The notes beneath the pieces are model-generated. The model worked only from the letters and a program-made list of their open reading frames with translations. It ran no database searches and was not told the DNA's origin. Position numbers and translations under genes: made by a program. A stretch of DNA of 64,000 bases from Ignavibacteriota bacterium. Its GTDB lineage: Bacteria; Bacteroidota; Ignavibacteria; Tepidaquicellales; Tepidaquicellaceae. Positions 1-64,000 of this stretch are shown piece after piece (the stretch's first letter is position 1; the number at the start of each line of letters is the position of its first letter). The stretch spans positions 1-64,000 of the forward strand of contig JAPLFJ010000031.1 of NCBI GenBank assembly GCA_026390735.1, in the 5' to 3' direction.

Positions 1-91
1 GATTTTAACACTTTTTGTACTTATCTTTTCCGTACACATTTTAGGTCTCCTTTCATTTTTGAGATGCCAATTTTTAAATACTTGAAATTAG

Positions 92-322
92 TATTTATGC
101 ACCGCTAATGGAAGTGAGACCTTTTTCCAATATACCGACAAGGTGGAGTTGAAAGTTTATGATATAATGGGGCGAGAAGTGCAGACGCTGGTGAACGAAA
201 GATTAAATGCGGGGATGTATGAGGTGAAGTTTGATGGTTCGAGTTTGACGAGCGGAGTGTATTTTTATAAATTAAATGCTGGTGATTTTACTGAAACAAA
301 AAGAATGTTATTTATTAAATAA
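92..322 (+). pseudogene. Remnant of a T9SS C-terminal sorting domain
   Basis: An open frame without a start codon, bounded upstream by an in-frame stop at 89-91, encodes from about position 137 a tail (KVELKVYDIMGREVQTLV through SGVYFYKLNAGDFTETKRM) that matches the last two thirds of the T9SS type A sorting domains in this window. The expected QNYPNPFNP segment and any secreted cargo domain are missing. Homology starts at GACAAGG, which is the right border of a palindromic repeat found in two intact paralogues (28040-28071, 29017-29048). It is probably a decayed or recombined 3' fragment. A real gene using a distant start is excluded by the upstream stop unless there is a frameshift. Confidence 0.6.
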
Positions 323-463
323 TGACTCGTTGATTTTGTTTATTGCTGAGTATTCAATCTTTGAAATCTAAATAGCTATTTGAAATGAAATTAATGAGTT
401 GCAAATACAATGAAATTGTCCTAATTTTAAAAAAGTATTTTATATAATCAAACTTAAACCAAA

Positions 464-886
464 ATGAAAACAAGTCTGCTAATTGTAATACTTATGGTAG
501 TGATTGGTTTGTACTCCTGTTCAAAAGATGATACAGTAGTTACACCTCCTACCGGTGATACTTTGTCTTATAGTTTTAATAACCAGAATGATTCGATAAT
601 AACCATAAATTATGCTATTGCAGGTTCAACTTCATCACAACCTGTAACCTGGGCTGTTAATTTTCCTCAGCTTTCTTTACATATAAGATTTCATTCCTTA
701 ATTGTTACGTCGGGTGCAGGCAGCAGTATGATGGTTCAGTTGTATTATGACACATTAAAGAGACAGGCATTCACATTGTCAACTGTCTGGGATTCAACAA
801 GAAATAATATTACGGGCCCTGCCAACAAGGTTATGCTAACGCCTACTAATTTCAAAGGAAGAGGAACAGTTTACGTTTATAAATAA
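464..886 (+). CDS. Small secreted lipoprotein of unknown function
   Basis: The 140-residue protein starts with a hydrophobic signal segment ending in the lipobox LYSC at about residue 19, followed by KDD, so it should be lipidated and exported. The rest is a Ser/Thr-rich, probably beta-stranded domain with no family that I recognise. It stands alone: the preceding gene is a sorting-domain remnant, and a rho-independent terminator follows 25 bases after the stop. The function is unknown. I am fairly sure that it is a real gene because of the signal peptide, the ATG start and the terminator. Confidence 0.75.
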   Translation: MKTSLLIVILMVVIGLYSCSKDDTVVTPPTGDTLSYSFNNQNDSIITINYAIAGSTSSQPVTWAVNFPQLSLHIRFHSLIVTSGAGSSMMVQLYYDTLKRQAFTLSTVWDSTRNNITGPANKVMLTPTNFKGRGTVYVYK

Positions 887-909
887 TAGAGTTATATAAA
901 GATAATATC

Positions 910-942
910 AAAAGGCACTGATTTAATTAGTGCCTTTTTTGT
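910..942 (+). terminator. Rho-independent terminator of the lipoprotein gene
   Basis: The inverted repeat AAAGGCACT / AGTGCCTTT has a loop of about 9 bases and is followed by a run of T. It lies just downstream of the lipoprotein stop codon and insulates it from the pst operon. Confidence 0.85.
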
Positions 943-967
943 TATACAGGAGTGATTCAGATAAAAG

Positions 968-1013
968 TTTACAATTTGTTAACGTTAACAGAATTTTAAA
1001 TTTCTTATATTTG
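968..1013 (+). promoter_or_regulatory. Candidate Pho-box repeats and -7 element before pstC
   Basis: Two pairs of TTWAMN hexamers with 11-base start-to-start spacing are visible: TTTACA (968) with TTAACG (979), and TTAACA (985) with TTAAAT (996). Eleven-base direct repeats are the hallmark of PhoB/PhoP-family sites, so phosphate control is plausible. The central 12 bases (978-989, GTTAACGTTAAC) are also a perfect palindrome. A Bacteroidota-type -7 motif TATATTTG sits at 1006-1013, which would give a nearly leaderless pstC transcript. No sensor or regulator gene is in the window, so this is inference. Confidence 0.35.
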
Positions 1014-1021
1014 TAACGAAT

Positions 1022-1975
1022 ATGAATAAAGAAATTACTGTCGGAATAAAAGAGATTAAGGCAAGGAAGAAGTTATCGGATTTATTTTTCGAGAACCTTA
1101 CGCTTGTGTTTGCACTGATGATTATCGTACTTGTTGTGTTTATTATATATGAGATGTTTATGGATTCAAAACTCAGCAGGGAAATCTTCGGCTTTGGTTT
1201 TATTTTCTCTCAGGACTGGAACCCCGTTAAAGATAAGTTTGGTGCTCTCACTTTTGTTTATGGTACATTAATATCATCAATTATCGCACTTGCAATTTCA
1301 TTACCTGTCAGCATTGGCGTTGCTGTTTATCTTTCCGAACTGGCTGCAAACGTATTCAAGACTGCTATTAGTTTTCTTATTGAAATACTTGCGGCTATTC
1401 CGAGTATCGTTTATGGTTTCTGGGGTATATTTGTGCTTGCTCCGTTTATGAGAACTACGGTCCAGCCATTCCTTCAGAGTACATTAGGGTTCCTTCCTAT
1501 ATTTCAGGGTAATGCAGTCGGGTTTGGATTGCTGACTGCGGGAATTATACTCGCCATAATGGTCACGCCGATTATTACTGCAATCACGAGGGATGTTCTG
1601 AAAGCCATTCCGACTTCGCAGCGTGAAGCAGCATACGCACTTGGCGCAACGAAGTGGGAAGCAATAAAGATGGCTTTGCTTAATGCAAAAGGTGGAATTC
1701 TTGGTGCTACAGTGTTAGGTCTTGGAAGGGCAGTCGGTGAGACGATGGCTGTTACGATGGTGATTGGAAATAAAGCTCAGATAAAAGCATCATTGTTTGA
1801 ACCTTCATATTCGATGGCGTCGGTTATAGCGAATGAGTTTGCAGAAGCATCGGGCGGACTGCATATTTCGTCTCTGATAGAGGTCGGGTTAATTCTTTTT
1901 GCAGTTACATTCATTATTAATTCTTTTGCACGGCTGCTTATTTACAGCTTTACAAGAAAGACCGAGGCAAAGTGA
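1022..1975 (+). CDS. pstC: Phosphate ABC transporter permease PstC
   Basis: A 317-residue inner-membrane permease of the high-affinity phosphate importer. There is an N-terminal membrane segment at about residues 27-46, a long periplasmic loop, then the five-helix BPD_transp_1 core. The cytoplasmic coupling motif reads EAAYALGATKWEAI, which contacts the ATPase PstB. The length is normal for PstC. It is first of three tightly packed genes and overlaps pstA by four bases (ATGA), so the two are translationally coupled. A PstS-like protein is encoded 4 kb downstream rather than in this operon, and no phoU is seen. Confidence 0.95.
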   Translation: MNKEITVGIKEIKARKKLSDLFFENLTLVFALMIIVLVVFIIYEMFMDSKLSREIFGFGFIFSQDWNPVKDKFGALTFVYGTLISSIIALAISLPVSIGVAVYLSELAANVFKTAISFLIEILAAIPSIVYGFWGIFVLAPFMRTTVQPFLQSTLGFLPIFQGNAVGFGLLTAGIILAIMVTPIITAITRDVLKAIPTSQREAAYALGATKWEAIKMALLNAKGGILGATVLGLGRAVGETMAVTMVIGNKAQIKASLFEPSYSMASVIANEFAEASGGLHISSLIEVGLILFAVTFIINSFARLLIYSFTRKTEAK

Positions 1976-2847
1976 TGGAAGATTATTATTTAAAGGTGAG
2001 CAAGGGTCATACGGACAGAAGAAAACTGAAGAGCAGGTTAATGATTATACTTTGCTACGTTGCTGCTGCAATGGCAATACTTCCTTTACTTTACATTTTC
2101 TTTTATACTACGATGCAGGGAGCGTCATCACTGAACATAGATTTCTTCACTGAACTTCCAAAGCCTGTCGGCGAATCAGGAGGAGGAATGGCAAATGCAA
2201 TACTGGGTACTTTGATTTTAGTCGCTCTTGGTTCTGTGATTGGAATTCCAGTAGGAATTTTTGCGGGAATTTATATTACAGAATATTCAAAGAGTATATT
2301 TGCGAACGTAATAAAATTTGTGACGGACGTTCTCAGCGGAATACCTTCTATCATTATAGGTATTTTTGCATACGGACTGATTGTTATTCCGATGAAAAGT
2401 TTTTCAGCTTACGCAGGCGGGTTTGCACTCGGAGTATTGATGATTCCGACAATAACCAGAATCACTGAAGAGATGCTCAAACTTGTTCCGCATTCATTAC
2501 GCGAGGCAGCACTGGCACTTGGAATTCCGAGATGGAAAACAACTTTAAGGATAGTTTTAAGAACAGCACAGAGCGGAATAATTACAGGAGTACTGCTTGC
2601 AATAGCAAGAGCGGCAGGGGAGACGGCACCGCTTCTGTTTACTTCGTTCGGAAACAGTTTCTGGTCTACTTCGCTCGACAGTCCGATGGCATCCATACCT
2701 GTACAGATTTTTAACTATGCAATTTCTCCTTACGATGAATGGCACAGTAAAGCATGGGCGGGAGCATTCGTACTGATATCACTCGTGTTTATAGTTAGTT
2801 TAATAGTAAGACTTGCAACAAGAAATAAATTCTCACAAACAGCATAA
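1972..2847 (+). CDS. pstA: Phosphate ABC transporter permease PstA
   Basis: A 291-residue permease that forms the PstCA channel. It has one N-terminal membrane helix, then a BPD_transp_1 domain with the EAA loop EAALALGIPRWKTTL, and the conserved ARAAGETAPLLFTSFG stretch of PstA proteins. It starts within the pstC stop codon and ends directly against the pstB start (TAA then ATG), so the three subunits are probably made in a fixed ratio from one mRNA. Confidence 0.95.
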   Translation: MMEDYYLKVSKGHTDRRKLKSRLMIILCYVAAAMAILPLLYIFFYTTMQGASSLNIDFFTELPKPVGESGGGMANAILGTLILVALGSVIGIPVGIFAGIYITEYSKSIFANVIKFVTDVLSGIPSIIIGIFAYGLIVIPMKSFSAYAGGFALGVLMIPTITRITEEMLKLVPHSLREAALALGIPRWKTTLRIVLRTAQSGIITGVLLAIARAAGETAPLLFTSFGNSFWSTSLDSPMASIPVQIFNYAISPYDEWHSKAWAGAFVLISLVFIVSLIVRLATRNKFSQTA

Positions 2848-3663
2848 ATGGAAACAGCAGAAGAAATAACAAAAGAAGCAGCGGTTATAGAAACGGTTTC
2901 AGAAGAGAAAGTAAAGTATACTGTCGAAACTGAAGGTCTTACAGTTTCATTCAAAGGCAGGGAAGCGATTAACGATATTAACATAAAGATACGTGCTAAT
3001 ACTGTTACCTCTATCATTGGCCCGTCGGGATGCGGGAAGTCTACGTTTCTGAGGTCACTGAATTTTATGCACGACTTAACGCCCGGTGCAAAAGTTAAGG
3101 GCACGATTAAAATTCATAATAAGAATATCGATGAATACGATATGACGGAAGTGAGAAGGCGTGTTGGAATGGTATTCCAGAAACCGAATCCTTTTCCGAC
3201 TATGAATATATATGACAATGTTGTTGCAGGAATTATAATGAACAAAGGAAAGAAACGGAATGAACTGAATGAAATTGTTGAACAGTCGCTTGAACTTGCA
3301 GGATTGTGGGAAGAGGTTAAAGACAGACTTAAGGTTTCGGCAATGGCATTATCGGGCGGACAGCAGCAAAGACTGTGCATTGCAAGAACTCTTGCAGTAA
3401 ATCCTGAGATTATACTGTTCGATGAACCAACCTCGGCACTGGACCCTATATCAACTTCAAAGATTGAGGAAACTCTGTTTCATCTGAAAAATAAATACAC
3501 AATCGTAATAGTTACACACAATATGCAGCAGGCGGCAAGAGTCAGCGATTACACTGCTTACTTTTTCTTGGGTAAATTAATTGAATACGCAAGAACCCGT
3601 ACAATATTTACTTCTCCCAGGGAAAAATTAACCGAAGACTACGTAACGGGCAGGTTTGGATAA
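2848..3663 (+). CDS. pstB: Phosphate ABC transporter ATP-binding protein PstB
   Basis: A 271-residue ABC ATPase energising PstCA. Walker A is GPSGCGKST (58-66), the Q-loop is VFQKPNPFP, the signature is LSGGQQQR, Walker B is ILFDEPTSALD, and the switch histidine is in VTHNMQQ; all are intact. The KPNPFP stretch after the Q-loop is characteristic of PstB. The N-terminus is about 25 residues longer than in E. coli PstB, but no better start is visible because the ATG follows the pstA stop directly. No phoU or two-component system follows, so regulation must be encoded elsewhere. Confidence 0.95.
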   Translation: METAEEITKEAAVIETVSEEKVKYTVETEGLTVSFKGREAINDINIKIRANTVTSIIGPSGCGKSTFLRSLNFMHDLTPGAKVKGTIKIHNKNIDEYDMTEVRRRVGMVFQKPNPFPTMNIYDNVVAGIIMNKGKKRNELNEIVEQSLELAGLWEEVKDRLKVSAMALSGGQQQRLCIARTLAVNPEIILFDEPTSALDPISTSKIEETLFHLKNKYTIVIVTHNMQQAARVSDYTAYFFLGKLIEYARTRTIFTSPREKLTEDYVTGRFG

Positions 3664-3790
3664 TAGACGGATTTGCACCTACGGACTCTCCCCAAAAAAT
3701 ACATAAACTTCTTTCCCTTAAAACACAAAGATTCTGCTAAAAACATGGAATTTTAATTAAATATTTCATATTTTATATGATAAGGTTATT

Positions 3791-4885
3791 ATGGAAAACA
3801 ATCAGGAAATAGAGAATACCGAAGCACAGTCAGACAGGGGAAAATACATAATATTTCTTCCTCTGATGATTATTTGTCTGCTTATAGTATCGTTTGCATT
3901 TCAGGCAAAAGACCAGAATATAGATTTAAAGAATCCAAAAGTTGACGGATTTACCGAGTATTTTACAAAGACAAATCACATTGAAAATTCTGCAAATAAA
4001 GTTAATATACTTTCTGAATCCGATGTTTCAGTAGGATTAAAAGATACTGTCTATACGGATAAAGAATGCTGGCTTGAATTACGCATTGACCAGCAAATGC
4101 TCTACCAGCACTGGAGAAGCGGCAAGGTAGAGAAATATGCTATTTCTTCGGGTAATAAATATCAGGACAGGGCTATAGAATCAAGACCAGGATTGTTTGC
4201 AATATTTCACAAAGAAGAAAGACACGAATCTTCACAGTATAACAATGCGGAAATGTTCTGGTTCATGCCTTTTAATCAGGGTATAGGATTTCACTCTCTT
4301 AACGGAACAGGATATTACAGTTTACTTGGTGTGCGGCCTTCTTCTCACGGATGTATCAGAATGAGACACGAGGACGTAAAGAAAGTATTCAGAGATTGCC
4401 CCATAGGTACACTGGTTCTTGCACACAGAGGTTATACTGCAAGGATAGTAGGTTTTGCTCCTCAGGATTACGCGAGCAAGGATTCATTATCAAAAGATGA
4501 AGAAAAATATTTGCTCGCATCGAATCTTTACAATGTTCTTGAAGGAAACTATTTCGTATCCGAAAGAAAGTTTTTCGTCATAAACCCTAAGACAATTCCT
4601 GTATCGGGTGTGTACATGGGATACGATGCAAAGTTACCGGAAAAGCAAAAGACAAAAAGAAGTATCTATTTCTTTATGAATGCAGTTGACGTAGCAGGAA
4701 GTTATAAAACCGGGGATATACTTGACAGTCTGAAGTCTTCTGAATTCCTAGCCGATTTAAACTTCGATGCAGAAGAACTAAAAGGAAATACAGACCAGAG
4801 AGACCTGTCTTCCTCTGAAATAGTGAAGAAGTATTTCTCTAACCCGATAGGTGTGTTACCATACTTCCCGCCTCTTAATAAATAA
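3791..4885 (+). CDS. Membrane-anchored L,D-transpeptidase (YkuD family)
   Basis: A 364-residue protein with a short cytoplasmic head and one membrane anchor at about residues 19-37. The YkuD catalytic domain contains His168 and the signature SHGCIRM (185-191) with nucleophile Cys188. These enzymes form 3-3 peptide crosslinks in peptidoglycan or attach proteins to it. The roughly 170 residues after the active site are not recognised and may steer substrate choice. The gene stands alone between pstB and tonB. Family assignment is firm; the exact reaction is not. Confidence 0.85.
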   Translation: MENNQEIENTEAQSDRGKYIIFLPLMIICLLIVSFAFQAKDQNIDLKNPKVDGFTEYFTKTNHIENSANKVNILSESDVSVGLKDTVYTDKECWLELRIDQQMLYQHWRSGKVEKYAISSGNKYQDRAIESRPGLFAIFHKEERHESSQYNNAEMFWFMPFNQGIGFHSLNGTGYYSLLGVRPSSHGCIRMRHEDVKKVFRDCPIGTLVLAHRGYTARIVGFAPQDYASKDSLSKDEEKYLLASNLYNVLEGNYFVSERKFFVINPKTIPVSGVYMGYDAKLPEKQKTKRSIYFFMNAVDVAGSYKTGDILDSLKSSEFLADLNFDAEELKGNTDQRDLSSSEIVKKYFSNPIGVLPYFPPLNK

Positions 4886-4940
4886 TTCAGTTTTAGTAAG
4901 ATTTAATTATTTATCAATATATTTTATGCAATAAAATGTT

Positions 4941-4995
4941 TATATTTGCATAGATGTGAGGGAACATTATGAAACATCATGAGTTTAAAAATTAG
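4941..4995 (+). promoter_or_regulatory. Candidate promoter and eight-residue leader ORF before tonB
   Basis: A -7-like TATATTTG (4941-4948) is followed by a GAGGGA ribosome site and a tiny frame, ATG at 4969 to TAG at 4995, reading MKHHEFKN. tonB itself has its own site (GGAGG) directly before 5034. The micro-ORF may be a chance frame; its good ribosome site and its position between promoter and gene are the only support. Confidence 0.3.
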
Positions 4996-5033
4996 AAAAT
5001 TTTATTAATACCTTTAATTCGGAGGTTAATTAC

Positions 5034-5921
5034 ATGGCAACAGAAAATAAAGAAATTCTGGACTTTCAGGAAGCAATCGACACTCGTATGCAATACGGTG
5101 CCCCTGAACTTAAAAGGAATTTTAAGAAATTTGCATCAAGAGGTTTAATCTTTGCGATTGTTATTCATGCATTTCTAATCGGTTCTTATATCGTAACTTT
5201 ATACATCGAGCAGGTTCAGCTGGAAAGACAGTTGCAGATTAAACGTGATATCGAGTTAAAAGACATCCAGACACAGGATGCAAAAGAAGAGGATAACGCA
5301 CCTCCTCCTCCTGATATTCCAGTTCAAGAAACGGTTCAATTAAAAGATTTACAAGCGCTGACTCCAGAGCCAGTTAAAAGTAAAGATGCTGAAATACAAA
5401 CAATTAAAGACGTTGAAAAAATGGAAAAAACGAATGATGCTGTTAGTAAAGAAGGTGTCGATCAATTACTTCCAGGGCAGACTTTAGGTAAAAAGGTTAA
5501 TGATGTTGTAGTTGAAAAGAAAGAAGCTAAGGAAGAGAAGAAAGAAAAAACAACTAAAACATTCCAGCAGTTTGAAGTTGATAAACCACCTGTTGCTGTT
5601 AATCTGGCTTCTGTAAAGAGTTCTATGAGGTATCCTGAGATTGCAAAGTCAAACGGTATCGAAGGTAAAGTTACTGTAAAGGTACTTGTAGGGCCTGACG
5701 GTTCAGTCGTTCAGGTTGGCGGATTCAGCGGACCTGATGTATTCAGGGATGAAGTATCCTCAAAAGTAATGAGTTTACAGTTTACACCTGCATTACAGCA
5801 GGGACAGGCAGTACGCTGCTGGGTAAGCGTTCCTTTCAGCTTCACTTTGACCGGTAAGTTTAAGAAAGAATCCGGTGATGAAGATAAAAAGGAAGAGAAG
5901 AAAAAAGAAGGAGATAAGTAA
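5034..5921 (+). CDS. tonB: Energy transducer TonB
   Basis: A 295-residue TonB-family protein that couples the inner-membrane proton-motive force to outer-membrane TonB-dependent transporters. There is an N-terminal cytoplasmic part, one membrane helix at about 37-57, a proline-rich stretch (APPPPDIP), a Lys/Glu-rich linker, and a C-terminal TonB domain (about 195-275) with YPEIAKSNGIEGKVTVKVLV and the FTPALQQGQAVRCWVSVPF end. A highly charged Lys/Glu tail of about 20 residues follows the domain, which is unusual. No exbB or exbD is in the window. The PstS-like and TPR genes follow, so these may act together in an envelope process. Confidence 0.9.
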   Translation: MATENKEILDFQEAIDTRMQYGAPELKRNFKKFASRGLIFAIVIHAFLIGSYIVTLYIEQVQLERQLQIKRDIELKDIQTQDAKEEDNAPPPPDIPVQETVQLKDLQALTPEPVKSKDAEIQTIKDVEKMEKTNDAVSKEGVDQLLPGQTLGKKVNDVVVEKKEAKEEKKEKTTKTFQQFEVDKPPVAVNLASVKSSMRYPEIAKSNGIEGKVTVKVLVGPDGSVVQVGGFSGPDVFRDEVSSKVMSLQFTPALQQGQAVRCWVSVPFSFTLTGKFKKESGDEDKKEEKKKEGDK

Positions 5922-5932
5922 TTCATCAGACG

Positions 5933-6187
5933 ATGAATAGTGCATTCTACATAAACGTATTTTCTGCTACTGTCGGTATTGTTATGGGGTTTTTGCTGTT
6001 GAGCGGAATTGTTTTACCGGGTGTGGAATTGAATACAAGGCTGGTTCTGGGGCTGATATTTTTTGCCTATGGTATGTACAGATATTTACAGGTTTACAAC
6101 AAGAGGAAGTTGATAAAACGGCAGGAACAGAGGGACAGAATGAAGCAGGCTCAGGAAGACATTATAAGAAAACAAACTAAAGTATAA
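5933..6187 (+). CDS. Small two-helix membrane protein
   Basis: An 84-residue protein with two hydrophobic helices (about 5-29 and 35-53) and a basic, coiled, Gln/Lys/Arg-rich tail. It starts 11 bases after tonB, so it is probably cotranscribed with it. I recognise no family. A GC-rich hairpin follows the stop. Confidence 0.65.
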   Translation: MNSAFYINVFSATVGIVMGFLLLSGIVLPGVELNTRLVLGLIFFAYGMYRYLQVYNKRKLIKRQEQRDRMKQAQEDIIRKQTKV

Positions 6188-6195
6188 TAAACAGA

Positions 6196-6230
6196 ACAGG
6201 CGGCTAATTTGCCGCCTGTACTTTATACAC
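6196..6230 (+). terminator. GC-rich hairpin between the small membrane gene and the PstS-like gene
   Basis: A perfect 9-base stem ACAGGCGGC / GCCGCCTGT with loop TAATTT is followed by ACTTTATAC, which lacks a clean T run. It may act as a weak terminator or as an mRNA stabiliser that lowers expression of the genes behind it. Confidence 0.5.
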
Positions 6231-6237
6231 CAATATT

Positions 6238-7197
6238 ATGAATCACATTTCGAAAATATTACTCTTAATAATATTAGCATTAATAAGCGGCTGTGATTTT
6301 ACCGAAATCAAATCAAAGTCTACGATTGGCGAGATGTCGATTGAAGTGGATGAAAACATTGAACCTGTATTGCCATTCCTGAAGAGTGAATTCGAAAGAC
6401 TGAATCCCGAAGCAAAGATTAATTATACAGTTAAACCTACTAAGGTTGTAATTACAGATTTTCTGAATAAAGATACAAAACTGATACTGGTAACTTCTGA
6501 TTTAACCGAAGAAGATAAGAAATACCTTAAAGAATATAAGATTGAATACCAGAGACAGGAGGTAGCTGTTGATGCGATAGGTTTTATAGTTAATCCTGAT
6601 AATCCTGTTACACGTGTGACATCAGATGACCTTTCAAAGATATTCACGGGCGATTATACACAGTGGAGCCAGATTAAAGCTCAGGACGAAGAACAGAATA
6701 CAAACGTTCTGTCTAAGATGAAGGGTAACGATAATAAGATAAAGGTTTTTATTCAGCGTCCGAATTCTTCAACGTATTCATACGTAAAAGATTCTGTGCT
6801 GATGGGAAAAGAATACTTTAAGGCAGCAGCAATTTGTTCTACAAGTGTTCAGATGCTTGAAATGATAAGGGAGAATAAGAATTCAATAGGTATTACGAAT
6901 CTCTGCTGGATTGCAAAGGGTGACCAGGATTCTCTCGATACTACAGTTAAAACACTCAGGATTTCAAAGATTTATGCAAACGGCAAACAGGAAGATTATA
7001 CTATACTGCACCAGGGTCTGGTATTCACAAAGAAGTATCCGTACATAAGAAAGATTATAGCATACACATCTATACTCGACATTCAGTTATCTACTGGCTG
7101 GATAACTTTTTTAAGGAACAAAGACGGCCAGAAAGTGTTTCTAGATAGGGGACTGGTTCCCATAACACAACCGGTAAAAGTTATTCAATTAGACTAA
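6238..7197 (+). CDS. PstS-like phosphate-binding lipoprotein
   Basis: A 319-residue protein with a lipoprotein signal (ISGC, Cys19) and a PBP2-like periplasmic-binding fold: IGEMSIEVDENI near the start, VAVDAIGFIVNPDNPVT in the middle and LSKIFTGDYTQW, a motif shared by PstS relatives. In Bacteroidota such proteins are often encoded beside tonB and a TPR gene rather than with pstCAB, as here. It may deliver phosphate to the PstCA permease 4 kb upstream or serve a different envelope function; the sequence does not decide. Confidence 0.75.
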   Translation: MNHISKILLLIILALISGCDFTEIKSKSTIGEMSIEVDENIEPVLPFLKSEFERLNPEAKINYTVKPTKVVITDFLNKDTKLILVTSDLTEEDKKYLKEYKIEYQRQEVAVDAIGFIVNPDNPVTRVTSDDLSKIFTGDYTQWSQIKAQDEEQNTNVLSKMKGNDNKIKVFIQRPNSSTYSYVKDSVLMGKEYFKAAAICSTSVQMLEMIRENKNSIGITNLCWIAKGDQDSLDTTVKTLRISKIYANGKQEDYTILHQGLVFTKKYPYIRKIIAYTSILDIQLSTGWITFLRNKDGQKVFLDRGLVPITQPVKVIQLD

Positions 7198-7213
7198 TTT
7201 AAATATTACGAAA

Positions 7214-8725
7214 ATGATTAAGATTAAAATTTATTTATTGGCAGCATGTTTGTTTTTCGCATTTGTTGCGATTACCAATGCTCAGGATGATTTACAAAAA
7301 GGTAAAGATGCAATCGGCAGAGGTGACTATATTACAGCTGTTGATGCTTTAAGTAAAGCAGTAGCTACAAAACAAAACTACGAAACATATTACTATTATG
7401 GTTTCGCACTGTATAAAACAGGTTCGGTTCAGAAAGCTGAAGAAAACCTGAAAAAAGCAATCGCACAGGATGATGAAGGCATAGATGCAATGATTGCACT
7501 TGGAAACATATACAGTGAGCAGAAAAAATACGATGATGCAAACAATCTTTTTAAAAAAGGATTAAAGGTTGAACCTGAAAACATTAATCTAATGATTGCT
7601 CAGGCGAATAATTTATCCGTACAGGGTAAAATAGATGATGCCATAATTGTACTAACAAGAGCAACATCATTCAGTAAAGAAAATCCTAAAGTATACGTTG
7701 GACTGGGTGATGCTTATAAAATAAGAGGGTCGTTCAAACTTGCAGCGGATTATTACAAGCAGGCGATTGCTTTAAAGAAAATTCCTTCTGCTTATGCAGG
7801 ATTAGCAGACTGTTATGCAAAGCAGAGAAAATACAATGAAGCAGTTATCGAGTATGATAATGCCATTATGACAGACCCGAATTATGCAGATGCTTATTTA
7901 GGTAAAGGTAAGATTATGTATTTCGGTAATAAATATCAGGAAGCTCTCGAAGCATTCAAAAAATACAGTCAGTTGATGCCGGGTTCACAGGAAGGTAATT
8001 CTTACTACGCAAAGACTTTATATGCACAGGGTTCTTATTATGCCCAGAGAAATCAGGCAGACCAGGCAAACGAGAAATTCAATGAAGCATTAAAGATACT
8101 TGATGAAGTTTTAAAGAGTGACCCAAGGTCAATCACGGGTAATCTTTATACAGCTTATATATACACTGAAAAGGCTGACCTTGATGAAGCAAATAAAACT
8201 GAGTTTCTGAACAAGGCAGTAGACTTTTTCGGTAAAGTGTCTATAAAGGATTATGATGTTGAAGACTTTCAGATGTATGCTAAGGTAAACACGAGTCTGA
8301 ATAATTATGACGAGGCATTCAAGAATTATTATCTTTCAGTCGTTAAAGACAGTACTGACGATGATTCGGAGACTTATTATGAATGGGGAAAGTCTCTTTA
8401 TAAGTCAGCTAAATATACTGAAGCACTTGATAAATTTCAAAAATCAATAGAACTTGGTAATAAAAAAATCGTGGTAAAATTATTTTTGGGATTGACATAT
8501 TATTCTCTTAAGGATTATGAAAATGCTATTATAAATTTACAAATATTTCTAAATGTCGAACCTAAAATATTAATTGCTAATGAATATCTTGCTAGATCAT
8601 TATGGTTTGCTAATAAGAAAGATGAATCATTAAAAGTTTATGATCAGATATTACTTATCGATCCTACAAATAAAGAAGCTAATGATATGGTAAAAACGTA
8701 TAAGCTTAATGATAAAAACAAATAA
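7214..8725 (+). CDS. Secreted tetratricopeptide-repeat protein
   Basis: A 503-residue protein with a cleavable signal peptide (hydrophobic 5-21, then TNAQDD) and about ten TPR units across residues 25-500 (for example AEENLKKAIAQDDEGIDAMIALGNIYSEQ and the NYADAYLGKGKIMY block). TPR arrays are protein-interaction scaffolds, here in the periplasm. It follows the PstS-like gene by 16 bases and probably shares its transcript. Base composition becomes more AT-rich in the last 250 bases, from about 8460. Its partner is unknown. Confidence 0.85.
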   Translation: MIKIKIYLLAACLFFAFVAITNAQDDLQKGKDAIGRGDYITAVDALSKAVATKQNYETYYYYGFALYKTGSVQKAEENLKKAIAQDDEGIDAMIALGNIYSEQKKYDDANNLFKKGLKVEPENINLMIAQANNLSVQGKIDDAIIVLTRATSFSKENPKVYVGLGDAYKIRGSFKLAADYYKQAIALKKIPSAYAGLADCYAKQRKYNEAVIEYDNAIMTDPNYADAYLGKGKIMYFGNKYQEALEAFKKYSQLMPGSQEGNSYYAKTLYAQGSYYAQRNQADQANEKFNEALKILDEVLKSDPRSITGNLYTAYIYTEKADLDEANKTEFLNKAVDFFGKVSIKDYDVEDFQMYAKVNTSLNNYDEAFKNYYLSVVKDSTDDDSETYYEWGKSLYKSAKYTEALDKFQKSIELGNKKIVVKLFLGLTYYSLKDYENAIINLQIFLNVEPKILIANEYLARSLWFANKKDESLKVYDQILLIDPTNKEANDMVKTYKLNDKNK

Positions 8726-8809
8726 TTTAAAATTAACTATATTTTTGTTAATCTTTTAATTAAATTTATGCGATTAATTAGTATTAATTAATCGCATATT
8801 TTTTGACAT

Positions 8810-10183
8810 ATGGAAAAAATTATAAAGTATATAGAATCGAATAAAGAAAGATATCTTGAGGAATTAAAAGAATTCCTTAGAATCCCATCTATCAGCAATG
8901 AAGAAACTCATAAGGAAGATGTTTTAAATGCCGCAAAGTGGCTAGAAGAACATCTTAAAGGTATAGGACTTGATAACGTTAAGATTTTCAAAACAGAAGG
9001 TCATCCGATAGTGTATGCCGACTGGCTTAAAGCAGCTGATAATGTACCTACAGTTCTTATTTATGGTCATTACGACGTTCAGCCTGTCGACCCGCTCGAA
9101 CTCTGGACAAACCCTCCTTTTGAACCTACAGTTGTCGGTAATAAAATATATGCGCGTGGTTCTGCAGATGACAAAGGACAGATTTTTATACATATAAAGA
9201 GTCTTGAGGCACATTTAAAGAATAACGGAAAACTTCCTATAAATGTGAAGGTTATTTTTGAAGGTGAAGAGGAAATCGGGAGCGTTAATCTTGAAAAATT
9301 TCTTGAAGAACAGAGTAAGATGCTGAAAGCTGATTATGCTGTGATTTCTGATACTTCGATGTATACTGATAATTTACCTTCAATCTGTTACGGATTAAGA
9401 GGACTTTGCTTTATGCAGATTGACCTTATAGGTCCGAACCGTGATTTGCACTCGGGTTCGTACGGTGGCGGTGTAAACAATCCAATTAATGTTCTCGCTG
9501 AATTGATAAATAAACTTAAAGATGATAAAGGTAAGATATTGATTGACGGATTTTATGATGATGTTATGAATTTAACCGATAAGGAAAGAGCAGAGTTTAA
9601 AAGACTTCCTTTCGATGAAAAAGAATATATGAAGGATTTAGAGGTTAAGGAACTGTTCGGTGAAGAAGGTTATACAACTGTCGAAAGAGTATCTGCACGT
9701 CCCACACTTGACTGCAACGGTATCTGGGGCGGTTATCAGGGACAGGGAGCAAAGACAGTACTGCCGTCAGTGGCAGGTGCTAAAATATCAATGAGACTGG
9801 TACCGAATCAGGACCCTGAAAAGATTGCAGAATTATTCGAGAAGTTTATAAATAAGATTGCCCCTAAATCAGTAAAGGTTAAAGTAACTTCGCTGCACGG
9901 TGGCAAACCATCGGTAACGGCAATAGATACTCCTGCTATAAAGGCAGCAGTTGATTCTCTGAAGAAAGCATTTGGTGTTGACCCTGTATTCTTTAAAGAA
10001 GGTGGTTCAATTCCTATTGTAAATTCATTTAAAGAGGTTCTGGGTGCAGATGGAATATTACTGGGATTCGGTTTACCGGATGACAATATACATTCACCCA
10101 ATGAGAAGTTTGATTTAAACAATTTTTATAAGGGAATAAGCACTATAGCTTATTATTACGAAGAATTATCAAAAATTAAATAA
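8810..10183 (+). CDS. M20 family metallodipeptidase
   Basis: A 457-residue di-zinc peptidase of the M20 (carnosinase/CNDP-like) family. The catalytic features are visible: YGHYDVQPVD with His87 and Asp89, bridging Asp120 in ARGSADDKGQ, catalytic Glu153 and ligand Glu154 in EGEEEIGS, Asp181 in DTSMY and a final His in the NIHSPNEKF motif. The insertion domain contains GPNRDLHSGSYGGGVNNP, as in the dimerisation lid of this family. It probably hydrolyses dipeptides in the cytoplasm, since no signal peptide is present. The DUF3098 gene follows after two bases. Confidence 0.9.
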   Translation: MEKIIKYIESNKERYLEELKEFLRIPSISNEETHKEDVLNAAKWLEEHLKGIGLDNVKIFKTEGHPIVYADWLKAADNVPTVLIYGHYDVQPVDPLELWTNPPFEPTVVGNKIYARGSADDKGQIFIHIKSLEAHLKNNGKLPINVKVIFEGEEEIGSVNLEKFLEEQSKMLKADYAVISDTSMYTDNLPSICYGLRGLCFMQIDLIGPNRDLHSGSYGGGVNNPINVLAELINKLKDDKGKILIDGFYDDVMNLTDKERAEFKRLPFDEKEYMKDLEVKELFGEEGYTTVERVSARPTLDCNGIWGGYQGQGAKTVLPSVAGAKISMRLVPNQDPEKIAELFEKFINKIAPKSVKVKVTSLHGGKPSVTAIDTPAIKAAVDSLKKAFGVDPVFFKEGGSIPIVNSFKEVLGADGILLGFGLPDDNIHSPNEKFDLNNFYKGISTIAYYYEELSKIK

Positions 10184-10185
10184 AT

Positions 10186-10488
10186 ATGGCAAAAGTAGTA
10201 AAGAGCAAAAAGGCGAAAGCCGCCGAAATATTACATCTTTCACTCACCAATAAGAATTATATGATTATTGGTCTGGGAATAATATTAATCATTATCGGTT
10301 ATGTATTTATGGCAGAAAATTCGGTAGACGGTTTTCTTCCAACAGTTGTAGCACCGATTTTACTAGTAATAGGTTACATCGTTGTTGTACCTTTTGGTAT
10401 TCTGTACAAAGACAAAAGTGCTAATGGAGATATTACAGAAGCACATGAAACTGTCTCAGTGGGAACTAAAAACATAAAAACGCAGTAA
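10186..10488 (+). CDS. DUF3098 small membrane protein
   Basis: A 100-residue protein with a Lys/Ala-rich head, two membrane helices (about 26-46 and 56-78) and a polar tail. The LTNKNYMIIGLGIILIIIGY segment and the PTVVAPILLVIGYIV helix fit DUF3098, a family typical of Bacteroidota, where it is often near ftsX or uppP. The function is unknown. It is two bases from the peptidase gene, so the pair is one operon. Confidence 0.75.
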   Translation: MAKVVKSKKAKAAEILHLSLTNKNYMIIGLGIILIIIGYVFMAENSVDGFLPTVVAPILLVIGYIVVVPFGILYKDKSANGDITEAHETVSVGTKNIKTQ

Positions 10489-10499
10489 TACCTATATAA

Positions 10500-10846
10500 G
10501 GGAATGAAACGGCTTCGACGGACTGAATAGATGGTTGAAACAGCATTCAGTGATCCCGGCAGTCACTTTAAACGGCTGGAAAAATATAAACGCAGAAAAT
10601 AATTACGCTTTAGCAGCTTAATTGCTGCTACATTTACAGAGTACGCCTCCTGTCCGGCCTCTGATAAATGTCGCAAGACGGGATAGACTTACAAAACGTC
10701 TGATATTGTAGGTTGAAACTTATCGGAATAGGGGACAATGGTTTGTCAGTTTAGACTGCGTTCCCGAGACTTAAAAATTGACTAAGTTTGTAGATGTTTC
10801 AATGGTCTTCTTTTCGGACCCGGGTTCGACTCCCGGCATTTCCACT
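10500..10846 (+). ncRNA. ssrA: tmRNA
   Basis: The 5' end GGGAATG pairs with CATTTCC at 10837-10843 to form the acceptor stem, and the T arm CCGGGTTCGACTCCCGG precedes it. The resume codon GCA at 10592 opens the tag frame A-E-N-N-Y-A-L-A-A, stop at 10619-10621, directly followed by a tag-end hairpin (AGCAGCTTAATTGCTGCT). The 3' end reads ACT, so CCA is added after transcription. It rescues stalled ribosomes and marks the nascent chains for ATP-dependent proteases. A strong terminator follows. Confidence 0.95.
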
Positions 10847-10854
10847 GGTTATAT

Positions 10855-10881
10855 AAAAAGGGAACTTAGGTTCCCTTTTTG
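10855..10881 (+). terminator. Rho-independent terminator of ssrA
   Basis: AAAAAGGGAAC / GTTCCCTTTTT with a short loop (TTAG) lies directly downstream of the tmRNA 3' end. Confidence 0.9.
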
Positions 10882-10899
10882 CATTTCTAATAAAAGATT

Positions 10900-10947
10900 T
10901 GCACACTGATTTTCAATGATATGACTGATCACCACTGATTAAAGAAA
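10900..10947. repeat. Intergenic ACTGATTA-type repeat, copy 1
   Basis: The stretch starts with GCACACTGATTTT and ends with CACTGATTAAAG. It is a degenerate copy of a unit that returns at 22697-22744, 25168-25210, 25233-25262 and 25434-25478. Shared blocks are GCACACTGAT, a GATNNNNNNTGATTA core and CACTGAT. All copies lie outside genes. Confidence 0.55.
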
Positions 10948-10982
10948 TAGAACTCGTATTAACACGGAGGAGACGAATTAAC

Positions 10983-11009
10983 ATGGATATTTTTAGAGAG
11001 AAAGTATAA
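10983..11009 (+). CDS. Putative eight-residue micro-ORF
   Basis: ATG at 10983 follows a strong GGAGGAG ribosome site and encodes MDIFREKV before a stop. The bidirectional terminator at 11023-11050 closes the unit. No longer gene fits between the ssrA and yidC terminators. It could be a small peptide gene, the 3' end of a small RNA or chance. Ribosome site quality is the only positive evidence. Confidence 0.2.
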   Translation: MDIFREKV

Positions 11010-11022
11010 AGAATTGTATAAC

Positions 11023-11050
11023 AAAAAAGGGGACTTGCGTCCCCTTTTTA
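11023..11050. terminator. Bidirectional terminator at the yidC 3' end
   Basis: AAAAAAGGGGAC / GTCCCCTTTTTA with a short loop. It has an A run on the left and a T run on the right, so it can stop transcription of yidC on the minus strand and of the short unit on the plus strand. Confidence 0.85.
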
Positions 11051-11067
11051 ATATCTGTTTTTATGTC

Positions 11068-12912
11068 CTACCTTTTTCTTTTACTCATTTGTTTCTGCTG
11101 TTCCTGCATTCTCGTCATGAACTTAGAAATTATTCCCGGTTTAGAAGGTTTCTTGTCTTCTTCTTTAGGTGGTCTTATGTGTGTTGTGTAATACTGCTGA
11201 CCAATCGACAACAGGTTAAAGATGAAATAATACAGGTTCAGTCCGGCAGGGAAACTGAAGAATAATAATGTCATCATTACAGGCATAATGTAAACCATGC
11301 TCTTTTGCTTTGGGTCTGTTACTGTCATCTTTTGCTGAATGAACATCGTAATACCCATTAGCGTTGCAAGACCTGAAATCTGGTCTATACCGAATATAGG
11401 AATCTTAAACGGGAGGTTGAAAAGTATATCAGGTGCTGCCAGATCCTTTATCCACCAGATGAATTCTGCCTGTCGTAACTCGATGGTCGAACGGAAGACT
11501 CCGAACAACGCATAAAGTATTGGCATCTGAAGAAGCAGAGGCAGACATCCACCCATTGGGTTAATGCCTTCATCCTTGTACAGTTTCATCATTGCCGTGT
11601 TAAGTTTAGTCGGGTCGTCTTTATACTTTGCTTTCAACTCAGTCATTTTTGGGTTCAGAGTTGACATTTTGCGCATCGAAGTCATCTGCTTTTTAGTAAG
11701 CGGATTTAAAACTATCTTTAGCACTATTGCGAATATGATAATCACCAGACCCCAGTTCGGAATGAACAGGTGGAGGAAATTAAAGAATGGAATTATTGCA
11801 TACTGAGCAATCGGTCTCACGAGCCAGTCGAGAGAGAACCTCATTGTCTTTTCGAGGTTCATATCGTAGGCTTTTAATATCTTATAATCTATCGGTGATA
11901 ATAATATCTTGAATGTTGATTTTTCGAGTACATCATTCTTTATGTCCATTTTAACTGCTACAGAGAAAATACCTTTTGAACCTGCATCCGGTAAATGAAT
12001 TTTGTTACCTGTTAAATAAGCACCGTCTCCCTTTCTTGAAGAGGGGATAATGAACACACCAAAATACTTATTTCTTGTACATACGAAATCGAGATTACCA
12101 TTGGCATCAAATTTCATTTCTTTATCAAAATCCGATGGCTGCATCTGTTCAAGTTCACCACCCATATAAGAGAATGCTTCAGAGAACTGTGCTTCTTCAT
12201 CTGAACGGCGTTCGGTAAGGTTTAATGAAGAACCCCAGACTACCTGATATTTATTGTCTGCAATAAATTTAACAGGATTGTTAAATTCAAAATCAACCTT
12301 GAACTCATAAGTATCGGGAATGAATGTGTAAACCTTAGTGATTTTAGAAGTTGAATCACCGCCGACGTTAAGCGTATATTTTAAAGTGAAACTCTTTTGC
12401 TTTGAAACATCTACAGGGCTGATTTCGGTATTTACCTGAGTAAAAACTAAATCCTTTGTGTTAATAAGTTTCCCTTCTTTTGAAGTAAACATAAGGTTAA
12501 GTTCTCTTTCCTTCTGCCAGTCAACTAACTGAACAGGTTTTCCATCCCAGGTTTTGAACTCTTTCATGAAGGCTTTCTTCATAGCCCCGCCATAACTCGT
12601 AAATTCAAACAAATACTTCTCATTCTCAACGGTAAAGAATCTTTCGTACCCTTTTAATGAATCAGTAACGTAAGAGACAGTATTCCTGTGGAATAAATTT
12701 CCGAATTCCTCGGAAGAACTCTTTGAGATTACGGAATCTTTTTTCTCGGTTACGGCTTTATTATTGTTGAGTTTTGCAGAGTTTGAATCTGCTACGGTTT
12801 CTGTGTTTTGTTTCGGAGGTTGCTGGGGTTTCTGCATCTTGGATGTATACATCATCCAGCCTATTAAGATTATACCTATTACTACAAATCCTATAACAGA
12901 TTTTTTATCCAT
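11068..12912 (-). CDS. yidC: Membrane protein insertase YidC
   Basis: A 614-residue YidC of the gram-negative type. It has an N-terminal membrane anchor (about 5-22), a Gln/Pro-rich linker, a large periplasmic beta-supersandwich domain (about 90-350) and the conserved five-helix insertase core (about 370-590), with NPLTKKQMTSMRKMSTLNPK in the first cytoplasmic loop and GGCLPLLLQMPILYALFGVF. The C-terminal tail is strongly basic (QKQMSKRKR), as in species where YidC binds ribosomes. It inserts proteins with or without SecYEG. It is last gene of the rpmH-rnpA-yidD-yidC operon, 12 bases after yidD. Confidence 0.97.
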   Translation of the reverse strand: MDKKSVIGFVVIGIILIGWMMYTSKMQKPQQPPKQNTETVADSNSAKLNNNKAVTEKKDSVISKSSSEEFGNLFHRNTVSYVTDSLKGYERFFTVENEKYLFEFTSYGGAMKKAFMKEFKTWDGKPVQLVDWQKERELNLMFTSKEGKLINTKDLVFTQVNTEISPVDVSKQKSFTLKYTLNVGGDSTSKITKVYTFIPDTYEFKVDFEFNNPVKFIADNKYQVVWGSSLNLTERRSDEEAQFSEAFSYMGGELEQMQPSDFDKEMKFDANGNLDFVCTRNKYFGVFIIPSSRKGDGAYLTGNKIHLPDAGSKGIFSVAVKMDIKNDVLEKSTFKILLSPIDYKILKAYDMNLEKTMRFSLDWLVRPIAQYAIIPFFNFLHLFIPNWGLVIIIFAIVLKIVLNPLTKKQMTSMRKMSTLNPKMTELKAKYKDDPTKLNTAMMKLYKDEGINPMGGCLPLLLQMPILYALFGVFRSTIELRQAEFIWWIKDLAAPDILFNLPFKIPIFGIDQISGLATLMGITMFIQQKMTVTDPKQKSMVYIMPVMMTLLFFSFPAGLNLYYFIFNLLSIGQQYYTTHIRPPKEEDKKPSKPGIISKFMTRMQEQQKQMSKRKR

Positions 12913-12924
12913 CTAATATTATCT

Positions 12925-13173
12925 TTATTGTTTTTTATTCATTTTAAAAATCCTGAATCCTTTTTCAGGAACGTTATCTATTCCTCCTTCGAAGAACGGA
13001 TTGCACTTTAATATCCTTTTAATGCCGAGAAAACTTCCCTTAAAAAAACCGTGAACTTTCAGGGCATCTATAAAATAGTTTGAACAGGTAGGATAGAACC
13101 TGCAAGAGGGCGGAAACAAAGGGGAGATTGCAAACTGGTATATTTTAATTATACCTATCATTATATACTTCAT
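12925..13173 (-). CDS. yidD: Membrane protein insertion efficiency factor YidD
   Basis: An 82-residue small protein with the family signature [17 protein letters not shown] and the following [15 protein letters not shown]. It assists YidC-dependent insertion at the inner membrane. It overlaps rnpA by four bases, which couples their translation. Length and motifs are standard. Confidence 0.95.
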
Positions 13174-13595
13174 CCTCTTTCCGCAACTATCCTGATCTTA
13201 TCAAAGAGCAACTTCATATCGTTAGTAAACAACTGAAACCCTGTTCTATAAAGAAGGTCAATCGATTTAGACTGAGAATCATTTATAGTAACTATAAATG
13301 AAAATTTCCTGCTGATGTTAAATGAACTCAGAAGATGTTTCTCCAGTCTGTATGCTTCTTTCATAAGTCTTTTAATTCTGTTTCTGGCGTATGCTTTCTT
13401 AACTTTCTTTTTAGAAACAGTAAAGCCCACTTTTACTGGTAGTGGGCTTATAATTTTATCGTCAAACTGTAAATAGCATTTTAAATACCGTGTTTCAATT
13501 ACCTTAGATTTTATGAAGATTCTTTTAAACGATTCATAACCTCTGATTATTTCATCTTTTCCTAATGTACAGTCAAATATCGTTTCGTTTGACAT
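13170..13595 (-). CDS. rnpA: Ribonuclease P protein component
   Basis: A 141-residue basic protein. The RNR signature appears as [21 protein letters not shown], which contacts RNase P RNA during tRNA 5' processing. The N-terminal substrate-binding part is divergent but has the usual FKRIF and [11 protein letters not shown] blocks. It lies between rpmH (16 bases upstream) and yidD (overlapping). The assignment rests on the RNR motif and the invariant operon order. Confidence 0.93.
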
Positions 13596-13611
13596 CTATG
13601 CTATTTAAAAA

Positions 13612-13767
13612 CTACGATCTTGTGAATTCGTCACTCACAGTAAGTTTCTTGCGGCCTTTTGCTCTTCTGCTTGCAAGTACTCTTCTGCCGTTTTTTGTAG
13701 CCATTCTTTCACGAAAACCGTGTTTGTTTTTTCTCTTCGTGTTGCTTGGTTGATACGTTCTTTTCAT
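13612..13767 (-). CDS. rpmH: Ribosomal protein bL34
   Basis: A 51-residue, highly basic protein beginning [18 protein letters not shown] and containing [20 protein letters not shown], the unmistakable L34 pattern. It is the first gene of the rpmH-rnpA-yidD-yidC operon. In many bacteria dnaA and the origin lie on the far side of rpmH. Here a Fur-family gene lies there instead, so the operon has been separated from dnaA. Confidence 0.97.
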
Positions 13768-13872
13768 TATATATAGTTATATTTTTAAAATTCAGATAAT
13801 CATTAAAATAACCTTATTTTCAAATATTTTCAAGGTATTTATACATAAAAATGAAATAATATTACTCAGCGC

Positions 13873-14340
13873 TTATTTCTTAAGACATTCGTGTTCAGGA
13901 TACTTGCAGACGCCCGAATCGCTGCAGGATGCAAAAACCTGTATTGAATGGTCAATAAGCTTCAAATCCTTGTCATTACAGAGTTTAGAGAGTGTCTTTT
14001 CTATTGAATTGTTCTCAAACTCGAGTATTTTATTACAGCTTACACAGATAATGTGATAATGGTTATTTCTGCCGAATTTGGTTTCGTACCTTGCACGGTC
14101 TCCCTTGAAGTTGTGTTTTGTAAGAATTTTACAATCGCTCATCAGTTCAAGTGTTGTGTATACTGTTGCCCTGGACACACGAATAAAATCCTTCCGCATC
14201 TTATTATAGAGTTCATCTGCGTCAAAATGGTTTTGCATTGAGAGTGCAGAATCGAGAATAAGAAACCTTTCGTTCGTAATCCTGTGATTATTTGTTCTCA
14301 AATAATCTATGAAGCTGTTTTTAATATCGTCTTTTACCAT
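13873..14340 (-). CDS. Fur-family metalloregulator
   Basis: A 155-residue Fur/PerR-type repressor. The winged-helix part includes HRITNERFLILDSAL and RVSRATVYTTLELM, the recognition helix. The dimer domain has HHYHIICVSCNKILEF with the structural-zinc pair CVSC, and the C-terminal cysteines lie in CKYPEHECLKK. Whether it senses iron, peroxide or zinc cannot be told. The start codon abuts the T run of the terminator of the upstream gene, so its mRNA would be leaderless or start inside that hairpin; the next in-frame Met is over 30 residues inside the DNA-binding domain. Confidence 0.85.
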   Translation of the reverse strand: MVKDDIKNSFIDYLRTNNHRITNERFLILDSALSMQNHFDADELYNKMRKDFIRVSRATVYTTLELMSDCKILTKHNFKGDRARYETKFGRNNHYHIICVSCNKILEFENNSIEKTLSKLCNDKDLKLIDHSIQVFASCSDSGVCKYPEHECLKK

Positions 14341-14375
14341 AAAAAATACCCCGGATAAATTATCATCCGGGGTAT
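14341..14375 (-). terminator. Terminator between lat and fur, touching the fur start codon
   Basis: On the minus strand TACCCCGGAT / ATCCGGGGTA forms a 10-base stem and is followed by a T run that runs directly into the ATG of the Fur-family gene. It ends lat transcription and leaves no untranslated leader for fur. Confidence 0.85.
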
Positions 14376-14398
14376 AATATACTAATTATAAATTACTT

Positions 14399-15724
14399 TT
14401 ATAATTGACTAATGACTTTGTCGAGTATTCTCATACCTTCGTCAATATGCTCTTTTGTGACTGTTAAAGGTGGTCTGAAACGGATACTCTTTGCACCGCA
14501 TCCGAGAATAAGCATCCCGTTCTTTACGGAATCATTCATAATCTTATTTCTCATATCGGCATCCTTTGTATCGAAAGCAGCGAACAATCCGAGTCCTCTG
14601 CAGGAATATACTTTGTCAGGATACTTCTCCGAAAGTTTATTCATACCTGTCATTAAATGCTGACCCATCACTTCGCAGTTCTTCACTAAATCCTCTTCCT
14701 CTATAACTTCGAGTATTTTCTGGAACCTTACCATATCAACTATGTTGCCTCCCCAGGTGGAATTAATTCTGCCCGGTTTAACGAATACGTTTTCTTCTAT
14801 CTCATCTATTCTGTCTGTAGATAGAATCCCGCATACCTGAGTTTTCTTTCCGAAAGAAATTAAATCAGGTTTGACGAAATGCTGGTGAGCCCACATTTTA
14901 CCAGTGAGAGCTATACCTGTCTGGACTTCGTCGAATATAAGAAGCATTTCATTCTCGTTACAGATTTGTCTTAACTGCATAAAGAATTCTTTTCTGAACT
15001 GATTGTCTCCACCTTCGCCCTGAACTGGCTCGACGATTATTGCTGCTATATCATCTTTATTGTTGGTGATAGCGTCTTTGATTTCTTTTATTGACTGCTG
15101 TTCGGCTGCGATTACGTTCTTAAGATTTTCTTCGTTCAGCGGGAAAGTAATCTTTGGATTGGATACTCTCGGCCAGTTGAATTTCGGGAAGTAATTAATC
15201 TTGTTCGGGTCAGTGTTGGTTAAAGATAATGTATAACCTGAACGGCCGTGGAAAGCTTCCTTAAAGTGAATAATCTGAAGACCTTTTTCTTCCTTATAAC
15301 CCTTTGCAAAGTTCTTCCTTACTTTCCAGTCAATAGCGGCTTTCAGTGTATTCTCAACTGCAAGTGCTCCGCCTTCGATAAAAAAGGAATACTTGAAATA
15401 AGATGGTACAGCCACTCTGAAAAATGTATTTACGAAAGTTGCCTGTTCGTGTGCATAAATATCAGAAAGTGAAGGTTTGTTTAAAGCAATCTTACCAATC
15501 TTTTCGATAAACTCAGGATTGTTAAGTTTGGGGTGGTTCATTCCGAGGGGGTTTGAAGCAACAAACGTGAAAAAGTCGAGCAGGTTTCTTTTGCCTTTTG
15601 AATCATAAAGATAACCGTTCTTTGATTCATGTAAATCAAGCGTCATATCAAATCCGTCGACAAGCATATGTTTTCTTAGAGAATCTTGTACTTCTTCCGG
15701 ACGTATAAATATTCCTTTTTGCAT
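14399..15724 (-). CDS. lat: L-lysine 6-aminotransferase
   Basis: A 441-residue class III PLP aminotransferase. The PLP aspartate is in IFDEVQTG (Asp265) and the Schiff-base lysine lies in ISFGKKTQVCG (293-294); this FGKKTQVCG form is diagnostic for lysine epsilon-aminotransferase. It moves the epsilon amino group of lysine to 2-oxoglutarate, giving aminoadipate semialdehyde, which cyclises. The gene is alone between purM and fur and is closed by its own terminator. No semialdehyde dehydrogenase is nearby. Confidence 0.88.
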   Translation of the reverse strand: MQKGIFIRPEEVQDSLRKHMLVDGFDMTLDLHESKNGYLYDSKGKRNLLDFFTFVASNPLGMNHPKLNNPEFIEKIGKIALNKPSLSDIYAHEQATFVNTFFRVAVPSYFKYSFFIEGGALAVENTLKAAIDWKVRKNFAKGYKEEKGLQIIHFKEAFHGRSGYTLSLTNTDPNKINYFPKFNWPRVSNPKITFPLNEENLKNVIAAEQQSIKEIKDAITNNKDDIAAIIVEPVQGEGGDNQFRKEFFMQLRQICNENEMLLIFDEVQTGIALTGKMWAHQHFVKPDLISFGKKTQVCGILSTDRIDEIEENVFVKPGRINSTWGGNIVDMVRFQKILEVIEEEDLVKNCEVMGQHLMTGMNKLSEKYPDKVYSCRGLGLFAAFDTKDADMRNKIMNDSVKNGMLILGCGAKSIRFRPPLTVTKEHIDEGMRILDKVISQL

Positions 15725-15767
15725 AGAACTCCTAAATTAAAAATTGAAAAATAAATGAAAGTATGTG

Positions 15768-16757
15768 TTATTTAATGCTTCCTATAACGAAGCACGTTTC
15801 CCTTTTTTTCTTCCAGAAACTGCAATAACGTTCAGCATCTTTTGCAGGAACGATTGCAATCAGCCCAATACCGAGATTAAAAGTCTTTCTCATATCAGAT
15901 TCAGGTACGTTACCTTTTTTCTGTATGATGTCGTAAATAACGGGACGTTTCCATGAATTCCATTCAATGTCGAGAGTTCTGTCTTTGGGAATGACTCTCT
16001 TTGTGTTACCGACTATTCCTCCGCCTGTTATATGTGAAAACGAATTAACTTTAAACTTCGAGAGGGAAGTCTGTATAATGTTTAAATATGATTTATGAAC
16101 TTTCAGTAATTCCGAACCTAAAGTATTCTTCAGTCCGGGGTAATATTTCTTATAATCTTTTATAGTGAATATCTTTCTTACGAGTGAATATCCGTTTGTA
16201 TGCAGACCCGTAGAGCGGAAACCGATAAGAACATCGCCTTTCTTAACGTTTGCGGAGTTTACAATCTTTGGTTTATCGACTATTCCGACGATTGTACCTG
16301 CAAGGTCGAAATCGTTCTCGGCATAGACACCGGGCATCTCAGCGGTTTCACCACCGATAAGTGACATTGAGTTTCCAAGACAGCCCTTCACGAGACCTTT
16401 TACGACGTTCACTGAATTGGTGACTTTAAGTTTACCCATTGCATAGTAATCGAGAAAATATAATGGAACTGCACCACATACAGCGATATCATTAACACAA
16501 TGGTTAATGAGGTCTTCACCGACAGTATCAAACTTGTTCAGCATTGCGGCAATTTTAACCTTAGTTCCGACACCATCAGTACTTGAAACAAATACAGGTC
16601 TTTTAAACTTTTTAAGGTCTATTTCATAGAAAGCACCAAAATTTCCGATACCCGATAAAACATTCTTATTAAAAGTTTTCTTAACAAGAGGTTTAATCTT
16701 ATCAACAAATTCATCTGCTTTCTGAATATTTACTCCTGAGGATTTGTATGAAGCCAT
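15768..16757 (-). CDS. purM: Phosphoribosylformylglycinamidine cyclo-ligase
   Basis: A 329-residue PurM (AIR synthetase), step five of purine synthesis. It has the N-terminal substrate loop FVSSTDGVGTKVKIA, INHCVNDIAVCGA with the conserved Asp, the GGETAEMPGVY motif and HITGGGIVGNTKRV. Length and domains are normal. It stands between rsmI and lat with no other pur gene nearby. Confidence 0.95.
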   Translation of the reverse strand: MASYKSSGVNIQKADEFVDKIKPLVKKTFNKNVLSGIGNFGAFYEIDLKKFKRPVFVSSTDGVGTKVKIAAMLNKFDTVGEDLINHCVNDIAVCGAVPLYFLDYYAMGKLKVTNSVNVVKGLVKGCLGNSMSLIGGETAEMPGVYAENDFDLAGTIVGIVDKPKIVNSANVKKGDVLIGFRSTGLHTNGYSLVRKIFTIKDYKKYYPGLKNTLGSELLKVHKSYLNIIQTSLSKFKVNSFSHITGGGIVGNTKRVIPKDRTLDIEWNSWKRPVIYDIIQKKGNVPESDMRKTFNLGIGLIAIVPAKDAERYCSFWKKKRETCFVIGSIK

Positions 16758-16842
16758 ACATTAAATTAAGGATAAAAAGGGGCTTTTACAATGCTATTTG
16801 GCAGTATATTATGCTATCTATTGTCAGGCAGAGGCACTTGTG

Positions 16843-17646
16843 TTACTCTACGGGTTTTTCTTTCTGATGCTTATCAACTACCACAATAAATTCGGCTTTT
16901 GGCTTATCTTCGCCAAATAAGACCTGAAGTTCATCGAGCAAATCGGATGCTTTGCCTCTGATATGTTTCTCGTTTGATGTGGAAAGGTCCATTGCAAGAA
17001 ATATGCGTCTTTCAGGAACGACGTCATTGAGGTCTGTTATTAAATTCTTAAGACGGTAAGGTGTATCCATTAAAATAACCGGATGGGGAAGCGATGCAAT
17101 GCTTTTTAATTCCTTTACACGAATTTCCTTTTTAGGAGAAAGGAAACCGTAGAAGAAGAAACGGCTTATATCAAAACCCGAAACGGTAAGTGCAGAAAGA
17201 ACAGAATTAGCACCGTGTATAAAATCTATCTCGATGTTGTAGTTAATACATTCATTTACGAGTTTAAGGCCAGGATCTGCAAATGCGGGAGTTCCGCAGT
17301 CAGAAACGAGTGCAACATCCACTCCTGCGAGCAATTGCTTTATGCATTCTGCAACTGCTTCATCTTCGTTGTGTTCGTTCAGGAGATGAAGTTCTTTTTT
17401 AAAGTTAAAGAAACGAAGAAGCCGTGATGTTTCCTTAGTATCTTCGCATACAAGGTAAGGAGTTTCTTCGAGAATTCGTAATGCACGGACAGTTATATCG
17501 TGAAAGTCACCTATAGGAGTAGTGACGAGAGAAAGTCTGCCGAAGGAATTACCCGGCTTAATGAATTCAGATGTAACATCCATTTCCATGAACTGAAAGT
17601 CACGGAAACTTTTCTTTTTAAACTTCTTATTGCCCTGTGCTGCCAT
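16843..17646 (-). CDS. rsmI: 16S rRNA 2'-O-methyltransferase RsmI
   Basis: An approximately 267-residue SAM-dependent methylase that modifies C1402 of 16S rRNA. Motifs are [28 protein letters not shown] and [13 protein letters not shown], all typical of RsmI. The frame is open up to 17718, but the Met at 17646 is preferred: it follows a purine-rich ribosome site and overlaps dut by only 20 bases, whereas the longer form adds 24 unconserved residues. About 45 N-terminal residues before the methylase fold are Lys/Phe-rich and unusual. A start at 17589 is also possible. Confidence 0.9.
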
Positions 17647-18067
17647 AACCGCCTGTTCCTCTTTCTGTGTCAGAGATATTATCATCAAACTGAAGTATTG
17701 CTTTCTCGTACTTTGCAATAATCATTTGTGCAATCCTGTCGCCGTATTTTATTCCGAAATCTTTATCGCTGTGGTTTATAAGAAGCACTTTCACTTCTCC
17801 TCTGTAATCTGCATCGACAGTTCCCGGTGAATTCAGGACGGTAATGCCGAACTTAAGTGCGAGTCCGCTTCTTGGTCTTATCTGACCTTCGTATCTTTTA
17901 GGGATTTCGAAAATCAGGTTAGTTGGAATAAGTTTATACTCTCCTGGGTGCAGTACAATCGTTTCAGCTGATGCAGAAGATAAATCCATACCTGCGGAAT
18001 CTTCAGTTGCATATTTTGGTACTACGCAATCGAGATCTTTGTTAAACTTGTTTATTTTTATATTCAT
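17627..18067 (-). CDS. dut: dUTP diphosphatase
   Basis: A homotrimeric dUTPase that removes dUTP and supplies dUMP. All five motifs are present: [32 protein letters not shown] and the flexible C-terminal [10 protein letters not shown]. The frame is open to 18106, but this upstream part lies inside a terminator, so Met at 18067 (or 18073) is chosen, giving about 146 residues, the family norm. As with fur, the start codon lies almost directly against the T run. It overlaps rsmI and probably forms an operon with it. Confidence 0.95.
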
Positions 18068-18075
18068 ACGCATAA

Positions 18076-18110
18076 AAATAGGCTGCCGCAATGATGTGAC
18101 AGCCATATTT
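18076..18110 (-). terminator. Terminator of the DUF4190 gene, adjacent to the dut start
   Basis: On the minus strand GGCTGTC / GGCAGCC forms an imperfect stem with a loop of about 10 bases, followed by TATTTTT, which runs into the ATGCGTATG start region of dut. Confidence 0.7.
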
Positions 18111-18124
18111 AGAAAAATTGTTAT

Positions 18125-18541
18125 TTAATTACCAGATGTTGCAACCAGACCTATGATAAAGATAAAATATATAATCATAAATATGGTAAATAAAACAGAC
18201 AAAATTGTAAATATGATTCCGAGCCACATACCGATTTGTGCCATGACTTTCCCTGCGGGGTCAGATTGTCCTGCTTCAATTGCTTTGATTTCCTTACGAC
18301 CGATAATCCAGGCCGGTATCCCTGTTAATAAACCTAAAGAACAAACAAAAGATGCAAGTCCTAATACTAATGCCCAGATTGCACTGCTGCTTGCGCTTCC
18401 AGATGATTGTTGCTGGTATCCACCTGTGTTGTATCCACCCGAATTCATTGGGGGCGGTGGAGGAGGCGGTGGAGGAGGAGGCGGTGGTGGAGGTGTAAAT
18501 GTTGAACCGCTGTCCTGAAAATGTAAATTATTATTGTCCAT
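18125..18541 (-). CDS. DUF4190 membrane protein with a polyproline tract
   Basis: A 138-residue protein. Residues 17-31 are fifteen consecutive prolines, followed by a Gly/Tyr/Gln/Ser-rich linker and a DUF4190 domain with two membrane helices (about 54-80 and 105-133), including AIWALVLGLASFVCSLGLL and GRKEIKAIEAGQSDPAGK. Such proteins are of unknown function. The proline run demands elongation factor P for translation and makes the gene length-variable at the CCN repeats. The strongly repetitive codons also give a false glycine-rich frame on the opposite strand. Confidence 0.8.
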   Translation of the reverse strand: MDNNNLHFQDSGSTFTPPPPPPPPPPPPPPPMNSGGYNTGGYQQQSSGSASSSAIWALVLGLASFVCSLGLLTGIPAWIIGRKEIKAIEAGQSDPAGKVMAQIGMWLGIIFTILSVLFTIFMIIYFIFIIGLVATSGN

Positions 18542-18744
18542 ATTTTTGTAAATAAGTTAATAAGGTTCTTCAAATATATATTAAATACATAAGTTATTCA
18601 AGATTTAACTAATACCACAAATCCGGAATAGCTTTGTGATTATGGTACGTGAAGCAGGATATTAAGTTTAGAGAATTTACGCTAATTAAAGTAAAATACT
18701 GAAATCGATTCAATACAAAGCGCACGAGAGCACACAGAGCTTTC

Positions 18745-18760
18745 TTAGGCAAAGAGAAAA
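18745..18760. repeat. TTAGGCAAAGAG-type short repeat, copy 1
   Basis: TTAGGCAAAGAGAAAA recurs as TTAGGCAAAGAGCAAG (22747), TTAGGCAAAAAGATAA (22800) and TTAAGGCAAAGAGAAAC (22851), always in gene-free DNA. The gap 18542-19007 holds this unit and the four-hairpin element below, and no gene. Confidence 0.5.
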
Positions 18761-18769
18761 TAATTGAGA

Positions 18770-18928
18770 AATCTCGTAGAGATTGCATATCTGTAGATAA
18801 AATGATACCTACACAAGTAAATCTCGTAGAGATTTCATATTGATTCATAATTAAAGAATATACAATCTCTACGAGATACTGTCAAAGGGGAATGTAAATG
18901 ACTACAGATATGCAATCTCTACGAGATT
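18770..18928. repeat. Four-hairpin inverted element A (REPIN-like)
   Basis: Four copies of the 15-base palindrome AATCTC-GTA-GAGATT (18770-18784, 18819-18835, 18864-18878, 18914-18928). The first two point right and the last two point left. Outer copies share the tail GCATATCTGTAG, so 18770-18796 and 18902-18928 are exact inverted copies. The inner pair has the tail CATATTGA or an ATATA-type tail. The whole may fold into a large cruciform. It lies 80 bases before the GH106-like gene. A second element with the same plan but changed stems is at 30307-30458. Confidence 0.75.
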
Positions 18929-19007
18929 GTGTGATTCTGCTATGAAGAATATTTGTCCTTATTATTAAAATATATTTTAATTAAAATGTATAATAAAATA
19001 TTGAAGG

Positions 19008-20951
19008 ATGAAAAGAATATACACAGGTTTATTAATAATTGCGGTAATGGTTTTGTTTGCGGGATATCTGAATGCGCAGATTAAAGACGAAGCAGGCAGA
19101 AGGTTTAGTAACGGAGGAAACGATAATTATCAGAGTGCAAAACCTTATACTCGCTGGTGGTGGTTTGCAGGGATTATAAAGAATGAGGATGTGAAAGAAC
19201 AGCTTGACTGGCTGAAGGCGAATGGTTTCGGCGGAGTTGAGATTGCTTTTATTTATCCTGTGAAGAGGAATCCGAATGCTGAAAGGTTTCCGTGGCTTGG
19301 TAAAGAATGGCAGGATGTGGTTACTTACGCAAAGATGTATTCCGACAGCATCGGTCTTGGATGTGATTTCACTTACGGGACTCTATGGCCATTTGGCGGG
19401 ACGTTCGTGAAGGATGAAGACAGGACTCAGATATGGAATGACACATCTTTCAAGCAACCACTTCGGCTTTCCTGGACGCATCCCGATACCGGCAACGTTC
19501 TTAACCATCTTGATAAAGGGGCATTCGGCCGATACGCTAAAGTTATGTCAGATGCATTTGCTCCAGCGCTTAAAGGAAGTAAGTCTGCGTTGTTCTGCGA
19601 TTCGTGGGAAGTGGAATCGAAGTTTCTCTGGACGCGCGGATTTGATGAAATGTTTACAAAGAAGTTCGGCTACGACATAAAACCTTTTATGGACAGCATT
19701 TATACTGAAAGAAATGCAGGCCCGAGATACGATTATATGAAATTGCTTTCAGAACTTGTTATAAACGAATTCTTTATACCGTTTACTGAAGAATCACACA
19801 GGATGAATTCTCTTAGTCGTGTGCAGTGTATGGGTTCACCAACTGACATAATGAAGTCATATTCTAATGTTGATATACCAGAAACAGAAGCAATGCTTTA
19901 CAATCCTGCTTATTCTTCAATCGTATCTTCTTCTGCAGCGCTTTCGGGTAAGAAGATAATATCATCAGAAACGTTTACGTGTTTATACGGATTTCCTGCA
20001 AAGCATATACGTGAAGAGCAGACTGCAGATTTAAAGTTAGTTGCAGATGCATTGTTTGCGAACGGAGTGAATCAGATTATCTGGCACGGAATGCCTTACA
20101 ATCCAATTGGCATAGATACATTTTACTTCTATGCAACGTGTCACGTTGGCAAGCGCGGAACATTGAAGGATGAGTTTAAACCTTTTAACGATTATATGCA
20201 AAAGGTATCCGACAGGATGCGATTCGGCAGAACGTATTCAGATGTTGCTGTTTATCTTCCGCTTGAAGATTCGTGGATTGCGGGCGAGTATCCGAAGGAG
20301 CTCCAGTTGCCTTGGGCGTGGGGTGCATATGAACTCAGGTATGAAAAGTTTAACGCTGAGTTAAAAGGATTTCATCCGTTATGGATTAACAATGATTTTC
20401 TTTCGAAAGGAACTGTGAAGAATAATGTTCTATACGTAAACGATGTTTCATTTAAGGTATTGTATGTGGATGCAAAGAATCTGGACCTGGAAACAATTAA
20501 GACTATGTATAAACTTGCGAAGGATGGACTGCCTGTTTGTCTGAAGCAATTGCCGAAGCAAAGCGGTTACATAAAGAGCGAAGAGTTTGAAACGATACTT
20601 GGTAAGTTGAAAAGTCTGCCTAATGTTACGAATGAATTTACTTCAATCAGAATGAATCATTTAGTGATGGGTGACAATGTACCTGATTACTGGTGCAGGA
20701 CCGACGGTAAGTCGCTTGTGATGTTCTTTGCGAACCCAAAAGCAGAAGGACTTACATATCCTATAGCATACGGGCAGTCATTGCAGGAGAACACGATTAC
20801 GAAGAAAGTGAACATAAATTACAAAGGAAAGAATGTACCGGTTGAGTTAAAGTTTGAACTGTATCAGTCTTTATTGTTGTTTATAGATGAGAAGGGGAAT
20901 GCAAAGTTCGAAGATATAAAGTTTGTACCGAAGAGTCCGAGGACGGAGTAG
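19008..20951 (+). CDS. Secreted GH106-like glycoside hydrolase, catalytic part only
   Basis: A 647-residue protein with a signal peptide (hydrophobic 5-20, then LNAQ). The N-terminal motif YTRWWWFAGIIKNEDVKEQL followed by LKANGFGGVEIAFIYP, the FTYGTLWPFGG loop and CDSWEVESK resemble the TIM-barrel of GH106 alpha-L-rhamnosidases. GH106 enzymes are usually about 1000 residues with beta-sandwich domains; here these are missing or minimal, and there is no T9SS tail. It probably acts on plant or bacterial polysaccharide in the periplasm. The substrate is a guess. Codon use is slightly richer in GC than in its neighbours. Confidence 0.6.
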   Translation: MKRIYTGLLIIAVMVLFAGYLNAQIKDEAGRRFSNGGNDNYQSAKPYTRWWWFAGIIKNEDVKEQLDWLKANGFGGVEIAFIYPVKRNPNAERFPWLGKEWQDVVTYAKMYSDSIGLGCDFTYGTLWPFGGTFVKDEDRTQIWNDTSFKQPLRLSWTHPDTGNVLNHLDKGAFGRYAKVMSDAFAPALKGSKSALFCDSWEVESKFLWTRGFDEMFTKKFGYDIKPFMDSIYTERNAGPRYDYMKLLSELVINEFFIPFTEESHRMNSLSRVQCMGSPTDIMKSYSNVDIPETEAMLYNPAYSSIVSSSAALSGKKIISSETFTCLYGFPAKHIREEQTADLKLVADALFANGVNQIIWHGMPYNPIGIDTFYFYATCHVGKRGTLKDEFKPFNDYMQKVSDRMRFGRTYSDVAVYLPLEDSWIAGEYPKELQLPWAWGAYELRYEKFNAELKGFHPLWINNDFLSKGTVKNNVLYVNDVSFKVLYVDAKNLDLETIKTMYKLAKDGLPVCLKQLPKQSGYIKSEEFETILGKLKSLPNVTNEFTSIRMNHLVMGDNVPDYWCRTDGKSLVMFFANPKAEGLTYPIAYGQSLQENTITKKVNINYKGKNVPVELKFELYQSLLLFIDEKGNAKFEDIKFVPKSPRTE

Positions 20952-21140
20952 GACGTTTTTAGCAGGTTCACAGAGACCTCAGAGGAGTCACGGAGACCAC
21001 AGAGGGGATTTCAGATAAATATAATATCAGATTTCAAAACGCCTTCCTGATCCCTGCTTAAAACTTGCAGGGAGGAACTTGGGAACGAGAGAAATGGAAT
21101 TAAGAATATTAAGTTTTAATAATTATAAAATAATTAGATT
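20952..21140. repeat. Intergenic repeat patch with CACAGAG units and a hairpin
   Basis: Degenerate purine-rich units (CACAGAGACCTCAGAGG, then CACGGAGACCACAGAGG) at about 20970-21007 form an imperfect tandem. A hairpin TCCCTGC / GCAGGGA (21051-21057, 21067-21073, loop TTAAAACTT) is followed by CTTGGGAACGAGAG. No gene is present. Confidence 0.5.
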
Positions 21141-21893
21141 ATGCAAAAGATTGCAGTAGTAACAGGCGGGGGAAGAGGGCTTGGAAAGAATATGGCGCTG
21201 AGACTTGCAGAAAAAGGGACAGACGTTATTATAACTTATGTTAGTAAGAAAGAAGAAGCAGAGAATGTTGTGAAAGAAATTGAGGCGATGGGACGGAAGG
21301 GTGCAGTATTGAAGTTTGATGCGGCAGACTTTAAAGGGATTGATGGGTTTGTGAATGATATACTTGCAGTACTTAAAAGCAAATGGAATACTGATAAGTT
21401 CGATTATCTGATTAACAATGCAGGGATTGGACAGACGGTAAAGATTGAAGATATGACTGAAGAGATATTCGATAAGTTTCTTAACATACATTTCAAGACA
21501 GTGTATTTCCTCACACAAAAGTCACTGCCGAATATGAATGACAACGGCAGAGTGATAAACATATCGAGCGGAACAACAAGGTTCTGTGTCCCCGGATATT
21601 CTGTCTATGCATCATTTAAGAGTGCTATAGAAACGTTTACGAAATACTTAACGAAGGAAATCGGGCACAGGGGAATGACTGCAAACGTTGTTGCGCCCGG
21701 TGCTATCGAGACTGATTTTAATAATGCAGGAATAAGAAACAATCCGATATTTAAGGAACACCTTGCGTCAATGACACCGCTTGGCAGAGTAGGTAAGGCA
21801 GATGATATAGGAGGAGTTGTTGCGTTCCTTTGTTCTGAAGATGCAAAATGGATTAATGGTCAGAGGATTGAAGTGTCTGGAGGAATAAACTGA
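21141..21893 (+). CDS. Short-chain dehydrogenase/reductase (FabG-like)
   Basis: A 250-residue classical SDR. It has the Rossmann motif TGGGRGLG (9-16), NNAGIG, catalytic Ser in NISSGTTRF and Tyr/Lys in YASFK, followed by APGAIETDF. It reduces or oxidises a keto/hydroxy group with NAD(P)H. It is translationally close to the dioxygenase-like gene (one base between stop and start), so both may act on one substrate, possibly a sugar or aromatic compound. The substrate cannot be told from sequence. Confidence 0.88.
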   Translation: MQKIAVVTGGGRGLGKNMALRLAEKGTDVIITYVSKKEEAENVVKEIEAMGRKGAVLKFDAADFKGIDGFVNDILAVLKSKWNTDKFDYLINNAGIGQTVKIEDMTEEIFDKFLNIHFKTVYFLTQKSLPNMNDNGRVINISSGTTRFCVPGYSVYASFKSAIETFTKYLTKEIGHRGMTANVVAPGAIETDFNNAGIRNNPIFKEHLASMTPLGRVGKADDIGGVVAFLCSEDAKWINGQRIEVSGGIN

Positions 21894-21894
21894 T

Positions 21895-22674
21895 ATGGGT
21901 GAAAAGAAGATGCCCGTATTATTTGTCGGGCATGGGAATCCGATGTATGCGATTTCGGGTAATAAATACAGCAAAGTCTGGCGGGAACTCGGTAAGAAAC
22001 TTATACTGCCGAAAGCCGTGCTTTGTGTGTCGGCTCACTGGCTCACAAAAGGAACGTTCGTTACGATGATGGATAAGCCGAAAACCATTCACGACTTTTA
22101 TGGATTCCCTGACGAACTCTTTCAGGTTGAGTATCCTGCGGATGGTTCGAAGGAATACGGCAAGGAAACGATTGACGGAGTTAAATCGGCGAAAGTGGAA
22201 GAAGATTACGAGTGGGGACTCGACCACGGAGCGTGGTCTGTTCTGATGAATATGTATCCCGAAGCAAACGTACCTGTTTATCAGATGAGTGTTGATTATA
22301 GAAAACCCGCTGAATATCATTTTAATCTTGCAAAGGAATTATCCTTCTTAAGAAACAAAGGTGTGCTGATAGTTGCCAGCGGAAACGTTGTGCACAATCT
22401 TCGCATGGTGAAATGGGAAGAGGGTGCAAAGCCATTTGACTGGGCGGTTGAGTTCGATGAAATAGTGAAGAAAAGTATAGAGGAAGACAATCCGAAGGTG
22501 CTTGTTGAGTATGAAAAGTTGGGTGAGGTTGCAAGATTATCGCATCCGAGTAATGACCATTATCTGCCGTTGATGTACACACTGGGGTTGAGGGATAAGA
22601 GTGACGGTGTGGAGTTTTTTAATGACAGTGTGGATATGGGTTCGATGAGTATGCGAAGCGTTATATTCAGTTAA
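21895..22674 (+). CDS. LigB/DODA-type extradiol dioxygenase family protein
   Basis: A 259-residue member of the class III extradiol dioxygenase family close to YgiD (4,5-DOPA extradiol dioxygenase). Metal-ligand motifs are FVGHGNP near the start, SAHWLTKG, LDHGAWSVL, ASGNVVHNL and the C-terminal HPSNDHYLPL. Such enzymes cleave catechols with O2, though the physiological substrate of YgiD-type proteins is uncertain. It is encoded with an SDR. Its presence beside an anaerobic benzoyl-CoA island 28 kb away is not evidence of a functional link. Confidence 0.82.
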   Translation: MGEKKMPVLFVGHGNPMYAISGNKYSKVWRELGKKLILPKAVLCVSAHWLTKGTFVTMMDKPKTIHDFYGFPDELFQVEYPADGSKEYGKETIDGVKSAKVEEDYEWGLDHGAWSVLMNMYPEANVPVYQMSVDYRKPAEYHFNLAKELSFLRNKGVLIVASGNVVHNLRMVKWEEGAKPFDWAVEFDEIVKKSIEEDNPKVLVEYEKLGEVARLSHPSNDHYLPLMYTLGLRDKSDGVEFFNDSVDMGSMSMRSVIFS

Positions 22675-22696
22675 AGGTTAATGCAGAAGATCAAGA

Positions 22697-22867
22697 GATT
22701 GGCACACTGATATACACTGAAAGAGCTGATTCTCACAGATAAATTATTAGGCAAAGAGCAAGAGCAGACAAGAATTTAAACGAATGACACGAATTATTTT
22801 TAGGCAAAAAGATAAGAGTAAGAGTTTTACTGCGGAGTTTTCGGAGCTTTTTAAGGCAAAGAGAAAC
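22697..22867. repeat. Intergenic repeat patch (ACTGATTA and TTAGGCAAAGAG families)
   Basis: The patch holds one GCACACTGAT...CACAGATAAATT unit (22697-22744) and three TTAGGCAAAGAG-like units at 22747, 22800 and 22851. No gene is present between the dioxygenase and the PIN gene. Confidence 0.5.
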
Positions 22868-22877
22868 AGTTAAAGAA

Positions 22878-23285
22878 TTAGTCTTTGTCGATTAGATATT
22901 TAATAAAATATTCTCGGGGGGATATTATATTTGTGCTTTTAAACTTTTTGAGAACCAGAAGATCTTTATCGCCAGATATTATAATATCTGCTTTAATACA
23001 TTCAGCTAACTGTAAAATCTGATTATCGTTCTTATCTCTGCAAATATCCGGTATTAAATTGTCAGGTATGGCTTTTGTTAAATAGGATTCAATAAAATTC
23101 AGAAATTCATTTAACTCAGTTGTTTTAACTTTAAATTTCTTAGTAAGTATCCTTGTAAGCTCATTTACAATATAATCAGATAAATAAATAGAATGATTTA
23201 TCACACAATGGTTAAATATCTTGTGCGCAATACCTTCAGTTAAAAAAGAAGAAAGTATAACATTAGTATCGAATACTATTTTCAC
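22878..23285 (-). CDS. PIN-domain toxin (COG1569 type)
   Basis: A 135-residue PIN-fold ribonuclease. Acidic residues of the active site are visible: Asp6 in FDTNV, Glu in IVNELTR, Asp in CRDKNDNQIL and Asp in SGDKDLL. It overlaps the upstream antitoxin gene by four bases and would be its toxin. The pair sits in a repeat-rich region between metabolic genes, as is common for mobile toxin-antitoxin modules. The target RNA is unknown. Confidence 0.85.
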   Translation of the reverse strand: MKIVFDTNVILSSFLTEGIAHKIFNHCVINHSIYLSDYIVNELTRILTKKFKVKTTELNEFLNFIESYLTKAIPDNLIPDICRDKNDNQILQLAECIKADIIISGDKDLLVLKKFKSTNIISPREYFIKYLIDKD

Positions 23286-23506
23286 TTTATTCCTTTATCG
23301 TCATAAATATCTTCATCTGTAAGGTAACCCTTTTTACGGGCATACGGCATAAGTTTTTCTCGTACTCCTTCGAATTCTATTGAAGCTATATATTTCTCAA
23401 TAGCATTTGTCACAATATCGCTTTTCGTTGTTTTGTATTTCCTGGCAGCAGTGTTTAGCTTCTTTTTCAACTTTGAACCAATACTGACGGTTAGTATTTC
23501 TCTCAT
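23282..23506 (-). CDS. Ribbon-helix-helix antitoxin
   Basis: A 74-residue protein. Residues 1-45 (ILTVSIGSKLKKKLNTAARK then TTKSDIVTNAIEKYI) form a ribbon-helix-helix DNA-binding domain, and the acidic tail ending TDEDIYDDKGIK would cover the toxin. It is the first gene of the pair and would repress its own promoter as a toxin-antitoxin complex. The upstream sequence contains TTGTAATAATTTGTAATAC-like direct repeats (about 23510-23531), a possible operator. Confidence 0.82.
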   Translation of the reverse strand: MREILTVSIGSKLKKKLNTAARKYKTTKSDIVTNAIEKYIASIEFEGVREKLMPYARKKGYLTDEDIYDDKGIK

Positions 23507-23599
23507 ATTATTGTAATAATTTGTAATACAATGTAATACATAATTTAAATATTATCAAGGAAATTGTTTATTGGTGGATGATTGCATTAGTAGAGATGA

Positions 23600-23645
23600 C
23601 CCAGAGGGTACCCCCTGCTAAGAGCACGCAGGAATGACAAGGCAA
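23600..23645. repeat. TARGAGCAY-loop palindromic repeat, intergenic copy
   Basis: Stem CCTGC (23614-23618), 9-base loop TAAGAGCAC and stem GCAGG (23628-23632), followed by AATGACAAGG. Two coding copies in T9SS genes (28040-28071, 29017-29048) have the stem CCCGA / TCGGG, the loop TAGGAGCAT and the same AATGACAAGG flank. Loop and flank are conserved while the stem bases change in pairs. Confidence 0.65.
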
Positions 23646-23647
23646 GG

Positions 23648-24415
23648 TTAGAAGGCTTTTGGGAAGAGGGCGCGAGTGTTGATTTCGAGTTGTGATACGA
23701 GTGATTCGAAGGATGTGTTCTGGAGATGAGCCATCTTTTCGATAGTGTGCTTTACGAATGCGGGTTCGTTCTTCTTTCCGCGGTGTGGAACGGGGGTGAG
23801 GAAAGGGGAGTCGGTTTCTGCGAGGAGTTTGTTTACGGGTGTCTGACGGACGAGGTCGAGTGCATCAAAGTTTTTATACGTAATGTTTCCGCAGTATGAG
23901 ATGCAGTATGTATCAAGAGCGATGGCGTCCTGAAGGTCGGCAGAGTCACCTGAGAAGCAATGGAATTGTCCTTTGACGTTCAGTTTACTTTCCTTTATAA
24001 TTGTGATGGCATCTTTAACGGAATCGCGAGTGTGAATGATTACGGGAAGATTGTATTTTTCCGAAAGTTCAAGATGGCGTTTAAAGAAGTCTTTCTGTTT
24101 GTCTTTGTATGTGATGTCCCAGTAGTAGTCGAGCCCTGTTTCGCCGATTGCCACTACCTTATCTTCTTTTAAGAGAGATTCAAGAGAATCAAAGTCTTTG
24201 TCAGTGAGTTCGGGAATATCGCCCGGATGAAAACCTACTGCAGCATAAATCATCTCGTGTTTTGATGCGAGTTCAAGAATTGCCTCGGAAGTCTTCAGGT
24301 CAATTGCAGGAGCGATGATTTTAGTGATGCCGTTGTTTACTGCGTTTACGAGTATTTCTTCAATCCGGTCTTTTAAATCAGGATAATAGAGATGAGCGTG
24401 AGTATCAATAATCAT
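23648..24415 (-). CDS. tatD: TatD-family metal-dependent DNase
   Basis: A 255-residue TIM-barrel hydrolase with the N-terminal DTHAHLYYP metal motif, GETGLDYYW, PVIIHTRDS, FHCFSG and the C-terminal AETDSPFLTP. The family includes 3'-5' exonucleases for single-stranded DNA and D-aminoacyl-tRNA-type hydrolases. The gene overlaps the purine nucleoside phosphorylase by 11 bases, suggesting a nucleic-acid salvage operon. Confidence 0.93.
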   Translation of the reverse strand: MIIDTHAHLYYPDLKDRIEEILVNAVNNGITKIIAPAIDLKTSEAILELASKHEMIYAAVGFHPGDIPELTDKDFDSLESLLKEDKVVAIGETGLDYYWDITYKDKQKDFFKRHLELSEKYNLPVIIHTRDSVKDAITIIKESKLNVKGQFHCFSGDSADLQDAIALDTYCISYCGNITYKNFDALDLVRQTPVNKLLAETDSPFLTPVPHRGKKNEPAFVKHTIEKMAHLQNTSFESLVSQLEINTRALFPKAF

Positions 24416-25103
24416 TAATCAGTGCGTTTAGATAATTGGAGAAAACCTTATAGGCTTTTGCGCCAGCAGTAACAACTTCGTCGTGAGTGACTTTTGCAGT
24501 CATGCCGTAATGCAGCATATTTGTAATGCAGGAAATACCGAGAGTTTTAATCCCAAGTTCATTTGCTTTCAGTATATCGGGAATGGTTGACATACCAACT
24601 GAGTCGGCACCTGTTTTCTGAATGAAGTTTATTTCTGCCTGCGTTTCATAGACAGGACCTGATGAGGCATAGTAGCATCCTTCAAATACTTTGATTTTGT
24701 TCCGGATGGCACAATCCTTCGCCCACTTTACGATATCGGGGGAGAACTCCACTTTCTGCTTATCAATCAATGGTTTATGAAAAAAGTTAATGTGTGATTT
24801 AATCAGCATCAAATCAGAAATATTAAACTGCGGATTCAGCCCGCCTGCTGCGTTTGTAACTATCAGAAAATCTATGTTTAAGTCTTTTGCGAGAGAAACG
24901 TTGCGGAATACTTTTTCCTTCGAATACGTTTCGTAGAAATGGTTCCTGCCCGTAAAAAGAACTACGGATTTATTGTTAATCTTACCTTCAATGACCTGTT
25001 TTTCGTGAATACCACCGAGTTCGGAATAAATCACGTTTTGATTCGTTAATTCATTCCTGAACTTTGTTAATCCTGACCCTAATATAATCCCTATTTTCGA
25101 CAT
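24405..25103 (-). CDS. Purine nucleoside phosphorylase (trimeric type)
   Basis: A 232-residue class I PNP that splits inosine and guanosine with phosphate. It has GIILGSGL at the phosphate site, GRNHFYE, VTNAAGGLNPQF, SSGPVYETQAEI, the purine-binding VGMSTIPD and ITNMLHYG. It is slightly shorter than the usual 270 residues, mostly at the N-terminus, but the core motifs are all there. It is followed by tatD in the same operon. Confidence 0.92.
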   Translation of the reverse strand: MSKIGIILGSGLTKFRNELTNQNVIYSELGGIHEKQVIEGKINNKSVVLFTGRNHFYETYSKEKVFRNVSLAKDLNIDFLIVTNAAGGLNPQFNISDLMLIKSHINFFHKPLIDKQKVEFSPDIVKWAKDCAIRNKIKVFEGCYYASSGPVYETQAEINFIQKTGADSVGMSTIPDILKANELGIKTLGISCITNMLHYGMTAKVTHDEVVTAGAKAYKVFSNYLNALINDY

Positions 25104-25167
25104 GGAATAATATAAATAATCTGAATCTGAAAGTTAATTCATTTTTTTGTAAAGACCAAGTAAAACG

Positions 25168-25478
25168 CACACTGATAAAAGATGATTAGAGCTGATTACC
25201 ACTGATTAAATAAAAGTGCAAAATGAAACGGGATGGAAAAGCGCACACTGATAAAAGATATTTCAGGGTTAAAGATAAGCCTAAATCCCAATGAATCGGA
25301 ATTAGAAATGTAAGAAACTTTTGAAGAATGGAACGCGGATTTGCACGGATATTTAATTTAGTATAATTATTGGTTTATTTTAAGTTATTTAGAAGATTTA
25401 AAGAAAAGAGTAAACAGAAACCGGATGGAATAACGTACACTTAAAGAAGTGATGATGACTGATTATCACTGATAAAAA
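25168..25478. repeat. Cluster of ACTGATTA-type repeats
   Basis: The gene-free stretch 25104-25507 holds three units: 25168-25210 (GCACACTGATAAAAGATG to CCACTGATTAAAT), 25233-25262 (GCACACTGATAAAAGAT again) and 25434-25478 (ending ATCACTGATAAAAACC). A GGATTTGCACGGAT unit lies at about 25331, related to GGATTTGCACCTACGGA at 3669. Confidence 0.6.
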
Positions 25479-25507
25479 CCAAGAGGACGTCAATCTTTCT
25501 AAATACT

Positions 25508-26299
25508 TTACCGTTTACGGAAAATGTTTACGGGTTTATCAGAAAGGGGAGGTTTCTTCGGTTCAAGGTCTTTCAGAGCCAACGTTTCGGCATCGAAATG
25601 TTCGAAACCTTTGAAGCGGTGACCTTTGCTGTAGGTAAACACAGGAGATTCTGTTTTGTTTTCATAACTGATGATAGTAAAGAAAACGATGGCTTTTCTG
25701 TATTCGTCCAATATTTTGAAAGTACCTTTATCAACCTGCATAGGAAGTTCATTGATATCATCGAGATAGAATTCTCCGTCGCGCAACTCCTGCTGAAAAA
25801 TAAGGTATGCTTCTCTGTTATCGGGAGTTTCCTTTTTAAAAGGCTGGAACATATATATTACTGCTACGGCAACAAAGGGAGGTTCAAAAGTGTCAACAAT
25901 TTCTTTAGTCACATTAAAAGTAAACTCAAGCGAATCGTTATCGATAAATATATCAAGGTTTTTTAAAGGTTTACCACCAGGAACTATTTCTGCTTCGTCG
26001 TGAACAAAATTATCGCGGCACCAGGAATAATTGTACTTTAGTATTCTGGTATAAGAAGATTTACCCGGTAACTTTGAGAGTTTCCAGACTGGGAACAGAT
26101 ATTCAGTTTCGTTTATGACGGAGGCAAATTTAGACATAATCCCAAACCTGTTCCTGTTTTTGATGGAATCCGGGCATTTTGTTTTCTTGTAAGTACGAGG
26201 TTTGGAAGAGACGTAGCTTTTGTTTCTTCTTCTTTTATAAACAAGATCGCCTACTGAACCACGGGCGATGCCGAGTAACTGACGTGAGATTAGTGCCAT
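25508..26299 (-). CDS. Hypothetical protein, possibly DUF6266-like
   Basis: A 263-residue soluble protein without signal peptide. The N-terminus (LLGIARGSVGDLVYKRRR, VSSKPRTYKKTK, then RNRFGIMSKFASVINE) has the pattern Gly-Val-Gly plus a basic SKP segment seen in DUF6266-type proteins of Bacteroidota. The remainder looks beta-rich. I cannot confirm the family. It stands alone, flanked by repeat-rich DNA on one side and a 680-base gap on the other, so horizontal acquisition is possible. Confidence 0.55.
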   Translation of the reverse strand: MALISRQLLGIARGSVGDLVYKRRRNKSYVSSKPRTYKKTKCPDSIKNRNRFGIMSKFASVINETEYLFPVWKLSKLPGKSSYTRILKYNYSWCRDNFVHDEAEIVPGGKPLKNLDIFIDNDSLEFTFNVTKEIVDTFEPPFVAVAVIYMFQPFKKETPDNREAYLIFQQELRDGEFYLDDINELPMQVDKGTFKILDEYRKAIVFFTIISYENKTESPVFTYSKGHRFKGFEHFDAETLALKDLEPKKPPLSDKPVNIFRKR

Positions 26300-26981
26300 G
26301 TATAAGATGATGATTGATTTATGAATAAAAGGTTTCTGTAAGCGGGAACGATATCCGATAGTTCCTTATGGAATATCTTAAGATGAAAATGAGAATATTG
26401 AACCCTTGGCGAATAGACTGTGAATGCCCTTAAAATGCATTTGGAAGGGTGATATAACGCGTTTTTAACGCATTGCATACGGGTTACATACGGGTTAGAC
26501 ACGCGTTGGAGGACTAAAAGTTAAATACAAATGAACGGTACGAGCAAGACGGACGAAGAACTGCAGCAAAAGTATGTTTAAAAGTGATCCCAAAGAATAA
26601 ATTGTTTTAAAGTTGTACAAATATTAAGAGAAAACGTCTGAATTTATTAATACCTTATTTCTAAATTATTTAAATCAGATTTAATAGTCAACATCTAAAT
26701 ATCTATAATATTTTATGTAAATTAGCATACTTGCAATGGAAGGGTCTGTTTTGCAAATTCATAAGACAGAATGGCTAACAAAAAACAAATAAACAATAAA
26801 GAATATTCTAAGGAACAATTAATTTGTATTTTTAAATAAAAATATAATTATTACATTAGAGTAAGCAAATAGATTTCCCAATGGAATACAAAACACAAAT
26901 ATCCGATGTTTGCTATACGGCTCTTCAAACAAGACAGACATACTATATTCAATTTTTAAGAACAATTAATTGCATAACGGT
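26300..26981. other. Gene-poor gap with possible gene remnants
   Basis: No convincing gene. A short direct repeat CATACGGGTTA occurs twice at about 26476-26500. Two short ATG frames, 26531-26581 (16 residues) and 26771-26839 (22 residues, starting MANKKQINNKEYS), look like truncated N-termini. The rest is very AT-rich and could hold the promoter of the T9SS gene at 26982. Confidence 0.4.
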
Positions 26982-28250
26982 ATGAGAAAAATATTTATCA
27001 TCTTAGCGATGCTCGTGGCAGTGAATTCAAGTGCACAGTGGGTGCAGATGTCAAATGGACCAACAGAAGTAGTAAATAGTATAATTGTTTCTGGAACAAA
27101 CCTTTATGCAGGAACATTAGCCGGTGTATTCCTGTCGACAAATAATGGAACAAACTGGACTGCAGTCAATAATGGATTAACAAATCTCTACATTAATACA
27201 CTTGTAGTTTCTGGTACAACAATCTTTGCAGGATCTATTAACGGCATTATATTCAGGACAAATGATAATGGAATGACCTGGACTTCACGAACTCTTGGGT
27301 CTTCAATTAATGATGTTTATGCGCTTGCAGTATCTGGCACAAATATTCTTGCGGGAACACAAGGAAATGGGATTTTTATCTCAACAAACAACGGTAATAC
27401 CTGGACTGTGGTAAATAACGGATTAACAGGATTTGGTTTATTTGTTAATTCCTTTGCAGTTTTGGGCTCAAATATTTTTGCTGGAACATCAGAGGGTATA
27501 TTTTTAACAACAAATAACGGCACATATTGGAATAAGTTATATACTGGACTTCCAACTAATGGTAGGGTTCACGCACTTATTGTTTCTGGAACAAAAATAT
27601 TTGCAGGAATTTACGGTTATCCTACTCCAGCAGGAGTATATTTATCCACGAACAACGGAACAACATGGATGGCAGTCAATAATGACTTAAATGATAGAGA
27701 TATATTTTCATTTGCAGTTTCTGACACAAACCTTTTTGTCGGTACTCATTATGGTGTATATTTATCTACAAATGATGGAGCAAATTGGATTCCAAAAAGT
27801 CAGGGGTTCTCTGTTTGGATGTATATTCGTTCTTTAATTATTTCAAATAATTATATTTTTGCCGGAGTTAGTCCTTCAGTTCCTCCTTACCCGGTGTATA
27901 AAGTGTTTCGGCGCTCACTATCTGAAATCATCTGCATCCAAAACATCAGCACAGAAGCACCATCAAAGTATTCACTATCGCAAAACTATCCGAACCCGTT
28001 CAACCCAACGACGAAGATAAGATTTAGTGTTGTGAATGGATTCCCGATAGGAGCATTCGGGAATGACAAGGTTGTGTTGAAAGTTTACGATGTAATGGGG
28101 CGGGAAGTACAGACACTGGTGAATGAGAGATTACAGCCCGGCACGTATGAAGCCGCGTTTGACGGCTCGGCACTAAACAGCGGAGTGTATTTCTATAAAC
28201 TGGTGACGGGCAATTTTACTGAGACAAAGAAGATGATACTTATTAAATAA
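26982..28250 (+). CDS. T9SS-exported beta-propeller repeat protein
   Basis: A 422-residue protein: signal peptide (MRKIFIILAMLVAVNSSAQ), then about seven repeats of the form SGTNLYAGT...GVFLSTNNGTNW, typical of BNR/YCF48-like propellers, then a T9SS type A sorting domain with SLSQNYPNPFNPTTKIRF and a terminal MILIK. The ATG at 26982 is preferred over a TTG at 26970. The cargo would be cleaved and anchored at, or released from, the cell surface. A palindromic repeat is inserted in frame in the sorting domain (28040-28071), adding NGFPIGAFGNDK. Confidence 0.85.
   Translation: MRKIFIILAMLVAVNSSAQWVQMSNGPTEVVNSIIVSGTNLYAGTLAGVFLSTNNGTNWTAVNNGLTNLYINTLVVSGTTIFAGSINGIIFRTNDNGMTWTSRTLGSSINDVYALAVSGTNILAGTQGNGIFISTNNGNTWTVVNNGLTGFGLFVNSFAVLGSNIFAGTSEGIFLTTNNGTYWNKLYTGLPTNGRVHALIVSGTKIFAGIYGYPTPAGVYLSTNNGTTWMAVNNDLNDRDIFSFAVSDTNLFVGTHYGVYLSTNDGANWIPKSQGFSVWMYIRSLIISNNYIFAGVSPSVPPYPVYKVFRRSLSEIICIQNISTEAPSKYSLSQNYPNPFNPTTKIRFSVVNGFPIGAFGNDKVVLKVYDVMGREVQTLVNERLQPGTYEAAFDGSALNSGVYFYKLVTGNFTETKKMILIK
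28040..28071. repeat. TARGAGCAY-loop palindrome inserted in a T9SS sorting domain, copy 1
   Basis: ATTCCCGA, 9-base loop TAGGAGCAT, TCGGGAAT, then GACAAGG. It is in frame and encodes FPIGAFGNDK between the first and second strands of the sorting domain. Sorting domains without it (for example at 29240-30181) read IRFQLSVAGDVSLRV here. Confidence 0.7.
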
Positions 28251-28264
28251 TTTTATCGTCAGAG

Positions 28265-29227
28265 ATGAAAAAGCTAATAGTTATTTTAGTAATGTTCTTA
28301 CTCTCTTTAATTTCAGGAGCAGAGGCACTTGATACACTTTCAACTGAATATATGCCAATGCACGTAGGAGATTTTTGGGTATATGATGTTGCACAACATC
28401 AGGTCCCAGGTGGTACTTTTCGTTGGAATGAAAAACTATCCGTTGTCTGCTTAAGAACAGTAAATAATCATGTTTATTATTATCTGAAGACAATTGCTCA
28501 AAACCATTCACCAACTGTGTATTTTAATGGTTACTATAGGGTTGACAGTTTGACAGGAAGCTTAATGAAATATGATTCAATTGGATGGTGTTCAAATTAT
28601 CATTTTGAAAGTTTAAGCGACAGTCTCGCAGCAGTAATTGGTGATTCAGTAATGAATTGTAATTCTGGAGGGTATAAATGTAATGGAATAAATAGATATT
28701 TTATCTTTGGTGATTCAACTACTGGAAAACTATTTAAAAATACTATTACAATTGGTTCATTTAGTACAGTCTATAATAAATCTTTCTACTTTAATTGTGG
28801 TTTATATAGTTACTCTGGCGAAGCCGGTGGTTATGGAAATTCTGGGATAGTATCTGTCCTTAAAGGGTGCAGAATAAATGGAATTGTTTACGGAGATACA
28901 ATTCAAACAGGAATATTCCAAATCAACACCGAAATACCAGCAAAGTATTCGCTGGGGCAGAACTATCCGAATCCGTTTAATCCGACGACGAAGATAAGAT
29001 TCAGTATTGTAAATGGATTCCCGATAGGAGCATTCGGGAATGACAAGGTTGTGTTGAAAGTTTACGATGTAATGGGGCGGGAAGTACAAACGCTGGTGAA
29101 CGAAAGATTACAGCCCGGCACGTACGAAGCCGCGTTCGACGGTTCTTCTTTAAATAGTGGAGTGTATTTTTACAAGATTTCTGCGGGAGATTATTCGGAG
29201 ACGAAGAAGATGTTATTAATAAAATAA
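28265..29227 (+). CDS. T9SS-exported protein, tandem paralogue 1
   Basis: A 320-residue protein with a signal peptide, a conserved N-terminal domain (YMPMHVGDFWVYD, VDSLTGSLMKYDSIGWCSNY, then SLAAVIGDSVMNC) and a T9SS sorting domain (SLGQNYPNPFNPTTKIRF). It is about half identical to the next gene, so the two arose by tandem duplication. The sorting domain is nearly identical at the base level to that of the preceding gene over about 130 bases and shares its palindromic insertion, although the cargo domains are unrelated. Function unknown. Confidence 0.82.
   Translation: MKKLIVILVMFLLSLISGAEALDTLSTEYMPMHVGDFWVYDVAQHQVPGGTFRWNEKLSVVCLRTVNNHVYYYLKTIAQNHSPTVYFNGYYRVDSLTGSLMKYDSIGWCSNYHFESLSDSLAAVIGDSVMNCNSGGYKCNGINRYFIFGDSTTGKLFKNTITIGSFSTVYNKSFYFNCGLYSYSGEAGGYGNSGIVSVLKGCRINGIVYGDTIQTGIFQINTEIPAKYSLGQNYPNPFNPTTKIRFSIVNGFPIGAFGNDKVVLKVYDVMGREVQTLVNERLQPGTYEAAFDGSSLNSGVYFYKISAGDYSETKKMLLIK
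29017..29048. repeat. TARGAGCAY-loop palindrome inserted in a T9SS sorting domain, copy 2
   Basis: The same palindrome, loop and GACAAGG border as at 28040, in the same codon phase and at the same place of the sorting domain. Confidence 0.7.
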
Positions 29228-29239
29228 TTTTTATAGATT

Positions 29240-30181
29240 ATGAAAAAACTTAAATCATTAATTATTCTGTTACTGCTCTTTATAGCGTCCACTTCTTTTG
29301 GCTTAGATACAAATTCTATAAAGTATATGCCTTTACATGTTGGGGATTTTTGGGTGTATAATGGTTACACTTATCAGGTACCTGGGGGTCCTACATACTG
29401 GATAGAAAAACTCTCTGTTATCAGTTCAAGGGCAATAAATAACCATATTTATTGTTATTTAGTTTCAAATAGAACACCTTCATATCTTCCTTTTAAAAAA
29501 GAGTACTTAAGAGTTGATAGCATTACGGGAAGTTCATATAAATATGATTCCACAGGATGGTGCTCTAATTATTATTTTGAAATGTTATCTGACAGTCTTG
29601 CGGCTGTTTATGGTGATTCAATTAAGAATTGTGGTATCGGTTATTACAAATGCATCGGCAACTCAAAATACTTTTTATTCGGTGATTCGATAACGACAAT
29701 AAATTATTATTCTCATATCGGGTGGGGTGGTGGAAGTTATTCAATTTATCAAATAAGTTTCTCTCAAAATTATGGATTATCTAAATACTCTAATAATTCA
29801 TCAGGTGGTGGAACATTTGGCAGTTTATCTTATACTCTTAAAGGTTGTAAAATTAATGGTATTCTATATGGTGACACATCAACCGTTTCTATTTTAAACA
29901 TCAGCACAGAAACACCATCAAAATATTCACTATCGCAAAACTATCCGAACCCATTTAATCCGAGTACAGTTATACGTTTTCAGTTGTCGGTTGCAGGTGA
30001 TGTATCATTGAGGGTGTATGATGTGATGGGGAGGGAAGTACAGACGCTGGTGATTGAGAGATTGCAGGCGGGGACTTATGAAGTGAAGTTTGACGGCTCG
30101 ATGCTGATGAGCGGGGTTTATTTTTATAAGATGGTGACGGAAGGGTTTACAGATACGAAAAGAATGTTATTGATAAAGTAG
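29240..30181 (+). CDS. T9SS-exported protein, tandem paralogue 2
   Basis: A 313-residue protein similar to its upstream neighbour throughout the cargo domain (YMPLHVGDFWVYN, VDSITGSSYKYDSTGWCSNY, SLAAVYGDSI), with the four conserved Cys of that domain retained. It also has a signal peptide and a T9SS sorting domain (SLSQNYPNPFNPSTVIRF to MLLIK). The sorting domain lacks the palindromic insertion present in the two upstream genes. It lies 12 bases after the neighbour, probably in one transcript. Confidence 0.82.
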   Translation: MKKLKSLIILLLLFIASTSFGLDTNSIKYMPLHVGDFWVYNGYTYQVPGGPTYWIEKLSVISSRAINNHIYCYLVSNRTPSYLPFKKEYLRVDSITGSSYKYDSTGWCSNYYFEMLSDSLAAVYGDSIKNCGIGYYKCIGNSKYFLFGDSITTINYYSHIGWGGGSYSIYQISFSQNYGLSKYSNNSSGGGTFGSLSYTLKGCKINGILYGDTSTVSILNISTETPSKYSLSQNYPNPFNPSTVIRFQLSVAGDVSLRVYDVMGREVQTLVIERLQAGTYEVKFDGSMLMSGVYFYKMVTEGFTDTKRMLLIK

Positions 30182-30306
30182 TTGAGCGTTGATAGTTGTC
30201 AGTTGATAGATAAAAAATTAAAGATTTTAACACTAAGTCACGAAGAACAAAAGATTAATTTAGAATGCAAAGTTCAGAATTAAGTGATGCGATAGAGATT
30301 TAAGTA

Positions 30307-30458
30307 AATCCCGTAGGGATTGAATATCAGTAGTCAGGAATATGCCCCTATTGTCTTATCCCGTAGGGATTACATATTGGTTTGTGATGAAGTGCAATAC
30401 CTATGGCATTGGATCTGTGTAATAATTAGTACTACTGATATTTAATGCCTACGGCATT
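30307..30458. repeat. Four-hairpin inverted element B (REPIN-like)
   Basis: Same plan as element A: hairpins at 30307-30321 (AATCCCGTAGGGATT), 30358-30371 (ATCCCGTAGGGATT), 30396-30410 (AATACCTATGGCATT) and 30444-30458 (AATGCCTACGGCATT). Two point right, two left. The outer units share an AATATCAGTAG tail pointing inward. Compared with element A the stem changes CTC/GAG to CCC/GGG and GCC/GGC, and one unit has a G-T wobble, so base pairing is kept. It lies in a 350-base gene-free gap before the next T9SS gene. Confidence 0.75.
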
Positions 30459-30475
30459 GAAAGATTAAATATTGT

Positions 30476-30495
30476 TTCCGGCAAGAATGCCGGAA
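30476..30495. repeat. Short perfect hairpin after element B
   Basis: TTCCGGCA, loop AGAA, TGCCGGAA. It forms an 8-base perfect stem 38 bases before the T9SS gene start and could be part of the same repeat array or an mRNA leader structure. Confidence 0.55.
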
Positions 30496-30532
30496 CTACG
30501 AAAAGAAGAACAAAGAATTTAATTATAAGATT

Positions 30533-31777
30533 ATGAAAAGGGGAATTTTCACAGTGTTGGTTTTAATGATGAGTGCACTGTGTTTTTCACAGACGTACTT
30601 TACGAGGGTTACGGATTCAATACCGAATCTTGTGATTATGTCTATGCAGTTTACTTCTGCTAATAGGGGATATGCGTGCGGAAGTTATCAAACAAATTTT
30701 CCGGGTGCTTTCCTAAGAACAACGAATGGAGGTGTGAACTGGCAGGTCACACAGTTTACGAATGTATCTGTTGATGATCTTACATTTGTTAACGAGAATA
30801 CGGGTTACCTTTCCTGCTGGAGGGACTGGAGCTATGTTTACAAGACAACGAATGGTGGCTCAAACTGGTTTTGTGCAGATAGTATACACACAAGCTTCTT
30901 CAGGATAAAGTTCTTTGATGCTAATACAGGTTGCGTAGTTGCAAAATATAATACTAATCATTTTACAACTGATGGCGGGTATACCTGGACCTCGCAGTAC
31001 AATGGTTTTTGGCATGAGCCATCTTCTCTGAATTGTCTGAATGCTGATACATGGCTTGTTGCAGATGGTGGAAGCCAGATTATGAAAACAACTAACAGAG
31101 GAATAAACTGGAATGCAGTACTTTTTGATACAATCGGTATTTCGTCATTACACTTTATTAATGATACTACAGGTTTTGCTGTATCGTATTATGGTGTTGT
31201 GTGCAAGACGAATAATGCCGGTAACAACTGGACACGAATTGCTAAACTTGCTGGCGGAATCTATAGTACGTTCTACGATGCAAGAATTGTGTTTCCGAAT
31301 CCGAATACAGGTTATATAACCTCCGGGAGTGGTATGTTCAAAACAACAAACGGAGGGTTCAACTGGAGCAGACTTTCATTCAACACAATGGCAGGGCTGA
31401 GTTCTTTGTACTTTTTAAATCCTGATACAGGTTTTGCGGGAGGTTACAGCGGTTTTATTTACAGGACGACAACAGGAGGCGTAGCGTATGTACCTCCACC
31501 GAAAGAGATTCCGACTGATTACAAGTTATTCCAGAACTATCCGAATCCTTTTAATCCGAGAACTGTAATAAGGTTTCAGATTCCGAAGGCAGGTCAGGTT
31601 TCTTTAAAAGTTTATGATGCTTCAGGAAAGTTTATGACGACACTCGTAAACGAATACATTCAGGCAGACTTTTACGATGTAAGTTTTGATGGAACAGGAT
31701 TGAGCAGCGGAGTGTATTTTTATAAACTTGCTACTGAGGGCTTTACTGAGACGAAGAGGATGGTGCTTTTGAAATAA
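30533..31777 (+). CDS. T9SS-exported YCF48-like beta-propeller protein
   Basis: A 414-residue protein with a signal peptide (VLVLMMSALCFSQ), about six YCF48/BNR-like repeats (FVNENTGYLSCW...YKTTNGGSNW type) and a T9SS sorting domain (KLFQNYPNPFNPRTVIRF to MVLLK). Such proteins are presumed to be surface-bound or released; the ligand is unknown. The sorting domain diverges from those of the upstream genes, so it was not recently exchanged with them. Confidence 0.85.
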   Translation: MKRGIFTVLVLMMSALCFSQTYFTRVTDSIPNLVIMSMQFTSANRGYACGSYQTNFPGAFLRTTNGGVNWQVTQFTNVSVDDLTFVNENTGYLSCWRDWSYVYKTTNGGSNWFCADSIHTSFFRIKFFDANTGCVVAKYNTNHFTTDGGYTWTSQYNGFWHEPSSLNCLNADTWLVADGGSQIMKTTNRGINWNAVLFDTIGISSLHFINDTTGFAVSYYGVVCKTNNAGNNWTRIAKLAGGIYSTFYDARIVFPNPNTGYITSGSGMFKTTNGGFNWSRLSFNTMAGLSSLYFLNPDTGFAGGYSGFIYRTTTGGVAYVPPPKEIPTDYKLFQNYPNPFNPRTVIRFQIPKAGQVSLKVYDASGKFMTTLVNEYIQADFYDVSFDGTGLSSGVYFYKLATEGFTETKRMVLLK

Positions 31778-31789
31778 GAGATACCCACC

Positions 31790-31833
31790 CCGTCTGTCTG
31801 CTTGCGCAGACATCCACCCCTCCAAGGAGGGGA
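31790..31833. repeat. Double-hairpin palindromic repeat after a T9SS gene
   Basis: Two adjacent stems: TGTCTG / CAGACA (31795-31812, loop CTTGCG) and CCCCTCC / GGAGGGG (31817-31832, loop AA), followed by AATC. It lies in the 100 bases between two T9SS genes. It lacks a T run, so a classical terminator is unlikely. Confidence 0.6.
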
Positions 31834-31879
31834 ATCTTTAAAGATGTGGTAGTGTACAAATAATTTTAAATAAGTATAA

Positions 31880-33322
31880 ATGAAAAGATTAATAGTTGTA
31901 GTTATAATGCTTGTATCACTGAGTGCAAATGCTCAGTGGATTCAGTATCCGCTGTCATATACCGGGTTTGCGTATACATTGGGTTTTTATGATGTGAACA
32001 GGGGATTGTCATTCGGACATACAATGTTTCCGTTTAATCAGAATTTATATTACACTACTAATTCGGGTAGTAACTGGGTGATGGCAAATTATCCAATGCA
32101 GTTAAGGGCTTTTGCAGATGTACAATATATCAATGCCAACATTGTTTATGCGGGTGGTTCGGAGAATGTTGTGTTGAAGAGCAGTAATAGTTCTCGGAAT
32201 GATTTTAGAAATTTTCCGAAGTTCTTAAGAGAGCGATTACTGCGTGAAGGTAAGAGGGAATATTCTGTTGAGTATAAGAGTGCATTTATTAAATCGAGTG
32301 ACGGAGGTGTAAACTGGCAGAGGGGTTCGGAGTTTGATACGCTAACGGGATTTATTACAGACATACATTTTCTGGATATTAATACGGGGTATGCTTTAAT
32401 TGATTCTACAATGTACGGCAGGACAAGGTTTTACAAAACGACAAATGCAGGTACAAACTGGAATATGGTTTGCAGGATAGACACTGCAGAAGTTGATAAG
32501 ATGGTATTCCTTGATGCGAATACAGGAATTGCTAAGGGGTACAGTTGGGGCGGAAGAATTTACAGGACTACGAATGCAGGTGTGAACTGGGCTATAAAAG
32601 AAATGCCAACTCAGATAGACGGTCTGACATTTTTCAATCAGAGCACTGGTATAGCAATAGGCATTCAAGAGGCCGGAGCAACAACAAAAGTTTACAGAAC
32701 AACGGATGCGGGAATAAACTGGAATGTAGTGTATACAAATCCCGGGAGACAATACCAGAACATAAAAGCCATTCCGAATACCGGTACGGCATTTGCGGTA
32801 GGAAATCTGATTGATACTGTGCAGTCTATGTACGGAAAGATAACAACGTTAAAGACTACGAACTATGGATTTAGCTGGGTAGTTAAAGAATTTAATCCGC
32901 CTTCTCTGATGTTTGGAGTTGGGATTGCAGATGCGAACAACTTCTTTATAGGCGGCGGTGATGTTTACGGACAGGCAATAATAATGAAGTCAACAAACGG
33001 CGGTAATGTGTTTGTTAATAATTCCGGGAGTGAAATACCTTCGGCATATTCACTGGAACAGAATTATCCTAATCCGTTTAATCCTTCGACAGTTATTCGT
33101 TTCGAGTTGTCAGTTGTCAGTGATGTATCGTTAAAAGTCTATGATGTGCAGGGCAGGGAAGTGGCGACTCTGGTGAATGAGAAGATGAATGCAGGAAAAT
33201 ATGAAGTGTGGTTTGACGCTCTCCTCGGCGGGTCTTCGAGGGAGCTGGCGAGCGGGATTTATTTTTACAGGATGGTAACGGATGGATACAGTGAGACGAG
33301 GAAGATGTTTTTATTGAAATAG
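31880..33322 (+). CDS. T9SS-exported YCF48-like protein with inserted segments
   Basis: A 480-residue protein: signal peptide (VVVIMLVSLSANAQ), YCF48-like repeats (KTTNAGTNWNMV, RTTNAGVNWAIK and others) and a T9SS sorting domain (SLEQNYPNPFNPSTVIRF to MFLLK). Two segments do not fit. Residues about 107-135 are Arg/Lys/Glu/Phe-rich (NDFRNFPKFLRERLLREGKR) and split one propeller repeat, with LKSS before and IKSS after it. In the sorting domain ALLGGSSRELASG replaces the usual GSxLSSG. Both inserts contain inverted repeats (32194-32219 and about 33222-33242). Confidence 0.82.
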   Translation: MKRLIVVVIMLVSLSANAQWIQYPLSYTGFAYTLGFYDVNRGLSFGHTMFPFNQNLYYTTNSGSNWVMANYPMQLRAFADVQYINANIVYAGGSENVVLKSSNSSRNDFRNFPKFLRERLLREGKREYSVEYKSAFIKSSDGGVNWQRGSEFDTLTGFITDIHFLDINTGYALIDSTMYGRTRFYKTTNAGTNWNMVCRIDTAEVDKMVFLDANTGIAKGYSWGGRIYRTTNAGVNWAIKEMPTQIDGLTFFNQSTGIAIGIQEAGATTKVYRTTDAGINWNVVYTNPGRQYQNIKAIPNTGTAFAVGNLIDTVQSMYGKITTLKTTNYGFSWVVKEFNPPSLMFGVGIADANNFFIGGGDVYGQAIIMKSTNGGNVFVNNSGSEIPSAYSLEQNYPNPFNPSTVIRFELSVVSDVSLKVYDVQGREVATLVNEKMNAGKYEVWFDALLGGSSRELASGIYFYRMVTDGYSETRKMFLLK

Positions 33323-33510
33323 TTGATCCTCCCAACAAGACGGCGGACGCAAAGAATGCGTAGTTTTTTGTTATCAATTGTTCGTTGTCAGTTGTTTGTT
33401 TTCAGGGATGACGGAACCGTAATTGGGATTAAAAAATAAATATGGAATCAACTTGCTATTGATGTTTATTAATAGCATATTGTTTACTAAGATATAAATA
33501 AAGATATATG

Positions 33511-33682
33511 TTTCAGATTTGATTTGCCACTTTGAATTTATTCTAAGTACTGCAGTTCACACCTCCAAAAATATGTTATCGGATTTATAGAAAAACATAA
33601 ATTTACATTTAGCGTATTTATATCAAACAGAAGTCCGATATAAATCGGAGTAAATTAAAAAATTTCTTTGAAAGGAAACAAA
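33511..33682 (+). promoter_or_regulatory. Long structured leader of cold-shock gene 1
   Basis: The leader shares ordered blocks with that of the second csp gene: AGATTTG near the presumed -7 region, TGCAGTT, GATTTATAG, AAATTTACATTTAGC, TATATCAAA, and the hairpin TCCGAT-ATAA-ATCGGA (33634-33649), then the ribosome site AAAGGAAA. The other copy has TCCGGT and ATCGGA, which keeps pairing by a G-T wobble. Long leaders of this kind control csp mRNA stability and translation by temperature. The gap from 33323 to 33510 shows no gene. Confidence 0.6.
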
Positions 33683-33883
33683 ATGGAAAAAGGAATCGTA
33701 AAATGGTTCAACTCGTCAAAAGGCTTCGGATTTATCACAGTAGCCGGTAAACCAGATGTATTCGTACATTTTAATGCCATCTTAGGTGATGGATACAAAG
33801 CATTAGACGAAGGTGATTCAGTAGAATTCGAAATTGAAGACGGACCAAAAGGTCTTCAGGCAGCAAATGTTACAAAACTTTAA
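33683..33883 (+). CDS. Cold-shock protein 1
   Basis: A 66-residue single-domain nucleic-acid chaperone with RNP1 GFGFITV and RNP2 DVFVHF. ATG at 33683 follows GAAAGGAAA and is preferred over the TTG at 33668. It differs from the second csp at only a handful of residues, so the pair is a recent duplication including the leader. It is monocistronic, with its own terminator. Confidence 0.95.
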
Positions 33884-33922
33884 GTCTAAATTAATTAGCT
33901 GAAAATAGTAATAGCTGTATAG

Positions 33923-33955
33923 AAGGGTTGTCAGTAATGACAACCCTTTTTTTAT
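33923..33955 (+). terminator. Terminator of cold-shock gene 1
   Basis: AAGGGTTGTCA / TGACAACCCTT with loop GTAA, then seven T. Confidence 0.92.
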
Positions 33956-34172
33956 ATCCTGCCAGATTATTTTCCCAAAAATACATTCATAATAACCACC
34001 TCTAAGCACTGATTTATCATGCATAAGCGTTACTAATGTATAGATTATTAAGAACCTCCCAGAAAAATATATCTGTAATAACATACAAAAAATATTTCAT
34101 AAATGCGTTTTTTTATCTTGCATTTTCAGAAAATTAGTCCGATATTGTAAACGGTTATTAAGTTATTTGTTA

Positions 34173-34349
34173 TAGATTTGTTTTGCCGCTTGGAAGGAAA
34201 ACTTCACGAGTTCTGCAGTTTACACTTTTCTAAAGTATGAATCCAGATTTATAGGAAAAATCAAATTTACATTTAGCTTTTTATATCAAATATTTATCCG
34301 GTATAAAATCGGAAGTAAATTATTAAAAAATTTCTTGAAAGGAAATGCA
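34173..34349 (+). promoter_or_regulatory. Promoter and structured leader of cold-shock gene 2
   Basis: A -7-like TAGATTTG (34173-34180) is followed by a leader of about 160 bases that carries the same blocks as the first csp leader, with the hairpin TCCGGT-ATAAA-ATCGGA at 34297-34313. Length and position recall the long leader of E. coli cspA. Confidence 0.6.
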
Positions 34350-34550
34350 ATGGAAAAAGGTACTGTAAAATGGTTCAACTCTTCAAAGGGTTTTGGATTC
34401 ATTACCGTAGCAGGTAAAAAAGATGTATTCGTACATTTTAACGCAATTTTAGGCGATGGTTACAAAACATTAAACGAAGGCGATACAGTCGAATTCGAAA
34501 TCGAAGACGGACCAAAGGGACCGCAGGCAACAAATGTTACAAAACTCTAA
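34350..34550 (+). CDS. Cold-shock protein 2
   Basis: A 66-residue cold-shock domain protein with [18 protein letters not shown] (RNP1 and RNP2). ATG at 34350 follows GAAAGGAAA and is preferred over TTG at 34335. It is a close paralogue of the gene 670 bases upstream. Two copies in tandem suggest dosage or differential control at low temperature. Confidence 0.95.
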
Positions 34551-34597
34551 AACTAAAATGTAATTAGCTAATTATAAAAAGTGTTACAGTTTGTACG

Positions 34598-34631
34598 AAA
34601 AGGGCTGTCAGAAATGGCAGCCCTTTTTTTA
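34598..34631 (+). terminator. Terminator of cold-shock gene 2
   Basis: AAAAGGGCTGTCA / TGGCAGCCCTTTT with a GAAA tetraloop and a T run. Confidence 0.92.
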
Positions 34632-34742
34632 TTACAGGAAATCAGTGTTTTAATGCTAATGAGACGTGTTTTTGAATATTATCTGAGTGAAACTTTTGGT
34701 ATATTTACGTAGTTAGATATTTATATAATTTAATTTAAAAGC

Positions 34743-35228
34743 ATGGATGCAAAATATCTAATAGAGTTGTCAAAAGAGTTTTTTGAGAAGGCATACAGGC
34801 TGCAAATGGACGGTAAATATGAGAATGCGATTGAGTTGTACAAGAAATCGCTTGAATATTATCCGACAGCAGAAGGTTATACTTTTATGGGCTGGGCTCT
34901 TAGTGCACTGGGAAATTATGAAGGTGCGATAGAAGAGTGCAAGAATGCCATAGAAATAGATGCAGATTACGGCAACCCATACAATGATATAGGAGCATAT
35001 TTAATAAGTCTTGGCAGGTATGAAGAAGCGCTTGCGTGGCTTGAACTTGCGCTTAAGGCCCCGAAGTATGCGAACAGGGAATTTGCACATTATAATCTGG
35101 GAGTTGTTTATGAGAAGCTCGGTTTATGGTTTGAAGCACTTGCGGAATACAAAAAAGCGTTCAAGGTGTCACCGAGGTATGGTAATGCCAGAAAGAATTA
35201 TTTCAGATTACAATCTCAATTAAATTAA
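34743..35228 (+). CDS. Cytoplasmic TPR protein
   Basis: A 161-residue protein of about four TPR units (for example YENAIELYKKSLEYYPTAEG, YEGAIEECKNAIEIDADYG and WFEALAEYKKAFKVSPRYG) without a signal peptide. It probably mediates protein contacts. The T9SS gene starts 12 bases later, so the two may share an mRNA. Confidence 0.8.
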   Translation: MDAKYLIELSKEFFEKAYRLQMDGKYENAIELYKKSLEYYPTAEGYTFMGWALSALGNYEGAIEECKNAIEIDADYGNPYNDIGAYLISLGRYEEALAWLELALKAPKYANREFAHYNLGVVYEKLGLWFEALAEYKKAFKVSPRYGNARKNYFRLQSQLN

Positions 35229-35240
35229 ATATTTACAAGA

Positions 35241-35984
35241 ATGAAAAAAGTTATTCTATTAATCTTAGTTATGGTATCATTATCAGGGACTTTATTCTCC
35301 CAGACATTCAGTTTTTACAGAACTTCACCATTGCTGATAAACGGCGATACTTCATATTCTAATGCTACAATTTCCAAGGCAGTTTACAAGAATACAGGTT
35401 CAACAAGTTTGAATTTTACATTTGCAAGGATATTAAATAACTTACCCGGTCCAGACTGGTCGTGTAGTATGTGTGCGGGTACAAATTGTTTTTCACCGAC
35501 ACAGGATACCATACCTCCAAGAGGAGCATCGAATATAACATTAGGAGCAGGAGTTGCAGATACATTATCGATTGATTTTTACGGGATTTCTATCGGTACA
35601 GCAACAGTTATTATTAAAGTATGGGTTAATTCAAACCCAGCGGTGTATGCGATAGATACTTTCAAAGTACATTTAGGTCCTGTAGGTATCAGACAAATAT
35701 CAAGCATAGTTGAAGGATACAAACTTGAACAGAATTACCCAAATCCTTTTAACCCTTCAACAAGGATAAATTTTTCAGTACCGAAGAGAGAAAGTGTAAG
35801 CCTGAAGGTTTATGACATACTAGGCAATGAAAAAGCAACTTTACTGAACAGTGAGAATTTATCGCAGGGTACATATTCATACGATTTTAATTCATCTGAA
35901 TTTAATATGTCATCGGGAGTATATTATTACATATTAAAGACAGAGAGTTTTACATCTGCAAAGAAAATGATGTTAATCAAATAG
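35241..35984 (+). CDS. T9SS-exported protein with a short cargo domain
   Basis: A 247-residue protein: signal peptide (VILLILVMVSLSGTLFSQ), a domain of about 130 residues with CSMCAGTNC and a beta-rich pattern (possibly Ig-like, since GAGVADTLSIDFYG resembles a DUF1573-type strand pattern), then a divergent T9SS sorting domain (KLEQNYPNPFNPSTRINF to MMLIK). The cargo function is unknown. Confidence 0.78.
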   Translation: MKKVILLILVMVSLSGTLFSQTFSFYRTSPLLINGDTSYSNATISKAVYKNTGSTSLNFTFARILNNLPGPDWSCSMCAGTNCFSPTQDTIPPRGASNITLGAGVADTLSIDFYGISIGTATVIIKVWVNSNPAVYAIDTFKVHLGPVGIRQISSIVEGYKLEQNYPNPFNPSTRINFSVPKRESVSLKVYDILGNEKATLLNSENLSQGTYSYDFNSSEFNMSSGVYYYILKTESFTSAKKMMLIK

Positions 35985-36000
35985 TACAAGTATAAATATG

Positions 36001-36042
36001 AATCGTTCCTTTGTTTTTCCGAACGAAGGAACGATTTTCATT
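36001..36042 (+). terminator. Terminator of the TPR/T9SS unit
   Basis: AATCGTTCCTT / AAGGAACGATT, an 11-base stem with a loop of about 14 bases, followed by TTTTCATT. Confidence 0.7.
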
Positions 36043-36062
36043 ATAAGAAATTATTTTACACA

Positions 36063-36554
36063 ATGGAATACATAAAGAATAAAGATTTAACTCTATTAGA
36101 GAAAACATATTTGCCGCAGATTGCAAAGGGGATGGCACTGACATTCAGTCAGATGTTCAAGCCGAAATTTACGAGACAGTATCCTGAAGAAAAATGGGAG
36201 ACGCCATCGAGTTTCAGGGGAAGACCTGTACTGGTGCTTGAGGAGAATGGTACTGAAAGATGTGTTGCGTGTGGTTTGTGTTCGCGAGTATGTCCTGCAC
36301 TGGCAATAGAAGTTCAGGCAAATGAGACGGAACTTTTGAAGGAAAGGTATCCTGAAAAGTTTGAGATAAACATGGTGCGATGTATTTTCTGCGGTTTCTG
36401 CGAAGAAGTATGTCCTGAGGAAGCAATAGTAATGAGCAATGAATATGAACTGGTTTTCAAATCGCAGGATGAGGCAGTATTCGGGAAAGATAAATTATTA
36501 ATACCGAGAAAGAATTTAGAAGGACGACTGAAGTTTCTGAAAGAGAACAGATAG
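36063..36554 (+). CDS. nuoI: NuoI-like 8Fe ferredoxin, orphan
   Basis: A 163-residue protein with two 4Fe-4S motifs, [12 protein letters not shown] and [12 protein letters not shown], preceded by the amphipathic segment typical of complex I subunit NuoI ([20 protein letters not shown]). After the clusters it ends with the usual [10 protein letters not shown] stretch. In NADH-quinone oxidoreductase this subunit relays electrons between NuoG and NuoB. No other nuo gene is nearby, so it is either a split-off nuoI or a paralogue serving another redox enzyme. Confidence 0.85.
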
Positions 36555-36567
36555 CAGTGAGAAATAA

Positions 36568-37872
36568 TTGAAATCGATATTCTTTGACATATTATTAGTA
36601 GGGATATTAGTATTCTTAAACGGACTGTTTGTTGCCGTTGAATTTGCGATAATAAAAGTAAGGAAATCTGAGCTTGAGACAGATACTGATGCGAGAAACT
36701 CAATCCGCAAGAAGAATTTAATAATCGTTAAGAACAACATCGACAGGTACGTATCCGCGGCACAGCTGGGAATAACATTTTTAAACATTATGCTCGGATG
36801 GATAGGTGAAGGATCATTCGGAAGGTTATTTCTGCCTTTCTTCAGTTTATTTGGTCTGGAGCATGAAATTACATCAACATTTGCTTCGTTGTTCGGAGTA
36901 CTTGTAATAACGTTTATCACTGTAGCATTCAGCGAACAGGCACCGAAGATGATTGCACTTCAGTATCCGCTACAGACATCAATGTGGCTGTCATTTCCAC
37001 TGAAAGTTTTCTACACAATCTTTAAACCTATGATTCTTTTCCTGAACTGGTCTGCGAACAGTTTTATAAGGTTAATAGGTCTGAAGCCTGTTACGAAGGA
37101 TGACATTACACATTCAGAAGAAGAAATAAGGTACCTGATTTCCGAGGGACAGAAAAGCGGAGTTATTGATTCAACGGAACAGCAGTTAATAGAGAAGATT
37201 TTCGACTTTAATGATAAACTTGCAAGAGATATTATGGTGCCGAGGAATCATATAATAGCACTTGATATCGATGACAGCCGTGACAAGATTGTGCAGAGAG
37301 TAATAGATGAAGGATATTCAAGGATACCTGTTTACAAGGATTCGATTGATAATATTATTGGTGTTATTTATTCAAAAGATTTAATCAGTGCTACAGAGTA
37401 CAGAGAGTTAATAGTATTAACTGATATATTAAGGCCTGCTTACTTTGTTCCTGAGATAAAACAGATTGGCGAGATATTAAAGGAATTTCAGAAAAAGCAT
37501 ATTCACTTAGGTGTTGTTGTGAATGAGCACGGAAACGTTGAGGGGCTGATAACGCTTGAAGATATTATAGAGGAGATAGTAGGCGAGATAGAAGACGAGT
37601 ACGATATTGAGACAAGAAATATACAGAAGGATAAACTCGGAATATTTCTTGTTGACCCTCTGATAGCGATAGAAGAGTTTAATACAAAGTTTAACACAGA
37701 CATACCGCTTGATAATGATGACTATCATACACTGAGCGGGTTTTTACAGAAGGTGACAGGACACATTCCAGAGATTTACGAAAGAATAGATTACAAGGAA
37801 CTTGTGTTTACGGTTATGAAGAAATCAGGCAACAGGCTGCTGCAAGTAAAAGTTCAGCGACTAATTAATTAA
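36568..37872 (+). CDS. CNNM/CorC-type membrane protein with CBS domains
   Basis: A 434-residue protein: DUF21/CNNM membrane domain with about four helices (1-190), two CBS domains (about 205-330, LARDIMVPRNHIIALD then LRPAYFVPEI and VEGLITLEDIIEEIVGEIED) and a C-terminal CorC_HlyC domain (about 345-430). The family takes part in magnesium or cobalt transport and tolerance. The start is TTG, since hydrophobic helix 1 begins directly there and no ATG precedes it. Confidence 0.9.
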   Translation: MKSIFFDILLVGILVFLNGLFVAVEFAIIKVRKSELETDTDARNSIRKKNLIIVKNNIDRYVSAAQLGITFLNIMLGWIGEGSFGRLFLPFFSLFGLEHEITSTFASLFGVLVITFITVAFSEQAPKMIALQYPLQTSMWLSFPLKVFYTIFKPMILFLNWSANSFIRLIGLKPVTKDDITHSEEEIRYLISEGQKSGVIDSTEQQLIEKIFDFNDKLARDIMVPRNHIIALDIDDSRDKIVQRVIDEGYSRIPVYKDSIDNIIGVIYSKDLISATEYRELIVLTDILRPAYFVPEIKQIGEILKEFQKKHIHLGVVVNEHGNVEGLITLEDIIEEIVGEIEDEYDIETRNIQKDKLGIFLVDPLIAIEEFNTKFNTDIPLDNDDYHTLSGFLQKVTGHIPEIYERIDYKELVFTVMKKSGNRLLQVKVQRLIN

Positions 37873-37883
37873 TAATAATTGAT

Positions 37884-38648
37884 TTGATAAACTTAATCTT
37901 AAAAAAGATATACATATTCTTTACAGACATTGAAAGTTATTTCAAACTGCTGACGGGTGTGATAAGGTACCTGCCGCGTGTATTCACGGACAGAAAACTT
38001 ATACTCGACCAGATGGTTCACATTGGAGTGAATTCTCTGACTTTAGTATCGATTATCGGATTGTTTACAGGTGCTGTATCTGCTTGGCAGGTTGCTTATC
38101 AGATGGCGGGCCTGGTTCCACTGAGTATACTGGGAACAGCAACGCCGAAAGCAATTATTATTGAACTTGGTCCTGTACTCGCAGCGATTGTTCTTGCCGG
38201 AAGAGTAGGTGCATCGATAAGTGCTGAGATTGGGACTATGAAAGTTACTGAACAGATTGATGCTCTTGAGGCAATGGCAATTAATCCGATAAGGTATCTA
38301 GCGATGCCAAGAGTTGTTGCAACAACAATAATGATGCCTGTACTCGTTATCTATGCGAGTTCAGTGGCAATATTCGGTTCGTACCTGGTAGCAACGGTAT
38401 TTCTTGATTTACCAGGCGGAGTGTTTCTTTCAGGATTCAGAAAAACATTTGAGTTAAAGGATGTGAATTCGGCTTTTATAAAAGCCTTATTCTTTGGTTT
38501 TGCAATATCATCTATCGGCTGCTTTGTAGGTTTCAAGACTTCGGGCGGTGCGGAAGGTGTTGGTCTTTCAACCATTAAGTCATTCGTAATATGTGCAGCA
38601 ATGATACTTATACTTGATGCAATATTATGGAATTTTCTTATTGGTTAA
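37884..38648 (+). CDS. mlaE: MlaE-family ABC transporter permease
   Basis: A 254-residue permease of the MlaE/YrbE family, which moves phospholipids between inner and outer membranes. Typical motifs are ELGPVLAAIVLAGRVGASISAEIGTMKVTEQIDALEAMAINP (read in part) and GCFVGFKTSGGAEGVG near the end. The start is TTG, 11 bases after the preceding gene. The MlaF-like ATPase and MlaD-like protein are not in the window, so this is an isolated member or its partners lie elsewhere. Confidence 0.92.
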   Translation: MINLILKKIYIFFTDIESYFKLLTGVIRYLPRVFTDRKLILDQMVHIGVNSLTLVSIIGLFTGAVSAWQVAYQMAGLVPLSILGTATPKAIIIELGPVLAAIVLAGRVGASISAEIGTMKVTEQIDALEAMAINPIRYLAMPRVVATTIMMPVLVIYASSVAIFGSYLVATVFLDLPGGVFLSGFRKTFELKDVNSAFIKALFFGFAISSIGCFVGFKTSGGAEGVGLSTIKSFVICAAMILILDAILWNFLIG

Positions 38649-38671
38649 TAGTTTGTAAATTTGTAATAATT

Positions 38672-38745
38672 GGGCAATTGGCACAGCTGGTTAGCGCGCT
38701 TCCCTCACACGGAAGAGGTCACTGGTTCGAATCCAGTATTGCCCA
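38672..38745 (+). tRNA. tRNA-Val (anticodon CAC)
   Basis: The acceptor stem GGGCAAT / ATTGCCC closes a 74-base cloverleaf. The anticodon stem CTTCC / GGAAG encloses loop CTCACAC, giving anticodon CAC (codon GUG). The T arm is CTGG-TTCGAAT-CCAG. The discriminator is A and CCA is not encoded. A T-rich stretch follows. valS lies 2.8 kb downstream. Confidence 0.95.
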
Positions 38746-38767
38746 CTTTTTTATGCATAATATATAA

Positions 38768-40045
38768 TTGAATTTATTATTAAAAAATATCGGGATAATA
38801 TCACCGAAGGATAATTTAAAAGGTATCTTCGACGTGTTTATCAAAGACGGAAGAATAGAGAGCATAGGTTCAATCGATTCTGATGGTAATGCACAGGTGA
38901 TTGATTGTGAAGGGCTGACTGCTGTTCCGGGATTCTTTGATATGCACGTACACTTCAGAGACCCAGGTCAGACTGAGAAGGAAGACATTGATTCGGGAGT
39001 ATTGTCTGCAGCAAACGGCGGGTTTACGGGTGTATTGTGCATGCCGAATACAAAACCCCCGATAGATAATAAAGAAGTTATAGAATACATAAACGATAAA
39101 GCAAGAGGAAAGATAGTTGATGTTGTGGTATCCGCATGTGCGTCAAAGTACAGAGCGGGTGATGAGCTTGCTGATTTAAATGAATTGTATGATGCAGGTG
39201 CCATGGCACTTACAGATGACGGAAGTCCTTTGCTAAACGAAGAAGTATTGAGGAAGACGCTTGAGTTTACGGCATCGCATAATGTACCGTTTCTTCAGCA
39301 CGCTGAGAATTATAAAGTAAGCGGTAATGGTGCAATGCATAAGGGGAAAGTTTCTGAGCAGATGAATGTTGAAGGAATTCCTTATGAGAGTGAAACGCAG
39401 ACTGTACGAAATGATATAGCGATGGCAAATTCAATTACAGGTTCAAAATATCACGTGCAGCATCTATCGTGCGGAGAGACAGTTGAGATTTTAAGAAAAG
39501 CAAGGAAAACGAATGAGAATATTACATGTGAAGCCTGTCCGCATCATTTTGTCCTAACAGATGAGGCAGTAGTAAAAGAGGGGACAAATGCAAAGATGAA
39601 TCCTCCTTTAAGAGAAGACGAAGATGTTGAGAAGATACTCCTTGGGCTGGCAGACGGCACGATTGATGTTATATGTACAGACCATGCACCTCATACAAGT
39701 GAGGAAAAATCACGGAATATATATGATGCTCCGTTTGGAATAGTCGGTCTGGAGACGTGTGTTGGACTCACGTACAAGTATTTAGTTGAGACGGAAGTAA
39801 TAACGTTTGAGAATATGGTAGAGAAGATGTCTGATAATCCGAGAAGAATACTAAACCTTCCAAGAATTTCTATAGTGGAAGGTGAAAAGGCAAATCTGAC
39901 TATACTGAAAAGAGATGAGGAATGGGTTGTGGTTACGGACAAGTTTAAAACTAAGAGCAGAAACACTCCTTTTAGCGGTTATAAGTTAAAATGTAAGCCA
40001 TATGCAGTAATTAATAATGATAAAATGCATTTAAGCGAATTATAG
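38768..40045 (+). CDS. pyrC: Dihydroorotase (type I)
   Basis: A 425-residue zinc amidohydrolase of pyrimidine synthesis. Metal-binding motifs are intact: DMHVHFRDPGQTEKED, LQHAENY, HVQHLSCGETVE and CTDHAPHTSEEK. MPNTKPPIDN is the substrate loop. The start is TTG; the protein begins with the beta-strand expected for the family, so a missing ATG is not a sign of truncation. The next gene follows after one base. Confidence 0.93.
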   Translation: MNLLLKNIGIISPKDNLKGIFDVFIKDGRIESIGSIDSDGNAQVIDCEGLTAVPGFFDMHVHFRDPGQTEKEDIDSGVLSAANGGFTGVLCMPNTKPPIDNKEVIEYINDKARGKIVDVVVSACASKYRAGDELADLNELYDAGAMALTDDGSPLLNEEVLRKTLEFTASHNVPFLQHAENYKVSGNGAMHKGKVSEQMNVEGIPYESETQTVRNDIAMANSITGSKYHVQHLSCGETVEILRKARKTNENITCEACPHHFVLTDEAVVKEGTNAKMNPPLREDEDVEKILLGLADGTIDVICTDHAPHTSEEKSRNIYDAPFGIVGLETCVGLTYKYLVETEVITFENMVEKMSDNPRRILNLPRISIVEGEKANLTILKRDEEWVVVTDKFKTKSRNTPFSGYKLKCKPYAVINNDKMHLSEL

Positions 40046-40046
40046 A

Positions 40047-40727
40047 ATGAGTAAATTTATAGACATATACGGAAGTGCGGAAAAGTTTGAGGTGAATAAT
40101 ATATTCTGTATTGGCAAGAATTATATGGACCATATAAAAGAATTCGGCCAGATGGAAGCACCAAAACAACCAGTTGTATTCCTTAAGCCAAATAGTGCAA
40201 TAATGAGCAATAATTCGAATATTGTGATACCATCTGTAAACGGTAATAAAATCTCAGGAAATGTGCATTATGAGACAGAAATGGTAATTGCGATAGGCAA
40301 AGATGGAATGAACCTGAAAGAGACAGAAGTTGAAGAGCATATTTTTGGTTATGCAATAGGTCTGGATTTGACATTAAGGGATGTACAGGTTGAGGCAAAG
40401 AAAGCAGGACTACCCTGGGCAACTTCAAAAGGGTTTATGAACTCCGCTCCAGTAGGGAATATTGTACTCCGAGAAGAGATAAAAGACCCCATGAATTGTG
40501 ATATAGAGCTTCAAATTAACAATATTAGAAAACAGTTTAGCAATGCAAGGTTAATGATTTTAAATATATATGAATTAATATCTTACATATCAACTGTATT
40601 CGGTATTAGTAAAGGAGACCTTATCTATACAGGAACACCCGAAGGAGTAGGGAAGATTAAGAAAGGGGAGAATTTAAAAGCAATACTTTCAAACAAGTAC
40701 GAATTAAATGTGAGGTTTGATGGGTAA
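40047..40727 (+). CDS. Fumarylacetoacetate hydrolase family protein
   Basis: A 226-residue FAH-fold protein of the short acylpyruvase/oxaloacetate-tautomerase type. It has CIGKNYMDHIKEFG, the metal carboxylates in HYETEMVIAIG and the Asp in GLDLTLRDVQ, then PWATSKGFMNSAPVG and IYTGTPEGVG. It acts on 2-oxo-4-ene acids or oxaloacetate enol. It ends overlapping the ParA-like gene by eight bases. Context does not show the substrate. Confidence 0.88.
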   Translation: MSKFIDIYGSAEKFEVNNIFCIGKNYMDHIKEFGQMEAPKQPVVFLKPNSAIMSNNSNIVIPSVNGNKISGNVHYETEMVIAIGKDGMNLKETEVEEHIFGYAIGLDLTLRDVQVEAKKAGLPWATSKGFMNSAPVGNIVLREEIKDPMNCDIELQINNIRKQFSNARLMILNIYELISYISTVFGISKGDLIYTGTPEGVGKIKKGENLKAILSNKYELNVRFDG

Positions 40728-41508
40728 AGTAATCAGTGTCTGCATTGCGAAAGGTGGAGTTGGCAAGACAACAACTTCAGTAAATTTAGCTGCTTCTTTG
40801 GCATTGGCAGAAAAATCTACATTATTGATAGATATTGACCCTTACGGGTCATCTGCGGTTGCGATGGGTTTTACGCCTGACAAAATAAAGGCTGGAATCT
40901 CTGAAATATTCAACTTTTCGAAGGCAATTGAGTATACCATACACAAAACCGAGATACCATTTCTTGATTTTGTGCCTGCAAACATCAATTCCATTCAGAA
41001 TGACGAGAGATTTGCCAAAATGACAGAAAACCGTGTAGTTCTGAAAAATGCACTTAAGGATGTAAGGACTAAGTATGATTTTATAATTATTGACTGTCCA
41101 CCTACACTCAGAGGAATAACCTTAAATGCGTTAACCGCATCGGATACTGTATTAATTCCTGTAAAATGCGGTCAGTTTTCGCTGGAAGCGGTTGACAAAC
41201 TGTTCGATTATATAAGTTGGGTAAGGGAAGTATCAAATCCATATCTGGACATTGAAGGGATTTTACTCACAATGTATGAAAAGAATTCAAAAGTAACAGA
41301 GATTTCTGAAAGAGAATTAAGGTTAAAATACGACGGTTATTTATTCCAGAATAATATACCTGTAACAAATTTACTGAACGAAGCAACATTTTACGGTAAA
41401 CCACTATGCTTATACAAGATTAATTCAGAAGGCTCAGTAGCATACATTAACTTATCGTATGAAATTATTACAAAGAATCAAGAAATGTTAAATAAAAACA
41501 AAGAATGA
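40720..41508 (+). CDS. ParA-family ATPase, orphan
   Basis: An approximately 262-residue Walker-type ATPase with the deviant Walker A KGGVGKTTTS near the N-terminus, LLIDIDPYGSSAVAMG and the Walker B region FIIIDCPPTLRG. It is a Soj/ParA relative without an adjacent parB. Such orphans position chromosomes, plasmids or protein clusters. ATG at 40720 is chosen over a TTG three bases earlier. It overlaps valS by four bases. Confidence 0.88.
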   Translation: MGKVISVCIAKGGVGKTTTSVNLAASLALAEKSTLLIDIDPYGSSAVAMGFTPDKIKAGISEIFNFSKAIEYTIHKTEIPFLDFVPANINSIQNDERFAKMTENRVVLKNALKDVRTKYDFIIIDCPPTLRGITLNALTASDTVLIPVKCGQFSLEAVDKLFDYISWVREVSNPYLDIEGILLTMYEKNSKVTEISERELRLKYDGYLFQNNIPVTNLLNEATFYGKPLCLYKINSEGSVAYINLSYEIITKNQEMLNKNKE

Positions 41509-44141
41509 AAGAATTACCTGCAAAATACGAGGCCGGAAAAGTAGAGGAGAAATGGCGTGAATTCTGGGAATCGAATGAAATCTACAAATCTAATGTAAAT
41601 CCTTCAAAACCGAAATTTTCAGTAGTTATTCCACCACCTAATGTGACTGGAATGCTTCATATCGGACATGTTTTGAACCTTACAATACAAGATATTTACT
41701 GCAGATGGAAAAGAATGTCAGGTTTTGAAGTTTGCTGGGTACCGGGAATGGACCATGCAGGTATTGCAACACAGATTAAAGTTGAGGAACAGTTAAGGGC
41801 ACAGGGAATAACCAAATATGACCTTGGCAGAGATGAATTTGAGAAGAAAATATGGGAATGGAAAGAAAAATACGGAGGAATTATACTTAATCAGGTAAGA
41901 AAACTTGGATATTCCGTAGACTGGTCTAAAGAGAGATTCACACTCGATGACGGACTTTCAACAGCAGTAAAAGAAGTGTTTGTTGACTTGTACAAAAAGG
42001 GTTATATCTACAAGGGAAAGAGAATAATTAACTGGGATAGTATTACACAAACTGCTTTAAGTGATGATGAGATAAGTTATAAAGAAAGAAACGATAAACT
42101 GTATCATATAAAGTATTTTGTTGAGGATTCAGAAGACTTTATAGTTATTGCGACTACAAGGCCTGAGACTATGCTCGGTGACACAGCGGTGGCAGTAAAT
42201 CCTGAGGATAAGAGATATGAGAAGTTTAAGGGGAAGAAAGTAATATTACCGATTGTACATAAGGCGATACCAATAATATTTGATTCGTATGTGGATATGA
42301 AATTTGGTACGGGTGCTTTGAAAATAACACCTGCACATGATTTAAATGACTTTGATTTAGGAAAGAGACACAACCTGGAATCAATAAATATACTGACAAA
42401 AGACGGCAAATTAAATGAATTCGGGCTTGAATTTAAGGGGCAGACTGTTGAAGAAGCACGCAAGAATGTACTGAATAAACTGAAAGCGGACGGATTCTTC
42501 TTTAAGGACGAAGATTATCTTCACAATGTTTCTGTATCTGAACGTTCGGGAGCAGTCATTGAGCCTTTATTATCAGACCAGTGGTTTGTATCGATGAAGA
42601 AGTTATCAGAACCTGCGATTCAGGTACTAAAAGATGGAAAAATCAAGTTTCACCCTGAAAAATGGACTAAAACATATTTTCACTGGCTGGATAATGTAAA
42701 GGATTGGTGCATTTCGAGGCAGTTATGGTGGGGACATAAAATACCTATCTGGTACCATAAAGAGACAGGCGAAATATACTGCGAAACAGTACCTCCGAAG
42801 GATATGGAGAACTGGGAACAGGATAAGGATGTACTTGACACTTGGTTTTCATCGTGGTTATGGCCATTTAGTGTGTTTAATTGGGACAACAGTGCTAACG
42901 ATAAGGATAATAAGGCACTTAACTACTATTATCCAACAGATTTTCTATCTACTGCTCCGGAGATTATTTTCCTTTGGGTGGCGAGAATGATAATATCCGG
43001 ACTGGAATATATGAAAGATATTCCTTTTAAGGATGTTTATTTCCATTCAACAGTTAGGGACGGCAAGGGCAGAAAAATGTCAAAGTCTTTAGGAAATTCA
43101 CCTGACCCGCTGAAAGTGATAGAGGAATACAGTTCGGATGCATTAAGATTCACAATAATATATCTTGCGCCGCTCGGAAGTGATGTATTATTCGACGAGA
43201 AGAATACTGAAATAGGCAGAAATTTCATAACTAAGCTATGGAATGCAGGAAGATTTTTAATGATGATGAAGGACAAGGTATACAGTTCTTCTGAATATGG
43301 TGATACCGAATTAAAGAATGACCTGGCAGAAAAGTGGATTACAAGCAGATTCCATTCAACAATTAAGGATATTGAGTATTATCTGAACGCATACCGGCTG
43401 AATGACTATGCAAAATCACTTTACAGTTTTGTATGGAATGACTTTTGTGACTGGTACATTGAGTTGATTAAGTCAAAGGTAAACTCAAACCCCGGAAGTG
43501 CGAGATTCCTTGTGGACGAAGCTCTAAAAATGTATGAAAATGCTCTTATACTGTTAAATCCTGTAATACCTTACGTAACTGAAGAAATATGGCATAATCT
43601 CGACGATAACAGGGAAGGGAAGACAATTTCATTTGAGCAATTCCCTGTACTTGACATTAAGAGATTTGACGATGAAATAGAGAATTACTTTGAGCATCTG
43701 AAGGATTTAGTCACGACTACAAGAAACGAAAGACTTTTATATGTCGGGATAAATAATTACAAATTTAATATTCATATAAAACCTCTTAATTCGAACGCTG
43801 AAAAGATACTTCCTTCGATAACAGAACTGTTGCAGCAACTTGTTAACCATAAGGAAAAGGTAGTAAATGCATCGGAGGCAAAGGATTTCAAAGGTACTTC
43901 GGGTAATTTCTTTGCGGTTAATTTTGATTTCCCTGACGAGAAGCCGAAATTAAAGAACGAAGGTAATTCAGACAAGATGAACAAGGAAATTGAGTCGCTT
44001 AAAACATACATAAACGGGTTACAGAAGAAATTAAGCAATCAGAATTTCATTGATAAGGCTGCACCTGAAGTTATTGAAAAAGAGAAGAGCAAATTATCTG
44101 AGGCCGAAGAAAAGCTGGATAAACTGATAAAGATGTCATAG
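41505..44141 (+). CDS. valS: Valyl-tRNA synthetase
   Basis: An 878-residue class I aminoacyl-tRNA synthetase. It has PPPNVTGMLHIGH (HIGH motif), an editing domain (about 190-340, TTRPETMLGDTAVAVNP), DVLDTWFSSWLWPFS, the KMSKSLGNSPDP motif, an anticodon-binding domain and a C-terminal coiled-coil arm (about 810-878) ending LDKLIKMS. It charges tRNA-Val, one of which is encoded 2.8 kb upstream. It overlaps the ParA-like gene (ATGA) and ends at a strong bidirectional terminator. Confidence 0.97.
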   Translation: MKELPAKYEAGKVEEKWREFWESNEIYKSNVNPSKPKFSVVIPPPNVTGMLHIGHVLNLTIQDIYCRWKRMSGFEVCWVPGMDHAGIATQIKVEEQLRAQGITKYDLGRDEFEKKIWEWKEKYGGIILNQVRKLGYSVDWSKERFTLDDGLSTAVKEVFVDLYKKGYIYKGKRIINWDSITQTALSDDEISYKERNDKLYHIKYFVEDSEDFIVIATTRPETMLGDTAVAVNPEDKRYEKFKGKKVILPIVHKAIPIIFDSYVDMKFGTGALKITPAHDLNDFDLGKRHNLESINILTKDGKLNEFGLEFKGQTVEEARKNVLNKLKADGFFFKDEDYLHNVSVSERSGAVIEPLLSDQWFVSMKKLSEPAIQVLKDGKIKFHPEKWTKTYFHWLDNVKDWCISRQLWWGHKIPIWYHKETGEIYCETVPPKDMENWEQDKDVLDTWFSSWLWPFSVFNWDNSANDKDNKALNYYYPTDFLSTAPEIIFLWVARMIISGLEYMKDIPFKDVYFHSTVRDGKGRKMSKSLGNSPDPLKVIEEYSSDALRFTIIYLAPLGSDVLFDEKNTEIGRNFITKLWNAGRFLMMMKDKVYSSSEYGDTELKNDLAEKWITSRFHSTIKDIEYYLNAYRLNDYAKSLYSFVWNDFCDWYIELIKSKVNSNPGSARFLVDEALKMYENALILLNPVIPYVTEEIWHNLDDNREGKTISFEQFPVLDIKRFDDEIENYFEHLKDLVTTTRNERLLYVGINNYKFNIHIKPLNSNAEKILPSITELLQQLVNHKEKVVNASEAKDFKGTSGNFFAVNFDFPDEKPKLKNEGNSDKMNKEIESLKTYINGLQKKLSNQNFIDKAAPEVIEKEKSKLSEAEEKLDKLIKMS

Positions 44142-44161
44142 AATAATTTTAATGTAAAATG

Positions 44162-44191
44162 AAAAAGGCTGATCAGATGATCAGCCTTTTT
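44162..44191. terminator. Bidirectional terminator between valS and the GTPase gene
   Basis: AAAAAGGCTGATCA / TGATCAGCCTTTTT with a 2-base loop. The 14-base perfect stem serves both convergent genes. Confidence 0.92.
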
Positions 44192-44211
44192 GCTATAAGT
44201 AAATATGTTTA

Positions 44212-45546
44212 TTATTTCTTCTTCTTGAACATCTTTGTAAGAATATCATTCAGGTTAGGTCTTCCGATTTCCTGTAAATCATAGGAAATTCTTGCACAAG
44301 GTTTCTTAATCTTTACGATTCTTCTTAAATCGATAGGTGTACCGATGATAACTGCATCGCAAGGTACTTTATTGATAGTAACTTCAAGGTCTTTTATCTG
44401 TTTATCGCCATAACCCATTGCAGGAAGCAATACACCGATATTAGGATATTTCCTATAAGTTTCTTCGATACTCTTAACGGCATATTTTCTCGGGTCGACA
44501 AGTTCTTTTGCACCGAATTTCTGTGCTGCGATTGTACCTGCACCGAACTTCATTTCACCGTGTGTAAGAGTAGGGCCATCTTCAACTACGAGTACTTTTT
44601 TACCTTCGATTAACTTCATATCCTCAGGTTTATCAAGAGCAACAGGTGATGCTGCTTCGATAATGATTGCCTTAGGATTGAATTTCTTGACGTTATCTCT
44701 GACCGCTTTAATGTTTTCAGGTGTAGCAGAGTCAATCTTATTGATAACTATTACATCTGCGAGAAGAACGTTTGTTAAGCTCGGATAATAACTTGATTCG
44801 TGTCCAGGTCTGTGCGGATCGACGACTGTGATAACCAGATCAGCCTTGTAGAAAGGATAATCGTTGTTACCACCATCCCATAAAATTACATCGGCTTCTT
44901 TTTCTGCCTGTCTTACGATTGCTTCATAATCAACTCCTGCATAAATAACGTTACCTCTGGCTACGTGTGGTTCATACTCTTCCATTTCCTCGATAGTACA
45001 TTTGTGTTTCTTAAGGTCTGCGATAGTTGCAAATCTCTGTACTTTTTGTTTTACCAAATCACCATAAGGCATCGGATGTCTGATAGCAACAACTTTTTTG
45101 CCCATTGCCATTAAAACCTCGACAACTTTTCTTGATGTCTGGCTTTTGCCAGCGCCTGTTCTGGCTGCAACTACTGCAACGACAGGTTTAGTCGACTTAA
45201 CTGCTGTCTGTTCATAACTGAGCATTTTAAAAGATGCACCAGCTCTGTTGACGATTGCTTCTTTTGTCATTACATAATTGAAAGTAACATCTGAATACGA
45301 GAATACTACTTCATCAACCTTGTATTTTTTAATTAGACTAACCAATTCTGTTTCGGGAAAAATAGGAATTCCTTTAGGATACAACTTTCCACAGAGAGCT
45401 GCAGGATATTTTCTATCATCAATGTAGGGGATTTGAGTTGCAGTAAAAGCTACAACATCATATCTCGGATTATCACGAAAAACAGTATTAAAATTGTGAA
45501 AATCTCTGCCCGCGGCACCCATAATTAGAACTTTAATTTTGTCCAT
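44212..45546 (-). CDS. Cyclic 2,3-diphosphoglycerate synthetase-like GTPase (COG2403)
   Basis: A 444-residue protein. The N-terminal Rossmann-like domain (MGAAGRDFHNFNTVFRDNP) is followed by a P-loop domain with VAARTGAGKSQTSR and, further on, VINKIDSATPENI. This domain order is that of COG2403 predicted GTPases, which include archaeal cyclic 2,3-diphosphoglycerate synthetase. In bacteria the function is unclear. It stands alone beside the aromatic island, so a metabolic role is possible but not shown. Confidence 0.8.
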   Translation of the reverse strand: MDKIKVLIMGAAGRDFHNFNTVFRDNPRYDVVAFTATQIPYIDDRKYPAALCGKLYPKGIPIFPETELVSLIKKYKVDEVVFSYSDVTFNYVMTKEAIVNRAGASFKMLSYEQTAVKSTKPVVAVVAARTGAGKSQTSRKVVEVLMAMGKKVVAIRHPMPYGDLVKQKVQRFATIADLKKHKCTIEEMEEYEPHVARGNVIYAGVDYEAIVRQAEKEADVILWDGGNNDYPFYKADLVITVVDPHRPGHESSYYPSLTNVLLADVIVINKIDSATPENIKAVRDNVKKFNPKAIIIEAASPVALDKPEDMKLIEGKKVLVVEDGPTLTHGEMKFGAGTIAAQKFGAKELVDPRKYAVKSIEETYRKYPNIGVLLPAMGYGDKQIKDLEVTINKVPCDAVIIGTPIDLRRIVKIKKPCARISYDLQEIGRPNLNDILTKMFKKKK

Positions 45547-45686
45547 ACAATTAAATTAGTTTGTGTAAAATATATATTTTATATTGCTTTGAAATGCAAA
45601 TTCCCTAATATAATATACTAATTTTAATGTTAATTTTTAAGTGATAATATAGTATCTTATATGTTTTAAACTAATACAGAAATCTC

Positions 45687-46145
45687 ATGCTGGAAATAAA
45701 GGACAAGAATGCATTTAAACATGTGTTCCAGGTAAGGGTCAGAACATGGGAAGTAGATTTTCTTGGCATTGTCCACAATTCAAATTATCTCAGATTTATG
45801 GAAATAGGCCGGCTGGAATACAGGAGAAATTACGGTTATGAACTGTCACCGACAAAGAAAACCACAGACGGTCTGAAAGTATTTGTTGCACATAATTCGA
45901 TAGATTATCTTTCAACTGCTGCTTTTGATGATTTATTGAATATATACACAAGGGTTGCATGGATAAAGAATTCGAGTTTCTGTTTTGAACATATAATAGA
46001 AAAAGATTCGGATAAAAGTATACTTGCAAAGGGAATGGGAATTATAGTGAATGTTGATTACAAGACGAACAGACCTGCAGATTTACCTGACAAATTTGTG
46101 AATGAAATAATGGAATTTGAAACAGATTGTAAATTAATGCGGTAA
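45687..46145 (+). CDS. 4HBT/FadM-type acyl-CoA thioesterase
   Basis: A 152-residue hotdog-fold protein with the signature VRTWEVDFLGIVHNSNYLRF, in which the Asp is catalytic, followed by ME and the helix IGRLEYRRNYG. The family includes 4-hydroxybenzoyl-CoA thioesterase and FadM/YbgC. It is convergent with the 4-hydroxybenzoyl-CoA reductase genes and only 6 bases away, so it may relieve aryl-CoA or enoyl-CoA overload in this pathway. The substrate is inferred from place only. Confidence 0.85.
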   Translation: MLEIKDKNAFKHVFQVRVRTWEVDFLGIVHNSNYLRFMEIGRLEYRRNYGYELSPTKKTTDGLKVFVAHNSIDYLSTAAFDDLLNIYTRVAWIKNSSFCFEHIIEKDSDKSILAKGMGIIVNVDYKTNRPADLPDKFVNEIMEFETDCKLMR

Positions 46146-46151
46146 GAGTAT

Positions 46152-47096
46152 TTAACTCAATCCAAGTTCTTTTAAACTTTTGGAAATGTATACTTTAATC
46201 ATTTCACGTCTGTATTCCCTTGAATACATATCATTCTCAACCGAGCGCGATATTTTCAGAAAGTACTTTATGATTTCTTCAGAATTGCTTCCCGTATTAC
46301 CTTCATAAGTAACAGGTCCTGAATCAACTCCTGACAGTGATATTTTAAGAAAATTATTTTTATTGATAGTAACAGCCGATGAAAGAGATGTAAATTCAAG
46401 ACTTTTGCGTTGTCTTAATTTTCTGTAAACTGATTTGAATACCAATCCAGACGGAATCAATATTGATACAATAATATCTGAGTTCTTTAATCTTCTTGGG
46501 TTAACACCTTCGCAGGTATATATATCCTCAAGTTTATATCGTTTCATTTCACCCGATTCACAAACTTCAACTTCAGCGTTAAGGCTAATTAACGCAGGAG
46601 CGGTATCGGAAACGAATTCAGAGTAACAGGCTTTTTTGCTTCCGGTAGCTATACAGATATTGCCTTCACATTTGAGGCAGTATCCTGCAGAATCTCTCCA
46701 CCAGTCAGACTGGTTGTAATAATAACATCTGTTTTCACAAAGCAGGTTTCCGCCAAGAGTAGCGCGATAACGTATAAGAGGGGATGCAACCATTTTTGCA
46801 GCTTCGGTTAAAACATTATACTCTTTATTAATATGTTTATTACCGATGACTTCATTCAGAGTATTCAGAGCACCGATTCTGAAATAATCTTTTACGTTCT
46901 CAAATCCTTTAAGTTCTTCGATACCTGACAAATCAATAAAGCAATCTGAATTGTCATTACCCTGAAACCGGTTTGCGAATACATCAGTACCGCCAGCAAC
47001 ATACCTGAAACTCTTTTTATACTCAGAAGCATAATCGTATGCATCTTTCAAAGAAGAAGGTTTAAGATAAATTTTATTTATGTCAGCAGGTTTCAA
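46152..47096 (-). CDS. hcrB: 4-hydroxybenzoyl-CoA reductase, flavin/4Fe-4S (beta) subunit
   Basis: A 314-residue FAD-binding subunit of the xanthine oxidase family (YVAGGTDVFANRF at 32-44, ATLGGNLLC at 112-120). It contains the loop that distinguishes 4-hydroxybenzoyl-CoA reductase: Cys124, Cys140, Cys148 and Cys157, spaced 16/8/9. To my knowledge this equals the spacing of the ligands of the extra 4Fe-4S cluster in Thauera HcrB (Cys122, 138, 146, 155). The flanking CYYYNQSDWWRDSAGYC also fits. It overlaps the fused hcrC-hcrA gene by four bases. It carries electrons toward the molybdenum site for dehydroxylation. Confidence 0.88.
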   Translation of the reverse strand: MKPADINKIYLKPSSLKDAYDYASEYKKSFRYVAGGTDVFANRFQGNDNSDCFIDLSGIEELKGFENVKDYFRIGALNTLNEVIGNKHINKEYNVLTEAAKMVASPLIRYRATLGGNLLCENRCYYYNQSDWWRDSAGYCLKCEGNICIATGSKKACYSEFVSDTAPALISLNAEVEVCESGEMKRYKLEDIYTCEGVNPRRLKNSDIIVSILIPSGLVFKSVYRKLRQRKSLEFTSLSSAVTINKNNFLKISLSGVDSGPVTYEGNTGSNSEEIIKYFLKISRSVENDMYSREYRREMIKVYISKSLKELGLS

Positions 47097-49861
47097 TATT
47101 TTTGTTTAATATGGTTTAATATTTCTTCAGGGTTAATTGGTAAAGAAGTAATCCTGTAACCGACTGCATTGAATACAGCATTTGCGATTGCAGGAATTAC
47201 TGGGTGTATGGCACCTTCTCCGCATTCCTTAGCTCCGAAAGGTCCTTCAGGGTCGATTGATTCTATGATTGTCGTATCAATCGGCGGTGTATCAACACTC
47301 GTCGGAATTTTATAATCCAGAAAATTCGGGTTCAAAAGTAAACCGTTATAAAATTTCATCCGTTCGCTCACTGCCTGTCCAAGTCCCATATGCCAGGAAC
47401 CCTCGAGTTGTCCTTCAACAGCAAGGGGATTGATTGCTTTGCCGCAATCGTGAGCACCCCAGATATTAAGAACGTTTACTTCACCTGTATCGGTATCAAC
47501 ATCAACTTCTGCTATGCAGGAACCAAAACTGTAGGAAGGGCTAAGTCCGGCACCTGCACCCTTAAAATCACCTCCGAGTTTAGGTGAGTTATAGTTTCCT
47601 GAGACGGTTAACGCACCAACTTTCTTAGTTGCAATCTCAACAGCTTCTTTCCAGTTTAAATCTACAGTCTTATCATTCGAGAAAATTCTTTCTTTACTTA
47701 TGTTTAATTCTTCAACAGGTATGTTCTCATTTAAGGAAACAGAATCGAGAATAGATTTCTTAAGGTTTTCAGCTGCCATTTTGGCGGCATTTCCAGCCAT
47801 AAAAGTAACACGGCTTGAATAACTTCCAAGGTCAATCGGTGTAAGCAATGTATCAGCGGCGACTACAAAGACATTATCAATACTCAATCCAAGAACTTCT
47901 GCAACTATTATTGCGAGCATTGTATCGCTGCCCTGACCAATATCACTGGCACCTGATGTAATAAGAACTCTGCCGTCAAGATCAACTTTAAGGTGAACAA
48001 CGGACTGAGGGTATTCATTCCAGTGGATTGGAAGCGCGCTACCGCTTATATAGACACCGCATGCAACGCCAAGACCTTTACCGTATGGCAATTTACCGTG
48101 CCGTTTTTTCCACTCTGACTTTTCCATAACAGCATTCATACTTTCGACGACTCCGTTGGAAGTTATCCTGAACTGTCCGACGGTAAGAGTATCGGACGGA
48201 AGAAAATTCTTAAACCTCAGTTCGCACGGGTCAGTGTTTGTACGGTGAGCAAGTTCATCGAGCAGTGACTCCATTGCAAAGCGGGGATTTACAGCGCCAT
48301 GTCCACGCATTGCTCCGCACTGGGGTTTATTAGTATAAACACGTCTTGTTCTGAAACCAAAATTATCAATTTTATACGGTGCCTGAAGAAGCACGCCGCT
48401 GTAATAAGTTGTAACTACGCCGAAACTTCCGTAAGCTCCGCCGTCGAGAAGTATATCCGCATCAATGACATTAACTTTACCTTCTTTACTCAAACCCACT
48501 TCCATTGTAATTTCAGACGGATGCCGACCGTGATTGTTCAAGAAAACTTCTTCACGTGTAAGTCTTGTTCTGACAGGCTTTCCCGTCAATTTTGAAAGTT
48601 GCGAAATAATAATTTCATGAGGGAATGGATCACTTTTCCCGCCGAATCCACCGCCAACGTACGGCTTGATAACACGGATTCTGTTCATAGGAAGCTCAAG
48701 AACTTTTGCAAGGAACCTGTGCAGATAATGCGGAACCTGAGTTGCCGTAATTATAGTAAGTCCGTTTTCATCCCAGTATGCAGTTGCAGCATGGGGTTCA
48801 GTAAAGCCATGGTTAATTCCTTCGAAAGTGAAATTAAGTTTGTGTGAAATAGAGGAATTATTAATTCCTTCTTTCTGATCACCGAAACGAAGTTCTGCTT
48901 TTTTGTGCACATTATTATTGTACCTGCAGTGTGAATGAATTTTTTCTTTCTCCTCAATATCAGCAAGAGAATCTTTTATACTAAAAAATGTTTTCAGAGG
49001 GGAATATTCTACCTTAATAAGATTACAGGCAGCAGATGCTATATCTTCTGTATCAGCAGCAACGGCTGCTACAATTTCCCCTATATACCTTACTTTATTT
49101 ACTGCTATTGATGTTTCATCCTGTGAAATTGGGAGAACTCCGAAACTGATTGGTAAATCCTTCCCGGTTATTATTTTTCTAACACCCTTTAACTTAAGGG
49201 CATCCGATAAATCGATATTAACAATTTCAGCATGAGCGTGAGTGCTTCGAAGGAATTTACAGAACAGTGCATTTTTGATTTTAATATCATCTGCATAATC
49301 AGCCTCACCTTTAACCTTCTTTTCTGCTTCGATGTATGGTCGTGGTTTTCCTACAGAAAGATATTTATCATTCTCATCTGCGATTACAGATTTATCCGAA
49401 GCGGACTCTGCCGCATATTCAGAAATAGCACTAATGATTTTCTTATATCCCGTACATCTGCATAGGTTACCTGATATTGCTTCTTTAATTTCATCTTCAG
49501 ATGGCTGAGGGTTAATCTTAAGGAATCCAACGGCCGACATAACCATACCGGGTGTACAATAGCCGCACTGTATGGCACCTTTCTGAACAAACATTTCCTG
49601 AAGTTTATGTAGTTTACCGTCTTTTGCGATTGATTCAATTGTAAGAATTTGTGTGTGAACACACTTCATTACGGGTGTAATGCAGCTTAAAGCAGGGACA
49701 TCGTCTATAAGAACAGTACAGGCACCGCAGCTTCCTTGCTCACACCCGACCTTTGTACCTGTCAGTCCGATACGGTTGCGGATAGTGTATGAAAGCATTT
49801 CGTGCTCTTCAACAAGCAATTCATAATTTACGTCGTTAACTGTTAAAATTATCTGCTTCAA
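47093..49861 (-). CDS. hcrA: 4-hydroxybenzoyl-CoA reductase, fused 2Fe-2S and molybdenum subunits
   Basis: A 922-residue protein that joins two subunits usually made separately. Residues 1-160 are the 2Fe-2S (gamma, HcrC-like) part with Cys40, 45, 48, 60 and Cys99, 102, 134, 136. Residues about 170-922 are the molybdenum (alpha, HcrA-like) part, with PYVGGGFGGKSDP, AMRGHGAVNPRF, SDIGQGSDT and the catalytic GAKECGEGAIHP near the end. The sum equals the usual 160 + 770 residues, so nothing is lost. With the HcrB-like neighbour it would remove the para-hydroxyl of 4-hydroxybenzoyl-CoA. Other aryl-CoA or purine substrates cannot be excluded for this part alone. Confidence 0.85.
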   Translation of the reverse strand: MKQIILTVNDVNYELLVEEHEMLSYTIRNRIGLTGTKVGCEQGSCGACTVLIDDVPALSCITPVMKCVHTQILTIESIAKDGKLHKLQEMFVQKGAIQCGYCTPGMVMSAVGFLKINPQPSEDEIKEAISGNLCRCTGYKKIISAISEYAAESASDKSVIADENDKYLSVGKPRPYIEAEKKVKGEADYADDIKIKNALFCKFLRSTHAHAEIVNIDLSDALKLKGVRKIITGKDLPISFGVLPISQDETSIAVNKVRYIGEIVAAVAADTEDIASAACNLIKVEYSPLKTFFSIKDSLADIEEKEKIHSHCRYNNNVHKKAELRFGDQKEGINNSSISHKLNFTFEGINHGFTEPHAATAYWDENGLTIITATQVPHYLHRFLAKVLELPMNRIRVIKPYVGGGFGGKSDPFPHEIIISQLSKLTGKPVRTRLTREEVFLNNHGRHPSEITMEVGLSKEGKVNVIDADILLDGGAYGSFGVVTTYYSGVLLQAPYKIDNFGFRTRRVYTNKPQCGAMRGHGAVNPRFAMESLLDELAHRTNTDPCELRFKNFLPSDTLTVGQFRITSNGVVESMNAVMEKSEWKKRHGKLPYGKGLGVACGVYISGSALPIHWNEYPQSVVHLKVDLDGRVLITSGASDIGQGSDTMLAIIVAEVLGLSIDNVFVVAADTLLTPIDLGSYSSRVTFMAGNAAKMAAENLKKSILDSVSLNENIPVEELNISKERIFSNDKTVDLNWKEAVEIATKKVGALTVSGNYNSPKLGGDFKGAGAGLSPSYSFGSCIAEVDVDTDTGEVNVLNIWGAHDCGKAINPLAVEGQLEGSWHMGLGQAVSERMKFYNGLLLNPNFLDYKIPTSVDTPPIDTTIIESIDPEGPFGAKECGEGAIHPVIPAIANAVFNAVGYRITSLPINPEEILNHIKQKY

Positions 49862-49882
49862 ATTGTTTTCTCGTTAAACATT

Positions 49883-50623
49883 TTAAATTCCTGCTCCAAT
49901 ACTTTTACCACCATCAACATAAATCGTCTGTCCCGTAATAAATTTCGTATTATCATCAGCCAGAAATGCAACAACCTGAGCAACATCTTGCGGAGAGCCA
50001 ATAGATTTAGTAGGCTGAGCTTCAATTAATTTATGAAGAACATTTTCCGGTAATGACTGTGTAAGCGGTGTCTCGATCAGTCCAGGAGCTACTGCATTTA
50101 CTAAAACATTGTATCTTCCGAGTTCGAGTGCAAGTACTCTTGTAAGGCTTACTACTCCCGCTTTTGAAGCTGCATAATTAGACTGTCCCGGATTTCCGAG
50201 CCAGGCACGTGATGCTATATTAACTATTCTTCCATACTTCTGGTTTTTCATCATTGATGCCGCTTCTCTGCACATAAGCCAGGTGCCTTTGAGGTTAACG
50301 GAAATAACTTTATCAAAATCATCAGAAGACATATTCTGTATAAGGTTATCGCGTATGATTCCTGCATTGTTCACGAGCACATCGATTCTTCCGTAATTAT
50401 TCTTAATAAACCCGAACAGAGATTTAACTTCATCTTCAGACTGAATATCACATTTATAAAAGGCAGCATTATTTTTCCCGAGTTCAGTTTCGAACGATTG
50501 ACCGTTTATTCTATCTATATCGACGGCTAAAATAAAATAATCCAGACTGCATAATTTCCTTGAGATAGCAGACCCAATGCCGTTTGAGGCACCTGTAACA
50601 ACAGCTATTTTTTTATTTTTCAT
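49883..50623 (-). CDS. Short-chain dehydrogenase/reductase of the aromatic island
   Basis: A 246-residue classical SDR with TGASNGIGSA (Rossmann), NNAGII, Ser in VNIASRAW, Tyr/Lys in NYAASKAG and VNAVAPGLIETPL. It is the first gene of the minus-strand operon that continues into the two reductase genes. By context it could oxidise a hydroxyacyl-CoA of the ring-opening or pimelyl-CoA branch; BadH of Rhodopseudomonas is an SDR of this kind. The Had-type dehydrogenase of the main route is encoded elsewhere (61894). Confidence 0.82.
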   Translation of the reverse strand: MKNKKIAVVTGASNGIGSAISRKLCSLDYFILAVDIDRINGQSFETELGKNNAAFYKCDIQSEDEVKSLFGFIKNNYGRIDVLVNNAGIIRDNLIQNMSSDDFDKVISVNLKGTWLMCREAASMMKNQKYGRIVNIASRAWLGNPGQSNYAASKAGVVSLTRVLALELGRYNVLVNAVAPGLIETPLTQSLPENVLHKLIEAQPTKSIGSPQDVAQVVAFLADDNTKFITGQTIYVDGGKSIGAGI

Positions 50624-50695
50624 CGATAATATTATTGAGTGAAATATTCAACGTTAAAATTATGGAATTAAAATACTTATTTCATCCGAATAAAA

Positions 50696-50943
50696 CAAAA
50701 GTAAAATAAAGAATTATCAGGAAGGATATACACTCCTGTCTTTAATTAAAAATTGTAAAAGCAGAGTGTTTGTAATGCATAAGTGTTGACATTTAATCCT
50801 GTGAAAGTTAATTTGCATAACAATTGATTTGAAGATGTCAAAAATATAATGTTATTATTCTAATAAGTTAGGTTTGATGTTCTTCCGTAACGGAATTAGG
50901 AGGCTGTTATGTGAAGTTTTTTAAAAGAGTACTAAATTACTAA
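50696..50943. promoter_or_regulatory. Divergent regulatory region between the hcr and bcr operons
   Basis: The gene-free stretch is 50624-50960. On the minus strand TACTTTTG (50696-50703) fits TAnnTTTG for the hcr side. On the plus strand TTGACA (50786-50791) and TAATTT (50809-50814) are 17 bases apart. The odd palindrome TTCCGTAACGGAA at 50883-50895 lies between promoter and bcrC and is a candidate operator. AGGAGG at about 50898-50903 precedes a GTG-started frame (50911-50943, MKFFKRVLNY, stop), a possible leader peptide. No regulator gene is in the window. Confidence 0.4.
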
Positions 50944-50960
50944 TTAAAACGGCAATCAAG

Positions 50961-52124
50961 TTGGAGAACTTTGAAAACATTTTAGAGCGTTCTAAAATGC
51001 TGTCATTTGATTTGAATTTCGAATACGCGCGAAATTGGAAATCAAAGGAAGCATCGAGAGTTATTTTAGGATACACGCCAATATATTTCCCACGCGAGAT
51101 AGTTCATGCAGTCAACGGTTTATCCGTAGGCATCTTTGGTTCAGGCGACAGAAAACAGATTATTAAGGGTGATGCTTTTTATCAATCGTACATTTGCCAT
51201 ATTCCGAGAGGAATAATTGAAATGGTTCTTGACGGTAACATGAAAAGTTTTGACGGATTTGTTTTCCCTTCAATCTGCGACGTAATGCGAAACCTTTCAG
51301 GAATATTCAAGATTCAGAAAAAAGGGAAGTTCGTCAAGTATCTCGATTATCCTCAGAACTTTAATCCCGAAATTGGCGGTACATTTTACATTCAGGAAAT
51401 GAAACACATTCTTGAATACATATTTGAAATCAACAACGTAAAACTAACAACCGAAAATTTAAACAATTCAATCCGTCTTTTTAACAAAAACAGGCAACTT
51501 ATAAAAGCCATTTACGATTTAAGGCGCGAGTTTCCATGGAGAATTACTTATGAAGAACTTTATCATATTATAAGAGCGGGAACGGTTATCACTGTAGAAG
51601 AGCACAACGAAATGCTGGAAGGTGTTCTGGATTTTCTTAATAATGAAAAAGGCGAACCGCTTGACAAGATAAAGGTGATTATATACGGAGCTTTCTGCGA
51701 ACAGCCGCCTGTAGGCCTTATAAAGACCATTGAACTTGCAGGATGTTACATAATTGATGATGACCTTGTACTCGGTTCGCGCTGGATACAAGGTGATATA
51801 AAAGATGATACGGATGACCCTTTGAAAGCACTTTCGGAAGCATACTTAAAGAACAGTACTTTTTCATCATCCATGTACGATGTAAACAATCCAAAGGGTG
51901 AACGTTTAGTAAAGCTTGCAAAAGATTCGAAAGCAGACGGGATAATCTTTGCTGCTCCTAGTTTCTGTGACCCTGCTTTACTTGACATTCCGCAGTTACA
52001 GCAGGCTTGCGATAAGCATGACATAAGGCACATAATGTTTCAGTTCAGTGAAAATACTGGTCAGTTCAAAGTTATCAAGGAACAGGTCGGAGCTTTCTCG
52101 GATTCAATAAAGCTCTGGGTTTAA
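50961..52124 (+). CDS. bcrC: Benzoyl-CoA reductase subunit C (HgdB-type)
   Basis: A 387-residue subunit of the substrate-reducing part of ATP-dependent benzoyl-CoA reductase. It belongs to the 2-hydroxyacyl-CoA dehydratase D family: GYTPIYFPREIVHAVNGL (37-54), the DDDLVLGSRW motif (266-275) and conserved Cys79, Cys106, Cys246 and Cys336, from which the Fe-S cluster ligands come. The length equals that of Thauera BcrC (about 385). The start is TTG (no ATG fits; the next is residue 13). It is first of bcrC-bcrB-bcrA-bcrD, the Thauera order, with 27 bases to bcrB. Confidence 0.88.
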   Translation: MENFENILERSKMLSFDLNFEYARNWKSKEASRVILGYTPIYFPREIVHAVNGLSVGIFGSGDRKQIIKGDAFYQSYICHIPRGIIEMVLDGNMKSFDGFVFPSICDVMRNLSGIFKIQKKGKFVKYLDYPQNFNPEIGGTFYIQEMKHILEYIFEINNVKLTTENLNNSIRLFNKNRQLIKAIYDLRREFPWRITYEELYHIIRAGTVITVEEHNEMLEGVLDFLNNEKGEPLDKIKVIIYGAFCEQPPVGLIKTIELAGCYIIDDDLVLGSRWIQGDIKDDTDDPLKALSEAYLKNSTFSSSMYDVNNPKGERLVKLAKDSKADGIIFAAPSFCDPALLDIPQLQQACDKHDIRHIMFQFSENTGQFKVIKEQVGAFSDSIKLWV

Positions 52125-52151
52125 TAATCAGTAATTAAAATAATTAAATAT

Positions 52152-53426
52152 ATGTCTCAGGAAGTTTCAAAAGAAAAAAGCATGATTCTCCAGAAGGAGA
52201 TGATTGGCGGATTACTCGATGATTTAAGCATTACGAAAGAAACGGGCAAGAAGGTAGTTTATACATTTGTTCCCGGAAATCTTTCTGAGCTTATAAGGGC
52301 ATTCGATATGCTACCGGTCTATCCGGAAATAAATGCACTTCAGTCAGGAATGCGGAAGATATCAGGAAACTACATACGTGATGCTGAGAAAGCGGGGCAC
52401 TTTGAAGATGTCTGCACATACGTGAAATGCGATATAGGTATGATGATAAACGGAAACATAGGACCTACGGGAAAAAAGCTTCCCGATCCTGACCTGCTAC
52501 TGCTGAGTTATACGGGTTGTTTTACGTTTATGAAATGGTTTGAAAACCTTGAACGTATTTATCCAGGTGTTCCAGTAGCAATGCTTCACACTCCTTACCA
52601 GGAAAACGGGAAGATTACACCTGAGATGACACAGTATATGGTAAAGCAGTTAAAGGAAGATGTTATTCCGAAAATGGAAAAAGTGTCAGGAAAGAAGTTT
52701 GACGAATCAAAACTTAAACAAACATTAGCAGAATCAGTTAAAGTCGAAGACTTAATCGTAAAGATATTTGATACAACAAAAAACAGACCTTCTCCGATAG
52801 ACGCATATTTTGCAGGGGTATATTATATAGGACCTATAAACATAGGTTTCAGAGGAACACCAGAGGCAGTGACTTATTATGAAGAATTGTACAAGGAAAT
52901 ACTATACCGTGTTGAAAACAAACTCGGGCCTATAACACCCGAGGGCGAAGTTGATGAAAAGATAAGGCTTGTTGTTGAAGGCCCTCCAAACTGGACAAGT
53001 TTTCGTGAGTTCTGGAAACTGTTTTATGACCATGGTGCAGTGATAGTTTCTTCTTCTTACACAAAAGTCGGCGGTGTTTACGATACAGGATTCCGTCACG
53101 ACCCTGAAAGACCGCTGGAAACTCTCGGAGAGTACTGCATGCACTGTTACACGAATCTTAATCTGCCGCAAAGGATTGAATTGCTTTCAAAAAGCATCAA
53201 AGATTATCACGCTGACGGAATACTTGTAAATTCAATAAAAAGCTGTAATTCATTCTCAGCCGGGCAGCTTATTATGATGAGAGAGATTGAAGAGAAACTT
53301 GAGATACCTGTAGGTTTCATAGAGTCTGATCTGGTTGACCCGAGATATTTCTCATATTCCAACATCAAAAACCGTCTGGACTCATTTTTCCAAATGCTTA
53401 ATCAACGAAAAACTATTTCAAATTAA
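52152..53426 (+). CDS. bcrB: Benzoyl-CoA reductase subunit B (HgdB-type)
   Basis: A 424-residue partner of the previous subunit, also of the 2-hydroxyacyl-CoA dehydratase family. Cys-containing blocks are VCTYVKCDIGMMINGNIG (Cys88, Cys93), YTGCFTFMKWF (Cys123), YCMHCYTNLNLPQR and SIKSCNSFSAGQ, and the C-terminus has VGFIESDLVDPRYFS. BcrB and BcrC together bind two 4Fe-4S clusters and the aryl-CoA. Length is as in Thauera BcrB. It ends two bases before bcrA. Confidence 0.88.
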   Translation: MSQEVSKEKSMILQKEMIGGLLDDLSITKETGKKVVYTFVPGNLSELIRAFDMLPVYPEINALQSGMRKISGNYIRDAEKAGHFEDVCTYVKCDIGMMINGNIGPTGKKLPDPDLLLLSYTGCFTFMKWFENLERIYPGVPVAMLHTPYQENGKITPEMTQYMVKQLKEDVIPKMEKVSGKKFDESKLKQTLAESVKVEDLIVKIFDTTKNRPSPIDAYFAGVYYIGPINIGFRGTPEAVTYYEELYKEILYRVENKLGPITPEGEVDEKIRLVVEGPPNWTSFREFWKLFYDHGAVIVSSSYTKVGGVYDTGFRHDPERPLETLGEYCMHCYTNLNLPQRIELLSKSIKDYHADGILVNSIKSCNSFSAGQLIMMREIEEKLEIPVGFIESDLVDPRYFSYSNIKNRLDSFFQMLNQRKTISN

Positions 53427-53428
53427 AT

Positions 53429-54844
53429 ATGAGTAAATATTATCTTGGCATAGATCTGGGTTCTACTACTTCAAAGGCTATAATCATCAACGATAAAGAT
53501 GAAATAATCGGCAGGGGAATAACCAATACAAGAGCCAACTACAAAGTCGCAGCAGACATAGCAAGGCAGGAAGCCATTTACGATGCAAGATTCAGTCTGC
53601 TCAAGAAAATTCTCGAAAAAGAAGTAACAGCGCAGCCGATATATGAAAAATACCTTAACGACATCGAATCTGCATTCCAGTTTCTTCAGTTCAAAAGAAG
53701 ACTCGAACATCTTCACAGTCAGTTTAATAACACTATTGAGTCATCAGATATATTCGCGGATAAAAAACTGTACCTGGAAACAATACGAAATATTATTTCA
53801 ATTATTGAACCTGTAATTAGGGATGAATATATCTACGGCAACCTGGGTTCAAAAAGTCAGTTCTTCAGAGACGTTGTGAATGAAAAGTTTTCCATTGAAG
53901 TTAAAAAACTTGACCTTGCATTCTTTGAACCGCTTATGCTTGCTTTTGACAAAAGCATAACACCTGTGGAGAATGATATGTTTGAGTTTAATTTCAAGGA
54001 ACTTGTTTATGAGGCGATGGACCTTCTTGATTCAAAGTACAAAGGTCTTGCTGACACTTCCGCAGAAGGTATAAGTGTTAACTTTGATGCAGAAATGAAT
54101 CTGCTAAAGGGAAATTACGACCATATAACGGATACTTTCAAGGAACACATTAACAGGGTAGCCGACTACGAGATTCATATCTCAAACATGGTTGGCACAG
54201 GATACGGAAGGGCATTACTTCCATTTCCTGAGGATTGCATAAAGTCAGAAATATTGTGTCATGCTTTCGGGGCGCATGCTATATTCCCGAAAACAAGAAC
54301 AGTACTTGATATAGGAGGGCAGGATACAAAGGCAATTCAGGTTGACAGTCACGGACTGGTCACGAGTTTCCATATGAACGACAGATGTGCTGCAGGATGC
54401 GGCAGGTATCTCGGATACATTGCCGACGAGCTTAACATTTCCCTGAATGAACTTGGCTCATCAGCTTTGAAGGCAGAGAAGGAAGTGAACATATGTTCAA
54501 CATGCACAGTATTCGCCGGAGCCGAACTCAGAGAGCTTCTTAACATAGGAGAAGAGAGAAACGATATACTGGCAGGTCTTCACAGGGCTATAGTAATGAG
54601 AGCGATGTCTTTAATCGCAAGGTCAGGAGGGGTAAGGAATGAATTTACCTTCACCGGCGGTGTAGCACGAAACAACGCCGTGCTGAAATATGTGTCTGAA
54701 CTTGTAAAGGAAAATTATGGTGACGACTTAAAAATAAACGTGCACACAGATTCAATATTTATGGGAGCACTTGGTGGTGCAATGTTTGCAAGACGGAATA
54801 TCAATGCTGATTTACCGTCACCTAAAGCGAAAATAAATAATTAA
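53429..54844 (+). CDS. bcrA: Benzoyl-CoA reductase ATPase subunit A
   Basis: A 471-residue BadF/BadG-type ATPase of the ASKHA fold that delivers low-potential electrons with ATP hydrolysis. It has LGIDLGSTTSKA (6-17), DIGGQDTKAIQV (294-305), NDRCAAGCGRYL (317-328), CSTCTVFAGAEL (356-367) and FTGGVARN. Cys320 and Cys359, 39 residues apart, match the two cluster cysteines of the HgdC activator. An insertion of about 200 residues (about 50-255) between the first and second ATP motifs makes it longer than HgdC, as in the large Thauera-type subunit. Confidence 0.9.
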   Translation: MSKYYLGIDLGSTTSKAIIINDKDEIIGRGITNTRANYKVAADIARQEAIYDARFSLLKKILEKEVTAQPIYEKYLNDIESAFQFLQFKRRLEHLHSQFNNTIESSDIFADKKLYLETIRNIISIIEPVIRDEYIYGNLGSKSQFFRDVVNEKFSIEVKKLDLAFFEPLMLAFDKSITPVENDMFEFNFKELVYEAMDLLDSKYKGLADTSAEGISVNFDAEMNLLKGNYDHITDTFKEHINRVADYEIHISNMVGTGYGRALLPFPEDCIKSEILCHAFGAHAIFPKTRTVLDIGGQDTKAIQVDSHGLVTSFHMNDRCAAGCGRYLGYIADELNISLNELGSSALKAEKEVNICSTCTVFAGAELRELLNIGEERNDILAGLHRAIVMRAMSLIARSGGVRNEFTFTGGVARNNAVLKYVSELVKENYGDDLKINVHTDSIFMGALGGAMFARRNINADLPSPKAKINN

Positions 54845-54851
54845 ATTAATT

Positions 54852-55709
54852 ATGAAAGAAAAAAGTATTTATACATTCGGTATTGATGTAGGGGGCAGTT
54901 ACATAAAGGCTGTATTGCTTTCTTATTCCGATAATCCTGTAATTGTAGACAAGATATCAGAAAAATTAAGAAAACGTGACCCGTCAAAACTTTCAGATGA
55001 TATGGTAAACCTTATACTTGAACGAAACGGTTTAACATTCGATGATATTAGTTATCTGGCATCGACCGGCGAAGGTGAAATGGTGAACAGAAAGACAGGA
55101 CATTTTTACAGTATGACTACTCATTCAAAGGGTGGACTATTCTTTAATTCTGATGTTCTTACAGTTGTTGATATGGGTGCTCTTTATGTGAGGGCAATAA
55201 AAATTAATAATCAGGGAAGAGTTCTTGATTATAAAATGACAGGGCAATGCGCTTCAGGTTCAGGACAGTTCATAGAGAACATTTCCAGATATCTCGGTTT
55301 AGCGATTGAAGAAGTCGGGGATATATCGTTAGGTTCAAAGAATCCCGAAACCCCGTCAGGTATCTGTGCGGTACTTGCAGAGACGGACGTAATTAATATG
55401 GTTTCAAGAGGTATATCCACACCGAATATAATTAAAGGCATACATCTTTCCATAGCAAACAGGGTTGTTAAACTTTTGTCATCGCTGAAAGCGGAATCAC
55501 CTATTATGCTGACAGGAGGCATGGCATTAAACAAGGGGATGGTGCAGGCAATAAAGGAATTATCAGCCGAAAGCAAATATGAGTGGGAAATATATTCCAG
55601 TCCTGATTCAATATTTGCAGGGGCAATAGGTGCCGCAATGTGGAGTGGATTCAGGTACCAGTTACTGAAAAGCAATAAAGGCAGTATACCAAATAAAATA
55701 AAGGGTTAA
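54852..55709 (+). CDS. bcrD: Benzoyl-CoA reductase ATPase subunit D
   Basis: A 285-residue BadG/BcrD-type ATPase without the insertion. It has FGIDVGGSYIKAVLL (9-23), VVDMGALYVRAI (105-116), TGQCASGSGQFIENISRYLG (130-149), GICAVLAETDVINMVSRG and LTGGMALNKG. Cys133 and Cys172 are again 39 apart. The change from DIGGQD to DMGAL is typical for this subunit in known reductases. It forms the electron-activating module with subunit A, sharing one 4Fe-4S cluster. It follows bcrA by seven bases. Confidence 0.9.
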   Translation: MKEKSIYTFGIDVGGSYIKAVLLSYSDNPVIVDKISEKLRKRDPSKLSDDMVNLILERNGLTFDDISYLASTGEGEMVNRKTGHFYSMTTHSKGGLFFNSDVLTVVDMGALYVRAIKINNQGRVLDYKMTGQCASGSGQFIENISRYLGLAIEEVGDISLGSKNPETPSGICAVLAETDVINMVSRGISTPNIIKGIHLSIANRVVKLLSSLKAESPIMLTGGMALNKGMVQAIKELSAESKYEWEIYSSPDSIFAGAIGAAMWSGFRYQLLKSNKGSIPNKIKG

Positions 55710-55738
55710 TTAAATTTTATAATCAGAAAACAGAATAA

Positions 55739-57460
55739 ATGCAAATTCTTGAATCTTCTCAGCGATTAGAAAACGTAAAGCCGAATATCGGAGTAATGCT
55801 TTATGATATAGCGAATCGCTTTGAAAGCAGAACAGGATTTCAGGAAAAACATGACGGGAAGTATGAAGGATTAACATGGGGAGAATTGTATGTTAAAGTT
55901 GAAAAGATAGCATATAATCTCACTCGTTTCGGATTTACAAGGGGAGACAAGATTGTAATTTATTCAAAGAACAGGCTTGAGATGCTTTTGCTTGAGCTTG
56001 CAGTAATGGCATCGGGAGGGATTGCTATTCCGATATTCTTCAATTATAACAGCGAAACTGCAGAATTGCTTATAAAGCATTCCGATGCGAGTTATCTTGC
56101 TGTTGGAGACGAAGTACAACTGCTTAGGTTATCTCCGGGGCTGAACCTGAAGAGGATATTTGTATTCGACAGAATATCAAACTCAAATTATAATAATCTA
56201 GTACAGTTCTCAGAACTGCTTTCAGAAAAAGTTACTAATGGTTTTACGCTTGATTTAGATGCATCAACTGATGATATCTGTCTGAAGATGTACACATCAG
56301 GCACGATGGGAAATCAGAAATGCGTACAACTGACACACGGAAATATTCTTTCGCAGCAGGCAGCACTGAAGAAGCTGTGGAACATTGATGAGAACGACAG
56401 GTTTTTAAGTTATCTGAGGTGGCATCACAGTTTTGGAGGCATATTTGAACTCTTCACTGCACTTTCTAACGGTGCATTGTTATCGCTGGAATCAAGCAAC
56501 GGACTTGACCCTGATGTGATTTTTGAGAACTGGAAGATTGTTCAGCCGACATTATTTTTCAGTGTCCCCCTTATATATCAGCAATTGATTGATATTACGA
56601 TGGAGAATAAAGAAGCAGAAGAACTGTTTTTTCATTCAGACCTGAAGTTTGTATTCACAGCAGCAGCACCGTTGCCAAAGCACATATCAGATGAATTTGA
56701 AAAGAGAAAGATAAATGTTGTTGAAGGCTGGGGTTTAACTGAAACTTCGCCCTGCTGCACATTAACTGATCCTGACCTTAAAAGAGCACCCGGTGTTATC
56801 GGAAAACCGATAGCAGGTGTTACGATTGCCCTCGCTGAAGAGGACAATGAAATACTTGTAAAAGGTCCGAATGTTATGAAGGGATATTATAAGGATGATG
56901 AATCAAACAAAACCGCTTTCAATGAAGACGGATGGTTCTGTACAGGTGATATCGGGGAGTTTACTGAAACTGGTTTAAAACTGATAACGAGGAAAGACAG
57001 AATATTCAAATTGCTGAATGCTGAAAAAGTTATCCCGACGGAACTTGAAGGCCTTATTACAGGAAAATGCCATTTTGTGTCTTATGCTCTTGTAGAAGGA
57101 AGCGGAAAGAATTATCCTGTTGCTTTAATATTCCCGAATAAAAGGTTAATGAATGAGATGACGGAAAGCAACGGCATTAAGATTGATAACTGCGTTTGCC
57201 CAGAAGGGACAGACAAACTTGCAAAGTGTCTTAAGGGTTGTCTGACAAACGTGAATGATGGTTTAAAACAGAAGTTTGCAAGAATCAAATCAGCTGTGTT
57301 AATTGATGAAGAACTGAGTGTTGAAAACAAGACACTCACACCATCGATGAAACTTGCTCCGAACAGTGTAAAAAGTATTTACAAAACATACATTGAAGAT
57401 CTTTACGATGCAGCAGAACCAAGGTTTGAGAATGCGTACGTAATAGTGATTGAAGAATAA
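55739..57460 (+). CDS. AMP-forming acyl/aryl-CoA ligase
   Basis: A 573-residue adenylate-forming enzyme: phosphate-binding loop YTSGTMGNQK (185-194), GWGLTETSP, GWFCTGDIGEF and C-terminal TRKDRIFKLLNAEKVIP, with MKL near the end supplying the adenylation lysine. Overall it is closer to the long-chain acyl-CoA synthetase branch than to classical benzoate-CoA ligases (about 520 residues). Its place between the reductase genes and the second HgdB-like gene suggests that it activates benzoate, 4-hydroxybenzoate or the substrate of the second system. The substrate cannot be read from sequence. Confidence 0.85.
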   Translation: MQILESSQRLENVKPNIGVMLYDIANRFESRTGFQEKHDGKYEGLTWGELYVKVEKIAYNLTRFGFTRGDKIVIYSKNRLEMLLLELAVMASGGIAIPIFFNYNSETAELLIKHSDASYLAVGDEVQLLRLSPGLNLKRIFVFDRISNSNYNNLVQFSELLSEKVTNGFTLDLDASTDDICLKMYTSGTMGNQKCVQLTHGNILSQQAALKKLWNIDENDRFLSYLRWHHSFGGIFELFTALSNGALLSLESSNGLDPDVIFENWKIVQPTLFFSVPLIYQQLIDITMENKEAEELFFHSDLKFVFTAAAPLPKHISDEFEKRKINVVEGWGLTETSPCCTLTDPDLKRAPGVIGKPIAGVTIALAEEDNEILVKGPNVMKGYYKDDESNKTAFNEDGWFCTGDIGEFTETGLKLITRKDRIFKLLNAEKVIPTELEGLITGKCHFVSYALVEGSGKNYPVALIFPNKRLMNEMTESNGIKIDNCVCPEGTDKLAKCLKGCLTNVNDGLKQKFARIKSAVLIDEELSVENKTLTPSMKLAPNSVKSIYKTYIEDLYDAAEPRFENAYVIVIEE

Positions 57461-57493
57461 AAGGAAATCTACTTCTAAACATTAAATTGATTT

Positions 57494-58711
57494 ATGTATA
57501 ACATTGAAGCAACAGTAAAAATGAAGGAAGTAATGAAGAATTACTTTTCCGGAATGGGCAACGGTGAGAAGAAAATTGCCTGGTGTACGAGCGTCGGGCC
57601 AGCCGAGCTGCTAAGGTCATTTGGTTTCGAAGTTTATTTTCCGGAGAATCACGGTGCTTTGATAGGTGCTACACGGGGTTCCGTGGATTTTATTCCTGTT
57701 GCTCAGATGAGTGGATTTTCAAATCAGGTATGTTCTTACACAACAAGCGATATCGGTTCTTTTTTAAAAAAGGAAACACCCCTGACCAAACACTACGGGC
57801 TGGAGAATGTACCAAGACCTGACCTGATAGTGTATAATACAAATCAGTGCAGAGAAGTTCAGGACTGGTTTACGTATTACTCAGATTTTTACAAATGTCC
57901 TATCGCAGGTATTCATCCACCGCGCCACATTTATGAAGTAACCAAAGATGAAATAGACCTGGTTGTTAAACAGTTTAAGAGCATTATACCATTATGTGAA
58001 GACGCATCGGGCAATAAATTTAATCTCGATAAATTTAAAGAAGTACTTAAGTTAAGCAAAGATGCAACGCTGCTCTGGCAAAAAGTCTTAAGGACTGCCA
58101 AAGCATCGCCTGCACCAATTGGTTTCTTTAACGGAATAATTCAGATGGGTCCTATTGTTGTTTTACGCGGCACACAGGAAGCAAAGGACTATTATGAACT
58201 GCTTCTGAAAGAACTTGAGCAGAATGTAGCCAGCAAAATTGGTGTTTTAAAAGAAGAAAAGATACGTTTGTTCTGGGACGGAATGCCTATATGGGGAAAC
58301 ATACGCCACATGTCTGATTTCTTCATACAGAATAATACGATAATTGCAGCATCTACGTACTGTAACAGCTGGATATTTGATGATTTCGATGAGGAGAATC
58401 CTTTTGAGTCGTCAGCACTGGCTTATACAAAGATATTCATAAACAGAAGTGAAAAAGCAAAAATCGAGTTTTTAAAACACTGGGCAGAAGAATTCAGAAT
58501 AGACGGAATACTTTTCCACGATGCAAAAACGTGCTTTAATAATTCCAACTCACGTTTTGGAATGCCGCTGATAATGAAGAACATACTCAATATTCCTGTT
58601 ATGGTTATTGAAGGCGACCTCAATGATATGAGATTTTATTCTGAAGGTCAGAACATAAGCAAGATGGAAACATTCCTGGAACAGATAGAAACAAGAAAAA
58701 TGTATTCGTAA
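57494..58711 (+). CDS. Single HgdB-like (2-hydroxyacyl-CoA dehydratase D family) protein
   Basis: A 405-residue homologue of BcrB/BcrC/HgdB. Cysteines lie at 31 (WCTSVGPAELL), 80 (SNQVCSYTTSDIG), 119 (YNTNQCREVQDW), 135, 168, 290 (ASTYCNSW) and 347 (DAKTCFNNSNSRFG). Only one such gene is here, whereas reductases and dehydratases of the family have two different subunits. Single-subunit members exist (YjiM and the double-cubane protein DCCP) and pair with one activase, which fits the next gene. It may be a further aryl-CoA or enoyl-CoA reductase, a dehydratase, or a DCCP-like reductase. Confidence 0.75.
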   Translation: MYNIEATVKMKEVMKNYFSGMGNGEKKIAWCTSVGPAELLRSFGFEVYFPENHGALIGATRGSVDFIPVAQMSGFSNQVCSYTTSDIGSFLKKETPLTKHYGLENVPRPDLIVYNTNQCREVQDWFTYYSDFYKCPIAGIHPPRHIYEVTKDEIDLVVKQFKSIIPLCEDASGNKFNLDKFKEVLKLSKDATLLWQKVLRTAKASPAPIGFFNGIIQMGPIVVLRGTQEAKDYYELLLKELEQNVASKIGVLKEEKIRLFWDGMPIWGNIRHMSDFFIQNNTIIAASTYCNSWIFDDFDEENPFESSALAYTKIFINRSEKAKIEFLKHWAEEFRIDGILFHDAKTCFNNSNSRFGMPLIMKNILNIPVMVIEGDLNDMRFYSEGQNISKMETFLEQIETRKMYS

Positions 58712-58727
58712 ATCTTAAATTGTTATT

Positions 58728-60599
58728 ATGGATAAAACGAAAATAGACAACCTGAAAGACTTTAAGGTCGGTATTGTAGGCTTAGGGCCTGTGGGTATGA
58801 TTACAGCAGTTCACCTTAAAGAAGCAGGATGCAATGTAGCAATTTGCGACCACGATAAGATAAAAGTTAATCTTATCAGGAAAGAAGGAATCAAACTTGA
58901 GGAGGCTATAAACAAGCATACTTTCTTCGAGCATATATTTACGAATATAAGCGAATTAAAGGAACTGGATCTTGATATAGTTATTTTTGCATTGAAGACC
59001 TATCAACTTACATCAGTTCTTAAGGAAATATACAAACTTAAAAACGACCACCTTTGTGTTGTAAGTGCACAGAACGGACTTGATTCAGAGCAGATTCTTT
59101 CAGGTGTTTTCGGTGAATCCAAAACACTTCGAATGGTTATCAATTATGCAGGAAACATGAATGCTCCGAATGTAGTTAAGGTTACATTCTTCAACGGACC
59201 TAATTACATTGCTTCAATGGATGACAGCAAGGAAGAAGAGGCTAATTACATATCCAGAAAATTAACAGAAGTCAGTTTAGATACGAATACTATACATTCA
59301 TTTGAAATAATAAAAAGGGTATGGGAAAAGAATATACTCAATGCAGCATTAAGTCCGATATGTGCAATAGGAAAACTTACTATACGTGAAGCAATGCAGA
59401 TATCTGATACAGTAGAAATAGTTGAAGTTATTATTCAGGAAGGACTTGAAGTAGCAGAAGCAGAGAAGATTAAGTTTGATGATGATTTTATGAGGATAGC
59501 AATGCGTTATTTTAAAAAGGCAGGTAACCATTTTCCGTCGCTGGCAGTAGACCTTATGAATAACAGGGAAACTGAAATCGATTATATGAACGGGAAACTT
59601 GTCGAGTACGGCAGGAAGCATTACATAAGGACTTCTCTTAATCTTGCTCTGACAAACATGGTTAAGGCAATAACACAGAAGAATACACTTAATACAGGTG
59701 CGATACTATCCGCAAATACAACCGTAAAGAAACATGCACATCAGATAGAGATGGGACACGAAAGAAAACTATCTCCTTTGAAAAACGGGGAACATTTCCT
59801 TGGTGTGGACCTTGGTTCAGCATTCGTAAAATTTGCAGTTATTGACTGTAACGATGAGATGGTTTATACATCTGCTCTAAAAACCGTAAATAAGGACAGG
59901 CTTGCCATACGTCACGTACTGGAAGCTTTGAAATCAGAATATGCAATAAAATACAGTTGTGCGACAGGATACGGGAGAAAGCATTTTTATGAAGCTGATA
60001 TAATAAAAACAGAAATCAACTGTGCTGCTGCCGGTGTATCAAGATATTTCAGCGGACCGAAGAACATAATAGATATAGGGGGTGAAGATATTAAAATAAT
60101 CCGCTGCGATGATTTTGACAATGTTGACAGTTTCTATCTTAATGACAAATGTTCAGCAGGAACAGGTTCATTTATCAGCGAAGTAGCTGAAAGGTCAAAC
60201 CTGAACGTATCAGAAATGAGCGGACTTGCATCTAAGTCGGAATTCGCAAAAGAACTTAACAGTTTCTGTACGGTTTTTGCAAAGACCGAAATTATGAACT
60301 GGCTATACAGCGGAGTATCAATACAGGATATTTCAAAAGGCATTTATCTGTCACTTGCTAATAAAGTTGCAAGACTCAAAGTAGATACAACTGTAAATTC
60401 ATACATGATAGGCGGAGTGATAGCCCATCATCCTTATCTTAAAAATCTTCTTGAGGAAAAACTTTCGCAGGAAATTCAGATAATAGAAAAACCTCAGCAC
60501 ATTGTTGCATATGGCGCGGCTTTAATAGCAAAACAGAGTTTTTTAAAGAAACTGGAAAAATCCGGAGAAGAAATTTTAACACTCGACAATAATATATGA
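58728..60599 (+). CDS. Fusion of ketopantoate-reductase-like dehydrogenase and BadF/HgdC-type activase
   Basis: A 623-residue protein with two complete domains. Residues 12-320 form a ketopantoate reductase (PanE/ApbA) fold: GLGPVG (18-23), Asn116 in AQNGLDS, Lys201 in WEKNILNAAL and Glu283 in TEIDYMNG, corresponding to the catalytic Asn, Lys and Glu of PanE. Residues 357-615 form an ATPase activase: FLGVDLGSAFVKFA, DIGGEDIKII (449-458), NDKCSAGTG (472-480), NSFCTVFAKTEI (511-522) and IGGVIAHHPYL. Cys475 and Cys514 are 39 apart, as in HgdC. The gene is continuous, follows the lone HgdB-like gene by 16 bases and overlaps the thiolase gene by four, so the fusion looks genuine. I know of no described equivalent. 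Confidence 0.85.
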   Translation: MDKTKIDNLKDFKVGIVGLGPVGMITAVHLKEAGCNVAICDHDKIKVNLIRKEGIKLEEAINKHTFFEHIFTNISELKELDLDIVIFALKTYQLTSVLKEIYKLKNDHLCVVSAQNGLDSEQILSGVFGESKTLRMVINYAGNMNAPNVVKVTFFNGPNYIASMDDSKEEEANYISRKLTEVSLDTNTIHSFEIIKRVWEKNILNAALSPICAIGKLTIREAMQISDTVEIVEVIIQEGLEVAEAEKIKFDDDFMRIAMRYFKKAGNHFPSLAVDLMNNRETEIDYMNGKLVEYGRKHYIRTSLNLALTNMVKAITQKNTLNTGAILSANTTVKKHAHQIEMGHERKLSPLKNGEHFLGVDLGSAFVKFAVIDCNDEMVYTSALKTVNKDRLAIRHVLEALKSEYAIKYSCATGYGRKHFYEADIIKTEINCAAAGVSRYFSGPKNIIDIGGEDIKIIRCDDFDNVDSFYLNDKCSAGTGSFISEVAERSNLNVSEMSGLASKSEFAKELNSFCTVFAKTEIMNWLYSGVSIQDISKGIYLSLANKVARLKVDTTVNSYMIGGVIAHHPYLKNLLEEKLSQEIQIIEKPQHIVAYGAALIAKQSFLKKLEKSGEEILTLDNNI

Positions 60600-61849
60600 A
60601 ATCATATCACAATTCAAAAAAAGGTATCGGAATAATATTTGACGATATTTATCTGTCAGGAGGTGTCCGAACACCGTTTGGAAAATTCTGCGGTACATTA
60701 GGCAAGGTATCACCGACTGACCTCGGAATATATGCCTGTAAAGGAGCACTTGATAAAACCGGTGTAAATCCTTCGGACATACATCAGGTTGTAGTTGCAA
60801 ACATTGGTCAGGCATCAACGGATGCATATTTTTTACCAAGGCATATAGCTTTATACAGCGGTATACCGCTTGAAGTGCCAACGCTTATGGTTCAAAGAAT
60901 ATGTGCATCAGGATTTGAAACCATAGTAACTGCAAGCGAGCAGATAACACTGGGTAAAGCGGAGAATGTTCTTTGCTGCGGCACAGAAAGTATGACACTT
61001 GCACCAACTGTATCGTTTGGAAACAGGATGGGATATGCCCTCGGCAGATTAGAATTTAAAGATATGTTGTGGGAAGCACTCGATGATACTGCAGCAGGTT
61101 ATCCAATGGGAATAACTGCGGAAAACCTTGCACAGAAGCATGGAATAACGAGGGATGATGTAGACGAGTTCGCGAAGTTATCGAGCGACAGGGCAATAAT
61201 GGCAATGGAGAGCGGTTTTTTTGGTGATGAGATTTTACAGATGAATTCAACTAAATTTGAAATTGAAGGACTTAAGACGAGAAGTGTCAGACTACCTAAA
61301 GGCGTGGAAGACTTTAACGTTGATGAGAATGTCCGTGCTACAAGTATGGAATCACTGAAGAGACTTCCTTCTGCTTTTATAAAAGACGGTGTGCAGACTG
61401 CAGGTAATTCCAGCGGAATCGTTGATGGCTCAGCCTCTGTTGTGGTTACTTCTTCCAGTACAGGAAAAGAGAAACCACTAGCGAAAATAGTTGCTGCTTC
61501 TTCCTGCGGCGTTGAACCTAAACATATGGGGATCGGTCCAGTACCTGCCATTAATATTATTCTTGAATTAACAGGTTTAAAAATTGATGATATAGGTTTA
61601 TTTGAAATAAACGAAGCATTTGCGGCACAGTATATTGCCTGTGAGAAAGAGCTTAATATTGACAGAAACAGAGCAAACGTTAATGGCGGAAGTATTGCTA
61701 TAGGACATCCGCTTGCGGCATCAGGTGTAAGGCTTGCATTAACTATCTCGAGAGAAATGATAAGGCGGAAAGTAAAATATGGAATCGTATCGGCTTGCAT
61801 TGGCGGCGGGCAGGGAACTGCAATACTTCTTGAAAATTGTAATTTGTAA
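60596..61849 (+). CDS. Thiolase (acetyl-CoA acyltransferase type)
   Basis: A 417-residue thiolase. The nucleophile is Cys103 in MVQRICASGFE; INEAFAAQ and GGSIAIGHPLAASGVR carry the catalytic Asn/His, and SACIGGGQG the second Cys. It would cleave 3-oxopimelyl-CoA and later intermediates, closing the benzoyl-CoA route, or work in reverse. About 17 extra residues precede the usual N-terminus, forced by the overlapping ATGA start with the fusion gene. Confidence 0.9.
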   Translation: MKSYHNSKKGIGIIFDDIYLSGGVRTPFGKFCGTLGKVSPTDLGIYACKGALDKTGVNPSDIHQVVVANIGQASTDAYFLPRHIALYSGIPLEVPTLMVQRICASGFETIVTASEQITLGKAENVLCCGTESMTLAPTVSFGNRMGYALGRLEFKDMLWEALDDTAAGYPMGITAENLAQKHGITRDDVDEFAKLSSDRAIMAMESGFFGDEILQMNSTKFEIEGLKTRSVRLPKGVEDFNVDENVRATSMESLKRLPSAFIKDGVQTAGNSSGIVDGSASVVVTSSSTGKEKPLAKIVAASSCGVEPKHMGIGPVPAINIILELTGLKIDDIGLFEINEAFAAQYIACEKELNIDRNRANVNGGSIAIGHPLAASGVRLALTISREMIRRKVKYGIVSACIGGGQGTAILLENCNL

Positions 61850-61893
61850 AAGTACTATAAATTTATTGGATTATAAATTTAACATAGAATAAT

Positions 61894-62949
61894 ATGAAAA
61901 TGTATTCATATCAAATGACTGAGCAGGGGAAAGAGTTTACTCTAAACTCTCAGGAATTCCCTGACATCAATGAATCCGAAGCCATTGTAAAAGTTGCAGG
62001 GTGTGGTGTTTGCCACACAGACCTGAGTTTCTGGCATTCGGGTGTAAAGACAAAACATCCTTTACCTCTTACACTGGGGCATGAGATCAGTGGAACTGTG
62101 GTTATGGGCAGTAATGAGTGGATGAATAAGAATGTAATTATTCCAGCAGTACTCCCTTGCGGTGAATGTGATTTATGCAAAAGAGGAAGGAGTAATATAT
62201 GCCAGAGCCAGAAAATGCCAGGTAACGATTTTGACGGCGGTTTTGCTACTCACATTAAAATCCCTTCAAGATATTTGTGTGAGGTGTCTGATTCTGTATT
62301 AAAGAAATTTCCGCTTGAGCATCTTGCAGTAATTGCCGATGCAGTTTCAACACCTTACCAGGTTGTAAAGAAATCAGAGCTCGAAAAAAATGATTTAGCC
62401 ATTATTATAGGTGTAGGCGGAATTGGAATTTACGCGGCACAAATAGCACGTGTATTCGGAGGAAAAGTTCTTGCAATGGACATTGATGACGTAAAACTTA
62501 ATGCTATAAAAGAACTTGGTTTTGAGAATGTTCTTAACATTAAAGGTATGGATATAAAGGAAATTAAAACAAAGGTTAAGGAACTTGCGAAGAATGCAGG
62601 AACATCACCATACTGCTGGAAAATATTTGAAATGTCAGGCACAAAACCGGGACAGGAGCTGGCTTTCAACCTGATGACGTTTGCTTCCAGTGTATCGATA
62701 GTTGGTTTTACTCTTGATAAACTCGAAGTTCGTTTAAGTAACCTAATGGCATTTGATTCTAAGCTCATAGGTACATGGGGATGCAAACCTGAGCTTTATC
62801 CAGAAGTTCTGGAACTTGTAGCCGAAGAAAAGATTCTGATTGAGCCTTTTATACAGCCATTTCCTTTATCAGAAATCAATCAGGTATTTAAGAATACTCT
62901 GGAACATAAATACAGTAAACGTTCAATTTTATTACCCGATAATAATTAA
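61894..62949 (+). CDS. had: 6-hydroxycyclohex-1-ene-1-carbonyl-CoA dehydrogenase
   Basis: A 351-residue zinc-dependent medium-chain dehydrogenase. Catalytic zinc ligands are in GCGVCHTDLSFWHSG (Cys37/Cys40) with GHE (62-64), and structural zinc Cys89, 92, 95 and 103. The nucleotide fold has IIGVGGIGIYAAQ. The GCGVCHTDLSFWHSG and PGNDFDGGFATH wording is that of the Had enzymes of Thauera and Azoarcus. It oxidises the hydroxyl of 6-hydroxycyclohex-1-ene-1-carbonyl-CoA with NAD+. Its partner Oah is encoded 12 bases downstream. Confidence 0.88.
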   Translation: MKMYSYQMTEQGKEFTLNSQEFPDINESEAIVKVAGCGVCHTDLSFWHSGVKTKHPLPLTLGHEISGTVVMGSNEWMNKNVIIPAVLPCGECDLCKRGRSNICQSQKMPGNDFDGGFATHIKIPSRYLCEVSDSVLKKFPLEHLAVIADAVSTPYQVVKKSELEKNDLAIIIGVGGIGIYAAQIARVFGGKVLAMDIDDVKLNAIKELGFENVLNIKGMDIKEIKTKVKELAKNAGTSPYCWKIFEMSGTKPGQELAFNLMTFASSVSIVGFTLDKLEVRLSNLMAFDSKLIGTWGCKPELYPEVLELVAEEKILIEPFIQPFPLSEINQVFKNTLEHKYSKRSILLPDNN

Positions 62950-62961
62950 ATTTTAAATATT

Positions 62962-64000
62962 ATGTCAGAATTAAAAAACCACGATTTAGTTACAATTGAG
63001 TTCAAGGAAATTCTTTTTGAAAAAAGACCTTGCCTTGACAAAAACGGCGCTTCGATAGAAGGGTTGTACAATGCATGGATTATTCTGAATAATCCCAAAC
63101 AGTATAATTCATACACAACTGCAGCAATTAAAGAAATTATACTTGCCTTCAGACATGCTTCAAACGACAGGAATGTTGTGAGTGTTATATTCACTGCTGT
63201 CGGAGACAAAGCATTCTGTACAGGCGGAAACACGAAAGAGTATGCAGAATATTATGCGGGGAATCCTCCTGAATACAGTCAGTATATGAGATTGTTCAAT
63301 GATATGGTATCTGCAATTCTCATGTGCGAGAAGCCTGTAATATGCCGTGTAAACGGTATGCGTATCGGTGGCGGTCAGGAAATCGGAATGGCATGTGATT
63401 TTACCATCGCACAGGACTTTGCCCGTTTCGGACAAGCTGGCCCGAAGCACGGAAGCGCACCAATAGGCGGCGCTACAGACTTTATTCATCTCTTTGTTGG
63501 TGTTGAGAAGGCAATGTCATCTCTTACGTTATGCGAGCCTTGGACAGCATACCAGGCATTGATGCACGGACTTATTACAGATGTCGTTCCTGCATTGAAG
63601 ATTGACGGAAAGTTTATTCCTAATCCTCTGCTGAATACTGATAAGTGGATTGACGGAACCGGTAAAATGGTTTATGGTTCGGCCAAGAAAGGCGATGATT
63701 ACAAAAAGGCAAAGGAAGTAGTTGAGAAAGGTTCTATGGACCTGTCATTACTTGATAAAGCTGTTAATGATTTAGCTCTTAAACTTCTTTTAACATTTCC
63801 AAATTGCACAATGAAAACTATCGGAGCAGTAAGACAGAAAAAACTTGAGCACTGGGATAAGAACAAGGAGAATCATAGAGAATGGCTTGCACTTAATATG
63901 ATGACTGAGGCAAAGGCCGGATTCAGAGCGTTTAATTACGGTCCGAAAGACAATCGCGAAGTTGATTTCGTTAAACTGCGTTTATTGCTTGCAGACGGTG
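62962..64000 (+). CDS. oah: 6-oxocyclohex-1-ene-1-carbonyl-CoA hydrolase, partial
   Basis: The first 346 residues of a crotonase-fold protein that runs off the window (expected about 375). It has PCLDKNGASIEGLYNAWIIL, GDKAFCTGGNTKEYAEYY, RVNGMRIGGGQEIGMACDFT and FGQAGPKHGSAPIGGATDF, the characteristic Oah pattern. It adds water and opens the ring to 3-hydroxypimelyl-CoA. It follows had directly, as in Thauera and Azoarcus, where dch comes next; dch may therefore lie just beyond the edge. Confidence 0.9.
   Translation, partial: MSELKNHDLVTIEFKEILFEKRPCLDKNGASIEGLYNAWIILNNPKQYNSYTTAAIKEIILAFRHASNDRNVVSVIFTAVGDKAFCTGGNTKEYAEYYAGNPPEYSQYMRLFNDMVSAILMCEKPVICRVNGMRIGGGQEIGMACDFTIAQDFARFGQAGPKHGSAPIGGATDFIHLFVGVEKAMSSLTLCEPWTAYQALMHGLITDVVPALKIDGKFIPNPLLNTDKWIDGTGKMVYGSAKKGDDYKKAKEVVEKGSMDLSLLDKAVNDLALKLLLTFPNCTMKTIGAVRQKKLEHWDKNKENHREWLALNMMTEAKAGFRAFNYGPKDNREVDFVKLRLLLADG

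Follow-up and report, generated by a model that had tools for sequence, protein, structure and literature searches.

A short exchanged tract built round an in-frame palindrome as the probable source of near-identical DNA in the T9SS sorting domains of adjacent genes

Results

Two adjacent genes, A and B, share a stretch of nearly identical DNA in their T9SS type A sorting domains that is probably a short gene-conversion-like tract, built round an in-frame copy of the repeat P1 in the β1-β2 loop. The P1 palindromes form a dispersed family with a covarying stem and occur both between genes and in the sorting-domain loop, in both orientations and in several genomes.

Genes A, B and C

The window is the whole 64,000-nucleotide stretch that was analysed (C9:1-64000; positions elsewhere are given as contig:position), and the genome it comes from has 4.02 Mb in 69 contigs. 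Three adjacent genes in the window each end in a T9SS type A sorting domain. Gene A (26982..28250, + strand), assigned from Pfam and TIGR04183 profile matches, joins a Sortilin/BNR-repeat cargo (PF15902, 48.9 bits against a cut-off of 33) to its sorting domain. Gene B (28265..29227, + strand) was assigned by profile search, and no Pfam match was found for its cargo. Gene C (29240..30181, + strand) is a cargo paralogue of B, and the two sister cargoes share 54% identity over 214 aa. The cargoes of A and B gave no match at E 1e-3, in agreement with the initial annotation, which had called them unrelated. By profile score the C-termini of A, B and C are T9SS type A sorting domains with a predicted role in secretion: TIGR04183 scores of 38.7, 39.7 and 40.4 bits and PF18962 scores of 38.1, 39.2 and 35.9 bits all exceed the curated cut-offs of 23 and 27, respectively.

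The sorting domain of A (27984..28250, + strand) has 88 aa counted from NYPNPF, and that of B (28961..29227, + strand) also has 88 aa; both were delimited in a domain survey with loop measurement. They differ from the usual type A domain in a β1-β2 loop that carries a repeat-derived insert and has 15 residues instead of 7. A pattern search places the P1 palindrome of A at 28038..28068 (+ strand), where it is read in frame as GFPIGAFGND, and that of B, also in frame, at 29015..29045 (+ strand). Gene C has a 7-residue loop (QLSVAGD) without P1, and the earlier observation that the paralogue at 29240 has a different sorting domain lacking the palindrome therefore holds. A structure model of the B domain, computed from an 85-row alignment, has six strands and a pLDDT of 78.4. 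Most of the P1-coded residues (31-41) belong to the coil that links the first two predicted strands (residues 21-28 and 41-47), and the pLDDT is 60 for residues 31-40 compared to 83 and 94 in the neighbouring blocks. A fold search with this model was weak; human CD47 came first (E 3.0e-3) and the mirolase CTD 8qb1 second (E 5.7e-3), with none under 1e-3. The B domain has a profile match to 8glj_D (E 7.7e-4).

A difference-free tract with abrupt ends

The initial annotation described about 130 nearly identical bases in A and B. The alignment of 28016-28150 with the copy 977 bp downstream (28993-29127) gives 127 of 135 identical bases, and the eight differences are at 28025, 28029, 28034, 28112, 28115, 28124, 28127 and 28148. 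Between them runs a 77-nt tract without any difference (28035..28111 in A and 29012..29088 in B, both + strand), which alignment and the codon test point to as the minimal exchange tract. The palindrome lies inside this tract in both genes, and the left border of the tract is 3 nt before it. None of the 25 core codons differ, compared to 6 synonymous and 1 non-synonymous changes in 17 codons of the left flank and 8 synonymous changes in 20 codons of the right flank (Fisher p = 0.0003; without the palindrome in the core, p = 0.0098). The frequency of synonymous differences thus rises abruptly on either side of the core, and the 13 codons past the palindrome have no synonymous change while codons further out do change. 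In a run test with 246 polymorphic sites, the palindrome excluded and 100,000 shuffles, the longest identical run was equalled in 335 shuffles; the best-segment score was equalled in 4 shuffles with a penalty of 4 and in 2,584 with a penalty of 2, which is marginal only. A sharp identity border had been expected at the QNYPNPFNP codons and is absent there. The sharp border is at the palindrome, and a likeness of 15-16 of 20 bases starts near 27950, in the linker.

The sorting domain of A is a mosaic

Ungapped segment comparison of A against the other sorting domains assigns its parts to different relatives. The linker is nearest to C55:43884 (62/75, with only 37/75 for B), the middle part containing strand 2 is nearest to B (71/75), and the tail is nearest to C55:41254 (74/84, with 59/84 for B). 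Judged by these segments, the sorting domain of A is a mosaic with a middle like that of B. At A/B the unit that moves is not the entire sorting domain, because the tail of A is nearest to another gene and the sharp border lies at the palindrome. Of the earlier proposal that sorting domains move as modules by recombination, exchange between copies is upheld and the whole domain as the moving unit is not.

Separate phylogenies of cargo and sorting domain had been suggested as a check. B and C are sisters by their cargoes, yet the test on the sorting domains rejects a B+C grouping (36-row tree, p-AU 0.0024). A and B are not strict sisters in the 36-row tree, where an A+B clade is not rejected (p 0.43), and they are sisters in an 89-row tree with support of 100/95. 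The 89-row tree contains 13 changes of presence and 27 of type, numbers that are not usable as a count of independent insertions because recombination confounds the tree. A weak inference is that the exchange ran from A to B, because C, the cargo sister of B, has another loop and middle type and because SIVN and GTYEAAFDGS of B resemble the contig-55 genes, which the linker and tail of A also resemble. Close orthologues of A or B without the insert were looked for and none was found (best 48% and 44%), so there is no before-and-after site.

Neighbouring T9SS genes have more similar sorting domains

Pairs of T9SS genes up to 5 kb apart whose cargo similarity is undetected (E over 0.01; n = 71) have a mean sorting-domain DNA identity of 0.655, compared to 0.610 for pairs 5-10 kb apart and 0.606 for pairs on different contigs. 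An effect of this size was reached in 0/5,000 permutations. Even cargo homologues on different contigs have a mean sorting-domain identity of only 0.626. The effect persisted with a stricter cargo filter (E over 1; 55 pairs, 0/3,000) and without the enlarged-loop domains (44 pairs, 0/3,000). It weakened when contigs 28, 55 and 59 were removed along with the enlarged loops (39 pairs, 49/3,000), and it was not significant after removal of single-linkage cargo families (33 pairs, 321/3,000). The single-linkage filter is severe because it lumps 119 of 173 genes, including A, B and C, into one family, and it still limits the claim. The neighbour effect rests largely on few clusters, and some cargo homology may be missed because 70 of 174 cargoes are only partly covered by the DNA examined. 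Local exchange between the A and B sorting domains is supported by the mosaic structure of A, the rejection of the B+C sorting clade despite sister cargoes and the greater likeness of T9SS neighbours.

P1 is a dispersed palindrome

P1 consists of GGATTCCC, 13 spacer bases and GGGAATGACA, about 31 nt together. Fifty-two exact copies were found in 12 of 21 genomes of the genus and family, and the reversed-pattern control gave 0 in all 21. Ten of the exact copies are in the window's own genome, a count that leaves degenerate copies outside. The inner stem is left free by the pattern, and its pair 1:13 is Watson-Crick in 51/52 copies (shuffle maximum 47) and its pair 2:12 in 48/52 with four pair types (shuffle maximum 36). 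The initial annotation had not recognised the palindrome as a member of a dispersed repeat family that has entered the loop in a history of its own. Among the 40 distinct exact copies with DNA examined, 7 are in sorting-domain loops and 33 are elsewhere. An ATG-started ORF of at least 100 codons crosses three of these 33 (L115, L135 and L140), so P1 may also occupy other coding positions; the L115 ORF seems to extend a secreted protein at its upstream end. The same 31-nt sequence as in A and B is present at C56:229095, and the ORF list and repeat search place a P1-like palindrome (CCTGCTAAGAGCACGCAGGAATGACAAGG) between listed ORFs of the window at 23614..23642 (+ strand). No Rfam match to P1 was found in 23000-35500 at E 1.

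A RAYT (Y1 transposase) was rejected as the mover of P1 for lack of adjacency in 30 examined loci. These are 30 of the 62 with Y1_Tnp matches, including 2 of the 5 in the window's own genome, and no P1 was present in flanks of up to 1.5 kb on each side. A lone 3-mismatch match near one Y1_Tnp locus (L189) is not a palindrome.

An IS110-type 23-nt end lies directly after GGGRATG in 6/6 places with that end. In five places this GGGRATG forms the right arm of a complete P1, and on contig 42 it belongs to a decayed unit downstream of a full P1. The contig 42 copy matches PF01548 (DEDD_Tnp_IS110, 41.1 bits, cut-off 29) and PF02371 (Transposase_20, 56.1 bits, cut-off 21.3), and for the other five the sequence covers only some 130 nt of this end before the contig stops. 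Two of the six places are inside sorting-domain loops near contig ends (L364, C5:46528; L369, C65:74152). The IS110-type element appears to split these two further P1 loops, and the T9SS genes there are probably interrupted.

The β1-β2 loop holds more than one repeat family

Loop size was measured from strand 1 to strand 2 in 173 of 174 sorting domains from about 0.51 Mb of the window's own genome, chosen around sorting-domain matches. The loop has 7 residues in 154 domains and 15 in 12, and seven other sizes between 9 and 23 occur once each. By our reading of the sequences, 15 of the 19 enlarged loops are repeat-derived. Forward P1 is assigned to four (A, B, C56:227584 and C56:228913), a short-spacer P1 to C58:14711, inverted P1 to C32:76874 (decayed) and C68:11919, and the repeat P2 to eight, of which seven are on contig 59, including one compound loop, and C40:33736 is a variant. 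The remaining four (C37, C40:25735, C50:128866 and C53) match no repeat family. P2 is a second repeat family of the same loop that is also intergenic, and the repeat search places such an intergenic copy (CCCCTCCTTGGAGGGG...GGGGTGGGTAT) in the window at 31781..31832 (- strand).

The four forward P1 loops and those of C58 and C68 passed a stem-length test (P 0.002-0.042). The P2 loops (P 0.13-0.32), C32 (P 0.99), C37, C50:128866, C53 and C40:25735 failed it, and the test was rejected as proof that every enlarged loop is a palindrome. In the pattern-free loop set the 3' frame is constant, with GND before strand 2 in 5/5 forward loops and GNP or GDL in 2/2 inverted loops. The sequence of forward P1, with its TAA or TAG spacer, shows stop codons in two of the three frames. 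The constant frame would fit selection for the turn beside strand 2 without proving it.

Several other sequence features were observed, in these loops and elsewhere. AGD/SGD loops are rich in GGG, which raised the idea of P1 relics; GGG encodes 19 of the 79 glycines in 7-residue loops, compared to 81 of 693 outside. A GTTGTCAGTTGTCAGT-like sequence at 29968-29998, 30180-30210, 33091-33121 and 33362-33392 lies between genes and inside QLSVVSN-type loops, where the loop length is unchanged, and is perhaps a third repeat family of the same loop. Copies of P2 are located at the 3' end of two T9SS genes (L081, C28:55267-55318; L240, C52:6114-6152) with sorting-tail-like sequence beyond, as if these tails had been split or exchanged. 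An insert near the C-terminus (VVRH.GSSTG) is common to the sorting domains at L081 (C28:48801-49064) and L077 (C55:42558-42821). Another repeat-like element of the window is an inverted repeat between genes at 30307-30334 and 30431-30458 (AATCCCGTAGGGATTGAATATCAGTAGT, 89% complementary). Matches to the cspA thermoregulator family at 33622-33953 and 34294-34629 of the window (E 1.1e-8 and 9.7e-9, both short of the gathering score) overlap a 233-nt direct repeat of 84% identity.

An order-wide search of 44 genomes looked for the right arm of P1 beside strand 2, with the constant 3' frame built into the patterns. Forward P1 loops were found at 20 places in 5/44 genomes and inverted ones at 16 places in 5/44, jointly in 8 genomes, and the reversed controls gave 0. 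NYPNPF precedes 32 of the 36 places in frame; the others are one place at L296, L307 (where the sequence has an N), L308, which the element interrupts, and L316. In 26/36 places a perfect stem of 7 bp or longer is present, and in two of them, L303 and L314, this longest stem is not P1's own. The loop region of L296 (G008:C84:1052) contains successive GND units (RIRGNDNGGLVGNDKGGFVGNDR), as if P1-derived codons formed a tandem repeat. A stricter pattern applied to one genome per species (84,980 species, a set that may omit the window's own genome) found 10 loci, which belong to 3 metagenome bins, each of them labelled Ignavibacteriae.

Discussion

The favoured history of A and B starts from the β1-β2 loop as a flexible turn that would tolerate in-frame palindromes, which would make it one of the few coding places where P1 in a compatible frame survives. 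A REP-like P1 would have been captured in frame in this loop, and P1 with its flanks would then have spread by homologous exchange among many paralogous sorting domains, mostly neighbours, whatever their cargo.

Duplication of a whole P1-bearing sorting domain and its fusion to a second cargo, without gene conversion, would account for the adjacency of A and B on the contig and for their sister position in the 89-row tree (100/95). We consider this improbable because A and B agree at 71/75 positions of the middle but at 37/75 of the linker and 59/84 of the tail, the tail and linker of A are nearest to contig-55 genes and synonymous differences step up at both ends of the core; the segment identities contradict whole-domain duplication. 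A history in which A and B each gained P1 of one subtype separately, with the rest of the identity due to protein constraint, would agree with the repeated entry of P1 into the loop in two orientations and several subtypes, and with the identical 31-nt sequence at C56:229095. The 13 codons after the palindrome without synonymous change, next to changed outer codons (Fisher 0.0098), make such a history without exchange quite unlikely.

A third possibility accepts exchange and makes the loop its active site, with an IS110-type recombinase that is guided to P1, breaks the DNA there and drives tag exchange. The IS110-type end after the GGGRATG arm in 6/6 places, two of them in sorting-domain loops, and the exchange-tract border 3 nt from P1 point in this direction. 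The neighbour effect stays without the enlarged-loop domains (44 pairs, 0/3,000), which argues that exchange does not need P1, and we give this mechanism little chance. The broader idea of the loop as a standing landing and exchange site, where REP-like palindromes enter, a P1-guided IS110-type recombinase provokes recombination and secretion tags reassort among cargo genes, is similarly a long shot; if true, a mobile-element target would have been turned into a diversification hotspot of a secretion system. The short gene-conversion-like tract round P1 stays our preferred explanation of the A/B identity.

Comparison of P1 with the known repeats begins with its REP-like features. P1 is a short imperfect palindrome with a conserved stem (covariation, 52 copies) that is mostly extragenic (33/40 outside the loops). 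REPs are specific IS targets according to the available part of PMC1525189, and P1 is like REPs and the IS that target them in that an IS110-type end adjoins it at a constant position; P1 would offer an IS110-type element a palindromic target in bacteria not named in that part of the source. REP copy number is usually over 100 per genome in the part of PMC2817692 that is available, and P1 is below this with 10 exact copies in the window's own genome. P1 differs from RAYT-type REPs in that no RAYT gene stands beside it in the 30 loci examined, and from REPs in general in that it is also translated inside genes. Domain recombination among T9SS-secreted surface proteins, mainly of adhesin and catalytic domains, is described for Porphyromonas gingivalis (PMC5266723, available part). 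The likeness is in the domain exchange among T9SS-secreted proteins, and the difference is that the available part of PMC5266723 makes no mention of sorting-domain palindromes. A search of the openly accessible literature found no report of palindromes in the sorting-domain loop.

Coding palindromes are best known from Rickettsia. The Rickettsia palindromic elements (RPEs) are dispersed palindromic repeats of about 150 bp that are in frame inside protein-coding genes, namely unrelated metabolic genes, as presented in the available part of PMC10969869. Compared by its features, P1 too is a dispersed palindrome in frame inside protein genes, and by this analogy with the RPEs of that partial source they are the nearest known case to P1. 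P1 differs from RPEs in its length of about 31 nt and its use of both orientations, and in that every one of the 7 exact copies clearly inside genes lies in the same loop of a single domain attached to unrelated cargoes, with 3 further copies uncertain. P1 loops let one ask whether an insertion survives by tolerance or by targeting, how a new peptide is domesticated and how one genome circulates more than 170 sorting domains over unrelated cargoes. In several species and in either orientation, a repeat shorter than the RPEs has repeatedly come to encode protein at a single defined site within a widely used secretion tag.
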